Below, piece after piece: positions 1 through 64,000 of a DNA stretch of 64,000 bases. The stretch spans positions 186,001-250,000 of the forward strand of contig PHBU01000007.1 in the NCBI GenBank assembly GCA_002840685.1, given 5' to 3'. The stretch is from Chloroflexi bacterium HGW-Chloroflexi-6 (GTDB taxonomy: Bacteria; Chloroflexota; Anaerolineae; Anaerolineales; Villigracilaceae). Position numbers and translations under genes: made by a program. Under the pieces are notes generated by a model that saw nothing but the letters and a program-made list of their open reading frames with translations, ran no database searches and was not told where the DNA came from. The stretch's first letter is position 1. Each line of letters begins with the position of its first letter.

Positions 1-10
1 TATCTTCTGG

Positions 11-1597
11 TTGCTTGCCCTGGCCGGGATGAACAGCCTGAAAACCGCCCGCCCGACTTTGGACTTTCCTGCGGTGCTGGCCGCGACGCTCATTTTGCAA
101 TCAGTGGTTAATCTGGCGGCCTCATATCTGCCGGCAATCACCGATTACCCGTTTGCGATGGGCTGGTCTGAGACGAGCCGTTTTTATTTCCCTTCGTTGT
201 TTTTCTCAGAAAAAATCTACGGGCAGAGCTATCCCTGGCCGATTTTGCACCCAAGTTTGCATTTACTGTTGGCCCCGCCTTACTGGTTCGAGGCGCCACT
301 CTGGTTTCACCGTGCCTGGCAGGTGGGTATCCGTTTTCTGATGGTTGGGCTGATTTCCCCGGCCCTGCTCTCGCGCTTTGGACGGACTCGCCGCGGCGGA
401 CTGTACTGGCTGGCCTTTGCCTGGATATTTGTCTACCTGTTCAATCTGCCCCTTTACTTGCACCTGCCGCTGACGGTCTTCCCGCTCTTGTGGCTTTTCC
501 GCGCCGAAGATGACCGTCGCACCTGGATTTTGCTGATCCTGACCTCGATTTGGGCGGGCCTGAGCCGCTTGAACTGGTATCCGATGCCGGGGCTGATCTT
601 GGCGGCGCTTTATTTGCTGGAAGAAAGAAGAAAGACGAAAGAGACCATTTCATCTCTTTCATCTTTCTTCTCTTATTTCTGGAAACCTGTTGCCTGGGTT
701 TTTGCCGGAACCAGCCTCGCTTACACCGTATCACAGGTTTATATTTCCCTTTCGGGCAACCTGCCGGGAGATTTCTTCACCAGTATCTCTTCTGATTTGC
801 TCTGGTATCGTCTGTGGCCGAATGAAACCTATCCACTGGGGGTTTTAGCAGGGATTCTGCTGTTTTCACTGCCGTTGTGGATCTTGATTGCGGTAGAGAG
901 AACCAACATTTTTCGAGGATGGAGCGAACATCGCGAGATATTCCACTCTGTTGCGTTGTTTGCCATCCTGCTGGTGCTTTTCATCGGTGGGATTTTCGTA
1001 AGCATGAAGATCGGCGGTGGGGCAGATCTTCATAACATGGATGCCTATGCCGTGCTGCTCTTGATAGTGGCCGCTTACTCATTTTTCCGGGCTGAGAAGC
1101 CAATTCCGTGGCAGGTGGTGGCGCTGCTTGTGCTGGTCCCGGCCTGGTTTGCGCAGCAGCCCAACAGCGGTGTAGCGCGCTACGACAAGGCGGCGAGTCA
1201 GGCCACTTTAACGGCCATCCAGCAGCGGGTGGATGCGAGCGAGGGTGAAATCCTGTTCATTACCCAGCGCCACCTGATCGCGATGAAAATGCTGACGGGT
1301 GTGACTCTCATCCCTGAATATGAGCGCGAAGATCTGATGGAAATGGCAATGGCGAATAACGTTGCCTATCTTGAGCGCTTCGAGCAGGATATTGCCAGCC
1401 AGCGTTTTTCGGCCATCATCGTTGACCCGCTCAAATTCAACCTGTTGGGCAGCGATTACGCCATGGGCGAGGAAAACAACGCCTGGGCACGGCGCGTGGT
1501 CAAGCCGGTGCTGTGCTGGTACCGGGAAGACGAAACCTTCCCCGCGGACCGGGTCGTGATTTACGTCCCGCGCGAGGAAGGTCGGCAATGTCCTTGA
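11..1597 (+). CDS. polytopic membrane protein, glycosyltransferase/mannosyltransferase-like (probably 5'-truncated by the window edge)
   Basis: 528-aa ORF with many hydrophobic segments; frame is open back to the window edge. Confidence 0.6.
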   Translation: MLALAGMNSLKTARPTLDFPAVLAATLILQSVVNLAASYLPAITDYPFAMGWSETSRFYFPSLFFSEKIYGQSYPWPILHPSLHLLLAPPYWFEAPLWFHRAWQVGIRFLMVGLISPALLSRFGRTRRGGLYWLAFAWIFVYLFNLPLYLHLPLTVFPLLWLFRAEDDRRTWILLILTSIWAGLSRLNWYPMPGLILAALYLLEERRKTKETISSLSSFFSYFWKPVAWVFAGTSLAYTVSQVYISLSGNLPGDFFTSISSDLLWYRLWPNETYPLGVLAGILLFSLPLWILIAVERTNIFRGWSEHREIFHSVALFAILLVLFIGGIFVSMKIGGGADLHNMDAYAVLLLIVAAYSFFRAEKPIPWQVVALLVLVPAWFAQQPNSGVARYDKAASQATLTAIQQRVDASEGEILFITQRHLIAMKMLTGVTLIPEYEREDLMEMAMANNVAYLERFEQDIASQRFSAIIVDPLKFNLLGSDYAMGEENNAWARRVVKPVLCWYREDETFPADRVVIYVPREEGRQCP

Positions 1598-1610
1598 GTT
1601 CAGCTTTTGT

Positions 1611-2579
1611 TTACAGCCCGCGTTCACCGCGGATGTAGGGATTGCCCAGCGCCGCGGGAGCTCCCAGACGCTTGCGCATCGCTTCACGCGAACCGAGGAT
1701 CAGCACGATCACGGTGAAGGCGTAGGGCAGCATTTGCAGGAAAAATCCCCAGTATGGGTTGTAATAGAACGGGTTGGCCATCCCCAGGATCATGGTCGGC
1801 CCCTGGATATCGAGGATCAGGCGGCGCAGCGCGCCAAAAGCGTAGGCTCCGGCCATCGCGCGGAAGGGATCCCATTGGGCGAAGATCACCAGACCGACGG
1901 CAATCCAACCCTGCCCGGCAGTGGTCAGTTCGCTGAACCAGCCCGGCGAAATAGCCAGGCTGATGGTCGCTCCTGCCAGTCCGGCAAAAACCCCACCCAC
2001 GAAAACGTACAGGTAACGAGTTCGGTAAACATTGATGCCCAGCGCATCTGCCGCAGCGGGATATTCCCCAACGGCGCGCAGGTGCAGGCCGGGCCGGGTG
2101 CGGTTGATGTAGTACCAGGCCAGCGGGGTAAGCAGATAGCCCAGGTAAACCAAAATGCTCTGGTTGGTGAAGAAAATTTGTCCAAGGAATGGTATTTGGG
2201 CCAGCAGCGGAATTGAGAAGTTGGGCAAGAGTGAAATTGTCCCGGCTTTGCTCAGACCTTCGCCAAAGACCAGGCTGATGCCTGCGCCCAGGAAGGTCAG
2301 CGAAAGGCCGCTTACAACCTGGTCGGCTTGCAGGGTGATCGAGATAAAGGCGTGGATCTGGCTGATGAGACCGGCCACCAACATCGCCACCAGCAGCCCC
2401 AGCCAGGGGTTGCCGGTATAGACGGCCACGCTGAAGGCGCTCATCGCGCCGATCAGCATCATGCCTTCTACGCCCAGGTTGAGTACCCCCGAGCGTTCAG
2501 CGAAGATTTCGCCAATCGTGGCAAACAGCAGAACAGTGCCGCTGGTGACGCCCGCTTGCAAAATAATGATGGGATCCAT
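1611..2579 (-). CDS. ABC transporter permease, BMP/nucleoside-type
   Basis: FAERSGVLNLGVEGMMLIGAM motif, polytopic; adjacent to second permease, ATPase and BMP lipoprotein. Confidence 0.9.
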   Translation of the reverse strand: MDPIIILQAGVTSGTVLLFATIGEIFAERSGVLNLGVEGMMLIGAMSAFSVAVYTGNPWLGLLVAMLVAGLISQIHAFISITLQADQVVSGLSLTFLGAGISLVFGEGLSKAGTISLLPNFSIPLLAQIPFLGQIFFTNQSILVYLGYLLTPLAWYYINRTRPGLHLRAVGEYPAAADALGINVYRTRYLYVFVGGVFAGLAGATISLAISPGWFSELTTAGQGWIAVGLVIFAQWDPFRAMAGAYAFGALRRLILDIQGPTMILGMANPFYYNPYWGFFLQMLPYAFTVIVLILGSREAMRKRLGAPAALGNPYIRGERGL

Positions 2580-2582
2580 GCG

Positions 2583-3716
2583 CTAGGCCTCCTCGCCAAT
2601 CCGAACAATCCGCACCCGATAGCGCAGTAAAAAGTCGCTGGCGATCAGGCAAACCAGGATGATGCCCTGAATCATCTTCGGGATGCCCGAAGGTTGAATT
2701 TCGCGTCCGGCCAACAACAGCGCCCCAAACAGGATCGAGACCAGGATGGCCGCAATCGGGTTTAGTTTTGCCAGCCAGGCCACAATGATGCCGGTAAAAC
2801 CGTACCCGGCAGCGACCGGGGATGTTTGCAAACGATGGACAACGCCGGTGATCTCAGACATGCCGCCCAACCCGGCCAGCGCGCCCGAAACCATCATCGC
2901 CAGGATCACGTTTTTGCTGATATTAATGCCCGCGTAATTGGCAGCGGTGGCGTTATCGCCGATCAGGCGGATCTCATAGCCCCAGCGGCTGCGATAGATC
3001 ACAAACCACAGGATGATCGCGGCAACAATGCCGATCAGCAGTCCCAGGTGGGTGGTCAGCCCGCGCATGAAAGGGATGGTCTCAGCCATATCGAGCAGGC
3101 GCGGCAGGCGCGCAGCTTCGGGGAATTTGGGGCTCATTTGGAAGCCGCCCTCAGACCACACCCCAAAGATCCAGAAGTTCATCCACGAAATAGCGATGTA
3201 GTTCAGCATCAGGCTGCTGATGATTTCATTGACATTGAACTTGGCCTTCAAGAATCCAGGGATCAGACCCCACAGCGCGCCAAAAACGAACCCTGAAAGC
3301 ATCATGACCGGGATGAATATCCATGGTGAAGTTTCTGCGGGAAGCACCGGTGCCAGTACGATCACACTTGCGCCAAATGCGCCCATGATGAACTGTCCCT
3401 CCGCACCGATGTTCCATAATTTCATGCGGAAGGCAACCGAACAGGCGAGCGCGGTGAATAAGATTGGGGTAGCCTTGACCAGCGTGTCGGAAAGTACGCC
3501 CAGGCTGCCAAAGGATGCCCCGGCGATATGGGCATAGGTTGCAAATGGATTGCCGCCGACCAGCGCGATGATAATGCCGCCAAAAATCAGCGCCACAACC
3601 ACGGCTCCCAACGAAACCGCCGCCGGGAACCAGCCCGGAGGGGTGTCGAGACGCGGCTCAAACTGGATGCGATAGGAGAACCCTTTTTTCGTAGGTGTGG
3701 ATGTCGTTTCAGACAT
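2583..3716 (-). CDS. ABC transporter permease, BMP/nucleoside-type
   Basis: FRMKLWNIGAEGQFIMGAFGA motif; polytopic. Confidence 0.9.
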   Translation of the reverse strand: MSETTSTPTKKGFSYRIQFEPRLDTPPGWFPAAVSLGAVVVALIFGGIIIALVGGNPFATYAHIAGASFGSLGVLSDTLVKATPILFTALACSVAFRMKLWNIGAEGQFIMGAFGASVIVLAPVLPAETSPWIFIPVMMLSGFVFGALWGLIPGFLKAKFNVNEIISSLMLNYIAISWMNFWIFGVWSEGGFQMSPKFPEAARLPRLLDMAETIPFMRGLTTHLGLLIGIVAAIILWFVIYRSRWGYEIRLIGDNATAANYAGINISKNVILAMMVSGALAGLGGMSEITGVVHRLQTSPVAAGYGFTGIIVAWLAKLNPIAAILVSILFGALLLAGREIQPSGIPKMIQGIILVCLIASDFLLRYRVRIVRIGEEA

Positions 3717-5280
3717 GTTCTTCGGCTCCTGTTTTTTGGATCTGCTCCAACGGCGTGCCGGTCATCATCTGCCCGACCGTTTCCACATCCGGGTTGCTTA
3801 CTTCGCCCATCAGGCGGCCTTCGTAGATCACCGCCACCCGGTCACTGAGCGAAAGCAACTCTTCCAGCTCTTCAGAGATCAGCAGGATCGCCGCACCCGC
3901 CTCGCGTTGGGCCAGCAGCAATCGGTGGACACCTTCGATCGCGCCCACGTCCAGCCCGCGGGTGGGTTGTACCGCCACCAACAGCGCGGGGTGCCCTGAA
4001 ATTTCGCGCGCCAGGATCACGCGCTGCAAATTCCCGCCCGAAAGCAGGCGCACCGGCGTATCGATGGTTGGCACGACGATGTTATAAGCTTCTTTCAACT
4101 CTTTTGCAAAATGCTGCGCCGCCGGAATATCGAGCAGCCAACCGTGCGAAATCGGCTCGTGGCGGTAATTTTTCATAATGACATTATCGGTTACGCTCAG
4201 GTTGGGCGCAGAACCGACGTGTGTGCGGTCTTCAGGAACATAGGCCAGTCCGCGTTCGATCGCATATTGGGCGGGATGATTGTTGACTTCCACGCCGTTG
4301 AGCAGGATGCGGCCTTTGTTGCATTTTCGCAGCCCGGAGATGATCTGTGAAAGTTCGCGCTGCCCGTTGCCTGCCACCCCGGCCAGGCCGTAGATCTCAC
4401 CCGCGCGGATCTCGAAAGACATCCCGCGCACTGACGGCAATCCTTTGTCATTGTCGGCATGGACATCTTCAACCTTAAGGATGACTTTTCCGGCTTCCTG
4501 CTGTTTTTTCTCCATCTGGAAAACCACATCGCGCCCGACCATCAGGCGCGCCAAATCCTGACGGGTTGCACCTTCGGTCGGCACACCCGAGGCGGTCACC
4601 TTGCCTTTGCGCAAGACCGTGACCCGGTCAGAGATGGCCATCACTTCTTGCAGTTTGTGGCTGATAAAAATGATCGATTTGCCTTGTTGGGTCATGGAGC
4701 GCAGGGTTTCAAAGAGCACATCTGCTTCTCGAGGCGCCAATACGGCAGTGGGTTCATCCATAATCAACACATTCGCTCCGCGATACAGCATTTTCAAAAT
4801 CTCAACACGCTGCTGCTCGCCGACCGATAGTTGCCAGATCTTGGCTTTCGGATCGACTTCCATGCCGAAACCTTTGCCCAATTCGGCAATTTTCTGGTCA
4901 TATTCATTTAAATTCATGCGGAAACGTGGCTCGTCCATGCCGAGCAAAACGTTTTCGGTAACTGTCTGTGAAGGGACCAGCATGAAATGCTGGTGGATCA
5001 TGCCAATTCCCGCCTTGATGGCATCTTTTGGAGAGTGAAAATGTACTTCTTGATCTTTAACTTTGATGATGCCGGCCTCGGCGCTATAAAGACCTGCCAG
5101 AACGTTCATCAGCGTGCTTTTGCCTGCGCCATTTTCTCCCAACAGGGCATGGATCTCTCCCTGGCGGAGTTCAAAATCGGCATGGTCATTGGCCAATACG
5201 CCTGGAAAGCGTTTGACAATGCCTTTCATGGTCACAACAAGCGGAATATTTGCGGGGGCTTCGGGTTTAGATTGTTCCAC
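3709..5280 (-). CDS. ABC transporter ATP-binding protein with two ATPase domains (simple sugar/nucleoside type)
   Basis: Walker A GENGAGKST; duplicated ABC domains; LSGGNLQR signature. Confidence 0.93.
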   Translation of the reverse strand: MEQSKPEAPANIPLVVTMKGIVKRFPGVLANDHADFELRQGEIHALLGENGAGKSTLMNVLAGLYSAEAGIIKVKDQEVHFHSPKDAIKAGIGMIHQHFMLVPSQTVTENVLLGMDEPRFRMNLNEYDQKIAELGKGFGMEVDPKAKIWQLSVGEQQRVEILKMLYRGANVLIMDEPTAVLAPREADVLFETLRSMTQQGKSIIFISHKLQEVMAISDRVTVLRKGKVTASGVPTEGATRQDLARLMVGRDVVFQMEKKQQEAGKVILKVEDVHADNDKGLPSVRGMSFEIRAGEIYGLAGVAGNGQRELSQIISGLRKCNKGRILLNGVEVNNHPAQYAIERGLAYVPEDRTHVGSAPNLSVTDNVIMKNYRHEPISHGWLLDIPAAQHFAKELKEAYNIVVPTIDTPVRLLSGGNLQRVILAREISGHPALLVAVQPTRGLDVGAIEGVHRLLLAQREAGAAILLISEELEELLSLSDRVAVIYEGRLMGEVSNPDVETVGQMMTGTPLEQIQKTGAEEHV

Positions 5281-5313
5281 GGATTCACTCCCTGCGGGTC
5301 AATTTAATTATTA

Positions 5314-5347
5314 AAAAGGGGCCAGGATATTTTTACACCCTGGCCCC
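5314..5347 (-). terminator. intercistronic hairpin plus U-run between BMP lipoprotein and ABC genes
   Basis: GGGGCCAGG / CCTGGCCCC stem; T-run on the minus strand. Confidence 0.7.
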
Positions 5348-5361
5348 GGATAACGCAATAA

Positions 5362-6555
5362 CTAGTTGCTGGGCAGTTCAGCGGTGATGCCTTCAGCCCA
5401 CCACTTCATGCAGTACTTGCATCCCAGGCCATATTCAGGGAATGCGTCGAGATCGATCTGCTCGAGTTTTTCGCCTTCGGGTACAACAACGTTGCCATTG
5501 TTGTCGTTGATCGGGCCAGTGAAGACATCAAAGCGGGTGAATTCGCCTTTTTCCATCGCGGCAATCGTGTCACGGACTTCCTGGATCAGGGCCGGATCAA
5601 GATCTTTCAGGCCGGCGGTCAGTTCCTGGCCTTCCATGAATCCGTACAGGCCAAGGGCGCCGGTGTTGCCATCGAAGTAGTCCCAGCCGGGAACGTAGGT
5701 TCCGGCGATCAGGCCTTCGGTAATGCGGGCATATTCAGGGCCCCAGACCCAGTAGGGAGCGGTCAGACAGCGTTCAACCTTGCAGGAGCCGTACCAGTCA
5801 TAGGTTACGCCCCATTTGCCTTTTTCCTGAGCCACATCAGCCACAGCGGGAGTATCCGCGCCGGTGAAGACGACATAAGCGCCAGCATCAAAGAGTGAAG
5901 CAGCGGCTTCTTTCTCGATGATCGGGTCGTGCCAGGTGTTCAACCAACGCACATCCATGGTGCATTCCGGGCAGGTTTTGCGCATACCAAGAGCGATTGC
6001 ATTGCCCAAACGAATTTCTTCGGGGATGGGGAAGGTTGCCATGTAACCGATTTTGGTTTCGCCATCAGCCTTGGCGCGCGCGCCAGCCAGCATGCCGGCC
6101 AGATACTTCATGTTTTCCATTGCGCCCATCAGGTTGCCGAAGTTCTTGGTGTTCGACTTGATGCCGGTCAGGTGGATGAAGTAAACATCGGGATATTCAT
6201 TGGCAACGGTTTCCATCGGATCCATGAAGCCAAATGAAGTGCCCAGGATCAGGTTGAAGCCTTTACGGGCCAGGCTGCGGAAAATCTGCTCTGAATCGGC
6301 GCCTTCGGGCACATTTTCGACATAAGCAACGTGGGTGTTCGGCACGTTTTCTTCAACATAAAGCAAGCCTTCGTAATGGGCCTGTGACCAGCCACCATCA
6401 TCGTGCGGGCCAATCAGAACCATTGCAATGTTGAACTTGCCGCTTTGAACATCGGGGATTTCAAATCCGCCGACTTTTTCGGGACCGCAGGCCACCAGCA
6501 ACATGGACAGGACTGCGAGCATTGACAGTGTGCGCCAAAGAGTTTTGGTCATCAT
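5362..6555 (-). CDS. BMP family ABC transporter substrate-binding lipoprotein
   Basis: lipobox-like LLVACGP; IAMVLIGPHDDGGWSQAHYEG; gene context. Confidence 0.92.
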   Translation of the reverse strand: MMTKTLWRTLSMLAVLSMLLVACGPEKVGGFEIPDVQSGKFNIAMVLIGPHDDGGWSQAHYEGLLYVEENVPNTHVAYVENVPEGADSEQIFRSLARKGFNLILGTSFGFMDPMETVANEYPDVYFIHLTGIKSNTKNFGNLMGAMENMKYLAGMLAGARAKADGETKIGYMATFPIPEEIRLGNAIALGMRKTCPECTMDVRWLNTWHDPIIEKEAAASLFDAGAYVVFTGADTPAVADVAQEKGKWGVTYDWYGSCKVERCLTAPYWVWGPEYARITEGLIAGTYVPGWDYFDGNTGALGLYGFMEGQELTAGLKDLDPALIQEVRDTIAAMEKGEFTRFDVFTGPINDNNGNVVVPEGEKLEQIDLDAFPEYGLGCKYCMKWWAEGITAELPSN

Positions 6556-6676
6556 ATCTTTCTTCCTCCGGGAAATTTTGAATGGTCAAGCGAAATGAGA
6601 ACGGGCAAAACAGGATGTTTCAGCGTGTAGTACTCCTTTCTCTGAGACATCTTTTGATTGTTTTACAATACAAAAG

Positions 6677-6722
6677 TTGTCTGACAAAGTCATCTGTCTT
6701 TTTGCATTATTTTGTCTGACAA
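6677..6722. promoter_or_regulatory. two copies of palindrome TTGTCTGACAA upstream of the BMP operon
   Basis: identical odd palindromes at 6677-6687 and 6712-6722, 35 bp centre to centre. Confidence 0.55.
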
Positions 6723-6841
6723 ATGACATGTTTATTATTGCGCAAATATTTTAGCATCGCCATTAAAGTTTCATATCTTGGCATGCTTTTGTGCATTTTT
6801 TAAGGCAAATTCCTCGTGATGAATAAACGAGGAATTTGTGA

Positions 6842-7246
6842 TTACTGGGTTTTTTCCAGCTCATCAATATCATGTATTTGCAGGGTAAGCGCATCGACCG
6901 AAACTTGTAATTCGCGTAGCGAAAGCGCCAGCGAAGCCAAAAGCAGGAACAGGCTCAAACCAAAAACGATTTTTCCCACCACGGCTAACCCCGCAAAGAG
7001 TAGAAACATACACAGAACACAAAAGAAAAAGCTGGAAACGCCCAGAATTTGCATATTGCGAATGATGACGATTCGATAGCGCAGGTTATGCAACTGGCCG
7101 ATAATTTTTTTGTCTGGTAGGGCCTTGTATCGACTATACAGATCCCGAATGAGCGCGGCTAGGGTCAGGAATCGATTGGTATAGGCCAGCAGGAGCAGCG
7201 AAATGGCAGAGAAAAGCAGGGCAGGGGTGGTGAGTGAAAAGTCCAT
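6842..7246 (-). CDS. DUF2721-like membrane protein
   Basis: 134 aa, three TM segments; LLLLAYTNRFLTLAALIRDL. Confidence 0.65.
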   Translation of the reverse strand: MDFSLTTPALLFSAISLLLLAYTNRFLTLAALIRDLYSRYKALPDKKIIGQLHNLRYRIVIIRNMQILGVSSFFFCVLCMFLLFAGLAVVGKIVFGLSLFLLLASLALSLRELQVSVDALTLQIHDIDELEKTQ

Positions 7247-7323
7247 AATTTAGTAAAACCAAACCTTTTGCAAGTATATCGCCTTTTGGAAAATCCATCG
7301 GGCTCCATTTGGGTAATTTTTGA

Positions 7324-10083
7324 CTAGGGTTTGCGGGCTGTCAGAGACCATGCGCGCCATGCCCAGCCAAATCCAAACCCGGCAACCTGACCCAGGATAA
7401 CAGCCTGTAAAAATGCCGTAAGGCCGCGTTCATTGAGCCATACATCAGCCCCAGGTAATTCCAGGATCAGATAGTTATAAACCATTAACCCGCCCAATAA
7501 GACCAGCATGGCCCATCGGATCGACCAGCGCGGTTCTAGAATCTGACCCAACAGCCAGTATGTCATGGCTGTGCCGCCCACCAGAACCAGCATCACCATC
7601 AGCCAGCCAAAGATGTTGGGATACCCGGCGCTCAATAACGGGTTTTCGGGTTCCACCGGCTCGGGGGTGAAGGCAGGTGTCGGTTCGGGGATTTCCGTGG
7701 GGGGTAAGGTTGGGGTTACGATCAAGATCGTTCCGCCCTCGCGGGTGACGTTCAATTGGATGACATCCGACACGGTGGCAGGCTCGCTCGAAGCGCGAAT
7801 TTCAATTGATCCATCCTGGTCAAGCCGGAAAGTGGCCTTGGCAACGCCCTGGCTGGTGAACGCATCGGTTTGCTGGCTTAATCCGCTCTCGCCTTGCGAC
7901 AGCACAAAGCGCACCACTGTGTTATCCGGAACGGGACGTCCGTTGTGGTCAAGTATGATGCCTGTGCGCACGGAGATGCTTTCCCCAACCTTGAAGACCG
8001 GTTCGGGCGGTGTTTCTGGCGTGGCGATATCCGTTGTAGATGTGGGGACAGGCGGGATATCAAGCAGCAGCGAGATCACCTGGTTTGGGTTGGGTGCCAT
8101 GGCCGAGATCAAATCGTATCCCAACCCGGGGATAGAAACCGGTGAAGCACCGATCGGGGTAATTTCCTGGAACAGCAGGCGCGCCGCCACTTCGATAAAG
8201 GGCGCCGATTCGCTGTACATGCCATAGTAAGCTGTCAGGTTTGCTATATCCGTTGCGTCCAGATAATACGGGGCGCCAAAAGCAAACAGGATGACTTTTT
8301 TGTTTAACAGCACACTTTGTTTTTCTGAGAAAAAGCGCCTGAAGATCTCTTCCGGAGCCTGCCCCTCGCTCAGATCTAGGGTCGAAAAAACCACCCAGTT
8401 GGCGCGCCGCAGGTTGCTCCCCAATTCTGTTGTGGAAGGGTCATTATCGAGATAAAGATTCAACTCATCGAACGAATATGAATTCAGATAGCCGCGGTTT
8501 ACCAGCGCACCGGTCTGGGGGCCGTACAGCGCCAGCACCGAATTTTCCAGCGCATCGGGCGGCAAGATCACTTGTTCCGGGCAGGTTGAGCATTGCTGTT
8601 TGTAGCGGGTATCGGTAAAAAAGATAATATATTCGCGTTCCCCGGGTGGGTCGGGCAAGACGGCAGACAGTTCATTGACGGTTGGGTTGAGCAGACTGGC
8701 AGACTGGCGGGCGACTTCAAAGGTCAAGGCCGGAGAAGGCGACAGATCCTCCAGCAGTTGCGCTGCGGGCTGTACCTGCGACAGGCTGAACGAAGGATAA
8801 AGACGGTATTTAAGTGCCAGCAAGCGCAGGACCGACTCATCCACACGCTGGGCAAAGGCCGGATCTTCGCGGTATTTTTGAGTGAAAAATTCGAGGATGC
8901 GCAGGGTGGTTGAGTAACTATCCTCCATATCACTGGATTGGATATCGCCCACATAAAGCAGGTCGTTGCCCGCCAGGAAAGCATCGCGCGCCACCAAACG
9001 CGCCGAAAAACCCTGCTGACCGGGATCGTAAAAGCGGCGCACTGCCGGTGTTCCCAGATCATCGCTCAGGATGATTCCGCCGTTTTGACGCCAGGTTGCC
9101 AATTCGGGCAGCGATAAAATCTGACCCAGCGCCTGTTGGTCGAAACTGACCGGCCGGGTGGTGGCGCGGATATTGCCTTGGAAACCCTGGTAACGGATGT
9201 GAGACACCAGCAAACCATCGGCTGTGCTCTCGAGGCTGAGTGCGTTGCCTGTCACGGCAAAGAACGGCGCCAGTTCGATTTGTTTTAATTCTTCGAGCGA
9301 GCGGCGGACGGTCGCCACTTCCTGTTCGGTCGGTCGGTCGGTGCCGCCCCGCCCGGGGAAGTGCTTGGCGATAATCGCCATGCGCCCGTTGCTGCCCTCC
9401 CGCACTCCGCCGATGAAGGCTCGGCCCATCTCGCTGACCCAATAGGGGTCGCCGCCAAAGACGCGCGTGCTCAAGTCGGCCGAAAGCGAGGGGTTGGGGT
9501 TGCTCAGCACATCCAGCGACAGCCCCAGGTACAGGTTAAAGCCTAACGCAGACAGTTCGCGCCCCATCACCTGGCCCGATTCGTTTGCCAGGGATGTGTT
9601 CCATGTTGCGCCAATCGCCATTTGATCGGGCAGGGTTGTCAGCCCTGAGAGAATCTCATCGTTCGGCGCGCCGCCGCCCTCCTGCGTGATCCCCACCCAA
9701 AGCGGGATGTACGAGCGCGGTATATCCGGGTCAGCCGGGTTGAGCGATTGCTGCCATTCAACATCTTGCAGGGCCGAGACAAGCCCATAGGTTGCGCTTA
9801 AAGTATTGGGAGCGGCCTGAAAATTATCATTGTCTGACGTTAAAACTACACCGCCGATATGATGATTGACGATCAGGTCATAGATGGGGGATTCAGGCGT
9901 AATTTCTGAACCATCGAAGGTTAACAGCAGTAGTTGCCCGACCCGCTCTTCGGGGGTCAGTTTTTGCAGAAGTTGCGCCGCTTTTTGGGCTTCATCGCCC
10001 TGGGCTTGCGCCGAAATTACGGGCCAGACCAGTGGAAAAACCAGCATGAACAGGATCAGGGCAGAAAGAAGCCTGGTTTTCAC
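7324..10083 (-). CDS. glycoside hydrolase family 3 N-terminal domain protein with Ig-like region and C-terminal TM segments
   Basis: KHFPGRGGT motif, signal peptide, C-terminal Ig-like domain and hydrophobic helices. Confidence 0.85.
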   Translation of the reverse strand: MKTRLLSALILFMLVFPLVWPVISAQAQGDEAQKAAQLLQKLTPEERVGQLLLLTFDGSEITPESPIYDLIVNHHIGGVVLTSDNDNFQAAPNTLSATYGLVSALQDVEWQQSLNPADPDIPRSYIPLWVGITQEGGGAPNDEILSGLTTLPDQMAIGATWNTSLANESGQVMGRELSALGFNLYLGLSLDVLSNPNPSLSADLSTRVFGGDPYWVSEMGRAFIGGVREGSNGRMAIIAKHFPGRGGTDRPTEQEVATVRRSLEELKQIELAPFFAVTGNALSLESTADGLLVSHIRYQGFQGNIRATTRPVSFDQQALGQILSLPELATWRQNGGIILSDDLGTPAVRRFYDPGQQGFSARLVARDAFLAGNDLLYVGDIQSSDMEDSYSTTLRILEFFTQKYREDPAFAQRVDESVLRLLALKYRLYPSFSLSQVQPAAQLLEDLSPSPALTFEVARQSASLLNPTVNELSAVLPDPPGEREYIIFFTDTRYKQQCSTCPEQVILPPDALENSVLALYGPQTGALVNRGYLNSYSFDELNLYLDNDPSTTELGSNLRRANWVVFSTLDLSEGQAPEEIFRRFFSEKQSVLLNKKVILFAFGAPYYLDATDIANLTAYYGMYSESAPFIEVAARLLFQEITPIGASPVSIPGLGYDLISAMAPNPNQVISLLLDIPPVPTSTTDIATPETPPEPVFKVGESISVRTGIILDHNGRPVPDNTVVRFVLSQGESGLSQQTDAFTSQGVAKATFRLDQDGSIEIRASSEPATVSDVIQLNVTREGGTILIVTPTLPPTEIPEPTPAFTPEPVEPENPLLSAGYPNIFGWLMVMLVLVGGTAMTYWLLGQILEPRWSIRWAMLVLLGGLMVYNYLILELPGADVWLNERGLTAFLQAVILGQVAGFGFGWAWRAWSLTARKP

Positions 10084-11030
10084 AGGACGGCCTCCATTTT
10101 TTGCAGGATTTCGGCGTGGATCTCGGGTTGGATGTTACCGCCCGAAAGGATCACCACTGCCCCCGGCCCGTTGCTGCCATCGAGGGCCGCCGCGAGCGCG
10201 ACCGCCCCGGAGCCTTCGATCGTTTGTCCGTAATTTTTCCATGCGAAGGCGACTGCCTTTGCAATGAAATCTTCCTCGATCAGGACGATTTCATCGGCCA
10301 CCTGGCGCACCAGCGGAATGGTGATCGATCCCGCTTCGACCGGCCCGGTCAGCCCGTCGGCCAGGGAGGGCAGATCGGGCACATCTTCCTGTGTATCGCG
10401 GGTCAACAGGCTGTGCATGAATGCGGAAGCTGCTGCTTGCACCCCCACCAGCCGCGCAGACGGGTTGGCCTGTTTGAGCGCCAGACCCACCCCTGAAAGC
10501 AACCCGCCGCCGCTGACCGGCACGTACCAGGTCATATTTGCGGTCTCAGGGTTCTCGGCCAGGATTTCAAGGGCGACCGTTCCCTGCCCGGCAATCACGC
10601 CGGCATCGTTGTAGGCTGAAACATAGGTTTGTCCATGTTCAGCCGCATAGCGAATGGCAGTCGCCTCGGCCAGTTCGTAGCCGCCGGGCACGAGTTCAAC
10701 ATCTGCCCCGAGGGCGCGCATAGCCTCGATCTTGCGCGGCACAGCGTGATCTGAAGCAAACACCTTGACCGGCGCGCCGCTCAGTTTGGCGGCATAGGCC
10801 AGCCCCTGACCGTGATTGCCGGCTGAGGCTGTCACCAGCCCCGCCTGGCGTTCCCACTCTTCGAGCCAGAGCACTTTGTTGAGCGCGCCGCGCAGCTTGA
10901 AAGAGCCGGTAATTTGCTGGTTTTCCCATTTAAGCCACAAATTCCGCTGATGGTCGTGCTTCAGCGGGGTGATGCGGATGTGGGGCGCAATTCGTGCTTG
11001 CGCGGCGAGAAGCCAGTCGTATGGGAACAA
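10080..11030 (-). CDS. PLP-dependent threonine/serine dehydratase
   Basis: GSFKLRGA PLP-Lys motif; TASAGNHGQGLAYAA. Confidence 0.9.
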   Translation of the reverse strand: MFPYDWLLAAQARIAPHIRITPLKHDHQRNLWLKWENQQITGSFKLRGALNKVLWLEEWERQAGLVTASAGNHGQGLAYAAKLSGAPVKVFASDHAVPRKIEAMRALGADVELVPGGYELAEATAIRYAAEHGQTYVSAYNDAGVIAGQGTVALEILAENPETANMTWYVPVSGGGLLSGVGLALKQANPSARLVGVQAAASAFMHSLLTRDTQEDVPDLPSLADGLTGPVEAGSITIPLVRQVADEIVLIEEDFIAKAVAFAWKNYGQTIEGSGAVALAAALDGSNGPGAVVILSGGNIQPEIHAEILQKMEAVL

Positions 11031-11088
11031 GGTTGTAATCCAGTATTATTCTTTAGGGGTGGTCGCTGTAAGCGGGGCGCTATACGTA

Positions 11089-11838
11089 TCAGGCGCGATT
11101 ATAAACAGATAAAGCCAGTTTTGGATCGTCGCCGATGATGCCGTCCACGCCCAGGGTTTGCAGGCGGAGCATTTCGCTCGGATCGTTGACCGTCCAGACG
11201 TAAACGCGCCTTCCACGGGCGTGGGCGCGGGCAATGCTCTGGGCGCTGACATCCCCGATAAAGGGGTGTTCAGCCTGGATGGTCAGGAGATTGCCCCAGC
11301 GGCGCTGCCACCAGCCTGCAGGCCCGGGCAGGGCCAGTTGTCCGCGTGGCAGGCCGGGGGTGAGCGTGCCCGCCCGCATCAAATTGTGCGGAAAAAACGA
11401 CGAGTACAGAATCCGTTCTTCCATGTGGTGGCGTTTCACCAATTCCGCCACTTTATCGACCAGTTTATCGAAAGGCGTGGCGTAGTTGGTCAGTTCGATG
11501 TTCATGAAGAGTTTGTTGCCGACCGTCTCGAAGATCTCAGCCAGAGTCGGGATGGGTTCGCCGCGATAGGCTTCGCCAAACCAGGCGCCAGCATCCAGTT
11601 TTTTGAGTTCTGCCAGCGAGTAATCGCCAATTTTCCCTTTGCCGGTTGTTGTGCGATCGAGGGTCGGGTCGTGATGGACAACCACCTGCCCATCGGCGCT
11701 CAGTTTGACATCGAATTCGATCCCGTCTGCGCCCTGTTCGGCGGCCAGCTTGAAGGCCGCCAATGTGTTTTCAGGAGCGTGGGCCGATGCGCCGCGATGG
11801 GCAAAGACGGTTGGGCGGGGTAAATTAGCAAACATCAC
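11089..11838 (-). CDS. glycerophosphodiester phosphodiesterase
   Basis: FAHRGASAHAPENTLAAF; GADGIEFDVKLSADGQVVVHHD. Confidence 0.93.
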   Translation of the reverse strand: MMFANLPRPTVFAHRGASAHAPENTLAAFKLAAEQGADGIEFDVKLSADGQVVVHHDPTLDRTTTGKGKIGDYSLAELKKLDAGAWFGEAYRGEPIPTLAEIFETVGNKLFMNIELTNYATPFDKLVDKVAELVKRHHMEERILYSSFFPHNLMRAGTLTPGLPRGQLALPGPAGWWQRRWGNLLTIQAEHPFIGDVSAQSIARAHARGRRVYVWTVNDPSEMLRLQTLGVDGIIGDDPKLALSVYNRA

Positions 11839-13178
11839 AGTTCGACGAAGTAAGAAGCGGCGGCGCGGCTGAGCAGTTCGCGGTTCATTTCAGGTTCAAC
11901 GTTCATGTAGCGCGCGATGTCGATAATTTGGTCGCACAGATCGCGCGGGTGCGAGGCGCGTAGTTTGCGATTACGTTTGATGTACCACTCTTGCAGCAGG
12001 TAGGCCAGGCCCTGGTCGTTATATTTAACGTTTTTGGCCTGGGACACGCGCCGAAAGATCTCACGGAATTCTTCATAAGATGGGTCGCTGATCTCGATTT
12101 TGTGGCGCAGGCGGCGCAGGAAGGCTTCGTCCACCAGGTCGCGCGGCGGCAGGTTGGTCGAGAAAACGACCAGCACATCGAAAGGAACTTCAATTTTGCG
12201 GCCGGTGTGCAGGGTCAGGAAGTCGACCCGGTTTTCGAGCGGCACGATCCAGCGGTTGAGCAGGTCGCGCGGGCGCACTTGCTGGCGGCCAAAGTCATCG
12301 ATCAGCAGGATGCCGCCGTTGGATTTGACCTGGAAAGGCGCTTCGTAATATTTATGGGTGTCATCAAAGACCAGATCGAGGCCGGCCAGGGTCAGTTCAC
12401 CGCCGACGACGATGAAGGGACGTTTGACATACACCCAGCGCGGGTCTCGCTTCGACCCGGAGCGCAGGGAGCCGGTGCCGGATGCGGTTGATTCTTCATC
12501 TTTGGCGCGCTGGTGATTGACCGAGTCGTACAGTTTGATTACCTGTCCATCGACATACAGGGCAAAGGGGATGAACATGTTCTGGGTCAGGATCAGGTTG
12601 CCGAAAGCGCGCGCAACGCTGGTTTTACCGTTGCCGGGAGGCCCATACAGGAAGATGGATGTGCCTGAATTGAGCGCGGGGCCGAGCTGTTCAAAAGTGG
12701 TCTTGGAGAGCACCAATTGCGAGAGCAGTTGGTGCATGGCGCGGGCTGTGACCGGAATGCGCTGCCGGCTTTGGCGGCGGATGGCCTGGTTGTAAATTTC
12801 GATCGGAACCGGGGCCGGCCCGGCATACTGGCTGCGGTCAAGGGCCTCGCGGGCGCGGTCGATGCCTGCCCCGGTGATGGCATATTGATAGGAGCCTTCT
12901 CCCAGACCCATCGAAGATGATTTGACTTCGACCAGTTTTTCGCGTTTGAGGGATTCCAGGATCAGGTCGGTGACACCTGCAAAGGGCAGGGCGATTTCTT
13001 CGGCCACTTTGAAGCCTGAAAGATAGCCCTGGAAGTAGAGAATTTTCAAGGCCAGGTCTTGCAGCCAGAGTTGTGAAAGACCGGTATCGTCGATGCGGAC
13101 GATCGGTGGCGGAACGAAGTTTGGCCCGCTCTGTGGAGCAGAACGTGCAGGAAAATTAGCATTAAGAGACATAAGCAC
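11835..13178 (-). CDS. AAA-family ATPase
   Basis: Walker A GPPGNGKTS, Walker B ILLIDDFG. Confidence 0.85.
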   Translation of the reverse strand: MLMSLNANFPARSAPQSGPNFVPPPIVRIDDTGLSQLWLQDLALKILYFQGYLSGFKVAEEIALPFAGVTDLILESLKREKLVEVKSSSMGLGEGSYQYAITGAGIDRAREALDRSQYAGPAPVPIEIYNQAIRRQSRQRIPVTARAMHQLLSQLVLSKTTFEQLGPALNSGTSIFLYGPPGNGKTSVARAFGNLILTQNMFIPFALYVDGQVIKLYDSVNHQRAKDEESTASGTGSLRSGSKRDPRWVYVKRPFIVVGGELTLAGLDLVFDDTHKYYEAPFQVKSNGGILLIDDFGRQQVRPRDLLNRWIVPLENRVDFLTLHTGRKIEVPFDVLVVFSTNLPPRDLVDEAFLRRLRHKIEISDPSYEEFREIFRRVSQAKNVKYNDQGLAYLLQEWYIKRNRKLRASHPRDLCDQIIDIARYMNVEPEMNRELLSRAAASYFVEL

Positions 13179-13295
13179 CTGCCAGATAAGAATTAGGAAA
13201 AATAAAATTGAAGTACGCTAAGATTATAGCATGTCAGGCTGTGATGCCCTCAATCGAACATGCCAACCCGTCAAATTTATTTTATAATACCTTCC

Positions 13296-13979
13296 ATGAA
13301 CCTTTCTGTGATTATCCCTGTTTACAATGAAAAGAATACCGTGCGAGAAATTGTCCGCCGGGTACAGGCCACCGGCCTGGCCTGGGAAATTTTATTGGTG
13401 GACGATGGCTCGAAAGACGGTACACGCGAAATCCTGGCCGAATTGGACGGCAAGGATGGCGTGCGCGTTATCCTGCATGAGAAGAATCAGGGCAAGGGCG
13501 CAGCCGTGCGCACCGGCCTGCAAAATGCTCTGGGGGATGTTTTGCTGATCCAGGATGCCGACCTGGAGTATGACCCGCGCGAATACCCCGGGCTGCTCAA
13601 GCCGATCGAAGAGGGCCTGGCGGACGTGGTTTACGGCTCCCGTTTCCTGGGTGCGCCACATCGGGCGATCCTGTTCTGGAACATGGTTGCCAATAAGCTG
13701 TTGACGCTGATGACCAACATCCTGTACAACAACATCCTGACCGATATGGAAACCGGCTACAAGGTTTTCAGGCGCGAGATTGTGCAGGATATGAACTTGC
13801 GCGCCAACCGCTTCGACTTCGAACCGGAATTTACCGCCAAGATCCTCAAGCGCCATGTGCGCCTGTTTGAAGTGCCGATCAGTTTTAATCCGCGTGAGTA
13901 TTCCGAAGGGAAGAAGATCGGCCTGCGCGATGCCTTTGAAGCGGTCTGGGCTTTGCTAAAATATCGTTTTGTGGATTGA
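13296..13979 (+). CDS. glycosyltransferase family 2 (dolichol-phosphate mannosyltransferase-like)
   Basis: MNLSVIIPVYNEKNTVREI; VLLIQDADLEYDPREYP. Confidence 0.92.
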   Translation: MNLSVIIPVYNEKNTVREIVRRVQATGLAWEILLVDDGSKDGTREILAELDGKDGVRVILHEKNQGKGAAVRTGLQNALGDVLLIQDADLEYDPREYPGLLKPIEEGLADVVYGSRFLGAPHRAILFWNMVANKLLTLMTNILYNNILTDMETGYKVFRREIVQDMNLRANRFDFEPEFTAKILKRHVRLFEVPISFNPREYSEGKKIGLRDAFEAVWALLKYRFVD

Positions 13980-14000
13980 TTTCTGCTTAAGAAAAATAGA

Positions 14001-14036
14001 ACGCCGGTCGAACGAATGATTCGACCGGCGTTTTTT
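14001..14036 (+). terminator. rho-independent terminator after GT2
   Basis: ACGCCGGTCGAA ... TTCGACCGGCGT + TTTTT. Confidence 0.9.
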
Positions 14037-14056
14037 ATGTCGTTGCCATTCAGTTC

Positions 14057-14857
14057 TTATCCGGACTTGTCGCGCAGGGCTTTTTGAACATGCGGCTGGA
14101 TTTCTTTATCCAGTTCGGGCATGATTCGGCGGATGATCGTCAGGGCTTGCGGATTTTGTGATGCGATGATGATTTGTTTGATGAAGAAAACCGTTTCGAC
14201 AGACGAAGCCCGGTAAAGTGCATTGACCAGCGCGGCCAGTTCTTTTTGCAGGGAGGCCGGCGCGCTGGCGATTGCCGGACGGACAATATCGAAGACTGGC
14301 GGCAGGTTCTCGAAACCGGGGTCATCCAGCAGCGGGATCAAGGCTTCGATGCCGTTGGCCCACATTTTCGAATCCTCGCTTGCCAGCCACTCCTGGGTCA
14401 GCTTCAGAAATTGATCAGGTGTTTCGCGGCGCAGGCGGTGCAGGCTGGTGGTCAACAGCGCGGCACGGACTTTTTTGTCGCGCACCTGCCCGACCCAGGC
14501 GCTGATGCGTTCCAACAAAAGCGGTGTGCGCGGATCGATCCTTCCGAGCAGGGTGGCGGCCAGCAGGCGTGTTTCCAGATGGGCATCCCTCCAGAGCGCA
14601 TCGGTCAGGGCCATACTTTGCTCGGGGAAGGTGGCCGTCAGCGGGGCCAGCTCAAATTCGATTTGTTTCAAGACCGATTGCGGAGCGCGGTACGAGCGCA
14701 ATACCGAAGCCGGGGCCGCGACGCTGACGCGCAAGGTGCGGTCCGCGTACAGGTCGAGAATTTCGTGCAGATCATGCAAAAACGCCGCAGGCCGGTCGAA
14801 TTTTTCGACCAGCGATGCGGCTTGAATTTTAAGACGGGCAATATCGATTGCGGGCAT
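14057..14857 (-). CDS. HEAT/AlkD-like repeat protein
   Basis: helical repeats (LWRDAHLETRLLAATLLGRI). Confidence 0.55.
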   Translation of the reverse strand: MPAIDIARLKIQAASLVEKFDRPAAFLHDLHEILDLYADRTLRVSVAAPASVLRSYRAPQSVLKQIEFELAPLTATFPEQSMALTDALWRDAHLETRLLAATLLGRIDPRTPLLLERISAWVGQVRDKKVRAALLTTSLHRLRRETPDQFLKLTQEWLASEDSKMWANGIEALIPLLDDPGFENLPPVFDIVRPAIASAPASLQKELAALVNALYRASSVETVFFIKQIIIASQNPQALTIIRRIMPELDKEIQPHVQKALRDKSG

Positions 14858-14900
14858 GGATTGGGGTAGCGGCGTAGCATTGCTACACCCCTACGAATGA

Positions 14901-16343
14901 TTAATACGCTTTTGCGAAATAAACCTTGCGTTTGGCTTTTTCGCCGCACACGATGCAGGTTCCCTCGTGCTCGGGCTGGCCCTCAATGGGGATGCAGCGC
15001 GTGCTGGCCTTGGTGTCTTCTTTAACCTTGGCTTCGCAGGCTTTGCTTTCGCACCAGTATGAGAAGGCCCATCCGCCCTGAACAACCTGTTTGAGTTCAT
15101 CGTAATCCTTGGGGTCGTGGATGTGGCTGTCGCGCATGGCTGTTGCCCGCTCCAACATGGCTGCCTGGATCGTCACCAGCATTTCGCTGACGGTGGCAGC
15201 CAGGTTTTCTTGGGAGACGAAAGACTTGCCTTCGCGGCCAGGCCTGTCGCGGCGGGCCAGCGCCACGGAGCCTTTTTCAACATCCTTGGGGCCGATTTCC
15301 ATGCGCAGGGGCACGCCGCGCATTTCCCAATCGTTGTACTTGAAGCCGGGAGTGACTTCCTCGCGGTCGTCCATCTTGACGCGCACTCCGGCGGTTTTTA
15401 GCTCGCTGAAGATCCGTTCGGCGATAGGCATCACAGCCGCCTTTTCCGCATCGTTCTTGAAGATGGGCACCATGACCACCTGAATGGGCGCAACGCGAGG
15501 GGGCAGCATCAGGCCCTGGTCGTCGCCGTGGGTCATGATAATGGCGCCGATCATGCGGGTCGAGAGTCCCCAGGATGTTGTGTAGCAGAACTCCAGCTCG
15601 TTATTTTGATTGGTGAACTGAATCTCAAAAGCCTTGGCAAAGTTTTGGCCCAGGTAGTGACTGGTGCCGCTTTGCAGGGCTTTGGTATCCTGCATCATGG
15701 CTTCGATGGTTGTCGACATGACCGCCCCGGCGAATTTCTCGGTTTCGGACTTGATGCCCTTGATGACAGGCACGGCGGCCTCATTGACCGCGAAATCGGT
15801 GTAGACATCCAGCATCCGCAGGGTTTCTTCGCGGGCTTCCTGTTCGGTGGCGTGGGCGGTGTGGCCTTCCTGCCAGTAGAACTCGGCGGTGCGCAGGAAG
15901 AGCTTGGTGCGCAGCTCCCAGCGCACAACGTTGCCCCACTGGTTGATCAGCACGGGCAGATCGCGCCAGGATTTGATCCATTTGCTATACATGTAGCCGA
16001 TAATGGTCTCGGATGTGGGACGCACCACCAGGGGTTCTTCCAGCTTTTCGCCGCCGCCGTGGGTCACAACGGCCAGTTCAGGCGCAAAGCCTTCAACATG
16101 CTCCTTCTCTTTTTCAAGGAAAGACATGGGGATGAACAGGGGGAAAGCAGCATTGACGTGGCCGGTGTCTTTGAAACGCCGGTCAAGCTGCCCCTGGATG
16201 TTTTCCCAGAGCGCCCAGCCGTAGGGCCGCACGACCATACAGCCGCGCACGGGAGAGTAATCAGCCATTTCGGCCTTCAGTACCAGTTGGTTGTACCATT
16301 CCGCAAAATTATCAACGCGGGTGGGGAGTTTTTCTTCAGCCAT
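14901..16343 (-). CDS. proS: proline--tRNA ligase (archaeal/eukaryotic-type short form)
   Basis: RPTSETIIGYMYSKWIKSWRDLPVLINQWGNVVRWE class II motif; HGDDQGLMLPPRVAPIQ. Confidence 0.95.
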   Translation of the reverse strand: MAEEKLPTRVDNFAEWYNQLVLKAEMADYSPVRGCMVVRPYGWALWENIQGQLDRRFKDTGHVNAAFPLFIPMSFLEKEKEHVEGFAPELAVVTHGGGEKLEEPLVVRPTSETIIGYMYSKWIKSWRDLPVLINQWGNVVRWELRTKLFLRTAEFYWQEGHTAHATEQEAREETLRMLDVYTDFAVNEAAVPVIKGIKSETEKFAGAVMSTTIEAMMQDTKALQSGTSHYLGQNFAKAFEIQFTNQNNELEFCYTTSWGLSTRMIGAIIMTHGDDQGLMLPPRVAPIQVVMVPIFKNDAEKAAVMPIAERIFSELKTAGVRVKMDDREEVTPGFKYNDWEMRGVPLRMEIGPKDVEKGSVALARRDRPGREGKSFVSQENLAATVSEMLVTIQAAMLERATAMRDSHIHDPKDYDELKQVVQGGWAFSYWCESKACEAKVKEDTKASTRCIPIEGQPEHEGTCIVCGEKAKRKVYFAKAY

Positions 16344-16428
16344 TTTGTCCTCATTTGTTTAAGGTTGAGTGTTCAATGTTTTAATGTTACAGGTCGGTGG
16401 TTGAGCCTTGTCAGCCCTCCGCAGGCTT

Positions 16429-16959
16429 TCAACTTTCAACAAGATATACAGCAGCTTCCACATCTTTCGCAAACAGCAGCAATTTTTTTGCGCTGACGGA
16501 TGTGTATTCACCGGTCGATTGGAAAACCTGATCAAAGATGGACTGCCAGCCATCCCCAACCAGGATCAACGGCCTCCGGGGCAGGGACTCGACGATCATC
16601 AGGTTCCACATCAGCGCAATCTCGGTCAGCGTGCCGGGGCCGCCAGGCAGGGCGATCGCGGCGTCGCAGTCGTAGATCAGCCCTTCCAGCCGCTCGAGAA
16701 GTCTTTTTTTTCTTCTTTCCTCTTTCACCCAGGCATTCGCGCCGACTTTTCGCCAGTTTTCGATATCTTCACTGGTCACACCGATCACATGCCCGCCCGC
16801 TTCGCTTGCGCCCCGGCTGACAGCTTCCATCGTGCCGATGTAGCCGCCCGTCAGCACGGCATGACCGCGCTCGGCCAGCATTTTGCCGAGGCGATAGGCT
16901 TCATCATAAGCCGTTGAACCGGGTTGGGGCTGCGCGCCGCCGAAAATAGTAATATTCAT
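16429..16959 (-). CDS. LOG-family (TIGR00730/DprA-Rossmann) protein
   Basis: FGGAQP; AIALPGGPGTLTEI. Confidence 0.85.
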   Translation of the reverse strand: MNITIFGGAQPQPGSTAYDEAYRLGKMLAERGHAVLTGGYIGTMEAVSRGASEAGGHVIGVTSEDIENWRKVGANAWVKEERRKKRLLERLEGLIYDCDAAIALPGGPGTLTEIALMWNLMIVESLPRRPLILVGDGWQSIFDQVFQSTGEYTSVSAKKLLLFAKDVEAAVYLVES

Positions 16960-16983
16960 TCTCTTCACTAACCAGTGATTCGT

Positions 16984-17319
16984 CTACTTTCCACTTTCAA
17001 CATCTTGATCCCATTCACGGGTTTGATTGATCTTCAGCTTTTCCAAAACGGCTTCTTCCAAATCGATTTCCGAAACCGAAGCCAGTTGCAGCAGGTAAAG
17101 CGTCACATCTGCCAGTTCGGAAGCCAGCTCGGCCTTGTCGGCCGCTTCCTCGCGCCACTGGAAATGTTCCAGAATTTCAGCCGCTTCCAGCGAGAGCGAA
17201 ATCGCCAGGTTGCGCGGGGTTTGCGATCGCTTCGTATCGGCCTCGTACCAGCCTTTCGAACGCACAAATGCATGCATCCGCTCGGTCAATTCCGTGATCG
17301 TCAGCCGCTTTTCGTCCAT
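16984..17319 (-). CDS. MazG-like nucleotide pyrophosphohydrolase
   Basis: LSLEAAEILEHFQW; ELADVTLYLLQLA. Confidence 0.88.
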   Translation of the reverse strand: MDEKRLTITELTERMHAFVRSKGWYEADTKRSQTPRNLAISLSLEAAEILEHFQWREEAADKAELASELADVTLYLLQLASVSEIDLEEAVLEKLKINQTREWDQDVESGK

Positions 17320-17364
17320 TGCTTTGATCCTTTGTCTTTCGTCCTGGGTTATCCATCCACCAAT

Positions 17365-17393
17365 AAAAAACGGCTCACCAGGTCTGGGAGCCG
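17365..17393 (-). terminator. leader terminator upstream of the MazG-LOG-proS operon
   Basis: minus strand CGGCTC-CCAGACCTGGT-GAGCCG-TTTTTT. Confidence 0.7.
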
Positions 17394-17416
17394 CTTCAGA
17401 CAATCTCAAAACGAAC

Positions 17417-17470
17417 CTATCCAGACCAGGAGGTTTGCCAGCGTGGGGACGGGGACGGGATGCGTTTCAT
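17417..17470 (-). CDS. candidate leader peptide MKRIPSPSPRWQTSWSG
   Basis: 17-codon ORF 7 nt downstream of a minus-strand TATAAT (17478-17483); three Pro codons; stops inside the predicted hairpin. Confidence 0.5.
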   Translation of the reverse strand: MKRIPSPSPRWQTSWSG

Positions 17471-17516
17471 GCGCGCTATTATACGCGAAAAAACTCAAAA
17501 AGGCTATAATCGTGCC

Positions 17517-18752
17517 ATGCTCACCCGCCTGCCCATCCTTCACCAAACCCTGCTGCATCAAATAGACAAGCAAGCTGCCACGCTGGGGCTGGCGGCTTAT
17601 CTTGTTGGCGGAGGCGTGCGTGACCTGATCCTGAGATTGCCGGTTCTCGATCTTGATATTGTCATCGAAGGCGATGCCATCCAGCTCGCCAATGCGCTCT
17701 CGTCAAAATATGGAGGAGCGCTCACCACGCACACCAAATTCCGCACAGCCACCTGGCAGCCCCCTGAAGGACCGCCCCTCGACCTGATCACCGCCCGCCG
17801 CGAAACCTACCGCGCCCCGGCAGCCCTGCCCGATGTCAGCCCATCGACCCTGGCCGATGACCTGGCCCGTCGCGATTTCAGCATCAACACGCTTGCCCTG
17901 CGCCTCTCGGACAGCAGTCTGATCGATATGCACCACGGGCAGGCCGATCTTGAGCGTGGACTGATCCGTGTTTTGCACCCGCGCTCGTTCATCGACGATC
18001 CGACCCGCCTCTACCGCGCTGTCCGCTACGAGACCCGCTACGGTTTCAAGCTAACCCCCGAGACTCTCGCGTTGATTCCAGCCGCCTTGCCGCTGGTTGA
18101 ACGCCTGACCGCTGAGCGCCTGCGCCACGAACTGGATCTGGCATTTCACGAAACCCGTCCCGTTCGCGTTCTTTCACGCATGGCTGAACTGGGGTTGCTC
18201 CAGGCGATTTTGGAAGATGTCCTGCCCTGGGATTCTGATCTTGCCAAACAGCTCGATTCTGCCCTCGTAGTTCATCCCGCCCCCGAGTGGGGACTTGGCC
18301 TGACCTTCAGCGGCCAACCGTTAAACCTGGTTTTGGGCTACGCTGTCTGGCTTTCGTGTCTGCACGTTTCGCAGATCGCGTTAACGCATGAACGGCTGAC
18401 CTTCCCCCTGACCGTTCTCAAAAATGCCCAGGCTGTTTCTGCCCTGTTGGCCGAGTTGCCCGTCCTGGCCGGATCCAGTCCATCGGCCTGGGTGCGGCAT
18501 CTGACAGATGTCCCGCTCGCCGCCCTGTATGCGACCCATCTTATCAGCGGCGAAGACGCGATTAAACGCTACGTCACCGACTGGCAGCATATTCACCCCA
18601 AAACCGACGGCGACGCCCTCAAAGCTCTCGGCTTGACCCCCGGTCCGCGCTACGCCGAAATTCTCTGGCAGCTCCGCGCCGCCTGGCTGGATGGGCTGGT
18701 AACGAGTGCTGAAGAAGAAGGTGTGTTGCTGCAAACGATATTCAAATCGTAG
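17517..18752 (+). CDS. CCA tRNA nucleotidyltransferase / poly(A) polymerase family
   Basis: YLVGGGVRDLILRLPVLDLDIVIEGDA; RRDFSINTLAL. Confidence 0.92.
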   Translation: MLTRLPILHQTLLHQIDKQAATLGLAAYLVGGGVRDLILRLPVLDLDIVIEGDAIQLANALSSKYGGALTTHTKFRTATWQPPEGPPLDLITARRETYRAPAALPDVSPSTLADDLARRDFSINTLALRLSDSSLIDMHHGQADLERGLIRVLHPRSFIDDPTRLYRAVRYETRYGFKLTPETLALIPAALPLVERLTAERLRHELDLAFHETRPVRVLSRMAELGLLQAILEDVLPWDSDLAKQLDSALVVHPAPEWGLGLTFSGQPLNLVLGYAVWLSCLHVSQIALTHERLTFPLTVLKNAQAVSALLAELPVLAGSSPSAWVRHLTDVPLAALYATHLISGEDAIKRYVTDWQHIHPKTDGDALKALGLTPGPRYAEILWQLRAAWLDGLVTSAEEEGVLLQTIFKS

Positions 18753-18785
18753 TTATAGATCACGCTTTCAGTGTGACGACTTTAC

Positions 18786-19841
18786 TTGTTGGATAAGGAG
18801 AATGACATGTTCGGTATCAATTACATCAAAATTCCCCCTTCGCATTATGTGATGCAATACAGCGGCGGCAAGCTGGCGCGCGCCGGAGCCGGGCTGGCGT
18901 TTTTCTATTTCAAGCCGTCCACCTCGCTGGTGGTGATTCCGGTGGGCAGCGCCGATGTGCCATTTATCTTCAACGAAATCAGCGGCGATTTTCAGGCCCT
19001 GACCATTCAGGGTCAACTGACCTACCGCATTCAAGACCCGAAAAAGCTGGCGCAGTTGCTCAATTACACCGTCAACGGCGCGCCCGAAAAATACCTTTCG
19101 GACGACCCGCAAAAATTGCCGCAGCGCCTGATTAATCTGTTGCAGGTGCAGGTGCGTGCCGAAATCCAGCGCCTGCACCTGCGTGAAGTGCTGTATGCCT
19201 CGGAGCAGGTGGCGAACTCGGTCTTTGGCAAGTTCGCCGGGAGCGAGTCGCTGACCACGCTGGGTGTGGAGCTGCTGGCGCTCTCGATCCAGGCCATCAA
19301 ACCTATTCCAGAGATGGCCCGCGCGCTCGAAGCTGAAGCCCGCGAAGAGCTGCTGCGCCGCGCCGACCAGGCCATTTACGATCGACGTAATTCGGCGGTG
19401 GAGCAGGAACGGCGTATTAAAGAGAACGAACTCAGTACCGAAATTGCGGTGGAAGAGAAAAAACGCCAGATCCGCGAAGCCAAGGTCAATGCCGACCTGG
19501 CGGTGGAGTTGAAGGAGCAGCAGGTGCGTCAGAGCAAGCTGAACGGCTCGATTGCGCTGGAAACTGAACGCAAAAAGCTGGTGGCCGCCCATACCGAAAA
19601 TGCCCGCGCCGAAGCGGATGTTCAGGCTTATGCGGTGGAAGCCTCGCTGAAAGCCTTCAAGGGTCTCGACCCGGCTGTGCTGCAAATGCTGGCTGTTCAA
19701 TCTACTGATCCGCGTCTGATGGCGGGGCTGGCGCTCAAAGAAATGGCTCAAAACGCGGCCAAAATCGGCAACCTGCATATCTCCCCCGACCTGTTGCAAA
19801 CGCTGATGGAATCTCGCGATGCAAAGTCGGATGGGAAGTAA
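18786..19841 (+). CDS. SPFH/Band 7 domain protein
   Basis: SPFH-like N-terminus, long charged coiled coil. Confidence 0.8.
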   Translation: MLDKENDMFGINYIKIPPSHYVMQYSGGKLARAGAGLAFFYFKPSTSLVVIPVGSADVPFIFNEISGDFQALTIQGQLTYRIQDPKKLAQLLNYTVNGAPEKYLSDDPQKLPQRLINLLQVQVRAEIQRLHLREVLYASEQVANSVFGKFAGSESLTTLGVELLALSIQAIKPIPEMARALEAEAREELLRRADQAIYDRRNSAVEQERRIKENELSTEIAVEEKKRQIREAKVNADLAVELKEQQVRQSKLNGSIALETERKKLVAAHTENARAEADVQAYAVEASLKAFKGLDPAVLQMLAVQSTDPRLMAGLALKEMAQNAAKIGNLHISPDLLQTLMESRDAKSDGK

Positions 19842-20068
19842 GGCAGTGAACCGCGAAGGCCGCGAAGATCGGATCGCCAAGGAAATCTTTGTCGCTTTTT
19901 TGCAAGTGCTCGTTCTTGTGGATTTTTTGAACTTGAACCGGAAAATATGAATTTCCGTAAGATGGGTATTTGCTCATCTGGGTACAAAAATACTTTGCGC
20001 CCTTCGCGTTCTCCCTGGCACCAGCGCCCAGGGCAGGTGTGGTGGTTTAATTGGTTGTAGGAGCTTTT

Positions 20069-20998
20069 TTGAACTACGAAAAGATCGTTCTCGTCACCCG
20101 CAAAACCCGCCTGGAGGGCCTGGTGGAGCGTTTTAACACGCGCGGACAGGCCAAATTCTACCTGGAACACAGCGGCGGCGATTTTTCGTTCTACGAGCGC
20201 GAACATGAAGCCTATTACACGGCTGTTAGCCACCTGCGCACCGAAGTTTCTAAATTGCTTAAACTCCAGGAAATCGAGCGCGGCTTTTTGCCCAATTTTG
20301 TCTTTGCTGAAAACGATCTGGTGATGACCGTGGGCATAGACGGGCTGGTGGTCAACACCGCCAAATACCTGAACGGCCAGCCGATCATCGCCGTCAACCC
20401 TGAACCGGCGCGTATAGATGGGGTGCTGCTGCCTTTCAATCACTACCGAGCGCCGCAAGCGGTTCAACAGGTATTGGCCAACAAGTTCAAAGTTCGCCAA
20501 ATCAGCATGGCCGAAGCGCGCCTGAATGACGGGCAGAGTTTGCTCGCTGTCAATGATCTGTTTATTGGCGCGCGCAGCCATGTCTCGGCGCGTTATCTGG
20601 TTCGATTTGGTGGTCATTCGGAGCACCACTCTTCCAGCGGCGTGATTGTCTCGACCGGGGTTGGCTCCAGCGGCTGGCTGAGCAGCCTGTTCAACATGGC
20701 AAATGGCCTCGTCAGCGGTTTCGCCGAAGATGGTCGCTCGCTCCCGCCTTTCCGCCTGGACTGGGAAGCCGAGCAACTCGTTTATGTGGTGCGCGAACCG
20801 TTTGTCAGCAAAACCTCCACTGCGGACCTGGTTTGTGGCCGCATCACTCCGCAGAGTCTGCTGACCCTGGTCTCTGAAATGCCCGATGGCGGTGTGATTT
20901 TCAGCGACGGCGTCGAAGCCGATTTCTTATCCTTCAATGCCGGGGCCACCGCCACGATTGGGCTGGCCAGTAAAAAGACCAATCTGGTTGTCTCGTAA
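20069..20998 (+). CDS. NAD kinase-like protein (likely TTG start)
   Basis: DLVMTVGIDGLVVNTAKYL; STGVGSSGWLSSLFNMANG; RBS TAGGAG upstream of TTG. Confidence 0.65.
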   Translation: MNYEKIVLVTRKTRLEGLVERFNTRGQAKFYLEHSGGDFSFYEREHEAYYTAVSHLRTEVSKLLKLQEIERGFLPNFVFAENDLVMTVGIDGLVVNTAKYLNGQPIIAVNPEPARIDGVLLPFNHYRAPQAVQQVLANKFKVRQISMAEARLNDGQSLLAVNDLFIGARSHVSARYLVRFGGHSEHHSSSGVIVSTGVGSSGWLSSLFNMANGLVSGFAEDGRSLPPFRLDWEAEQLVYVVREPFVSKTSTADLVCGRITPQSLLTLVSEMPDGGVIFSDGVEADFLSFNAGATATIGLASKKTNLVVS

Positions 20999-21032
20999 GC
21001 CGGAGTTTGCTCCGCCACATTTTGGAGAATCT

Positions 21033-21803
21033 ATGAACCTTCAACCTCATCTCGACTTTGCCACCGACCTGGCCTACCGCGCCGGGCGCATCACCCTCGG
21101 CTACTTCAATGTTGGTGTCCGGCCTGACTATAAAGCCGACGACAGCCCCGTCACCGCCGCCGACCGCGCCGCCGAAGAATTTATCCGCGGTGAGATCGAG
21201 AAACACTACCCGACCCACGCCATCCTCGGCGAAGAATTCGGTGAGAAACCGTCCGCTCCCGCATCCGCTTTCCGCTGGATCATTGATCCGATCGACGGCA
21301 CCAAATCCTTCCTGCGCGGCGTTCCGCTTTACGGTGTCTTGATCGGCCTTGAGATCGACAGTGAGATCAAGGTCGGCGCGGCCTACTACCCCGGCACCGA
21401 CGAAATGCTCTGCGCCGCCGATGGACTGGGCGCCTGGTGGAATGGCCGCCGCGCCCACGTCTCCCAGATCGCCAGCCTGGACAGGGCCTTTGTCTGCTAC
21501 ACCAACGAGCGCAACATGACCAAACAGGGCCGCGGCGAAGCCTGGAAGCGAATCAACACTGCTGCCTACGCCTCACGCGGCTGGAGCGATGCCTACGGCT
21601 ACCTGTGTGTCGCCACCGGACGCGCCGAAGCCATGCTCGACCCCATTATGAACATTTGGGATTGCGGGCCCTTCCCGGTCATCTTTAAAGAAGCTGGCGG
21701 CTACTTCGGCAGTTGGGATGGGCGCGAAGGCCACACCTTTGATGAAGCCCTGGCCTGTAATGCGGTTATAAAAGATCAGATGCTCAAATTGATCGAAGGC
21801 TAA
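21033..21803 (+). CDS. inositol monophosphatase / histidinol-phosphatase family
   Basis: ILGEEFGE; WIIDPIDGTKSFLRG. Confidence 0.92.
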   Translation: MNLQPHLDFATDLAYRAGRITLGYFNVGVRPDYKADDSPVTAADRAAEEFIRGEIEKHYPTHAILGEEFGEKPSAPASAFRWIIDPIDGTKSFLRGVPLYGVLIGLEIDSEIKVGAAYYPGTDEMLCAADGLGAWWNGRRAHVSQIASLDRAFVCYTNERNMTKQGRGEAWKRINTAAYASRGWSDAYGYLCVATGRAEAMLDPIMNIWDCGPFPVIFKEAGGYFGSWDGREGHTFDEALACNAVIKDQMLKLIEG

Positions 21804-21825
21804 CCGGGATTGCAACCCGCAATTA

Positions 21826-21874
21826 AAAGAGGAAAGAAGAAAGATTTTTTTGCTCTCTTTCTTCTTTCCTCTTT
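21826..21874. terminator. purine-rich bidirectional terminator-like hairpin
   Basis: 19-bp perfect inverted repeat AAAGAGGAAAGAAGAAAGA between convergent genes. Confidence 0.75.
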
Positions 21875-21875
21875 A

Positions 21876-22778
21876 TTACTTGTAATGCCTTGCCACTTCC
21901 GAGGCATATACCGCCCCGACCGTCTCGCGGTTCTCGGCCAGCCAATCGCCCAGGCGGGTTTTGCAGCGCGGCGGCTCGGCCGAAACCAGCAGGTTTGCCG
22001 TTAGGCCATCCACTTCTTCGGGGGTCAGCACCACGTCGCCCACAAACAGGCTGATGAATTGTGAAGCCCTGAGCGCCACTTGTGGCGGCAGATGCACGAT
22101 CGGCTTTGGGTCGCCGATTTTTTCCCCGATTAAGCGCACCAGATCATCGAAGGTGAAAATATCCGGCCCAACGGCGTCCCAGACCAGGTTTTCATCCAGC
22201 TTTCCGGCTTCCGCTGCCAGCGCCGCCAGATCGTCGACATAGACCGGTTGGATGCCGTATTTGCCATCCCCGATTTGCCCGAAGAACGGAAAACGCCGCA
22301 GCAGCCAGGCGATGTTATTGATCAGCACATCCTCCATGCCGAACAGCACCGTCGGGCGCAGGATCGCGTAGCTCAATCCGCTTTCGATGACAGCCTTCTC
22401 ATTGGCCGCCTTTCCCCAATAATAGGGCAAATGTGACTCGGCAGACGGGTTGGCGATGCTGATGTGCACGATCCGGCGCACCCCGGCCAGTTTGGCCGCG
22501 TTCACCAGCCGCCGGGTATTCTCCACTGCGCGCGGCTGGGTATTCTTGCCTTGATCGAAGCGCACCCAATAGGTATTGTAGAGTGTGTCCACGCCCTTCA
22601 GGCTGGCGGTCATGCCCGCCTCGTCGAAATCGAGCGGATAAGCCTTGACCTTGCCACCGAACGGGTCGGGGCGGTTGGGGTGTCCCGTCAGAGTGATGAT
22701 CTCGTGGCCCTCGGCCAGCAAGCGGCGGGTGATGTATTTTCCTGAGTACGAGAAAGAACCGGTCACAGCGATTTTCAT
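21876..22778 (-). CDS. NAD(P)-binding SDR/NmrA-like protein
   Basis: MKIAVTGSFSYSGKYITRRLLAEGHEIITLTG; AAGGAGG RBS. Confidence 0.88.
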   Translation of the reverse strand: MKIAVTGSFSYSGKYITRRLLAEGHEIITLTGHPNRPDPFGGKVKAYPLDFDEAGMTASLKGVDTLYNTYWVRFDQGKNTQPRAVENTRRLVNAAKLAGVRRIVHISIANPSAESHLPYYWGKAANEKAVIESGLSYAILRPTVLFGMEDVLINNIAWLLRRFPFFGQIGDGKYGIQPVYVDDLAALAAEAGKLDENLVWDAVGPDIFTFDDLVRLIGEKIGDPKPIVHLPPQVALRASQFISLFVGDVVLTPEEVDGLTANLLVSAEPPRCKTRLGDWLAENRETVGAVYASEVARHYK

Positions 22779-22788
22779 CTCAGCCTCC

Positions 22789-23178
22789 TTATGCCTTGAC
22801 TTGTGTTGAACGGGGCGCAACCAGCGCAAAGAACGATACTGCTGCGCCGATTGCCACCAGTGACATGACCAGGCCAAGCAAATTCCACTTGATCTGGTTG
22901 ACGATCTCGAAGAAACTGGCTTCGAACGTCAGGCCTTCGGGCGCAAACCCCAGGCCAAAGATGGTTGGCAAAATAACCAGCATGATGTTCGAGAAAGCTG
23001 TCCAGAACTGGGCCCGTTCCTCGGTGCCGCACAGATCGACCAGCACGCGCTTCAAAAACGGGCGGATATAGCCTGCGATCAACAGGCAGGCGATCGCCGT
23101 CACAGCGATTTGGGCTAGAAAAATCAGAATGGTATTCATAAAACATCTCCTTTTGTGAACAGGCAACATTAAAGACAC
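22789..23178 (-). CDS. small integral membrane protein
   Basis: 129 aa, about 4 hydrophobic segments. Confidence 0.6.
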   Translation of the reverse strand: MSLMLPVHKRRCFMNTILIFLAQIAVTAIACLLIAGYIRPFLKRVLVDLCGTEERAQFWTAFSNIMLVILPTIFGLGFAPEGLTFEASFFEIVNQIKWNLLGLVMSLVAIGAAVSFFALVAPRSTQVKA

Positions 23179-23225
23179 CGATGATTTTCATCTCGGTTTT
23201 GCGTTGCGCGAGATACTATCTCGCG

Positions 23226-23756
23226 TTACTTTAGTATTTTCAAAACTGTTTGGATGGTCCCCAGCCCCAGGCTGTTCATCCGCGCAACGGCGTTGGAAAG
23301 GGAATCGATCGCGTTAAAGAAGTCGTTCAACGCCCGCACCCTTTCCGTCAAAAAAGCACGCTCCGCCGGATCGAACTCACCCTGGCCTGACTCCAGCTTC
23401 GAGAGCGTTTCGCGCACCGAAGTCACTGCCCGGTCGAACTCGCTGTTCTGGCGTTCTTTCAGAATGGCGCGGATCGACTTGTAGAAATCCGTTTCGGCTT
23501 CGTAATAATCTTTTCGGTCGCCGAGCCGGGTCACGGGGCGGATGAGTCCCATGCGCGAGAGGGCGCGCACGTTGGTGCTGATCGCCCCTTTCGTCAGGCC
23601 GGTCTGTTCGACCAGCTCATCCAGCGAAAGTGGGGCAGGGGAGATATACAGAACGGCGAAAATTGCGCCCATGCCTTTGGGGAAGCCCCAAAAAGCGCTG
23701 ATGCCGCTCAGACCTTCTATAAAATCTTGTTTGATGTGTGTCGTTTTTTCTGCCAT
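23226..23756 (-). CDS. GbsR/MarR-family transcriptional regulator
   Basis: SLDELVEQTGLTKGAISTNVRALSRMGLIRPV wHTH. Confidence 0.85.
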   Translation of the reverse strand: MAEKTTHIKQDFIEGLSGISAFWGFPKGMGAIFAVLYISPAPLSLDELVEQTGLTKGAISTNVRALSRMGLIRPVTRLGDRKDYYEAETDFYKSIRAILKERQNSEFDRAVTSVRETLSKLESGQGEFDPAERAFLTERVRALNDFFNAIDSLSNAVARMNSLGLGTIQTVLKILK

Positions 23757-23775
23757 AGCTCGTCTCATTTAGAAC

Positions 23776-23793
23776 GTTTAGTTGTTACTAAAC
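23776..23793. promoter_or_regulatory. candidate operator upstream of gbsR-like gene
   Basis: GTTTAGT-TGTT-ACTAAAC perfect inverted repeat. Confidence 0.55.
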
Positions 23794-23884
23794 ATAGTAT
23801 ATGCATAATTCGCACAAATGTCAAGAATCAAAAAATCCCTATCACATTGAATAGGGATTTTTGAGAATGCGGGGATGCGTTTTT

Positions 23885-24229
23885 CTAAACCAGGAACTTC
23901 CACACCAGCCAGATTTGCAACAAGTGGAAGCTGTTGTCAACGATCACCATGCTCCAGGGCGCATAGGTGCCGGTCGCAAAGTTATCCTGCCCGATCCAGT
24001 GCATCCAGTTGCGGATGAAGTAGGTGCGGTCTTGCAGGAAATGGACTGCAAACAGCAAAATGAATGGCAGCCAGCCCCAACCGGTGAAAAGCACCACGCA
24101 TGCCGACCAGATCGCGCTGTGGATGGCACACGGAATGGTTTTATGTTTTTTGTTTTGAGCCATCCAGTCGGTTTGAAAAATATAATCGCCAACCAAATGC
24201 CCTAGAAAAGCAAGAGACAAAGTTTCCAT
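23885..24229 (-). CDS. DUF3307-like membrane protein
   Basis: GHLVGDYIFQTDWMAQNKKHK. Confidence 0.7.
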   Translation of the reverse strand: METLSLAFLGHLVGDYIFQTDWMAQNKKHKTIPCAIHSAIWSACVVLFTGWGWLPFILLFAVHFLQDRTYFIRNWMHWIGQDNFATGTYAPWSMVIVDNSFHLLQIWLVWKFLV

Positions 24230-24320
24230 TAATTTTTTACCTGTATTTATATTTTACTGGCCTTACGATGATTTTTGATATCGCTTGCATAACGGTTTTG
24301 TTAGGTGTTGGTGATAAGAA

Positions 24321-24355
24321 AAGACCTGAGTACAACAACGATGTACTCAGGTCTT
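24321..24355 (-). terminator. hairpin terminator-like, 14-bp perfect stem
   Basis: AAGACCTGAGTACA acaacga TGTACTCAGGTCTT. Confidence 0.75.
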
Positions 24356-24430
24356 AATAATCCCTGCATTAACCGCCGCTGGGATTGTTCAGGCGAGTGT
24401 TATTTTGGAGAAATTGCAAAACGCGGTTTA

Positions 24431-24829
24431 TCAGGCTTCGACGGGCAATTCAGGAGAGTCGCCTTTTTTCGCGCGTGATACTACTTTTTTGGCCGATTCA
24501 GCCAGTTCTTTGCTTTTTTCGCGGGCCTTCAGGGTGATCTCTTCGCCCTGAGCAATCGCCTGGTGGGCAAACTCATCGGCTTTTCCGCGGGCTTCGATGG
24601 CAAGCTTTTCAGCTTTATCGCGGGCTTCCTTGGCGGCTTCTTCAGCGCGCTTCCAGGCTTCTTCAGCTTCGGCGGCGGCGCGATCGCGCAGTTCAATGGA
24701 ACGTTCTTTAATCACAGCGCGGGTTTCTTCGCCCGATTGTGGGGCCAGCAACAAGGCTGCTACAGCTCCGGCCAGGCCACCAACGATAAAACCTACCAAA
24801 AACGCACCAAATTCATCACGGTCAGACAT
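24431..24829 (-). CDS. YtxH-like protein
   Basis: N-terminal glycine-rich TM (GAFLVGFIVGGLAGAVAALLLAPQSGEETR) then Ala/Glu/Lys-rich helix. Confidence 0.8.
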   Translation of the reverse strand: MSDRDEFGAFLVGFIVGGLAGAVAALLLAPQSGEETRAVIKERSIELRDRAAAEAEEAWKRAEEAAKEARDKAEKLAIEARGKADEFAHQAIAQGEEITLKAREKSKELAESAKKVVSRAKKGDSPELPVEA

Positions 24830-24898
24830 AGAATTGCTCCTTTCAGGGGTTGTTAAGCGAATATTATATTGCCTGTTTAAAGGTGATAACAAGCCGGG

Positions 24899-25360
24899 TC
24901 ATTTTTGTTTAATGCCGACCATATCCAACAAACGACGCAGGCCGGCCAGGTAAGAATTCAGTTTGATAACGGGGTCAACCAGGTTTTCGCCCAGGAATTC
25001 GGTCGTGCCGCGCAGGGTATTGATGGTCTCATTGGTGGCTTCGAGCATGGGCCGCACTTCGTTTTGCAGCAAGTTGACCAGGCTCGAAACCTGTACGATC
25101 AGCACGATCAACGCCACCCCGATCACGAGCGACTCTAATGCCATGAAGATAATGAAGATATCCCTGATCTTGCTGGTTGTTTCACCTTCGGCCATCATCA
25201 AAAAAACGATCGAAAGGATGATCAGAACCAAAAGCAAGACCCCGCCGATGGAAAGCGTGGCCACCATCTTGCGGCGTTCACGTTCGACAGCCGGGTCGAC
25301 GGGTGGCGGGGTGGTTTTTTCAGGGGTTGGGCTTGTTGACATAGAATAGTTTGATTCCAT
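24899..25360 (-). CDS. membrane protein of unknown function
   Basis: two TM segments, DUF948-like helical tail. Confidence 0.5.
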   Translation of the reverse strand: MESNYSMSTSPTPEKTTPPPVDPAVERERRKMVATLSIGGVLLLVLIILSIVFLMMAEGETTSKIRDIFIIFMALESLVIGVALIVLIVQVSSLVNLLQNEVRPMLEATNETINTLRGTTEFLGENLVDPVIKLNSYLAGLRRLLDMVGIKQK

Positions 25361-25405
25361 AAAAATATTATAGCATAACCTGCTACACGATTAACCAGTC
25401 AAATC

Positions 25406-25436
25406 AAAAAGGGCGAGAATTTTTCTCGCCCTTTTC
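25406..25436 (-). terminator. terminator downstream of aspS
   Basis: AAAAGGGCGAGAA ttt TTCTCGCCCTTTT. Confidence 0.85.
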
Positions 25437-25438
25437 CT

Positions 25439-27211
25439 TTATTTTTGGTTGTCTTCTTCCACCACGCGGATGTGAAGCTCTCGCAGCTGCCGTTCGCTTG
25501 CAGGCGAGGGGGCGTCGGCCATCATATCGCGCCCGGCCTGGTTCTTGGGGAAGGCGATCACTTCGCGGATGTTTGGTTCGTTGGCGAAGATCATCACCAG
25601 CCGGTCGATGCCGGGGGCCATGCCGCCGTGCGGCGGTGCGCCAAATTCGAAGGCTTCGATCATGTGCCCAAATTTGGACTGGATCTCTTCATCTTTCAGC
25701 CCGAGCAGTTCGAAAACTTTATGCTGGATATCGCTGCGATGGATACGGATCGAGCCGGAAGCGGTCTCATAGCCGTTCAAAACCATGTCGTAGGCGTCTG
25801 AAAGGATCTGGCCCGGGTCGGTTTCGAACTTGGGCAGGTCTTCCATCTTGGGCATGGTGAACGGGTGGTGGGCGGCATCCCATTTTTTGTCTTCCTCGTT
25901 CCACTCGAACATTGGGAAGTCGAGCACCCAGGCGAAGGCCAGCATGTTCGGGTCGGCCAGGTTGAGCCGGTCGCGGAACAAAAGCCGCAGGGCAGAGAGA
26001 GTCTTGTTGGCAACACTGTTCGAGTCGGCCACAAACAGCACCAGGTCGCCGGTTTTGGCGCCGGTGCGCTCCTGGATGGCAGCCACTTCTTCAGGCTTGA
26101 TGAACTTCTGGGCGGTGCCGCGGACACCTTCGGCGCTGAGAGCGAGAGTTGCCAGGCCTTTTGCGCCCTGGGTTTTGGAAAACTCGGTCAGGGCATCGAC
26201 TTCCTTGCGGGTGTATTCCGAGCAGCCCGGGGCGACAATACACTTGATCACGCCGCCGCTTTCGAGCGCCATCTGAAAAACGCGGAACTCAGACGCGGCA
26301 AAGATATCGCCCAGGTTGTAAACTTGCATGCCAAAACGCATGTCGGGTTTATCGCTGCCATAGCGTTCGAGCGCTTCGGCATGGGTCAGGCGTGGCCAGG
26401 GGGAGGCCAGCAGGTGTTTTTCGGGCAGGATCTCCTTCACCATCTCGGTAAACAGGCTCTCTGCAATATCGAGCACATCGTCCCGGTGGACAAAGGACAT
26501 TTCGAAGTCGAGCTGGGTAAACTCCGGTTGGCGATCGCCGCGCAGATCTTCATCGCGCAGACAGCGCGCAATCTGGAAGTAGCGGTCCACGCCGGCTACC
26601 ATCAGCAGTTGTTTAAGCTGTTGGGGCGATTGTGGCAGGGCGTAGAAATGCCCAGGAATGGTGCGTGAAGGCACCAGATAATCGCGCGCGCCTTCGGGTG
26701 TGGTTTTGAACAACATCGGGGTTTCAACCTCGATGAATTCGCGCTCACTCAGATAGTCACGGATGAATTTGATGACTTTGTGGCGCAGGAGCAGGTTTTT
26801 CTGCATGCGTTCGCGGCGCAGGTCAAGGTAGCGATATTTGAGACGAACTGACTCGTCGACATCTTCTTCTTTGTTGATCAGAAAAGGCAGTGGTTTGGAT
26901 GGGTTAAGCGCTTCGCACTGTGTGACCGCGATTTCGATTTCGCCGGTTGCCAGGTTGGGGTTTTCGGCGCCTGCCGGGCGGCGGCGAACTTCGCCGGTGA
27001 TTTGCAGCACCCATTCCTGGCGCGCCTCCTGAATCATTTCCAGGCCGGGCTGGGTCGGGTCGCCGACGATCTGCACCAATCCGTAGCGGTCGCGCAGATC
27101 GATGAAGGTGACGCCGCCGTGGTCGCGCTGGCGATGTACCCAGCCGGCCAGGGTCACGGTTTGACCGACGTGAGCGGGGCGTATTTCGCCGCAAGTGTGA
27201 GTTTTGTACAT
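25439..27211 (-). CDS. aspS: aspartate--tRNA ligase (bacterial type)
   Basis: [60 protein letters not shown]. Confidence 0.97.
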
Positions 27212-27240
27212 TCTGACCTCCTAAAAAATAAGTTCTGACA

Positions 27241-27272
27241 AAAAATATCGCCCATTGCGATTGCTTTGGGCG
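27241..27272 (-). terminator. leader terminator upstream of aspS
   Basis: minus strand CGCCCA-AAGCAATCGCAA-TGGGCG-ATA-TTTTTT. Confidence 0.6.
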
Positions 27273-27299
27273 ACTGGCTGCGGTAGGTGGGATACAGGC

Positions 27300-27392
27300 T
27301 CAGGCAGGCAAAATTCGCCTGCCAGCGCGACAGCAGTCGGCCAGCAGAGAATTATTATTATCGTCCTTGAAAAAACTTGCAAATGTATCCAT
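27300..27392 (-). CDS. candidate aspS leader peptide MDTFASFFKDDNNNSLLADCCRAGRRILPA
   Basis: 30-codon ORF 9 nt downstream of minus-strand TATAAT (27402-27407); DDNNN run; followed by terminator and RBS AGGAGG of aspS. Confidence 0.6.
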   Translation of the reverse strand: MDTFASFFKDDNNNSLLADCCRAGRRILPA

Positions 27393-27527
27393 AATAGGCT
27401 GATTATAGCACAATCTATCTTGGGGTATAATAGATATCCGTCCGCTGATTTACGGGCAGGTTTTGATTCTTGCGATGAAAAACCGTCCTACTACGCTGGC
27501 AAAACTTATCGCCCGGATAAAAATTCT

Positions 27528-29111
27528 ATGCCCAATACTCATCTGAAACTTGAAGCCGACTACTGGCTCAATTTTGTCGTCACCAAACGCGACATCGACT
27601 TTCTGCAAAATTACCTTTTTGAAACAGAAATCCCACTGCCAGAGCGCGATATGACGCGTCTTCTTGTGGAAGAACGTATTCGATATGAGCGCGAAGCGCT
27701 TGCAAAGCAGCAAAAAGGGGATGGCGCGGTTTTCCTACCCAAGGAAAGTTACAAAAAAGGACAAAAATTGGTTTTCCCGGCGCTCAATTGGCGCAAAGGG
27801 GAAGTTCTTTCTGTTCGCCCAGGCAATAACCCTGAGCTTGGCGCTTTCGATGTTTTGGAAGTCGCTTTTGAGGATGCGACTCGTTTATTTGCCGCCTCCT
27901 TGCCTGAGCACAAACTGAATAATCCGGTCGAAGAAGCGCCCAATCCAGAAGCGGATCCGCATACCATCCTTGAGCAATATGGCGATGAACTGATTAAAAA
28001 ACTTGAAATGGCCCTCCTGGCTGATGAAAGTCTGATTCGCAGTGCCGGGCAGTGGTTTCCGCGGGCGCTGATCGTGGATATGAACGAAGGTCATCTCAAC
28101 CTGGCTGAGGCCGTGGTAGAGATGGCAGGCGGCGAACCGTTATCTATCGTTTCTTTGATGGAGCAGATCGATGTGCCCGACGGTGTCAGCCGCAACCTGC
28201 TTGAGTTTTCACTTAACTATGCCTTGCAAGAAGATGGCCGTTTCGATGAAGTTGGGCCTGCCGGCGAAATTTTGTGGTGCCTGAAGCGTCTTGAACCTGA
28301 AGAAGTTCAGCAGGTTCCCGCAACGTTAAAATATGCCCCGCTTGATTATGATCGGTCTGTGTTAACCGAACAGATGCTTGACCTTGAGTACCAACTGGAT
28401 GATGAATTTTCTGAAACGGATCATAAGCCAGCCAAGGCCAATGAAGTTACGATTACCCTGACTTACCCGCATTGGCGGGCTGGAACCTTGCCGGTTTCGC
28501 CGCGTGTGCGCCGGTTCTTCCCCACTGCTTACGAATCGTCACTGGTGCGTTTTATTTTGGTCGACGATAAAACGGGTGAACAGATCCCGGCCTGGGTGGT
28601 GCGCGAGCACGGTTATGTGTATGGGCTGAAAGCCTGGTTCGAAAAGAACAAGCTTATTCCCGGAGCCCAGGTTGTTATTCGGCGCTCGAAAATTGCCGGC
28701 CAGGTTATCCTTGAAGCCAAAACCCGCAAGGCTGCTAAAGACTGGGTGCGGACTGTGCTGACCGGCTCGGATGGCGGGATTGTTTTCGCTTTATTACGCC
28801 AGGAAGTGGCCTGTGAATACCATGATCGTATGGTGGCGGTTGTTCCTGATGTTAATGGAATCGACCTGGCCGTTGCGCAAATGGCAAAAAGCCGCCAACC
28901 GCTTGAGAAGATAGTTAAGAATATCCTGCGTGAGCTCTCAAAGCTGACCCCACAGGGCCACGTTCATGCCGAAGAACTCTATTCAGCGGTTAATATCCTG
29001 CGCCGCATTCCACCTGCTCCTTTACTGGCTTTGCTGGCTTCGAGCAAGGAATTTAATCACATCGGCGATTTGTATTTCCGTTTGGCAGAATCCAACCAGG
29101 ATCAGGAATAA
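27528..29111 (+). CDS. uncharacterised protein, ~527 aa
   Basis: long ORF; upstream part of the 618-aa ORF looks non-coding; C-terminus looks like an HTH. Confidence 0.6.
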   Translation: MPNTHLKLEADYWLNFVVTKRDIDFLQNYLFETEIPLPERDMTRLLVEERIRYEREALAKQQKGDGAVFLPKESYKKGQKLVFPALNWRKGEVLSVRPGNNPELGAFDVLEVAFEDATRLFAASLPEHKLNNPVEEAPNPEADPHTILEQYGDELIKKLEMALLADESLIRSAGQWFPRALIVDMNEGHLNLAEAVVEMAGGEPLSIVSLMEQIDVPDGVSRNLLEFSLNYALQEDGRFDEVGPAGEILWCLKRLEPEEVQQVPATLKYAPLDYDRSVLTEQMLDLEYQLDDEFSETDHKPAKANEVTITLTYPHWRAGTLPVSPRVRRFFPTAYESSLVRFILVDDKTGEQIPAWVVREHGYVYGLKAWFEKNKLIPGAQVVIRRSKIAGQVILEAKTRKAAKDWVRTVLTGSDGGIVFALLRQEVACEYHDRMVAVVPDVNGIDLAVAQMAKSRQPLEKIVKNILRELSKLTPQGHVHAEELYSAVNILRRIPPAPLLALLASSKEFNHIGDLYFRLAESNQDQE

Positions 29112-29114
29112 ACC

Positions 29115-29531
29115 ATGAGCCTCGTTAAACCGACTTTAAATACCCGTTACCACATCGATTTTGATTGGTGGAAACAAACCGAGAACGATTGGCATGTCCA
29201 CCTGCGCGGATTGCTCTGCCCGGAACACCAGATCATGTTTGCCAGCCATGGCGTAGGCGAGATGCTTGATTTTATCGATCCTGAAACTGCCGAGGTGCGC
29301 CCAATGAATGGCATCCAGCAGGCCATTCTCTCGCATTGCGCCCGCCAGCCCGAATTCCTGACCGGCCAAACGGCCATGGTCGAAGCTGTTTTTCGGGTTT
29401 TCCTGGCCAACGGGAACAGACCGCTTTCAGCCGGCGAACTTGCTGAGCGGCTTGGCCGTCCTGCCAATGTCATCCTGACCACGCTTTCAGGGATGCGCGT
29501 CTACAAAGGCATCCGCCCGGTTCAGGAGTAA
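29115..29531 (+). CDS. uncharacterised 138-aa protein with C-terminal HTH-like segment
   Basis: starts 4 nt after the previous gene; PLSAGELAERLGRPANVILTTLSGMRVYKGIR. Confidence 0.6.
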   Translation: MSLVKPTLNTRYHIDFDWWKQTENDWHVHLRGLLCPEHQIMFASHGVGEMLDFIDPETAEVRPMNGIQQAILSHCARQPEFLTGQTAMVEAVFRVFLANGNRPLSAGELAERLGRPANVILTTLSGMRVYKGIRPVQE

Positions 29532-29539
29532 AAACTTAA

Positions 29540-29612
29540 GCCCCCGTAGCTCAATGGACAGAGCGCCAGCCTTCTAAGCTGTGGGTTGTGGGTTCGAATC
29601 CCGCCGGGGGCG
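29540..29612 (+). tRNA. tRNA-Arg (anticodon TCT)
   Basis: GCCCCCG acceptor, GCTC/GAGC D-stem, CTTCTAA anticodon loop, GTGGGTTCGAATCCCGC T-arm. Confidence 0.95.
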
Positions 29613-29653
29613 CTCGTTTTTCTTGTTTCACAGGTTCAGGAGGAAACCCAGGC

Positions 29654-30181
29654 ATGGCAACTGAACGCAAAGGACTGATCAAATTTGCGGGCGCGGAGCA
29701 AACCGTCGTTGGCAATGATGTCAAAGTCGGGCAAAAAGCCCCTGAGTTTACCATCCAAAAAACCGACTGGAGCCTGACCAAGGCTTTCAAAGAAACCAAA
29801 GGTAAAGTTCGCATCATTGCGTCTGTGCCTTCGCTCGATACGCCGGTCTGTGATCGCGAGACCCGCAGATTTAATGAAGAAGCTGCCAAGCTGAGCAAAG
29901 ATGTGGTTGTACTTGTGGTCAGCATGGATCTGCCAGTTGCCCAAAAGCGTTGGTGTGGCGCGGCTGGGGTTGACCAGGTGCAAACTTTTTCAGATGTGGT
30001 CAAAGCTGATTTTGGCAAAAAATATGGCACCTTGATGAAAGAAGTCCGCCTTTTGCGCCGCGCCGTATTTGTGGTCAATAAAAAGGGCGTGGTCACTTAT
30101 GCCGCCTATATGGCTGTCAATGGCGACGAACCGAAATACGATGATGTGCTCGACGCCGCGCGCAAAGCGCTTGGCAAGTAG
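29654..30181 (+). CDS. tpx: thiol peroxidase
   Basis: SVPSLDTPVCDRETRRFNEEA catalytic motif. Confidence 0.93.
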   Translation: MATERKGLIKFAGAEQTVVGNDVKVGQKAPEFTIQKTDWSLTKAFKETKGKVRIIASVPSLDTPVCDRETRRFNEEAAKLSKDVVVLVVSMDLPVAQKRWCGAAGVDQVQTFSDVVKADFGKKYGTLMKEVRLLRRAVFVVNKKGVVTYAAYMAVNGDEPKYDDVLDAARKALGK

Positions 30182-30199
30182 ATCCCCAAAGGAGTTCGT

Positions 30200-30613
30200 A
30201 TGATTACGGTCAAACCCAAAGCTGGCCGTGGGGGAGCAATGGCAGAACGCCGCCGGATGCTGGTCGAAACGATTGGCTGGCAGGTGCGCGTCCAGCACCA
30301 TGTTTGGAGCCCGCCAACCGATCTTTTTGAAACCCAATCTGATTATGTTGTGCGGGTCGAAGTGGCGGGGATGCGTGAGCAGGATTTCTCTGTCACCCTT
30401 GAACACAACTACCTGACCATCAGCGGCAACCGTATTGAACCTCACGAACGCCGCGCCTATCACCAGATGGAAGTCCGCTTTGGTGAATTCAGCACCGTTG
30501 TAGCCTTGCCCGGCCCGGTCGATATCAAAGCCTCCCGTGCCGAATACGAAGATGGCTTCTTGACTGTCATCCTGCCCAAAGCCAACCCCAACCAAATCTT
30601 AGTTAAGGGATAA
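30200..30613 (+). CDS. Hsp20/alpha-crystallin small heat shock protein
   Basis: [31 protein letters not shown]; alpha-crystallin fold signature. Confidence 0.9.
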
Positions 30614-30624
30614 CCCTCGCCTCT

Positions 30625-33252
30625 ATGCCTGCCTCCCGTTGGAATTCCAACCCTGCCGACCTGTTCAAGTGGATTAACAGCGACGACGATGCTGAACTAC
30701 TCAAAATGTTCATCCCGTCGCTTTTTTCTGATTTCTTAAGTGGGGATGAAACCCCGGACTCTGTTGCCCCTGTGCTTGACCCCGCTCAAATCGCCGAATC
30801 CACCCCTGAAATTATCCCGATCCTGCCGCTGCGTGGGCTGGTCGTCTATCCCCAGACCGCCGTCCCGCTGACGATCGGTCAGCCGCGCTCGGTCAAATTG
30901 GTTGACGACGTTGTCGGTGGCGATCGCTTCATCGGCCTGGTCGCCTCCAAAAATCCGGATCTTGAAACGCCCGGCCCCGATGATCTGTATGTTGTCGGGT
31001 CGCTGGCAACCGTCCATCGCCTGCTGCGCGCCCCAGACGGCACCATCCGCATTTTGGTGCAGGGACTTGAGCGTTTCCGCGTTATCGAATACACCCAGAC
31101 CGAACCTTACTTGATGGCGCGTATCGAGCGCATCCCCGAAGCTGCCGAAGAAGGCCTGGAATTGGATGCCCTGGCGCGCAACGCCCGCGACCAGTTTGCC
31201 GGGATCGCCGAGATGATCCCGTCTTTCCCGCGCGAGTTGGTTGCATCTATCACCGGCATCGAAGACCCGCTCCAGACCGTGTATGCCATCGCCAATTTTC
31301 AGCGCATCGACCTGGAAGATGCCCAAACCCTGCTCGAACTTGATTCAGCCACCGACAAGCTGCGCAAGCTGATCGGGTTGTTGGTGCGCGAGAGCGAAGT
31401 GCTGCAGCTTGGGCAGAAGATCCAGAACGAAGCCCGCTCCGAGATCGACAAAGTCCAGCGTGAATATTTCCTGCGCGAGCAGCTGAAAGCCATTCAGAAG
31501 GAACTTGGCGAGCGCGATGAGCAGGCGGTCGAGGTTGAAGAATTCCGCAAGAAGATCGACGAAGCCAAAATGGCCGAAGAAGCGGACAAACAGGCCCGCC
31601 GTGAATTGGACCGCTTATCGCGCCTGCCAACCGCTGCCGCGGAGTACGGGGTTATCCGCACTTATCTCGATTGGATGACCGCCCTGCCATGGGCCAAAGT
31701 TACCCAGGATAATTTGGACATTCCTCATGCCCGCCAGGTCTTGGACAAAGATCATTACGGGCTGGACGACATCAAAGAACGCATCCTTGAATTTTTGGCG
31801 ATTCGCAAGCTGCGCATCGATCGCCGCGACGAGGAACAAACTGTATCGGACGATGTCATCCGGCGTGAGCGCGAGGGTGTGATCTTGTGCTTCGTTGGCC
31901 CGCCCGGCGTTGGCAAAACCTCGCTCGGACAGTCGATTGCGCGCGCCATGGAGCGTAAGTTTGTGCGCATTTCATTGGGTGGCGTGCGCGACGAGGCTGA
32001 GATCCGCGGGCACCGCCGAACGTATATCGGCGCCATGCCGGGGCGCATTCTGCAAGCCTTGCGCCGGATCGAGAGCCGCAATCCGGTCTTTATGCTCGAC
32101 GAAGTCGACAAACTGGTCAACGACTTCCACGGTGACCCGTCTTCGGCGCTGCTGGAAGTGCTTGACCCCGAACAAAATGGCGAATTCCGTGACAATTACC
32201 TGGAAGTGGCCTACGATCTTTCGCAGGTCATGTTCATTACCACCGCCAACACCCTTGAGACCATTCCCGGTCCTTTGCGCGACCGGATGGAGATCATTTC
32301 GCTTTCCGGCTATACCGAAGGCGAAAAAATCGCGATTGCCAAAGGCTATTTGATCCCGCGCCAGATCCGTGAGAACAGCCTGAAGCCGGGAGAAGTCTCT
32401 TTTTCAGACGAGGCGCTCAAGGTCATCATCAATCAGTACACCCGCGAAGCAGGTGTAAGGAATTTGGAACGTAACATCGGCTCGGTCTGCCGTAAAATTG
32501 GCACACGCATTGCCGAAAGCAAAGGCACCAGCTTCAGCGTCACCCCCGAGTTTGTCAAAGAGCTGCTGGGCAACCCCTTCTTCCAGGGTCCGGAAGAGAT
32601 GAACGTCCGCACTGCTGTTCCGGGTGTGGTGGCCGGCCTGGCCTGGACGCCCTATGGCGGCGACGTGCTTTTCATCGAAGCCACTCGCATGCCCGGCGCC
32701 AAAGGTTTCCAGGTGACGGGTTCGGTTGGCAACGTGATGCAGGAATCGGCCCGCGCCGCCCTGTCTTACGTCCGCTCTCGGGCCGAACAACTGGGATTAC
32801 AGGTCAACTTTTTTGAAAAATCAGACCTGCACCTGCATGTTCCTTCTGGCGCGCAGCCCAAAGACGGACCCTCTGCCGGGGTGGCGATCGCTACTGCGCT
32901 CGTTTCGTTAATTTCCGGGCGTTTGATGCATAAGGGTGTCGGTATGACTGGCGAAATTACCCTGCGGGGGCAGGTTTTGCCGGTTGGCGGCATTAAAGAA
33001 AAAGTGCTGGCAGCCCATCGCAACGGCCTGCGCACGGTCATCCTGCCCAAACGCAATGAAATGGATTTGGATGACGTACCGGAAGAAATTAAAAAAACCA
33101 TGACCTTCATCTTCGCCGAAAGCGTGGATGATGTCCTTTCTGCCGCGCTGGAGCCTCATCCGCAAGCACCTCCCGTGCCTGAGCCGGCGGCCAAAAAGCG
33201 GAAAACGTCTCGAAAAAAGGAAAACACGGATGCCCAAGATCATGCTGGCTGA
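30625..33252 (+). CDS. lon: ATP-dependent Lon protease
   Basis: [32 protein letters not shown] catalytic Ser/Lys region. Confidence 0.97.
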
Positions 33253-33595
33253 GGACGATCCAACCATGCTCAGGTTGCTCAAAACTTTGATGGAGCTTGA
33301 GGGTTTTGATGCTGTTCCCTTGGCCATGAATGAAAACGTTTTGGATGCGGTTCATCGCGAATCCCCGGATGTGCTCTTGCTGGATGTGCACCTGCCTCAG
33401 GGCAATGGTCTTGATTTCCTGCGTCAGATACGCGCTGATGCGCGCTTCGAGCGCTTGATCGTTCTGATGGCCTCCGGGATGAGCCTGAAAGATGAATGTC
33501 TGGCTGCCGGGGCCAATGCTTTCCTGCTCAAACCATTTATGCCTGACATGCTGATCGACTCTATTCGTTCCATGCTTGCATCCCGCCCCGGTTGA
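33230..33595 (+). CDS. single-domain response regulator
   Basis: [30 protein letters not shown]; overlaps the lon 3' end by 23 bp. Confidence 0.88.
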
Positions 33596-33601
33596 TCGAC
33601 C

Positions 33602-34027
33602 ATGGAAGTTACCCTGCGCACGTTCCGCTTTGAGCAAGATTACCCTGCCGTGATCGATCTTTGGGAGCGCTGCGGGCCGGGCGTACAGGTTCGCCGGTCA
33701 GACGAGCCGGAAGAGATCAAGAAAAAACTGACCCGCGACCCGGATCTGTTCCTTGTTGCAGAATGCGAACAAAAAATAGTTGGCACTGTGATGGGTGGGT
33801 TCGATGGGCGGCGCGGCATGGTGTACCACCTGGCTGTTGAACCCGCTTTTCGTGTGCACGGTGTTGGGGGCAAATTGATGCAGGAAGTTGAATCCCGTTT
33901 GCAAGACAAAGGCTGCCTTAAAGCTTACCTGCTGGTTACCAATGAGAACGATGAAGTTATTCCGTTCTACGAAAAACGTGGCTGGCAGGAAATGAAACTG
34001 CACCTGTTCGGCAAAAATTTATCCTGA
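33602..34027 (+). CDS. GNAT family N-acetyltransferase
   Basis: VYHLAVEPAFRVHGVGGKLMQEVE. Confidence 0.9.
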   Translation: MEVTLRTFRFEQDYPAVIDLWERCGPGVQVRRSDEPEEIKKKLTRDPDLFLVAECEQKIVGTVMGGFDGRRGMVYHLAVEPAFRVHGVGGKLMQEVESRLQDKGCLKAYLLVTNENDEVIPFYEKRGWQEMKLHLFGKNLS

Positions 34028-34033
34028 TTTCCC

Positions 34034-34537
34034 ATGTCCATTCAAATTGCCATCCTGACCGTTTCAGATCGTTCTTTTCGTGGAGAACGGGAAGATCTTT
34101 CTGGTCCGGCCCTGCAGGCGCAAGTGGTTGCCCTCGGCTGGCAGGTTTGGCGTGTCTCCATCGTCCCCGATGAAATGGATCAAATTGCCGGCACCCTGTC
34201 AGCCTGGGCCGACAGCGGCCAGGTAGATGTCATCCTGACCACGGGCGGGACCGGTTTTGCTCCGCGCGACATCACGCCTGAAGCCACCCGCCAGGTGGTT
34301 GAGCGCCTGACCCCGGGCCTCGACGAGGCCATGCGCGCCGCCAGTCTCAAGATCACGGCGCATGCCATGCTCTCTCGCGCCCTTTCTGGAATTCGTAAAC
34401 GCACACTGATCGTCAACCTGCCGGGCAGCCCGCGCGGCGCGGTTGAAAATTTCCTGACTATCGCGCCGGTCTTGCCGCATGCTGTGGAGTTGTTGCACGA
34501 AGATGCCGCCGCCGAAGGCGGGCATCGCAGTCTTTGA
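34034..34537 (+). CDS. MoaB/MogA family molybdenum cofactor protein
   Basis: ILTTGGTGFAPRDITPEAT. Confidence 0.92.
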   Translation: MSIQIAILTVSDRSFRGEREDLSGPALQAQVVALGWQVWRVSIVPDEMDQIAGTLSAWADSGQVDVILTTGGTGFAPRDITPEATRQVVERLTPGLDEAMRAASLKITAHAMLSRALSGIRKRTLIVNLPGSPRGAVENFLTIAPVLPHAVELLHEDAAAEGGHRSL

Positions 34538-34544
34538 ATCAACT

Positions 34545-34574
34545 TGCAGGCCAATTTGGCCTGCATCTTTTTTT
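34545..34574 (+). terminator. terminator after moaB-like gene
   Basis: TGCAGGCCAA/TTGGCCTGCA plus T-run. Confidence 0.85.
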
Positions 34575-34634
34575 ATGAGGGGCAGCCTGGCGAAATTAAC
34601 GCCTCGGGATGTTTTTTGATAAGGACGAACGAAC

Positions 34635-35939
34635 ATGACCATTCCCAACTCCACCCCGGTTTACGCAGTCCCCGAAGATAAGCTGGTCCCGGTCAGCGAT
34701 CATTTAAGCGGTTTGATGGACATTCCGCCTTCGCGCATGTTCCTGATCAACAAATCGCTCAAAGTCTACCAGCAAAACAACCCCGGCGCGGTGGTTTTCG
34801 ACGCATCCCAGGGCGATGGCGGCGCATCGCTGCCAGGTGTGCCCACAATCATCCTGGAACGCGCCGCCCAGATGCAGATCGAGCACGGCACCGCCTACGA
34901 TATGCCCTACGGCACGGACGCCTACCGCAAAGCGGTCGTCGAGCAATACTGGAAACTGGATTCGAGTCTGAGGGTTGGCCCGGCCAATGTGCTCGGCGCA
35001 TGCGGTGGACGGGATGCCCTGGTCAAAGCCTACGGCGCGATGCTCTCGCTCGGCCATGGCCGTCAGGGCGACCTGATCATGGTCTCGCGCGTGCCGTGGA
35101 TCTCGTATAACTGGGGGCCGTACGGTGTCGGGGCGAACACGCTCTGGGCGCCTGGCGACCCGGCCCAGGGTTGGGCCTATTCCGAAGATGCGATCCACGA
35201 GAGTGTGGCCTTCGCAGCCCGCAGCGGACGCAAGATCGCCGGGCTGGTCATCACCAATCCCGACAACCCGACCGGGCTGACGGTTTCGGTCGAGAAACAG
35301 GTTTCACTGGCCAGGACCGCCCTCGAAGCTGGCGTGGCCTTTGTTTTCTTCGACTGGATGTACCACTACGTTACAGATGAAACCCCGATGGATTTGAACA
35401 CTTTCCTGCCGCATTTCAGCTCCGAAGAGCGCAAGCGCCTGTTCTTCCTGGATGGGATTACCAAAAGCCTGGGTGGCTCGAACATCCGCAACTGCCACCT
35501 GATCGCGGACGAGGATGTGGTCAAGTTCATGGCCGCGCGCGCCTCGCACACGGTTTACCCGACCTTCTACTCGCTGGCGGTGGCAATGGCCGCCTATGAG
35601 ATGGGATATTTCGAAGCCAGCCGCTCGATCATTGAGCCGACCAACGCCAGCCGCGCGCTTCTGCAAGGTTTGCTCGCCCAAAGCGGTCTGCAGCACATCC
35701 TTGGCAAGGGCTATTATGCATTTATTAATGTGGGGGAAAACATCAGAGCCAAAGGCTGGCCCGACGGCGAACCGCTTGGCCAGTACCTGGCCGAAAACTT
35801 CGGTGTGGCGGTCGTGCCGGGAGCATTTTTCTCACCCTTCGGCGGCGACTGGATCCGTTTCTCGTACGCCACTCCGCCGGAGCGAACGCGGGCGGCCTGG
35901 GAGCGGCTGGTGGATGGGTTGGAGAGTTTGAAAGGCTGA
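34635..35939 (+). CDS. class I/II aminotransferase
   Basis: ITNPDNPTGLTVS; FFDWMYHY; DGITKSLGGSNIR. Confidence 0.88.
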   Translation: MTIPNSTPVYAVPEDKLVPVSDHLSGLMDIPPSRMFLINKSLKVYQQNNPGAVVFDASQGDGGASLPGVPTIILERAAQMQIEHGTAYDMPYGTDAYRKAVVEQYWKLDSSLRVGPANVLGACGGRDALVKAYGAMLSLGHGRQGDLIMVSRVPWISYNWGPYGVGANTLWAPGDPAQGWAYSEDAIHESVAFAARSGRKIAGLVITNPDNPTGLTVSVEKQVSLARTALEAGVAFVFFDWMYHYVTDETPMDLNTFLPHFSSEERKRLFFLDGITKSLGGSNIRNCHLIADEDVVKFMAARASHTVYPTFYSLAVAMAAYEMGYFEASRSIIEPTNASRALLQGLLAQSGLQHILGKGYYAFINVGENIRAKGWPDGEPLGQYLAENFGVAVVPGAFFSPFGGDWIRFSYATPPERTRAAWERLVDGLESLKG

Positions 35940-35949
35940 TTAAAGAGAA

Positions 35950-35987
35950 AAACGGCGGCTGCCATACAAGGCGGTCGCCGTTTTTTT
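35950..35987 (+). terminator. terminator after aminotransferase
   Basis: AAACGGCG...CGCCGTTTTTTT. Confidence 0.85.
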
Positions 35988-36055
35988 GATATTTGTGGTG
36001 TGGAAGAAAATTCTGCAGTTCAGGGCGGGCAGATTAGCAATCATCCCTACGGGCG

Positions 36056-39000
36056 CTAGCCATTCTCCCCGGCCAGCCGCGCAATTTGCAGCACGCAGCA
36101 GCGTAGGACAGCCTGTTTTTCGGCGGGCATGGCGGTTTCTTCGATCAGCGCGATGCGTTCCACATCGTTGATGGCGCGGATGATGCTGACCGGCACTTCG
36201 ATGCTGCCTTCGGTCATGTTGCTGAGTTGTTCGACTGCGCCGACCAGGAATTGGCGCATTTCATCGTCAACGCGGGCAGAGCGCAGGAAATCGGTCAGCG
36301 CCGAGGGTAATTTTTGTCCGCGAGCGGCGCCCGAGGCTCCGGGTGAGCGGGTTGACGAGACCGAATGCAGGGCTGTCGCCAGTTCGGTAAAACTCTGAAC
36401 GCGCTGGTAAATCGAGTCGCCCATCAAATCCCAGATGACCGAGCGCCAGTAGCGCACCTGTTCTGGCAGTTGTAGCAGCTGTGTAACCTGCTTCTGCCAG
36501 CTTGCATCGATCTTGCCGTAACCCTGTGGGTGGGCATCTTGCAGCATCCGACCCAGGTCGGTGTTGAACAGGTTTTCCTGCATCAAGACTGCCAGGTCGG
36601 GGCGCAGGGTTGGCAGCAGGTCGGGGATGAAGACTCCGTTTTCGACAAAATCGCTGACGTTCAAGCCGTGCCGCCGCAGAAGCTCCTGCTGGAACAAGGA
36701 GATGAAGCGCAGCATGGCATCGTTGTCTTCGCGCAAGGCCACAAAGGCTGAGTTCCCGGCCGGGAAGGCTGTTTCGATGCGCTTGACGAATTCTCCCCGC
36801 CAGTCCTGGTAAATGCGCAGGGTGTGCAGGATCTCGTAGATCGGCAGGCGCGGCAAAAGGCGCTCGGCGATCAGGCTGTCGCGCTCGGCGTCGGGCAGGG
36901 TTTTTTGGGCGTAATATTCCAGGGCGCGGAACAGGCCGGTGGTCAGCTGGTTGATGCCCAGAACGCTGGTTTGCGACTGGTTGTGGGCGATGGCCCGCAG
37001 CAAACTGCCGTGCTTCGAGAGCGGGATCATTTCGGCAACGTTGGCCAGGATCTGCTGTCCCCGGTCGACACCCGAGGCGGTCCGCAGGCGGGAGGTGGGG
37101 CGGTCACGCAACTGGGGAATGGAGCGCCCGATAAAGTACGAAATGATGTGGATGCCGAAGACATCCTCCGGCCTGCCGTAGACAATGTGGCGGAAGTGCT
37201 CGGTCAATTCTCCCAGGAAACCCTCGTAGAGTGCTTCCGGCATCCCGATCGTCAGGCGTTCCAACTCTTGCACGCCGCGGCTTTTGAGCCCCAGGCGGCT
37301 TTCGGTCAGAGTTTCAGCGGCCCGCAGCAAATTCTGGCGGTGTTCTTTTTGCGATTCACGGACGTGATAGAGCAGATTCGCCAGATCACGCACGGGCAAA
37401 AAGCGCAAATGTTCTGCCAGGCTGCTCTGGAAGGTGCGCAAATCACCACCGAGAAAGACCCCCTGGAGCGGGGTGACGGCATAGGCGGTGCTTTTCTGGG
37501 CCGCTTGCGGTAGATTTCTGGACAGCCGGCGGTGATCGTTGCCCGCGTTGATAAAGGCTGGTTTGCCGGCCACGTGCGAGTAATACCCACCTTGGCGCTG
37601 CATCGGCTCGCCGCTGCCCAATTTGATGCGCATTGTATCTGCGGCGCCATGTTCCGCCAGCCAGGTCTGGACTGCATATTTGGCTTTGATGTATTGAAAC
37701 GCACCATTGGCCTGGCTGATCTGCTGGCTCAGATCGGAGCCGGCGATGAAAACCTCGGTCATGATCTCTGCCAGGCGGCTCTGCGGCGTCTGTTCCGTGT
37801 GTCGGCTTTGGGTGGCGTAATCCCAGATGCGGTCGAGATAGTTCGGGATGTTCGTGACCGCATCGAGATCTTCAAATAAAGGAATTAACCAGATGGAGGG
37901 CAGCTCGGAATCGGGGTGTTTGCGCCGGGTCTGCTCGGTCTGGGTGCTCATTTTTCGGTCAAGGGCGATCAGCGCTTCGGGTTTGGAAGACATGCTGATC
38001 TGTAGGGCCAGGGTCATGCCCGGATTGCCATATTTTCCGGCGATGGCATTGATCTCCTGCATATTAAAGGCAGTCGTGTCGATGGCGAACTGGTCGCGGG
38101 CGGTGATCATGCCCTGGTGGATGCGTGGCGTAATGACCATGCGCTGCAAGATGTCGCGGTATCCGACCACTTCCCGCAGGAGCGGCTCCACCGCCCGGTT
38201 GGCCTGGATATCCGGAATCAGCGTGTGCAATTGCTTGCGCAGTTTCTTGTTGAGTGAAAAATAAGTTTCCATCATGCTTCGGCGTTGTTCGCGAAGCTCA
38301 CTCATCTTTTGTTCAAAACGGTCATTGTGCTGCCACAGGACCCTGGTCGGGTCACGGCGCAGGTGCAATTGGGTGGCCAATCGCTCGAGTGGGGTGGAAT
38401 CGACCGAGAAAGGCAGAATGCCGCGGTAGCGTTGTTCCAGTTGATGGGTCAACTGCGTGATGGTGTTCAGTAGTTGCGTAAAAGTGCGGCTGCGCTGCGG
38501 CAACCGGTCCAACTCAAACAAAAGATCCGGGGAAATCTGGATGTGCGAATCGGCTTTGTGGAGCAGGTTGAGGATCTGCGCCATGCGCCGGACGTTTTCC
38601 ATTACCGCGGCGGCGATCAAACGGTGACCCTGGCCTGATGGACGGTTGCTGCCGTCCCAGTCGCTCCAGAAAGACAAGAAGGGGCTGAGGGTGGTATCGG
38701 TAAATAGTTCGGTGTAGCCCTCGCTGGCGATCAGCGTATCAAGATCGACCAGGATTTCATCCGCTTCGAGCTGGGAGTTGATGCTGACGTTCTGCCCCAG
38801 GAATTCGTGGAGCATTTCGTGCCCGGCCTTTTCGATCAGCGCAGACGGAACCGGCTGCCTGGCGATCAAGGCTCGCAGGATGGAATCGAAAGTCATTTCC
38901 GTCTGCAGGGAGTATCTTTGGGTCGGGTGGACGGTGCGATCATAATTGCGTAGGCGGAAAAGCCGCTGGCGGCGGGAGAGAGAGTCCTTCATGAACTCAC

Positions 39001-41680
39001 GTTCCAGCCGGCCCGCCAGCCAATCGCCGCCGCCCGCTGCCGCCCGCTGCATCATCTCGTCACTGATGAAGGCGCGCTCCGATAGGCGGGTGCGGAAAAC
39101 ATCCAGACGCTCGGGTAGATAGTTCTTGACGAAATCGCTGCGCAGGCGCTTGCCATCCACCACCGGCAGGCTGGTCAACTGCTGCATGGCGCGGCCGTTC
39201 TCAAATTGACGGGAAATTTTTTGAGTGATCTCGTCCCATTGTTGCATGCGGGCAGCCAGCTCGTTGTTTTCACCCGATGGAAGATGGAAGGTGAGCTGTT
39301 TGCGGTTGTAGCGCGCGTCTTCCTCGGCGATCATGCGGTTCAGATCGATCAGCAAACGGCGGGCCTTGACCTGCATGATTTCGGCAGGGTCCACGCCGCC
39401 CAGGGTCAGGCGGAAGGTGCGTCGCCCGGTATCGAAGCCTTCCTCGGTGCGGGCAAAGGTTGCCAGCGGCAGCAGGCCGATCCCGCGCCGGGCCAACGAG
39501 GATGCCAGCCAGTCGAGAGAGAGACCGTTCGGCAGATGTTCAACGTGCAGGAGCGGGTACATGCTCCCGGAGGGCGGGATGATGGTCAGGCCAAACGGGT
39601 TGCGGTCGGGGGGCAGGTTCTCGGAGGCAGAGATCAGCGCCTCGGTGCGCTGCTTAAAGATCGCGTTGCGCATGCGCCAGTAGGTGCGGGCGCCCTCCAG
39701 CGGGCCGCGGTAAAACAAATAGCAGATAAAAATAGCAACCAGGTTCGGTTCGATCAGATCGTTCAGACTGCGGAAGTGTTCGCGCAACTCGGTTTCGCGG
39801 ATCTCGACCACCGAGAGGCGCGCCCCGGCCAGGCAATCGGTCTTGGACATGGAGTGAACGCTGATCACGCGATCGGCCTCCGACTCGTCCAGTACCCCGT
39901 TGCGCACCAGGTCGATCGCAACCTGACGGGCGGTTTTGATAACGGGCAGGCCATCCACCGGGGCGACGTTCTGGTAAGCCAGATCGTCAATAACATAGAT
40001 CTTGTGTTGCAGGCAATATGTGATCAGCTTGCTGACATCGGCTTCGGCGAAAATGCGCCCGGTGGCGTTGTGCGGGTTGTTGATCGCCACCGCGCCGCGC
40101 TCTGGCCAGTGCGGGTCTGCCTGGCAGAGCTGCTTGATTTTTGCGATCATCGCATCTACATCCAGCGCCAGATCTCGGGTCAGCGGGACGACATGCACGT
40201 TCGGGAAACACTGTTCGTAAGACCAGCTCAGGTCAGGGAAAAGAACATCGGTGATGCCGCAGTGAAAGCCCAGCAAACCGAGGGCCGTGCGCGATGAACC
40301 GCTGGTGACCTGGCAGGCCTCCGGACGGTATTGGGGCTGGTGCTTGGCGAAAACGCTCAGGAAACTACGCTGCAGAGCCTGTCTCCAGGCCGGTTTGTGG
40401 GCGTTTTTGATGAGTTGGTTCAGCAATTCGAGGCTGTCGACATCCGCAAATTCATCGATCTGCCCGGCTTTCCAGCGTTCCTGCATGATTTTGGAAACCT
40501 TGCCGGTTTTCTCATCCAGGGAGGCCAGGGCGTGGTTCAGCGTCTGGGTGTTGCTCTGCATCAGGCGATCGAGACGGGTGCCGACCCGTGAGGCCAGTTG
40601 CGAAAGTGTGGACTCGGAAGAGTTGCCTTCGCCCCACTCGTCCAGCCAGGCTTTGTCCTCAAATATTTCTGCCGGTGTTTCGGTTTTGAGATCTGCCAGG
40701 TTCTGCTCGAGCAGGAAGTTCAAAAACTCAACTTCGGATGCCGAGGGTGTGCCTTTTAATTGGAACTGAACATTTTCAATAACGCCCAGAAATTCGGCGT
40801 TGCCGATCACAAAAACTGTCGAAAGCGAATCGAGACGCGGCGCAAAAATGGCCGGCGTCAACAGGCGGATGACCCGCTGCACCAGCTTGGCTTCGCGCGC
40901 CAGCGAGTGCTGGTTGAGCGCATTGTTGGCTTCAATAAAGAACAGGGGATATTGGATGCTCAGTAAACGCAGCTTGCGGCGCGTTTCTTCATTCAATGGG
41001 CCGCCAATCACCAGGAAGGTCGGAACCTCCGGTTGTGCGGCGAGCCACTGCTCCACTTCGACGCGCGCCACCCGTTCATCGTTGGAGAGCGGCTCGATCT
41101 GGATGTTGGGAATATCACTAAACGGTTCGGGGAATTCGTAGTGATAGCACAAAACGCGGGCGGGCGTGATCTGCAAATAATTGGAGACCGCAGAAAAAAG
41201 CACGCGCAGGGTTTCGTTGATGCCGCCCGAAGCCAGGATGATTTCGCGCTTGCCCGATTTTTCGCCCATGTCGTATTGCAGGGGTTCCTGCTGGTTCTCC
41301 AGCCACTTGCGGAACGCCTGAACCAATGCGTGCGGGGCCTTGCGGTTGTATCCACCGCGCGGCATGTAGGGCGAGCTTTTTTGGATGGTGCGGATTAAAA
41401 ATTCCAGCTTGGGCTTGTCCGCGGCATCCCAGCCCAGGTGCTCGAGCAGGATATCGGCATCCGCATCCGCCAGATCCTGGCGGCGGACATCGATTCCCAG
41501 TGCGATGCGCAGGAAAGCCGAAGACAGCTTGACATCCTGAAGCGGATTCCCAATATGAAAATTGACCCGTTCCTCAGGCGGAACTGGCGCGGCTGCCGTG
41601 GCCTCACTGATTTCTGAAACCCGAGCAACCCGAATCTGCTTCAGGCGAAAAAAAGCCAGGGGATCAGTTTGCGTTTTCAT
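36056..41680 (-). CDS. 1874-aa fusion: degenerate aminotransferase domain + aminotransferase domain + PEP carboxylase-like domain
   Basis: VAINNPHNATGRIF, YVIDDLAYQ, SVHSMSK(613); then IWLIPLFE(1270)D, VFIAGSD(1316)LSQQ, GSGEPMQR(1362)QGG, GVFLGGDLRTFQSSL resembling PEPC active-site blocks. Confidence 0.75.
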   Translation of the reverse strand: MKTQTDPLAFFRLKQIRVARVSEISEATAAAPVPPEERVNFHIGNPLQDVKLSSAFLRIALGIDVRRQDLADADADILLEHLGWDAADKPKLEFLIRTIQKSSPYMPRGGYNRKAPHALVQAFRKWLENQQEPLQYDMGEKSGKREIILASGGINETLRVLFSAVSNYLQITPARVLCYHYEFPEPFSDIPNIQIEPLSNDERVARVEVEQWLAAQPEVPTFLVIGGPLNEETRRKLRLLSIQYPLFFIEANNALNQHSLAREAKLVQRVIRLLTPAIFAPRLDSLSTVFVIGNAEFLGVIENVQFQLKGTPSASEVEFLNFLLEQNLADLKTETPAEIFEDKAWLDEWGEGNSSESTLSQLASRVGTRLDRLMQSNTQTLNHALASLDEKTGKVSKIMQERWKAGQIDEFADVDSLELLNQLIKNAHKPAWRQALQRSFLSVFAKHQPQYRPEACQVTSGSSRTALGLLGFHCGITDVLFPDLSWSYEQCFPNVHVVPLTRDLALDVDAMIAKIKQLCQADPHWPERGAVAINNPHNATGRIFAEADVSKLITYCLQHKIYVIDDLAYQNVAPVDGLPVIKTARQVAIDLVRNGVLDESEADRVISVHSMSKTDCLAGARLSVVEIRETELREHFRSLNDLIEPNLVAIFICYLFYRGPLEGARTYWRMRNAIFKQRTEALISASENLPPDRNPFGLTIIPPSGSMYPLLHVEHLPNGLSLDWLASSLARRGIGLLPLATFARTEEGFDTGRRTFRLTLGGVDPAEIMQVKARRLLIDLNRMIAEEDARYNRKQLTFHLPSGENNELAARMQQWDEITQKISRQFENGRAMQQLTSLPVVDGKRLRSDFVKNYLPERLDVFRTRLSERAFISDEMMQRAAAGGGDWLAGRLEREFMKDSLSRRQRLFRLRNYDRTVHPTQRYSLQTEMTFDSILRALIARQPVPSALIEKAGHEMLHEFLGQNVSINSQLEADEILVDLDTLIASEGYTELFTDTTLSPFLSFWSDWDGSNRPSGQGHRLIAAAVMENVRRMAQILNLLHKADSHIQISPDLLFELDRLPQRSRTFTQLLNTITQLTHQLEQRYRGILPFSVDSTPLERLATQLHLRRDPTRVLWQHNDRFEQKMSELREQRRSMMETYFSLNKKLRKQLHTLIPDIQANRAVEPLLREVVGYRDILQRMVITPRIHQGMITARDQFAIDTTAFNMQEINAIAGKYGNPGMTLALQISMSSKPEALIALDRKMSTQTEQTRRKHPDSELPSIWLIPLFEDLDAVTNIPNYLDRIWDYATQSRHTEQTPQSRLAEIMTEVFIAGSDLSQQISQANGAFQYIKAKYAVQTWLAEHGAADTMRIKLGSGEPMQRQGGYYSHVAGKPAFINAGNDHRRLSRNLPQAAQKSTAYAVTPLQGVFLGGDLRTFQSSLAEHLRFLPVRDLANLLYHVRESQKEHRQNLLRAAETLTESRLGLKSRGVQELERLTIGMPEALYEGFLGELTEHFRHIVYGRPEDVFGIHIISYFIGRSIPQLRDRPTSRLRTASGVDRGQQILANVAEMIPLSKHGSLLRAIAHNQSQTSVLGINQLTTGLFRALEYYAQKTLPDAERDSLIAERLLPRLPIYEILHTLRIYQDWRGEFVKRIETAFPAGNSAFVALREDNDAMLRFISLFQQELLRRHGLNVSDFVENGVFIPDLLPTLRPDLAVLMQENLFNTDLGRMLQDAHPQGYGKIDASWQKQVTQLLQLPEQVRYWRSVIWDLMGDSIYQRVQSFTELATALHSVSSTRSPGASGAARGQKLPSALTDFLRSARVDDEMRQFLVGAVEQLSNMTEGSIEVPVSIIRAINDVERIALIEETAMPAEKQAVLRCCVLQIARLAGENG

Positions 41681-42645
41681 CCATTCTTCTTGGCTTCCAA
41701 CGCCTTGTTCATCATGTTCTGGAACAGGTTAAGCAGTTCTGAGCCAGCCAAATCTTGTGGGGAGAGCGAGATCACTGTGCGGGCATTCTTCAAACCCTGG
41801 CTGGCTTCTGCCAGGCGGGCGGCCTGGGGCGTGAGCACCAGCAGTTCAGGGTTGTTCTTGAGAATTTCAAGCTCTTCCTTCTCAAAGGATAGGCGCAGGC
41901 GGTTGCGGATCAGCTCATCTTCCAGGCGTTTCTGGGACAGGGCATTTTCCTGTTCGAGCATGGCCTTCTTGAGCGTCCCTTTTTTCAAGTCCAGGGCGTG
42001 TTCCATTTCAGCGATCTCTTCGTCGGCCTGGTATTTGGCTTTCGCGGCAGAGACGCGGGCCTGGTTGTTGAGGCGCTCGGTCTGTTCGAGCAGGCGGGCC
42101 TGTTCCTGTTGGCGCAGGGCATCCGCAATTTCGGCATCGGCCGGTTCCATCGAGTGGACAGCCAGGGAGATCAATTCGACCCCAAATTTTTCCTTGAACT
42201 GGGCAGAATGCTCATTCAAGTAATTGACGAGGCCAGTGGATGAAAGCGCGCTGATTTCCGATTTTTCGGTATATTCTTTGACAAGACCTTCCAACCGGAT
42301 GCTGGTTTCTTCGGCTGCGCGGGCGATCGCTTCGCTGCTCCAGCCGCCAACCCGCACCAACATCTGGATATTGTCCATGGCCGGGGCCACGGAACCAACC
42401 AGTTTAACGTTTACGCCCAGATTGCCCATTGCCGTCGCTTCGACAGTCAATTGGATGGGGTGGGTGGTGCGCTTGAGGGGCAGGCTGAAATGACGCGGGT
42501 AGAACAACCCGCTTCGAAGGGCGATCTTGCCATTCGATTCGTAAAGAACCAGCACATCGGGCTGGCGGATGCGAAATTCAAAAGCGATTGCCAGCACAAT
42601 CACCAATACGAGTGCTGCGGCTGCGACACCAAAAAAGATTTCCAT
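41677..42645 (-). CDS. SPFH/Band 7 domain protein
   Basis: single N-terminal TM, SPFH-like region, charged coiled coil; AAGGAGGT RBS; ATGA overlap with the fusion gene. Confidence 0.82.
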   Translation of the reverse strand: MEIFFGVAAAALVLVIVLAIAFEFRIRQPDVLVLYESNGKIALRSGLFYPRHFSLPLKRTTHPIQLTVEATAMGNLGVNVKLVGSVAPAMDNIQMLVRVGGWSSEAIARAAEETSIRLEGLVKEYTEKSEISALSSTGLVNYLNEHSAQFKEKFGVELISLAVHSMEPADAEIADALRQQEQARLLEQTERLNNQARVSAAKAKYQADEEIAEMEHALDLKKGTLKKAMLEQENALSQKRLEDELIRNRLRLSFEKEELEILKNNPELLVLTPQAARLAEASQGLKNARTVISLSPQDLAGSELLNLFQNMMNKALEAKKNG

Positions 42646-42967
42646 AATAAGAACCTCCTTACCAAGCTCTACCTGGGATTTAATTCGCTGCATTATACTG
42701 CGATTGGTCGGAATTGAACTGGTATGGATTTAAAAATTTATGCAATTTTTGAACAAGCTCAAAAAAACGAAGGCAAATACTAACCCGCCTATGGTTGTCC
42801 TACGTACCTTCATTTAAAAACTTGAAACTGAAGATGGGGTGAAGGTAAGCTTGAGTTTTGGCATGGCTCGGTTTTGATCGACGCATGATAGAATGCAGCC
42901 AATTGGATGACAAATGGTGTTGTGGCGGTTTATCGAAGTTGATATGATAAAGGTAGGAACAAACATC

Positions 42968-43696
42968 ATGGACAGTGAACGCCAAAAACTCGAAGAGGCT
43001 GTTACAGCGTTGAAAACCGGGAATAAAACCGCCGCCAGGCAACTGTTTATAGAAATCCTGCGCAATAACCCCAAACAAGAGGATGCCTGGGTGGGGCTTT
43101 CTTTATGTGTCAACAGCCTCGCAAAGCGCAAGGAATACCTGTCCCGCGCTTTGCGCGCCAATCCGGCTCATGTCTATGCCCGTTCCGCTCTGGCCCGCCT
43201 GGAGCGGATTCCTGCGCCACAAAAGGCTGTTGCCACTCCTGTGCCAACTCCCGAAAAAGAACCCAAAGTGCAGCGCAAGTGGATGGAAGTTTACATTGGC
43301 CTGGGATTGGTGGTTCTGGTGCTGTTTGGCCTGATGGCAGGCTTGGGGTTTGTGCTCAACCAACAGGCCGAAGCCGCCCGTATCGAGAGTTTACCGGTTG
43401 AACTGACCTCGAATCGCTACGTTTTTATCGATTTTTACGCCGATTGGTGAAGTGCCTGCCGCTCAATGCAGCCGGTGGTTGCAAACCTTGAAAAACAATG
43501 TGCGGGAAATGTAACCTTCATCCATGCGGATGTGGATAAAAGCAAATATCAGGATCTGGTTTCCGAATATCGGGTGAATGCCATTCCGCGTTTTGTTTTG
43601 CTCAACCCATCGGGGAAAGTTGTCAAGCAGTGGCTGGGAACAACCTCCAGCGGAGAGTTTGACCAGTCAATGGGCAGTATCTGCGCCAGTCAGTGA
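42968..43696 (+). CDS. TPR-TM-thioredoxin-like protein, probable selenoprotein (UxxC), read-through of TGA 43448-43450
   Basis: ORFs 42914 and 43466 are in the same frame, separated by one TGA: VFIDFYADW-U-SAC-RSMQPVVANLEK...VNAIPRFVLL. Confidence 0.8.
43473..43490 (+). promoter_or_regulatory. SECIS-like hairpin candidate
   Basis: CGG-[U bulge]-GGUU-GCA-AACC-UUG; apical loop 30 nt after the TGA, loop begins with G. Confidence 0.45.
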
Positions 43697-43702
43697 GTAT
43701 CT

Positions 43703-44548
43703 TTATTCTTGTTCTGTCCGCGCGCTGGCAATCGAACTGATCACCACTCCGCCCAACACTACCACCCCGCCCAGCAGCGCCAGCGGACCGGGCATCTCAC
43801 CCAGCAGCAGAAAAACCCAGACCGGGTTCAGGATTGGTTCGAGGGTGCCGATCAAGGTCGCTTCGAGCGCCGGGATCACCTTGATCGCCAGCGAGTAAAA
43901 CAGGAAAGCCAGGCCGATCTGGAAAATCCCCAGGTAGGCAATCGCCCCCCAATTGGCGACTGTCCAGGGCTGTTGGAAAACGAAGTAACCGCCCAGGAGC
44001 ATGCCAAGCAGGTTGGCCAGCAGAAAACTCTCGGCCGGGCTGCCGTCTTTTTGAGCGCGCATCGCCACCGTCATCAGGGCCATCGTCACGCCGCTGATAA
44101 TGGCCAGGAGATTGCCGGTAAAACCGCCGGGGCTGAGCCGGTCGCCAAAGAACAGACCCAGCCCGGCAAAGATGACCAGCATCGCCACCCAATCAGCCTT
44201 GGACGGTTTCTCGCGCAAAAGCCAGTAACCCAGCAAAAGGATATAGATGGGGGCGGTGTACTGCAAGAAAATCGCGTTGGCGGCGGTTGTCATCTGAATG
44301 GCAGTGATGTAGAGCAACTGGGTCAGCACGGAACTGAGCGCGGCAATCCACTGCCAACGCGTGAAGCGCCGCGGTATGCGCCGCAGGTAAACCAGGAACA
44401 CCAGGCTGGAAAAGAGACTGCGCCCGGCCAGGACGGCCAGCGGCTGCCAGTTGAGCGTTTTGAGAAAAATACCGCTCGTGCTCCACAGCACGGCGGCGAT
44501 GATCAGGAACAGGATGGCTTTGCGGCGATCAATGGCGGCGGGAATCAT
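43703..44548 (-). CDS. EamA/DMT-family transporter
   Basis: 10 TM segments; duplicated EamA architecture. Confidence 0.9.
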   Translation of the reverse strand: MIPAAIDRRKAILFLIIAAVLWSTSGIFLKTLNWQPLAVLAGRSLFSSLVFLVYLRRIPRRFTRWQWIAALSSVLTQLLYITAIQMTTAANAIFLQYTAPIYILLLGYWLLREKPSKADWVAMLVIFAGLGLFFGDRLSPGGFTGNLLAIISGVTMALMTVAMRAQKDGSPAESFLLANLLGMLLGGYFVFQQPWTVANWGAIAYLGIFQIGLAFLFYSLAIKVIPALEATLIGTLEPILNPVWVFLLLGEMPGPLALLGGVVVLGGVVISSIASARTEQE

Positions 44549-44679
44549 CGGCGGGGGTTCTCCAATCAGAACAGCGCTGAATTATACATCCGCCTTAAGG
44601 CAGGCTGGCCGTGCCTGGAATGGAAATCTCCGGGCTAGGACAATGGTGTAAAATAATTCAAACAGAAAGGATGTTAGCC

Positions 44680-45669
44680 ATGACCGAAAAACTCCGCTGG
44701 GGATTACTCTCGACCGCCAAGATCAATGCCGCGCTCTTCAAGCCGCTGGCAAAATCGAAGCGCAACACCCTGTTCGCTGTTGGATCGCGCAGCGAGGAAA
44801 GCGCCCAGGCCTACGCCGCCGAGCACAGTATCCCGCGCGCGCACGGCACTTACGAAGCCCTGCTGGCCGACCCGGAAGTGGATGTCATCTACAATTCCCT
44901 GCCCAACCACCTGCACGCCGAGTGGACGATCAAGGCTCTCGAAGCGGGCAAGCACGTCCTGTGCGAAAAACCCTTCGCGCTGACCCTGGATGAAGTGGAT
45001 GCGATGTCCGAGGCGGCGCAGCGCACCGGCAAGGTGCTGGCCGAGGCTTTCATGTATCGCACTCATCCGCAGACCATCAAAGCCAAAGAGATTGTCGATA
45101 GCGGCGAATTGGGGAAAATCCTGATCGTCAAAGGCGGGTTTACCTTTACCTTTGCCCGCCCCGGCAACTATCGCCTCGACCCGGCCTTGGGCGGCGGCGG
45201 GTTGTGGGATGTTGGCTGTTATCCCCTCAGCTATGCCCGCACCATGCTCGGGTTGGAACCGCTTGAAGTTTTTGGCTGGCAGATGACGGGTGAGAGCGGC
45301 ATCGACGAATTCTTCAGCGCCCAGATGCTTTTCCCCGGCGAGATCCACGCTCAATTCGATTGCGGATTCCGCGGCCCGTTCCGCGCTTTTATTGAAATCG
45401 TTGGCGAGCTTGGCACCCTCGAGATCCCGACCCCCTTCCACCCTGGTAAAAAGACTGACATCCTGCTCACCCGCAACGGCAAAACCAAAAAGATCGAGGT
45501 CAAGGGTCAAAATACGTACCTGGGCGAGGTCGAAGACATGGCTGATGCCATTTTGCTCGGCAAAGCCCCGCACATTTCATTGGTCGACAGCCGCGCCAAT
45601 GTCGCCGCCATCCTGGCGCTTTATAAATCTGCCAAAACAGGCAAAGTTGTGCGCCTGAAAAAGGAATAG
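44680..45669 (+). CDS. Gfo/Idh/MocA family oxidoreductase
   Basis: WGLLSTAKINAALFKPL; GKHVLCEKPFAL. Confidence 0.94.
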   Translation: MTEKLRWGLLSTAKINAALFKPLAKSKRNTLFAVGSRSEESAQAYAAEHSIPRAHGTYEALLADPEVDVIYNSLPNHLHAEWTIKALEAGKHVLCEKPFALTLDEVDAMSEAAQRTGKVLAEAFMYRTHPQTIKAKEIVDSGELGKILIVKGGFTFTFARPGNYRLDPALGGGGLWDVGCYPLSYARTMLGLEPLEVFGWQMTGESGIDEFFSAQMLFPGEIHAQFDCGFRGPFRAFIEIVGELGTLEIPTPFHPGKKTDILLTRNGKTKKIEVKGQNTYLGEVEDMADAILLGKAPHISLVDSRANVAAILALYKSAKTGKVVRLKKE

Positions 45670-45672
45670 GGG

Positions 45673-46509
45673 ATGATAAAAATCGTCGCCGACACTACTT
45701 CCGGCTTGCCGCTCGACCTGGCGCGCCAGCGCGGAATTGCCATGCTGCCACAAATCGTCATTTTTGGCGAAAACTCCTACCGTGACGACGGCGAGATCGA
45801 TACTGAAATCTTCCTGACCCGGCTCAAGGCCTCGTCGATTTTGCCCAAGACTGCCGCTCCGCCGCCCGTGCTTTATCACCCGATCTTCCAAGATGCGCTT
45901 GAAAAGGGCGATACTGTGATCGTGATCGCGCCCTCGGCAAAAGTCAGCGGGACGGTGCGATCGGCTCAAAACGCCGCCGCCGATTTTGCGGATCTGACCG
46001 TGCACGTGGTCGATGCGCAGACGATTGCCGGGAACACCGCCACCCTTGCCCTGCTGGCCGCGCAATGGGCCGCCGAGGGTGTTGATGTTGACTCTATTCT
46101 GAAGCGGCTGGCGGGCCTAATCTCCAGTCAGCGCACTTACTTCCTGGTCGATACCCTCGAGTATCTCAAAAAAGGCGGACGCATTGGCGGCGCGAAGGCA
46201 CTGCTCGGCGAACTGCTGCAGGTCAAGCCCATTTTGCAGGTCAAAGACGGCCTGGTGCAGCCCTGTGAACAGGAACGTACCAAAAAACGAGCCCTGTCGC
46301 GTTTGATCGATCTTGTCGCGGAGCAGGCCGGCGGCTCTGCAAATGCCCACCTTTCGGTCATGCATATCGATGCCCGCGAAGATGCCGAAATGCTGGCCCA
46401 GGCTTTTGCTGAAAGATTGGGCATCCCAACCCCGCCGATTTACGTTCTGCCGGCGGCGATCGGTGTCCATGCCGGGCCAAGGGCGCTGGCAGTTGGTTTC
46501 TTCGTGTGA
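45673..46509 (+). CDS. DegV family protein
   Basis: IVADTTSGLPLDLARQRGI; EYLKKGGRIGGAKALLGELLQVKPIL. Confidence 0.93.
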   Translation: MIKIVADTTSGLPLDLARQRGIAMLPQIVIFGENSYRDDGEIDTEIFLTRLKASSILPKTAAPPPVLYHPIFQDALEKGDTVIVIAPSAKVSGTVRSAQNAAADFADLTVHVVDAQTIAGNTATLALLAAQWAAEGVDVDSILKRLAGLISSQRTYFLVDTLEYLKKGGRIGGAKALLGELLQVKPILQVKDGLVQPCEQERTKKRALSRLIDLVAEQAGGSANAHLSVMHIDAREDAEMLAQAFAERLGIPTPPIYVLPAAIGVHAGPRALAVGFFV

Positions 46510-46544
46510 AATCGGGCTCAATGGTATATAATACCTGTGGTTTA

Positions 46545-46579
46545 AAAATGCGCTTTTTGCTGATAAAAAAGCGCATTTT
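46545..46579 (+). terminator. terminator-like hairpin after degV
   Basis: AAAATGCGCTTTTT gctgat... AAAAAGCGCATTTT. Confidence 0.75.
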
Positions 46580-46732
46580 ATGACCGGGACGGGTATAATT
46601 CGATCCCTGAAATCAAAGCAGGCCCGTGGTTGCAAAGTGCGAGCTTCTGTGACAAGAAAAAACGTAATTTGTGATTGAGACGGGCATAAATTCCCAAAAA
46701 AGTGGTAGAAGAACGAGAAGGAGAACGTCTTT

Positions 46733-47488
46733 ATGTCTGGACATAGCCATTGGGCAACCATCCGCCGCAAGAAGGGCGCGGTAGATGCAAAACGTGGTGC
46801 AATTTTTACGCGCCTGGCCAAAGAACTGGTCATGGCCGCGCGCAACGGCGGGGGCGACCCTGATACAAACATCCACCTCGCACTGGCGATCGAAAAAGCC
46901 CGCGCGGGCAACATGCCGAAAGACAACATCGAACGCGCCATTCGCCGCGGCACCGGCGATGACAAAGACGCTGCCGCTTATGAAGAAATGACCCTCGAAG
47001 GCTACGGCCCCCACGGCTCGGCGATCATGGTCGAGTGCGTGACAGACAACCGCAACCGCACCGTGGCTGAACTGCGTCATGCTTTCAGCAAGAACGGCGG
47101 CAATATGGCTGAACCGGGCGCGGTCGGTTGGCAGTTTGAGCGCAAATCCTATTTCACTTTCCCGGCCAGCGCACTTTCTTACGACAAAGCCTTTGAACTG
47201 GCGATCGATGCCGGCGCAGACGATGTCGCAGAAGACGGCGACAATATTGAAATCATTGGCCCGGTCGAAGTGTTCAAAACCCTGGGCGATGCCCTGCACA
47301 AGATCAAAGTCACCCCCGATGAAGGCGGCTTGCGCCTGATCGCCAAGCAGGACCTTGAACTGGGTGTCGAAGAGACCTTGCAGGTGTTGCGCGTGGTTGA
47401 AACCATTGAAGACCTCGACGATGTCCAGAACGTTTACCACAACCTGAAAATTTCAGACGAAGTCCTGGCCGTGCTCGAAGCGGAATAA
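46733..47488 (+). CDS. yebC: YebC/PmpR family transcriptional regulator
   Basis: MSGHSHWATIRRKKGAVDAKRGAIFTRLAKE. Confidence 0.96.
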   Translation: MSGHSHWATIRRKKGAVDAKRGAIFTRLAKELVMAARNGGGDPDTNIHLALAIEKARAGNMPKDNIERAIRRGTGDDKDAAAYEEMTLEGYGPHGSAIMVECVTDNRNRTVAELRHAFSKNGGNMAEPGAVGWQFERKSYFTFPASALSYDKAFELAIDAGADDVAEDGDNIEIIGPVEVFKTLGDALHKIKVTPDEGGLRLIAKQDLELGVEETLQVLRVVETIEDLDDVQNVYHNLKISDEVLAVLEAE

Positions 47489-47498
47489 ATTCCATAGT

Positions 47499-47527
47499 AT
47501 AGGGGCGACCCAGCGGGTCGCCCCTAT
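47499..47527. terminator. hairpin between yebC and ruvC
   Basis: ATAGGGGCGACCC agc GGGTCGCCCCTAT. Confidence 0.65.
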
Positions 47528-47537
47528 ATCATTTAAT

Positions 47538-48026
47538 ATGACCCTCGCCATCGGCATCGACCCAGGCACTGCCACCACCGGTTACGGACTCGTCCGTGAG
47601 CTGCGCGACGGCTCACTTGAAGCGGTCGATTTTGGCGTCATCACCACTCCGAAAGGCATCTCGGATGCCGAACGCCTGGACATGCTCTACCAGCAGCTCG
47701 GCGCGATCTTGAAACAGCACAAACCTGAAACCTGCGGGGTCGAAAAGCTTTTCTTCCAAAAAAATGTCTCAACGGCCATCACGGTTGGCCAGGCGCGCGG
47801 CGTGATCTTGCTGGCGCTGGCCCAGTCTGGCATGGATGTCGCAGAATACACACCGAACGAGGTCAAACTGGCGGTCGCCGGTTATGGCTCGGCCGATAAA
47901 CGCCAGGTGCAAGAGATGGTGCGCATTTTGCTGGCCCTGCCGAAAATCCCCAAGCCCGACGATGCCGCCGATGCCCTGGCGATCGCCATCTGCCACTTGC
48001 ACTCGTACAGACTGCAAAGGCTCTAA
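47538..48026 (+). CDS. ruvC: crossover junction endodeoxyribonuclease RuvC
   Basis: IGIDPGTATTGYGLV; VEKLFFQKNVSTAITVGQARG; DDAADALAIAICH. Confidence 0.96.
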   Translation: MTLAIGIDPGTATTGYGLVRELRDGSLEAVDFGVITTPKGISDAERLDMLYQQLGAILKQHKPETCGVEKLFFQKNVSTAITVGQARGVILLALAQSGMDVAEYTPNEVKLAVAGYGSADKRQVQEMVRILLALPKIPKPDDAADALAIAICHLHSYRLQRL

Positions 48027-48203
48027 TCCACCAGAAACGAAAACACAGCCTTGTTTTTTAGCGCGAATGCCTGTAATGATTCGCGCCCTTGTTTTTTCTT
48101 TGCCAAAATTCTACAGACCGGATAACTTTTTAAGAAACCATCGCCAGCTTGCGTGGTAAAATTCGAACTCTTGTTCCAAAAATCCCACCCAACAGAAAAA
48201 CCC

Positions 48204-50342
<2,139 letters not shown>

Positions 50343-50363
50343 GAACTGAAGAGTGAAACGTGA

Positions 50364-50395
50364 AAGGCGCTGCGGAATTACGCGGCGCCTTTTAT
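50364..50395 (+). terminator. terminator after tex
   Basis: AAAGGCGCtGCG...CGCgGCGCCTTTT. Confidence 0.8.
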
Positions 50396-50466
50396 ATTGT
50401 TTTTTGCAGGGCAGCTGCCTATAATGAATTTGAGCACTCACTCGCGAAGGAAAGAGAAGGTGCATA

Positions 50467-51516
50467 ATGAAAATACATCTGAAGACCCTTGCCGTATTTG
50501 CCTTGGGATTGGGATTGTTTTTGAGCAGTTGTGCATCCCCGCCAAACACAATCGTTCTACCAACCGCTGCCAGCACCGCTGGCTCGCCGGAAATCACGCT
50601 CGATCTAGAAAAGGTGGATGATCATCCGCTCTATGTTTTGCGCTACACCGGCGATTATCGTTTCGATGAATACCTGCAAACCGGGCGCAGACCAAACCTG
50701 CAGTCTTTTTTGCCGGTGGCGCATGGCAGATGGGGCTGTACCGTGTTTGCAACGCTCAATCCCGCCGGGGAGCAGCTTTTGGGCCGTAACTTCGACTGGG
50801 AAGATCATCCCACCCTGCTCTTGTTCACTGCGCCGCTAAATGGTTATCGCTCGGTTTCGATGGTCGACATCTCTTATCTGGGGTTTTCTAAAACCACCCC
50901 CATCACCGACCAAAACCGCTCCCAGTTACTAACCGCTCCTTACCTGCCCTTCGACGGGATGAATGAAAAAGGGCTGGCGGTGGGGATGATGGCGCTCTCC
51001 GATATCCAGCCAGTGAGCGATCCGAATAAAGTCACCCTTGGCTCGCTGGCAATCATCCGATTGCTGCTGGATAAAGCCGCCACGCTCGAAGAAGCGCTGG
51101 CGCTGCTGGAACAATACAACGTGGATTTCAGCGGCGGCCCTGTTGTCCATTACATGATCGCAGATGCGAGCGGACACTCGGCAGTGGTCGAGTATGGCGA
51201 TGCGCGACGGGAGCAACCGGCGCGGTATGTGTTCTCCAACGAACAACCCTGGCAGGTTTCCACGAACTTCGAGTTTGCGCCCCAGCCGCCGACCGGCGCG
51301 GATTCAGTCTGCTGGCGTTACAACCTGGCCTATGAAACACTTTCTGAAGTCGATGGAAAACTTACCCAGCCGGAGGCCATGAGCCTGCTGAAAAAGGTTT
51401 CCCAGCCCAGCACGCTCTGGTCGGTGACCTACAACCTGCACTCCGGGCAAATCGAAATCAGTCTGCGCCAGAATTATGACCAGGTTTACCGGTTCCAACT
51501 CGAAATGGAACAGTAA
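50467..51516 (+). CDS. linear amide C-N hydrolase (choloylglycine hydrolase/Ntn-like) lipoprotein
   Basis: lipobox LSSCA; WGCTVFATLNPAGEQLLGRNFDWED; DGMNEKGLAVGMM. Confidence 0.82.
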   Translation: MKIHLKTLAVFALGLGLFLSSCASPPNTIVLPTAASTAGSPEITLDLEKVDDHPLYVLRYTGDYRFDEYLQTGRRPNLQSFLPVAHGRWGCTVFATLNPAGEQLLGRNFDWEDHPTLLLFTAPLNGYRSVSMVDISYLGFSKTTPITDQNRSQLLTAPYLPFDGMNEKGLAVGMMALSDIQPVSDPNKVTLGSLAIIRLLLDKAATLEEALALLEQYNVDFSGGPVVHYMIADASGHSAVVEYGDARREQPARYVFSNEQPWQVSTNFEFAPQPPTGADSVCWRYNLAYETLSEVDGKLTQPEAMSLLKKVSQPSTLWSVTYNLHSGQIEISLRQNYDQVYRFQLEMEQ

Positions 51517-51572
51517 CGCATAAGACACGAACAGCTCTGCTGAAAATCCAAATTGTTCTTCCTTAAAGTGAA

Positions 51573-51713
51573 GGCCGCAAACGCGCCATCGTCGGTTTGA
51601 CAGCCTCGATCCGCTATTTTGTCAACACCATCATCCATTTGTCGGGGAAAGGCTCCCTGACTCCGCTGGACAGCCTCGAAGCCGCGCTGGATTGGATTGT
51701 AGAAGAGGAGTGA
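51573..51713 (+). pseudogene. C-terminal remnant of a STAS/SpoIIAA-like protein
   Basis: GRKRAIVGLTASIRYFVNTIIHLSGKGSLTPLDSLEAALDWIVEEE*, no start codon, TAA immediately upstream. Confidence 0.45.
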
Positions 51714-51770
51714 GCTTCAGTTATTTGGTTGAGCAGTAGGTAAAATTTAAACAGCAAGCACCAACTATAA

Positions 51771-51814
51771 TTAAGAAGCGCGCCGCGGAATTTTTTCCGC
51801 GGCGCGCTTCTTAA
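51771..51814. repeat. palindromic repeat copy 1
   Basis: TTAAGAAGCGCGCCGCGGAA-TTTT-TTCCGCGGCGCGCTTCTTAA, 20-bp perfect stem. Confidence 0.9.
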
Positions 51815-51925
51815 AATCCTGTATTGGTTCTGTTACAGGATGTCTCCATACCGATACAGGGTTGAGCCGGCCCCGGTGCTATAATTTTTGCAGTCTTCGA
51901 GACCAAACCAGGCGAGGTGCGCACC

Positions 51926-54310
51926 ATGATCACTGAAAAATCCAAATTGCTGTTTCTCGTTCTTATTCTGTTCGGAATTTCTTTGCTTGTCGGTTGTGGA
52001 GTTCAGCCGATGGCTCGCCCAACGGCGATACGATTGTCACCAACTGCTGCCAGCCCTTCAACGATTACACCCACTGCGACTCTTGCGGGCTTTCCTACCG
52101 AAGCTGCATCTGTCGAACCATCGCTCACTGCGCCGCCTTACACGCGCTGCCAGGAAATCATCGATGCGCAACTTCCAAAAGATTTCCTGACCGAGGGCTC
52201 GATCATTTTTAGTGGGGAATGTGAAGGTAAACAGGGTTTATACAAACTCTCTTCTGTAACACAAAAGATCGAGCCGTTTCTTGATCAAGAACTAAAGGAA
52301 GGATACTTTACTGAATTTAATGTTTCAAATGATCATCAGTGGTTGGCAATTGGAAATCCATCTTACGATGAAAGCGGTCAATATGTATCCAGTTCTTTGA
52401 TTGTCACGGGGGAAGATGACAAAACTTTAATCCGGTACCCAGAGAATAGAAATTGGAATTATCTCGAGGGGTGGTTGGGAAACCAACGAGTTCAGATTTC
52501 ATCGTGGGTTATGTCAGATAATATCTTGCTCAATCCATTCAGTGGAAAAGTACACCTACTGCCCAATGTTGGCGGGATTGCCTATTTTGATTCTCAGCTT
52601 ACGAGGGCCTTATATTTTGACGAGTTATCGCAGCAATACGTTCTAAAAGATACTAAAACTGATCGCGAGTTATGGCATAGCAAAGGTGACACCACCAAAG
52701 CAATCTATAATGATGAACATCATTGGTCGCCAAACGATGTACAAGTTGCATTTCCGGTTTGGGAGAGTAAAGACAGCAATCTTTTCAGGTTTATCGTGGT
52801 TGACCGTGAAGGGAAAGATGTGATCAGTGACCCCATTCAAAGCTTCAGCTATACCGGCTATTTTGGTCAGGCTATGGTCCGTTTTGGCTGGTCTGCCGAT
52901 GGGAAACACCTGATCTATTGGAATGGAGTGAAAAGTGGTGAAAACCAATTAATCTATTGGAATCCGACAACAGGTGAAATCAGCAACTCCGGTTTTGTAA
53001 CACAGGATAATGACCCAGGCTTCCCGGATTTTTCGCCCGATGGACAGAAATTTATCGTTAGTGCCGCAGAAAGCCCTGATGAGAATGCGCCTATCGTCAA
53101 CTATCTTGTTGATCTGGCATCCGGTAAAGTATCCAAACTCGAGATATTATCTTCCATGGTCTGGCTCAAGACAGAAATCGAAATCGCGATGCCAGCGAAG
53201 GAACCGTACCCCTTATTGCCAAAAAATGGTGTGTTAGTGAAACAGGCCTGCGCGCAAAGCCAGGCTTCAAGTGGTAATCCAGTTTTTGATGGAGGGCTTG
53301 TCTTTTTTCGAAAGAATCATTTATATCTCTCCACATCTACCCAGGGAACGCGCGAGCTAGTTAATACCGAATTTCGGCCTGCTACAACGGCTTATGTTTC
53401 TCCCAATCAAAAATGGCTTTTTTACTGGTATGCAGATGCAGACTGGAAACGACATTATTGGCTCTATGAACTTAATGGGCAACCAACCGAAATTATAAAT
53501 AATGAAATTCATGCCGAATACGTTAGCGACGATGTAAGTGGTTGGCAGACTGATGATGAACTATGGGCCATAAGGTCTTTCGACAGAGGATATCTATTCA
53601 ACCCTTTTAAAAATTCATTTAGCTCACCGCCCGAATTTAACTTTGCATATCCTGACGCGCCACTTTGTTGGGCCTATTGTGGTGGAACTGGCGAACCTCC
53701 AGCATGGTTATATAACCAATATGACAATACATTTGAACGCCTTATATATATAATTCCTGGCTCGAATCTTGTTATGCAAGATCGGGATGGGCATACGCTC
53801 TGGCAATATGCCAATGACCTCGTTGGTCTCAACATGCCAAAATGGTCTTCAGATGGCCAAAAATTGGGTGTTCCCTTGCCCAAAGATGAGTTGGGTGAGC
53901 ATTATGAAATTTTTACGGTTGATCGTGATGGTCACCAGAGCCAGTTAACCAACTACACCGCCGCCTATCCCACCATGACGATTGACAAATTCTCCTGGTC
54001 GCCCGATGGCCGTTATATCGCTTTTTGGGGCGATACCCATTCGCAGGAAAACATCGTCCGACAACATCCATATCGTCTCTTTGTGCTGGATACCGTCACC
54101 CGCCAAACCATCGACTATTGTGTGGCTGGTAATTATTTAAGCCATGATGCGCAAGACCACGCCCCGGTCTGGTCACCGGATGGCCGTCAGATCGCCGTAA
54201 ACGGCATTCTAGAGGGCAAACGCCAGATGATCATGCTGGTCGATTTTGCCAGCGGGACGGTTTCGCCGGTGGCTGAAGGTGAACTGATCGGCTGGATGGC
54301 GGAACCGTAA
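51926..54310 (+). CDS. TolB/WD40-like beta-propeller lipoprotein
   Basis: lipobox LLVGCGV; repeated SPDGR/WSPDG motifs. Confidence 0.8.
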   Translation: MITEKSKLLFLVLILFGISLLVGCGVQPMARPTAIRLSPTAASPSTITPTATLAGFPTEAASVEPSLTAPPYTRCQEIIDAQLPKDFLTEGSIIFSGECEGKQGLYKLSSVTQKIEPFLDQELKEGYFTEFNVSNDHQWLAIGNPSYDESGQYVSSSLIVTGEDDKTLIRYPENRNWNYLEGWLGNQRVQISSWVMSDNILLNPFSGKVHLLPNVGGIAYFDSQLTRALYFDELSQQYVLKDTKTDRELWHSKGDTTKAIYNDEHHWSPNDVQVAFPVWESKDSNLFRFIVVDREGKDVISDPIQSFSYTGYFGQAMVRFGWSADGKHLIYWNGVKSGENQLIYWNPTTGEISNSGFVTQDNDPGFPDFSPDGQKFIVSAAESPDENAPIVNYLVDLASGKVSKLEILSSMVWLKTEIEIAMPAKEPYPLLPKNGVLVKQACAQSQASSGNPVFDGGLVFFRKNHLYLSTSTQGTRELVNTEFRPATTAYVSPNQKWLFYWYADADWKRHYWLYELNGQPTEIINNEIHAEYVSDDVSGWQTDDELWAIRSFDRGYLFNPFKNSFSSPPEFNFAYPDAPLCWAYCGGTGEPPAWLYNQYDNTFERLIYIIPGSNLVMQDRDGHTLWQYANDLVGLNMPKWSSDGQKLGVPLPKDELGEHYEIFTVDRDGHQSQLTNYTAAYPTMTIDKFSWSPDGRYIAFWGDTHSQENIVRQHPYRLFVLDTVTRQTIDYCVAGNYLSHDAQDHAPVWSPDGRQIAVNGILEGKRQMIMLVDFASGTVSPVAEGELIGWMAEP

Positions 54311-54342
54311 ACAAAACCGGGGATATAGCTGGAGAACAAAAT

Positions 54343-54370
54343 CGCGCCGCGGAATTTTTTCCGCGGCGCG
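54343..54370. repeat. palindromic repeat copy 2
   Basis: CGCGCCGCGGAA-TTTT-TTCCGCGGCGCG, same core as copy 1. Confidence 0.9.
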
Positions 54371-54410
54371 CTTGATTCCATTGTTTTTAGTTTTTGGCTG
54401 ATCTCGAAAC

Positions 54411-55034
54411 TCAGATCCAGCCCAGAAAACCGGCAAAGACGACCAGCATCAGAATGTCGAGCGCGGCAACCACGCTGATGAAGGTGATCTGGGTTTTGGG
54501 TTTCCAGTCGTAGCAGTAGAAAGCCGCCAGGAAGAAGGGGATGTAGACAGTGACAAAGACCGGGAAGGCTCCCCACCACGGGTAAACCCAGGCGAAGGCC
54601 GGGGTCTGGGCCAGAAAAATCTCGATAAATGAGAAAAAGGCCGCATTGCCGATCGCAAACAGCAGGCGGTTGTTGATGCCCAGGATCTTCATCTGCGGGT
54701 CGGCGGGCAGGAGCTTGCTCATGGTCAGGCCGGCGATCGAGAACATGAAGCTCAACTCGATGCCCACCCCAACCAGCAGCAGCAGGGCCGTGCCAGTCGG
54801 GACTGTCCACAGTGCGTGGCCGCTGAAATGCTGGATCAAGGCGTTCAGGATCTCGTAGAACCAGTGCACCGAGTACAGGGCCAGCCCGGCGGCGATGCCT
54901 TTCCAATTCTTTTGAGAAATCTCGTTGAAGTAAACGTACACCACCAGCGCCAGGAAGGCGATCACATACCATTGGAAGTTTTCGCCTTTTCGCAGGATGG
55001 CTAGGGCCATTTGGGTGACTTCGGGGTTGTTCAT
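54411..55034 (-). CDS. integral membrane protein of unknown function
   Basis: 207 aa, about 6 hydrophobic segments. Confidence 0.65.
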   Translation of the reverse strand: MNNPEVTQMALAILRKGENFQWYVIAFLALVVYVYFNEISQKNWKGIAAGLALYSVHWFYEILNALIQHFSGHALWTVPTGTALLLLVGVGIELSFMFSIAGLTMSKLLPADPQMKILGINNRLLFAIGNAAFFSFIEIFLAQTPAFAWVYPWWGAFPVFVTVYIPFFLAAFYCYDWKPKTQITFISVVAALDILMLVVFAGFLGWI

Positions 55035-55255
55035 GCGTTTTCCTCCTTGTTTGGTTCGGTTTCGCTCAGAATATTTTTGACGCGCCCGACCTGTCCGCTG
55101 ACCAGCCGGACTTTGATGCCGTGCGGGTGGCTTGGCGAGTTGGTCAGGATGTCTTTAACGATGCCCTCGGTCAGTTTGCCCGAAACTTGGTCTTGTTTCA
55201 GAACAATTTGGACCCGCAGGCCGGGTTTGATATTGCTGCGATTGATACCGTTCAT
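55031..55255 (-). CDS. YwbE family protein
   Basis: MNGINRSNIKPGLRVQIVLKQDQVSGKLTEGIVKDILTNSPSHPHGIKVRL. Confidence 0.88.
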   Translation of the reverse strand: MNGINRSNIKPGLRVQIVLKQDQVSGKLTEGIVKDILTNSPSHPHGIKVRLVSGQVGRVKNILSETEPNKEENA

Positions 55256-55277
55256 TTTATAGTTCCACCTGGGAGAG

Positions 55278-57083
55278 TCATTTGACCTGGCCCGCTTGCA
55301 AACGGGCGTAGACATTTTCGTTGCGGATCAGATCGTTGTGTTTGCCGACCTCGATGATCTGACCTTTTTCGAGCACGACGATCCGGTCGGCGTTGCGGAT
55401 GGTGGACAGGCGGTGGGCGACGATAAAGGTGGTGCGGTTTTTCATCAGCCGCGCCAGGGCCTGCTGGATCAGGGCTTCGGATTCGGTGTCGAGGGCCGAG
55501 GTGGCCTCGTCGAGGATCAACACCCGCGGGTTGCGGACCAGGGCGCGGGCGATCGCCAGACGCTGTTTTTGTCCGCCGGAGAGTTTTGCCCCGCGTTCGC
55601 CGATGTGGGTCTCGATCTCGTCTGGCAGGTTTTGGACAAATTCCCAGGCGTTGGCATCCCGCAGGGCGCTCTCAACCACTTTTTCAGGGACATTGGCCAG
55701 GCCGTAGGTGATGTTCTCGCGGATGCTGCCTTCAAACAGGATCGATTCCTGTGGCACGACTGAGAGAAATTGACGATAGGTGCGCAGATCGATGTCGTTC
55801 ATGTTGCGCCCGTCGAGTAGGATGCGCCCACCGGTCGGGCGCACAAAGCCGATCACCAGGTTCAGGATGGTCGACTTCCCGGCTCCGGAGTGGCCGACCA
55901 GGGCGATGTTTTCACCGGACGGAACCTCCAGTGAGAAGCCGCTGATGGCGGAGGCGTCCGTTTCCGGGTAGTGAAAGTCCACGTTTTCGAAACGGAAATT
56001 GCCCTTTACCGAGTCGAGCGCTATTTTGCCCTCATTCTGCTCCAGGTCAGGAGATTCCAATACTTCCCCGATCGAGCGAACGGACTCGAGACCCTTGCTG
56101 ATGGGCGGCATCAGGTTGACCAGCCCCATGACCGAGTTGGTCAGGCTGCTGAAATAACCGGTCAGCATAACTACATCGCCGGCGGTGATGGGGATGATCT
56201 CATAATAGGCGGCCCAGGCGGCCACCACCAGGCAAACCACGCTGAAAATATTGTAAGTAACCCACGAGAGCGATCCAAATATGGCGTTGGTCAGGTCGAG
56301 TTCCAGCCCGGCTTTGCGAACCTGCGAAAGGGTGCTATCCATCCGTTCCAACTCGTTGCGCTCCAGGCCATGGGCGCGGGTGATGGGGATCAGGTGAGTC
56401 ATCTCGTTGACGCGGGCGGCCATGCGTTCCATCTCTTCACGGAACTGCGTGTTGCGCATAGCTAGGGAGCGGCGCATGGTGTGAACGAGCAAAGCCGAGA
56501 CCGGAACCATGACCAGGAAAAATGGCAGAAAGGCCGGCACGCGCCAGGCGGTGATGACCAGCGCCCCGATCAGGCTGCTGCCTGCGCTCAGGCCGCCTTC
56601 AGAAAGCTGGCGCACCATCTGCTCGATGGCTTCCACATCCCGAACCACTTTGTTTTGCAACACCCCTGCGCTGGCGCGGGTGTAATAGCCGATCGATAGA
56701 CTCTGCAACTGGCGCGAGAGCGCCGAGCGCAGGCGCGTTTCCATGCCGCGCAGGGCGGTGCTCAGTTCGCGCATGTAGAGCACATGAAAGGGAATGTTTT
56801 GGAAGAGCAGCAGCACCAGCACCAGCGCATTCCACCACAATTCCGCGATCGGGCGGCGCTCGACGACCACGTTGATAATATTGGCGGTCAGGAGCGGGGT
56901 TAGCCAGGTTGGGCTGTGCTTAACGATAAAGACGAGCCCGGCCACAAGCAGGTGCAGCCGGTCTGATTCAAAAAGAAGCCAGAGCGTCCGCAATGGGGTT
57001 TCGCCCTGGAAATTGTGTTCAAGAAGGGGTTGTTTCAACAAAAGCGGCGCTCCGATGGATTTTTTGAACCTGCGCAAATCCAT
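55278..57083 (-). CDS. ABC transporter, fused permease/ATP-binding (exporter type)
   Basis: GHSGAGKST; LSGGQKQRLAIARAL; TM domain. Confidence 0.95.
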   Translation of the reverse strand: MDLRRFKKSIGAPLLLKQPLLEHNFQGETPLRTLWLLFESDRLHLLVAGLVFIVKHSPTWLTPLLTANIINVVVERRPIAELWWNALVLVLLLFQNIPFHVLYMRELSTALRGMETRLRSALSRQLQSLSIGYYTRASAGVLQNKVVRDVEAIEQMVRQLSEGGLSAGSSLIGALVITAWRVPAFLPFFLVMVPVSALLVHTMRRSLAMRNTQFREEMERMAARVNEMTHLIPITRAHGLERNELERMDSTLSQVRKAGLELDLTNAIFGSLSWVTYNIFSVVCLVVAAWAAYYEIIPITAGDVVMLTGYFSSLTNSVMGLVNLMPPISKGLESVRSIGEVLESPDLEQNEGKIALDSVKGNFRFENVDFHYPETDASAISGFSLEVPSGENIALVGHSGAGKSTILNLVIGFVRPTGGRILLDGRNMNDIDLRTYRQFLSVVPQESILFEGSIRENITYGLANVPEKVVESALRDANAWEFVQNLPDEIETHIGERGAKLSGGQKQRLAIARALVRNPRVLILDEATSALDTESEALIQQALARLMKNRTTFIVAHRLSTIRNADRIVVLEKGQIIEVGKHNDLIRNENVYARLQAGQVK

Positions 57084-57125
57084 TCTTTTTTACCACAAAA
57101 CAGCGAACCCTGCGGCCCCGCGCCG

Positions 57126-58568
57126 CTAAACCTGGCCGGTTTTGGCCTGCGCAAAAGATAATCGCAGACCGCTGCCTTTCCCCACTTCGCTTTCGATCTG
57201 AATGCTCCCGCCCATGCCTTCCATCAGCGATTTGGCGATCGGCAGCCCCAGGCCGAACCCCGGCAGGGTGGATGTTTCTTCGCCGCGATAAAAGCGGTCG
57301 AAAACGTGCTCCAGCTTTTCAGGGGGGATGCCCTCTCCGGCATCCTGCACCCGGATTTCAACCTGGGTTCCGTTGCGGAGAGTTTTGATGGCGATCGGTC
57401 CGCTGGAATGTTTCAGGGCATTGTCGAGCGCGATCAGCACAACCTGTTTGAAAGCATCCCGGTCGCCAAGGATCGTCAGATCCTGCGCTTCGAGATTGAT
57501 CTCGCGCTGCGGGTCGAGCTGGCGTGCCTGACGGCAGGTTTCATCCAGGATCGGTAAAATGGCGAGCGATTCGCTGGCCAGGTTGCGCCCGGCATCGGCG
57601 CGCGCCAGCACCAATAGATCATTGACCAGGCGGATCAGCCGGTCGCTTTCATCGGTCATATCGGCCAAAATATCGGCTTGCTCCTCGGCGGGGATGGACG
57701 GCTCGCGGCGCAAAAGGCCCAGATTGCCGCGCAGGGTTGTCAGCGGGGTGCGCAGCTCGTGGGAAACATCGGCCACAAAATCGCGCTGCATTTCGAGCGA
57801 GTGCGCCACCTGCTGATAGGCGTCCTGCAAACGGGCCAGCATCGAGTTGAATGTGGTAGCCAACTGGCCGACTTCATCCTGTGGCCCGCTATAGGCCACG
57901 CGGCGGGTGAAGTCACGTTCATCGCCAATTGCCTGGGCTGTTTGGGTCAGGCGCTGGATGGGTTGCAGGGTCAGCCCTGACAGCAGCCAGCCAATTCCGA
58001 AGGCCACCAGGATCGTCAGCAGGCTGGCAATGCTGAAGGTGGTTGCCAGAAATTGCAGGGAACGGTCGCGCTCGGTCAGCGGACGCGCGGTTTGCAGAAT
58101 GTAAATAACCTCGCCATTCAGGAGCACCGGACGGGTGTAAATCAGCACAGTTTGTTCCTGGAAAATATCCTTTTCCCACCAGGTTTCCCCGGCCTGGGCG
58201 GCCTGCAGGCCCGCTTGGCTGAGCGGCAGGATATCTTCAACCCGGCCAAACGGGCTGGCTATCAGATTGCCGGTTGCATCGAGCACGCGCAAAATCTCGC
58301 GTTCGGGGAGTTCCCTGAAAACCTGTCCGCCAGAAAAATCTTCGGGGTTGGGTCGCGGCTCGCTGGGGCGCGGTCCGGCGTCAGGGTCGGGGTTGGCGCC
58401 AATCCGCAAAACAGATTCGGCCATGCGCTCGCTGCTTCTTTCCAAATCCTTTTGTAAAGCATCGTAGGTGATGCGGGCTTGAACAAAATAGAGCGAAAAA
58501 CCAAAAACAGCCAGGGTCAGGGCCAGGATGGCATTGTAAAGGAGGGTAAAACGCAGGCGAATGGACAT
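57126..58568 (-). CDS. sensor histidine kinase (HAMP, HisKA, HATPase)
   Basis: FVADVSHELRTPLTTLRGNL; GFGLGLPIAKSLM. Confidence 0.95.
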   Translation of the reverse strand: MSIRLRFTLLYNAILALTLAVFGFSLYFVQARITYDALQKDLERSSERMAESVLRIGANPDPDAGPRPSEPRPNPEDFSGGQVFRELPEREILRVLDATGNLIASPFGRVEDILPLSQAGLQAAQAGETWWEKDIFQEQTVLIYTRPVLLNGEVIYILQTARPLTERDRSLQFLATTFSIASLLTILVAFGIGWLLSGLTLQPIQRLTQTAQAIGDERDFTRRVAYSGPQDEVGQLATTFNSMLARLQDAYQQVAHSLEMQRDFVADVSHELRTPLTTLRGNLGLLRREPSIPAEEQADILADMTDESDRLIRLVNDLLVLARADAGRNLASESLAILPILDETCRQARQLDPQREINLEAQDLTILGDRDAFKQVVLIALDNALKHSSGPIAIKTLRNGTQVEIRVQDAGEGIPPEKLEHVFDRFYRGEETSTLPGFGLGLPIAKSLMEGMGGSIQIESEVGKGSGLRLSFAQAKTGQV

Positions 58569-59245
58569 TATTCCTCGCGCAGAACATAGCCCACACCGCG
58601 CACGGTGTGGATCAGACGGGCACGGCCGCCTGCTTCAAGTTTTTTGCGCAGATAGCCGATGTAAATTTCCAGCACATTATCGTCCCCGCCAAAATCGTAA
58701 CCCCAGACCTCGCTCAGAATTTGAGCGCGTTCGAGTACCTGGCGCGGATGGCGCAGGAACAGGTGCAGCAGGTTGAACTCGGTTACGGTCAGGGTCAGGC
58801 TCAGGTCGCCACGGTGCGCTTCACGGGTGGCGGGGTCGATGCTGACGTCCAGGTAGGCGGCAGTCAGGCTTTCGGGTTTGGGCTCGATCCTTCTTAAGAG
58901 CGCGTGGACGCGCGCAACCAACTCGGCGGGTGCAAAGGGTTTTACAAGGTAATCGTCCGCGCCGCTTTCGAGACCGTCGACGCGGTTTTCAATGGCGTCG
59001 CGGGCGGTCAGCATCAGGGCCATGGTTTTGTTTTTATCGGCGCGCAGCTGACGCAGGAGGGTAACGCCGTCCATTTTGGGCATCATCCAATCGACGATCA
59101 ACAGGTCGGGGGTGTGGGTATCGATCAACGGCAGGGCTTCTTCGCCGTTGTTGGCAGTCAGCACGCTAAGGTTTTCATAGACCAGCGTGCGCTGGAGCAT
59201 TTTGAGCAATTTGGGGTCGTCATCGACGATCAAGACAGTAGGCAT
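58568..59245 (-). CDS. OmpR-family response regulator
   Basis: VLIVDDDPKLL, LLIVDWMMPKMDG; C-terminal wHTH. Confidence 0.95.
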   Translation of the reverse strand: MPTVLIVDDDPKLLKMLQRTLVYENLSVLTANNGEEALPLIDTHTPDLLIVDWMMPKMDGVTLLRQLRADKNKTMALMLTARDAIENRVDGLESGADDYLVKPFAPAELVARVHALLRRIEPKPESLTAAYLDVSIDPATREAHRGDLSLTLTVTEFNLLHLFLRHPRQVLERAQILSEVWGYDFGGDDNVLEIYIGYLRKKLEAGGRARLIHTVRGVGYVLREE

Positions 59246-59297
59246 AAGATTTACAGGGCGGAACAGAGATGTTAAGGAAAAAACTTGCTGATTTTCT

Positions 59298-59385
59298 CTA
59301 GTACTGGAACTTTCCGATTTTGTAGGGTGAAAACGGCGAATTTCAGCCGTTTTCACCCTACATCTTTATGAAGTTCCAGCACTAG
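59298..59385. repeat. nested inverted-repeat (MITE-like) element
   Basis: outer CTAGTACTGGAACTT / AAGTTCCAGCACTAG (14/15) around an inner 17-bp perfect stem TGTAGGGTGAAAACGGC. Confidence 0.7.
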
Positions 59386-59625
59386 TATATGCGCTTTTAC
59401 TGTGAAAAAGCTGTGAAAGATTTTGCCCGGGCAGAACTTCTCAGCCTTTTCACAGGCTTTTCTTGGCTTTCTCACAGCGACGGATTTTAGAATGGGGTTG
59501 GTAACTACAAAACAAATCCACCTGTCCACTACCGGTCTGCCAATCATTTTGGCCCGCAAGCTGGAACAGGGAAAAAAAGAGAAAAGGAAAAAAATTATGT
59601 CCACCAATCGCGGCTGAACTACGTT

Positions 59626-59931
59626 GTGGATCTGCTGTTCTTCGTCGCCATGACCGGCGTCATGTTCAGCGGACTGATGATCTCGAAGGATGTGCTCGCC
59701 ACGTTGGGGATTCAACTCACTGAGGTCAGCCGCAACTGGAAGAGTATCCACTCACTCACCTCCGACGCCTCGCTGATCCTGCTCGGCATTCACTTTGCCC
59801 TGCACTGGAAGTGGATCTTTACCAACCTCAACCGCTATGTCGTCAGCCCGATCGTCAATCTGTTCAGCCGCCCGGTTCCCCAAACCGACCTGGTTGCCCA
59901 GCCGGTGCGGATCGATGACCGCAATCAATAG
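59626..59931 (+). CDS. DUF4405-like membrane protein (N-terminus apparently out of frame)
   Basis: LNYVVDLLFFVAMTGVMFSGLMI...HSLTSDASLILLGIHFALHWKWI. Confidence 0.65.
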   Translation: MDLLFFVAMTGVMFSGLMISKDVLATLGIQLTEVSRNWKSIHSLTSDASLILLGIHFALHWKWIFTNLNRYVVSPIVNLFSRPVPQTDLVAQPVRIDDRNQ

Positions 59932-60012
59932 CCATCTTCCCCCGGGGGCGGGTTAGCCCTGCTGTCGACAGACAGGACCCGCCCCTCACTCTTCAATAAA
60001 AAGGAAAACACC

Positions 60013-60345
60013 ATGAAAACCATGATGAACATTGTCATTATCCTGTTGGTCGCAGCGATCGTCGCCGGAGGTTTTTATCTGCTTGCCAACAATACAGCGG
60101 GGATTGACTCTGCTGAAGAAGGCGGGGGCCAACCAGCCATGACCAGCCCAGACGGAACCCGCCCGGAGCGCCCTGAAGGAATGGCCGGCCGCGATGGCAA
60201 CGAACACGGCGCGTCGATCGGACAGGGACTGGCCGGTGTGGGCGGCTCGTTGCTCAAACTGAGTGTAATCGTTGGCATCGTCTTGCTCATCCAAAAAGGG
60301 ATCGCGCTGGTTTCATCCGGGCGGCAGCCGAAGGCAAGCGCCTGA
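60013..60345 (+). CDS. small two-TM protein with Pro/Gly/Met-rich loop
   Basis: 110 aa; upstream RBS AAAAGGAAA. Confidence 0.6.
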   Translation: MKTMMNIVIILLVAAIVAGGFYLLANNTAGIDSAEEGGGQPAMTSPDGTRPERPEGMAGRDGNEHGASIGQGLAGVGGSLLKLSVIVGIVLLIQKGIALVSSGRQPKASA

Positions 60346-60435
60346 TCGGAGCCAACTATGAATCTCAAATTTCCACTGTTACTTCTTTGTATCTTCACAG
60401 CCAACTTTAAACATCACTAACCCATCAGGATTGCT

Positions 60436-61218
60436 ATGTCTAATCTCAGTCACGCCATCCGCAAGTTCAACCGCTTCGAACTCAAATACCTGCTTACCCT
60501 GCAACAGGCCGAGCAGTTCAAGCTTGCGCTTAAAGCCTATCTCAAGCCTGACGAACACAGCAACGGGGGCTATGCCCTGACCAGCCTGTACTATGACTCG
60601 CCTGATCTGCGCTGTTACTGGGAAAAAGTGGATGGAGTCAAATTCCGCCGCAAGCTGCGCATCCGTCGTTATGAGATGGACGAGGCGCTCTCGTCCGAAA
60701 CGCCGGTTTTTGTCGAGATCAAACAGCGCGTCGACCGGGTCACTCAAAAGCGGCGCGCTGTTTTGCCTTACCGCGAAGCTCTGCGGCTGTGCAACGATCG
60801 CCAGATGCCGGAACACGCTCCAGACGATAAGGCTGTTGTTGAAGAAATTTATGCCTTTGCCTGGAACTATAACCTGCGCCCGGTCAGTATTGTGCGTTAC
60901 CTGCGCCAGGCATTGATTGGCGCAGAGTATGACCTGGGGCTGCGCGTTACGTTTGACACGAACCTGACCGTCCAGACACAACCCCTGCGGCTGGATGCGC
61001 CGCCTGACGGAATGCTGATCCTGCCTGCGAATTTGACAGTCATGGAGATCAAGGTTAACGAGCGCATCCCCTATTGGCTAACGGAACTGGTTGCTGCGCA
61101 CAATTTTCAACTGGTGCGAATGAGCAAGTATTGCAAGAGCATCGAAGCGGCGAATCTCGTCTCAGCCCAGATGACCCCTCATTTTCTGCTTTCTGATTCT
61201 GTGGAAAGTGGAAAGTAG
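60436..61218 (+). CDS. VTC-domain polyphosphate polymerase-like protein
   Basis: RKFNRFELKYLLTLQQ; VKFRRKLRIRRYE; VFVEIKQRVDRVTQKRR. Confidence 0.88.
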   Translation: MSNLSHAIRKFNRFELKYLLTLQQAEQFKLALKAYLKPDEHSNGGYALTSLYYDSPDLRCYWEKVDGVKFRRKLRIRRYEMDEALSSETPVFVEIKQRVDRVTQKRRAVLPYREALRLCNDRQMPEHAPDDKAVVEEIYAFAWNYNLRPVSIVRYLRQALIGAEYDLGLRVTFDTNLTVQTQPLRLDAPPDGMLILPANLTVMEIKVNERIPYWLTELVAAHNFQLVRMSKYCKSIEAANLVSAQMTPHFLLSDSVESGK

Positions 61219-61244
61219 AAAAAAACAACAACAAGGAGTTTCAA

Positions 61245-61925
61245 ATGGATATTTTCAATTTTCAAGATTTAACTGGCGAATTCTCGGTACTTGATGTAGT
61301 GCTCGCCATGTTGCTCAGTTTCGTGCTGAGCGCTTTCATCGGCTGGATCTACAAGATCACCCACAAAGGCACCTCGTACACCCAGAGCTTTGTGATTACG
61401 CTGGTAATGAACGGCATGGTTGTCGCGTTGGTGATGATGATCGTTGGCTCGAACATTGCCCGCGCTTTTTCACTGGTCGGGGCATTGTCCATCATCCGTT
61501 TCAGGAACGCGGTCAAAGAAACGCGCGATGTCGGCTTTATCTTCTTCACGATGGCGGTTGGCATGGCGGTCGGGACGAAGTTCTACCTGCTGGCCATCGT
61601 GGCGGCGGTGGTGATCAGCCTGATCATGCTGCTGATGACGCGTTTCAACTGGTACGCGCGTGAAGTGGTGAGCCAGATCTTGCGCGTGCAAGTGCCCAAC
61701 GGCCTGCCTTTTGACACCCTTTTTGACAATGCATTCCTAAAATTCACAACCACCTCCGAATTGATCAGCGTCGATTCTGTTCATAGCGGCATGTTGACCG
61801 AGTTGACCTACAGCATTGGGTTGAAAAAGTCGAACCAGATACAGGATTTTTTGACCGAGATCAAGAACTTGAATGGCAACAACAAGGTTACCTTGATCGC
61901 CGGGTACAACAGCACCGATTTGTAG
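61245..61925 (+). CDS. DUF4956 membrane protein
   Basis: SNIARAFSLVGALSIIRFRNAVKETRDVGFIFFTMAVGMAVG. Confidence 0.9.
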   Translation: MDIFNFQDLTGEFSVLDVVLAMLLSFVLSAFIGWIYKITHKGTSYTQSFVITLVMNGMVVALVMMIVGSNIARAFSLVGALSIIRFRNAVKETRDVGFIFFTMAVGMAVGTKFYLLAIVAAVVISLIMLLMTRFNWYAREVVSQILRVQVPNGLPFDTLFDNAFLKFTTTSELISVDSVHSGMLTELTYSIGLKKSNQIQDFLTEIKNLNGNNKVTLIAGYNSTDL

Positions 61926-61965
61926 ATCGATTCGCGTGGGGTCACCCCAGCAAAGGATGTAAAAA

Positions 61966-63522
61966 ATGAACCTGAAATTCAAACGCAACTACCCGATCCT
62001 CTTTTTGTTGGTGACTGTCATCACCATCCTGGCTTTGGGCTTTGGCAACCTGCGCGTGATCGCCTATACCACTCAGGTCGAGGCCAGTCCAACCCAGGAA
62101 AGCGCCGATGGCTATGACGTCAGCAACAATGTGGCCCTGTTCGATGAGAGCGTGGTGCACAGCATCCAAGTTTTGATGGATGAGACCGATTATGACGAGA
62201 TGATCTCCACTTACCAGAATACCGGTTTAAAGGAATACTTCAAGGCGGATGTCATCATCGACGGTGTGCGGGTTTACGAGGTGGGTATCCGTTTAAAGGG
62301 CAATGCTTCGCTGCGCACCGCGTTGGGAGGCGGGATGGGCATGGGCGGGGATCGTCCGCAAAACGGTCAGTGGCCGGAACGCCCCGCGGACGGTGAAATG
62401 CCGCAGATGCCGGGCGCAGGCGACAGCCAGGAAAATGCTGAGACAATGGGAGCAGGCGAAGATCCGGCTGCGCCCCGCTTCCCGGCCGAGGGGTTTGGTC
62501 CCGGCCAGGCAGGGCAGGCCGCCTCGGGGGAGATAAAAATCCCCTTCCTGATTAAATTCGACGAATATGTCAATGAGCAGACCTACCAGGGGCACAGCTT
62601 TCTTTCTGTGCGCAATTATGGGACTTCGTTCGACGCAGCCATGCTGCAGGAGCCGCTCACGAACGCCGTAGCGCGGCTGGCAGGTATCCCCGCCACGCAG
62701 ACCGCTTATAGCGGGTTTGCCATCAACGAGGCGGATGAGACGCTGTACGTCATCTCTGAAATTTTGGATGAGACTTATCTGGAGAAGTATTTTGAAAACG
62801 CGAACGGTGTACTCTACAAATCTGAAGTGGGTTCGACCCTGAGTTATGTGGACGAAAACCCAAGTTCGTATGCCAAAAGCTTCAGCCAGGAAACCCGCGA
62901 AAACGAGGCCGACCTGGCCCCACTGATCGCATTTATGCGTTTTCTCGATCAATCCGATGATGCCACTTTTGAAAGCCAGCTGCCCGAATGGCTGGATGTG
63001 GATGCTTTCGCCTCGTACCTGGCGCTGAATGCGCTGCTGGTCAATACCGATTCGATGCTCGGCATGAACAATAACTATTACCTGTATTACGATGATCTCG
63101 AACAACGTTTTACACTGTTGATGTGGGATGCCAACGAAAGCCTGGGCAAGCTGGGCGGCAGCGCCACTTATGATCTGTCGCTGACCAATACCGGCAGCGG
63201 GCCGGGCGGAGCGCAGCGAGGCGATCGCGGCGGCATGGGCGGCGGCCCTGGGGGTGGTGAAAATGCGTTGCTGACGCGTTTTCTCGCCAACGCCAAATTC
63301 AAGGCCTTGTATGAGCAAAAGGTTAAGGAAATCTATGAGCAGGTTTTTGTAAGCGGAGCCATGGCCAGCGATGTGGAACGTTATGCGGCGCTGATTCGCT
63401 CAGTTAACGAGCAGCGCGGACTGGTGGAGATCGAGGCTTATGATCAGGCTGTCCAGAAAACACTGACGTTCATCGAGCAAAGAATGGAATATCTGGCTGG
63501 CACGGAGCTGTTGAGCCAATAA
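61966..63522 (+). CDS. CotH kinase family protein
   Basis: VGIRLKGNASLRTAL; IPFLIKFDEYVNEQTYQGHSFLSVRN; LLMWDANESLG. Confidence 0.9.
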   Translation: MNLKFKRNYPILFLLVTVITILALGFGNLRVIAYTTQVEASPTQESADGYDVSNNVALFDESVVHSIQVLMDETDYDEMISTYQNTGLKEYFKADVIIDGVRVYEVGIRLKGNASLRTALGGGMGMGGDRPQNGQWPERPADGEMPQMPGAGDSQENAETMGAGEDPAAPRFPAEGFGPGQAGQAASGEIKIPFLIKFDEYVNEQTYQGHSFLSVRNYGTSFDAAMLQEPLTNAVARLAGIPATQTAYSGFAINEADETLYVISEILDETYLEKYFENANGVLYKSEVGSTLSYVDENPSSYAKSFSQETRENEADLAPLIAFMRFLDQSDDATFESQLPEWLDVDAFASYLALNALLVNTDSMLGMNNNYYLYYDDLEQRFTLLMWDANESLGKLGGSATYDLSLTNTGSGPGGAQRGDRGGMGGGPGGGENALLTRFLANAKFKALYEQKVKEIYEQVFVSGAMASDVERYAALIRSVNEQRGLVEIEAYDQAVQKTLTFIEQRMEYLAGTELLSQ

Positions 63523-63616
63523 AGTTTCACTAAATATTCCCCCATTTGTTGATTTGTCGGTTCGGGTTAAGCCAGAAAGAAAAAATCCATTGGACACTGT
63601 CCCGGCGACATTCGGG

Positions 63617-63667
63617 AGCCGCGGAGAACACACAGATTTACAGCATTTCCCTGTGTTCTCCGCGGCT
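63617..63667. repeat. 16-bp perfect inverted repeat
   Basis: AGCCGCGGAGAACACA ... TGTGTTCTCCGCGGCT. Confidence 0.8.
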
Positions 63668-63714
63668 AAATGGATGGATAATGTCTAACCTGGGTAAACG
63701 TTATTTTATTTGTG

Positions 63715-63906
63715 CTAAATAAAGTTTGGGTAGAGGTACAAGATGAGCGCTAAAAGCCAGGCCACCAGGCAACAGGCAATCGCAACATTGCGCTCCTGTT
63801 TCAATCCACGGATAAAGAACCCTGCGTAAATGGCAGCAAGCAGGGATATTGCACCGAGAATGCCAAGCGCGATCGGTAGCCATGAGAAAAGCGATACTTG
63901 GGTCAT
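63715..63906 (-). CDS. small membrane protein
   Basis: MTQVSLFSWLPIALGILGAISLLAAIYAGFF; two TM. Confidence 0.55.
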   Translation of the reverse strand: MTQVSLFSWLPIALGILGAISLLAAIYAGFFIRGLKQERNVAIACCLVAWLLALILYLYPNFI

Positions 63907-64000
63907 ATGTCTAGTCTCCTGATGGGGCGGAACGTTTAAGGTTGAGAGCCAATAATCTTTCCGAAATTTCATCATCGTTCAGGCTGGCCGGCCAGGCGAT

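Follow-up and report, generated by a model that had tools for sequence, protein, structure and literature searches.

A candidate Asp/Asn leader-peptide attenuator upstream of the aspartyl-tRNA synthetase gene aspS in Chloroflexota

In the ilvGMEDA and thr attenuators, which control biosynthetic operons, codons for two or more amino acids lie in a single leader. For aminoacyl-tRNA synthetase genes, attenuators have been described for trpS and leuS in Streptomyces, which, like that of E. coli pheST, combine a short leader ORF containing cognate codons, antiterminator and terminator hairpins, and a synthetase gene downstream (PMC1262725), while a His leader has been described before hisS paralogs in bacilli (PMC2965389). 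The T-box also controls synthetase genes through a choice between terminator and antiterminator that responds to uncharged tRNA; it binds the tRNA directly and needs no leader ORF, and T-boxes are reported in Chloroflexi by a T-box survey (PMC2494555). Leader-peptide attenuation is textbook biology, but we found no described case for Asp/Asn, aspS or Chloroflexota in the literature searched; the treatment of synthetase-operon attenuation by Lopatovskaya et al. 2010 (Mol Biol 44:128) may mention one for Asp/Asn or aspS. Likewise, no Rfam family describing an Asp/Asn leader was found.

The window analysed here is a 64,000-nt stretch of Chloroflexi bacterium HGW-Chloroflexi-6 (GTDB lineage Bacteria; Chloroflexota; Anaerolineae; Anaerolineales; Villigracilaceae), namely positions 186,001–250,000 of contig PHBU01000007.1 in assembly GCA_002840685.1. 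Its minus strand carries, in this order, an extended -10 box, a leader ORF, hairpins, an intrinsic terminator and aspS (Table 1). The arrangement shares the parts of the pheST, trpS and leuS attenuators, and differs from them in its proposed specificity for Asp plus Asn, in occurring in Chloroflexota, in having a leader start codon predicted to lie a few nucleotides from the transcription start and, within the window clade, in that one synthetase would serve two tRNAs. Like ilvGMEDA and thr it has a multi-amino-acid leader; unlike them, it would control a tRNA-charging gene or an aspS/gat/asnS cluster. Like the hisS leader of bacilli (PMC2965389), it would be a case in which a leader peptide attenuates a gene of the synthetase family in bacteria other than Proteobacteria and Actinobacteria; the amino acid and the phylum differ.

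Table 1. Features of the aspS leader region, in window coordinates
Feature	Coordinates	Strand	Basis or detail
Extended -10 promoter box TGCTATAAT	27402..27410	-	TATAAT at 27407-27402 inside box
Leader ORF, 30 codons, MDTFASFFKDDNNNSLLADCCRAGRRILPA	27300..27392	-	ATG at 27392, TGA at 27302-27300
Putative regulatory codons GAC GAT AAT AAT AAT (Asp Asp Asn Asn Asn)	27351..27365	-	Read from sequence
Hairpin P1, CTGCTGGC-CGAC-TGCT-GTCG-C-GCTGGCAG	27319..27347	-	Covariation; -17.9 kcal/mol
Second hairpin GGCAGGC-GAATTTT-GCCTGCC, adjoining the leader stop and overlapping the P1 3' arm	27303..27323	-	Sequence
Candidate antiterminator, 5' strand CGACTGCTG	27331..27339	-	Complementary to 27280-27271
Candidate antiterminator, 3' strand CAGCCAGTCG, which shares bases with the left terminator arm	27271..27280	-	Complementary to 27339-27331
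Intrinsic terminator GTCGCCCA/TGGGCGAT followed by ATTTTTT	27240..27274	-	TCGCCC and GGGCGAT invariant in 13 clade leaders
Shine-Dalgarno AGGAGG of aspS	27217..27222	-	Sequence
aspS, bacterial-type aspartyl-tRNA synthetase, 590 aa	25439..27211	-	NF001750 and TIGR00459 above cut-off

The TATAAT element, leader ORF and terminator all lie within one base of the minus-strand positions given in the initial annotation, and AGGAGG precedes aspS as stated there. Its terminator hairpin, placed at 27272-27241, is present with the core CGCCCA (27272-27267)-N12-TGGGCG (27254-27249)-ATATTTTTT and ends at 27240, not 27241. The pairing it proposed between a segment just after the DDNNN codons and a strand overlapping the left terminator arm is borne out by CGACTGCTG and CAGCCAGTCG. 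Missing from that account was the strong local hairpin P1 (27347-27319), which directly follows the D/N codons and whose inner strand is the same CGAC that would serve antitermination.

Comparison across the family, based mostly on metagenome-assembled genomes (MAGs) of which some are incomplete, reveals that the leader ORF is widespread. A search for aspS at E<=1e-100 recovered the gene in 91 of 99 genomes, giving 86 usable upstream regions, and the named loci L041-L120 place the compared group in Anaerolineae. A short ORF with at least six D/N in 10 residues occurs in 60 of the 86 regions; the same criterion is satisfied once in 86 on the antisense strand and in 0.17% of shuffles, and none of 5000 dinucleotide shuffles of the window's own 300-nt upstream region yields such an ORF. 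Moreover, D and N together account for 31% of residues in 74 promoter-proximal ORFs picked regardless of D/N content. Codons within the D/N runs comprise 545 RAY, one RAR and seven YAY; the pyrimidine at the third position in 545 of 546 RAN codons is strong evidence that the encoded Asp and Asn, not an A-rich spacer, are the target of selection.

All four genus relatives retain promoter, leader ORF, hairpin, antiterminator and terminator, with runs of DANN, DANN, DNN and NDDDN beside the DDNNN of the window, and homologous leaders extend to most of the family, a typical one beyond the window's clade reading MNGNISFANNNNNDNDDNSHVAGRSFAG. The D/N run and the hairpin, on whose conservation the initial annotation had made its proposal depend, are thus both conserved in genus and family. 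Among 13 leaders of the window's clade, D/N codons fill 37 of 65 positions immediately 5' of P1 (five codons per leader) but 25 of 328 positions elsewhere (p=3e-18); 13/13 place the start of P1 in frame 0, and in 12/13 the stop follows 15 codons later. The runs are short in this clade and weak or absent in some members: the leader ORF of G015 has no D/N run, and G063 probably lacks one, inspection having found no D/N leader there and, as sole candidate, a short ORF without a detected terminator. In the genus relative G001 (L007), the leader ORF runs into the terminator without meeting an in-frame stop, a TGA being present in another frame; this reflects either a natural variant or an assembly error. 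Beyond the family, D/N-rich upstream ORFs occur in several families of the class Anaerolineae (f5, f10, f22, f48 and others) and were not seen in most other Anaerolineae families examined. Two genomes, G018 (G018:C10:274448-282187; L123, L159) and G037, contain clusters in which gatB separates two aspS paralogs and asnS follows the second of these; both paralogs of G018 are preceded by D/N leaders of their own, NNNNNNNDD and NNNDDNDD.

The promoter is positioned in a distinctive manner relative to the leader ORF. In the 74 promoter-proximal leader ORFs of relatives, TATAAT lies 6-21 nt 5' of the start codon, preceded by a TGN extension in 72, a placement that speaks against a transcription start downstream of 27300, which by the initial annotation would have refuted its proposal. 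Transcription is predicted to begin near 27395, about 3 nt 5' of the leader ATG. Because the distance from TATAAT to the start codon is 6-12 nt in 59 of the 74, the leader ORF is probably translated with almost no 5' untranslated RNA, that is, as a nearly leaderless message; among the longer spacers, 14 of 15 contain AGG or GGA, a possible Shine-Dalgarno. When the window's genome was searched for the promoter-plus-D/N-run pattern, the sole match was the aspS leader; the pattern picked out no further D/N leader, neither on gat genes nor at any other site. A longer-run version of the pattern matched 16 of 300 genomes of the phylum, 15 of them from the window's family. The window holds four TGCTATAAT boxes against 0.44 expected. 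One of these lies 6 nt before the start of the gene after aspS (25360-25375, minus strand), so this organism may commonly make leaderless mRNAs; two others (13223-13231, minus strand; 51877-51885, plus strand) each lie 5' of a possible gene start.

The RNA elements were compared in an alignment of the 13 clade leaders. In P1, 85.9% of cells are paired and 7 of 12 pairs are changed on both sides, a covariation reached by 0/500 shuffles, with slid versions of the hairpin scoring far lower. For the antiterminator the figures are 90.1% paired cells and 2 of 7 pairs with changes in both strands, a modest covariation, since 13/500 shuffles reach two changed pairs. P1 would sequester the antiterminator 5' strand when no ribosome is stalled. 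The terminator arms are nearly invariant in 13/13 clade leaders and therefore offer little covariation evidence either way. A generic terminator scan scores the window's hairpin weakly and the whole-leader fold has a z-score of only -1.5, single-sequence folding being uninformative; the case thus rests on conservation rather than on single-sequence folding. Additionally, FA(N) codons before the run in the wider family appear by inspection complementary to GGGCGAA of a later segment, and this complementarity would account for the conserved FA and GRS residues at the RNA level.

The position of the terminator also bears on the possibility that the leader peptide is translated and acts on aspS translation, by reinitiation or by masking of the start region, rather than on termination. 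Leader ORFs have been proposed to act in this way elsewhere (PMC4833913), and in the window the leader stop lies 88 nt before aspS. Yet in 13/13 clade leaders the ORF and aspS are separated by a terminator whose arms hardly vary and which has a T-run, a terminator is also detected 3' of nearly all other family leaders scanned, the antiterminator overlaps this terminator and not the Shine-Dalgarno, and the leader-to-aspS distance among D/N leaders, spread from about 67 to 261 nt, fits tight coupling badly. Translational control is accordingly considered highly unlikely.

Instead, comparative and computational tests favour the Asp/Asn-tRNA-sensing attenuation of aspS put forward in the initial annotation, and we regard it as very probable that the leader is a ribosome-mediated transcription attenuator that adjusts aspS to the availability of charged tRNA-Asp and charged tRNA-Asn. 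We infer the following course of stalling, termination and induction. RNA polymerase would start just 5' of the leader ATG and a ribosome would begin translating the leader. With Asp-tRNA and Asn-tRNA plentiful, the ribosome would pass the DDNNN codons, P1 would hold the CGACUG strand, the GUCGCCCA/UGGGCGAU terminator would form, and most transcripts would stop short of aspS. A shortage of either charged tRNA would stall the ribosome on the D/N codons, where it would cover the P1 5' arm and free CGACUG(CUG) to pair with CAG(C)CAGUCG, so that the left terminator arm is blocked and aspS would be transcribed. As a local structure of considerable stability, P1 would be expected to be the earliest to form whenever no ribosome sits on its 5' arm. 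Asn would be sensed along with Asp because the genome is without AsnRS; judging from gene content, AspRS would charge tRNA-Asn with Asp for amidation by GatCAB.

This switch was modelled in 72 leaders on truncated transcripts, with ribosome-covered RNA masked and upstream pairing of the left terminator arm scored. When only RNA downstream of the ribosome is folded, the mean antiterminator probability is 0.94 with the ribosome across the D/N run and 0.11 with it at the stop codon. The antiterminator is lost two or three codons past the last D/N in 46 of the 72 leaders, and the mean offset of the loss from this point is 1.33 codons versus 5.6 with random placement. When upstream RNA is permitted to pair, the means are 0.65 without a ribosome, 0.91 with a stalled one and 0.26 with one at the stop. 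For the window's own leader, the corresponding antiterminator values are 0.80 (none), 0.80 (stalled) and 0.79 (terminating ribosome), so that equilibrium folding separates no switch states, and the same ambiguity affects most other leaders of the window clade. When full-length transcripts are folded, the terminator usually dominates at equilibrium in every state, which means that antitermination would have to be kinetic; full-transcript equilibrium folding was dropped as a switch test, with truncated transcripts used in its place, and the model suggests that the switch depends on co-transcriptional order.

The coincidence of codons and structure weighs against a direct tRNA- or ligand-binding riboswitch of the T-box kind, in which the D/N codons would be incidental. 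T-boxes regulate many synthetase genes and do occur in Chloroflexi (PMC2494555), but the pyrimidine preference at the third codon position requires translation, the D/N position tracks the structural switch point, and Rfam searches at the gathering threshold and at relaxed thresholds (E up to 5) return a tRNA elsewhere as sole match, with no match to the leader and no T-box consensus structure. Such a riboswitch is barely credible here.

Gene content bears on which tRNAs the attenuator could serve. A search for asnS gave no match in G000, the window's genome (completeness listed as 100%), in its genus or in the genomes sampled from genera g12, g19 and g25, an absence less secure for any single genome than as a clade pattern, given the nature of the assemblies. 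The genome contains one aspS, gatA and two gatB (G000:C1:415677-417119 and G000:C2:215859-217313) above cut-offs; its other aspS-like match is LysRS and not a second aspS. Thus, of the gene content that the initial annotation had linked to its proposal, namely absent asnS and present gatCAB, the absence of asnS and the presence of gatA and gatB hold, while the 105-aa ORF in the gatC position gave no match under the strict threshold applied. In the set of genomes with completeness of 90% or more, two gatB rows occur in 14 of 16 without asnS versus 1 of 59 with asnS (p=3e-12, a value that overstates the number of independent events in related genomes), and the lone exception, G009, resembles one gene split over two contigs. 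The two gatB are possibly parts of separate amidotransferases for tRNA-Asn and tRNA-Gln. The initial annotation's view that Asn codons make sense with a non-discriminating AspRS agrees with the absence of asnS from the window's genome, but Asn codons also occur in relatives with asnS and so do not by themselves show non-discrimination. A His and a Gly that we take to be signatures of non-discriminating AspRS are present in the window's enzyme; the same residues occur in relatives with asnS, and they were rejected as a diagnostic. Two near-complete genomes of the same order (G252 and G280, family f2) show no AspRS match at E<=1e-150 and may use a divergent AspRS.

The neighbourhood of aspS raises the alternative that the window's lineage responds to Asp-tRNA alone and has kept its Asn codons as a remnant of an ancestral aspS-asnS operon. 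In many relatives with asnS, 29-179 nt separate this gene from the preceding aspS, as measured in 21 genomes; in G092, G012 and G062 it lies several kilobases downstream, the order in G092 being leader-aspS-gatA-gatB-asnS. The window's aspS has no asnS behind it and is followed by a terminator-like hairpin and then by another promoter box. Runs are also richer in N in relatives with asnS (328 N, 159 D) than in those without (32 N, 26 D), and shorter in the asnS-less clade. Against loss of Asn sensing, Asn codons are kept in nearly every window-clade leader that has a run, and GatCAB-dependent Asn-tRNA still depends on AspRS, which makes sensing of Asp alone unlikely. The mixed D/N runs themselves fit both control of two synthetases and control of one synthetase supplying both tRNAs. 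We lean moderately towards an undescribed class of attenuator, with a nearly leaderless leader ORF, in which one non-discriminating AspRS charges both of the tRNAs that are read, those for Asp and Asn, such that aspS would answer to direct charging with Asp as well as to the Asn route through GatCAB.

Collectively, the leader most likely works like the classical trp/pheST type, with a new specificity (Asp/Asn) and in a new phylum. If this is true, ribosome-mediated attenuation reaches a phylum where T-boxes are all that the T-box survey reports (PMC2494555), and the many natural variants make the rules of codon position, hairpin placement and leaderless initiation testable. It would also show how bacteria without AsnRS, or with adjacent aspS and asnS, couple synthetase supply to two tRNAs: the cell probably makes more AspRS when charged Asp- or Asn-tRNA runs short.
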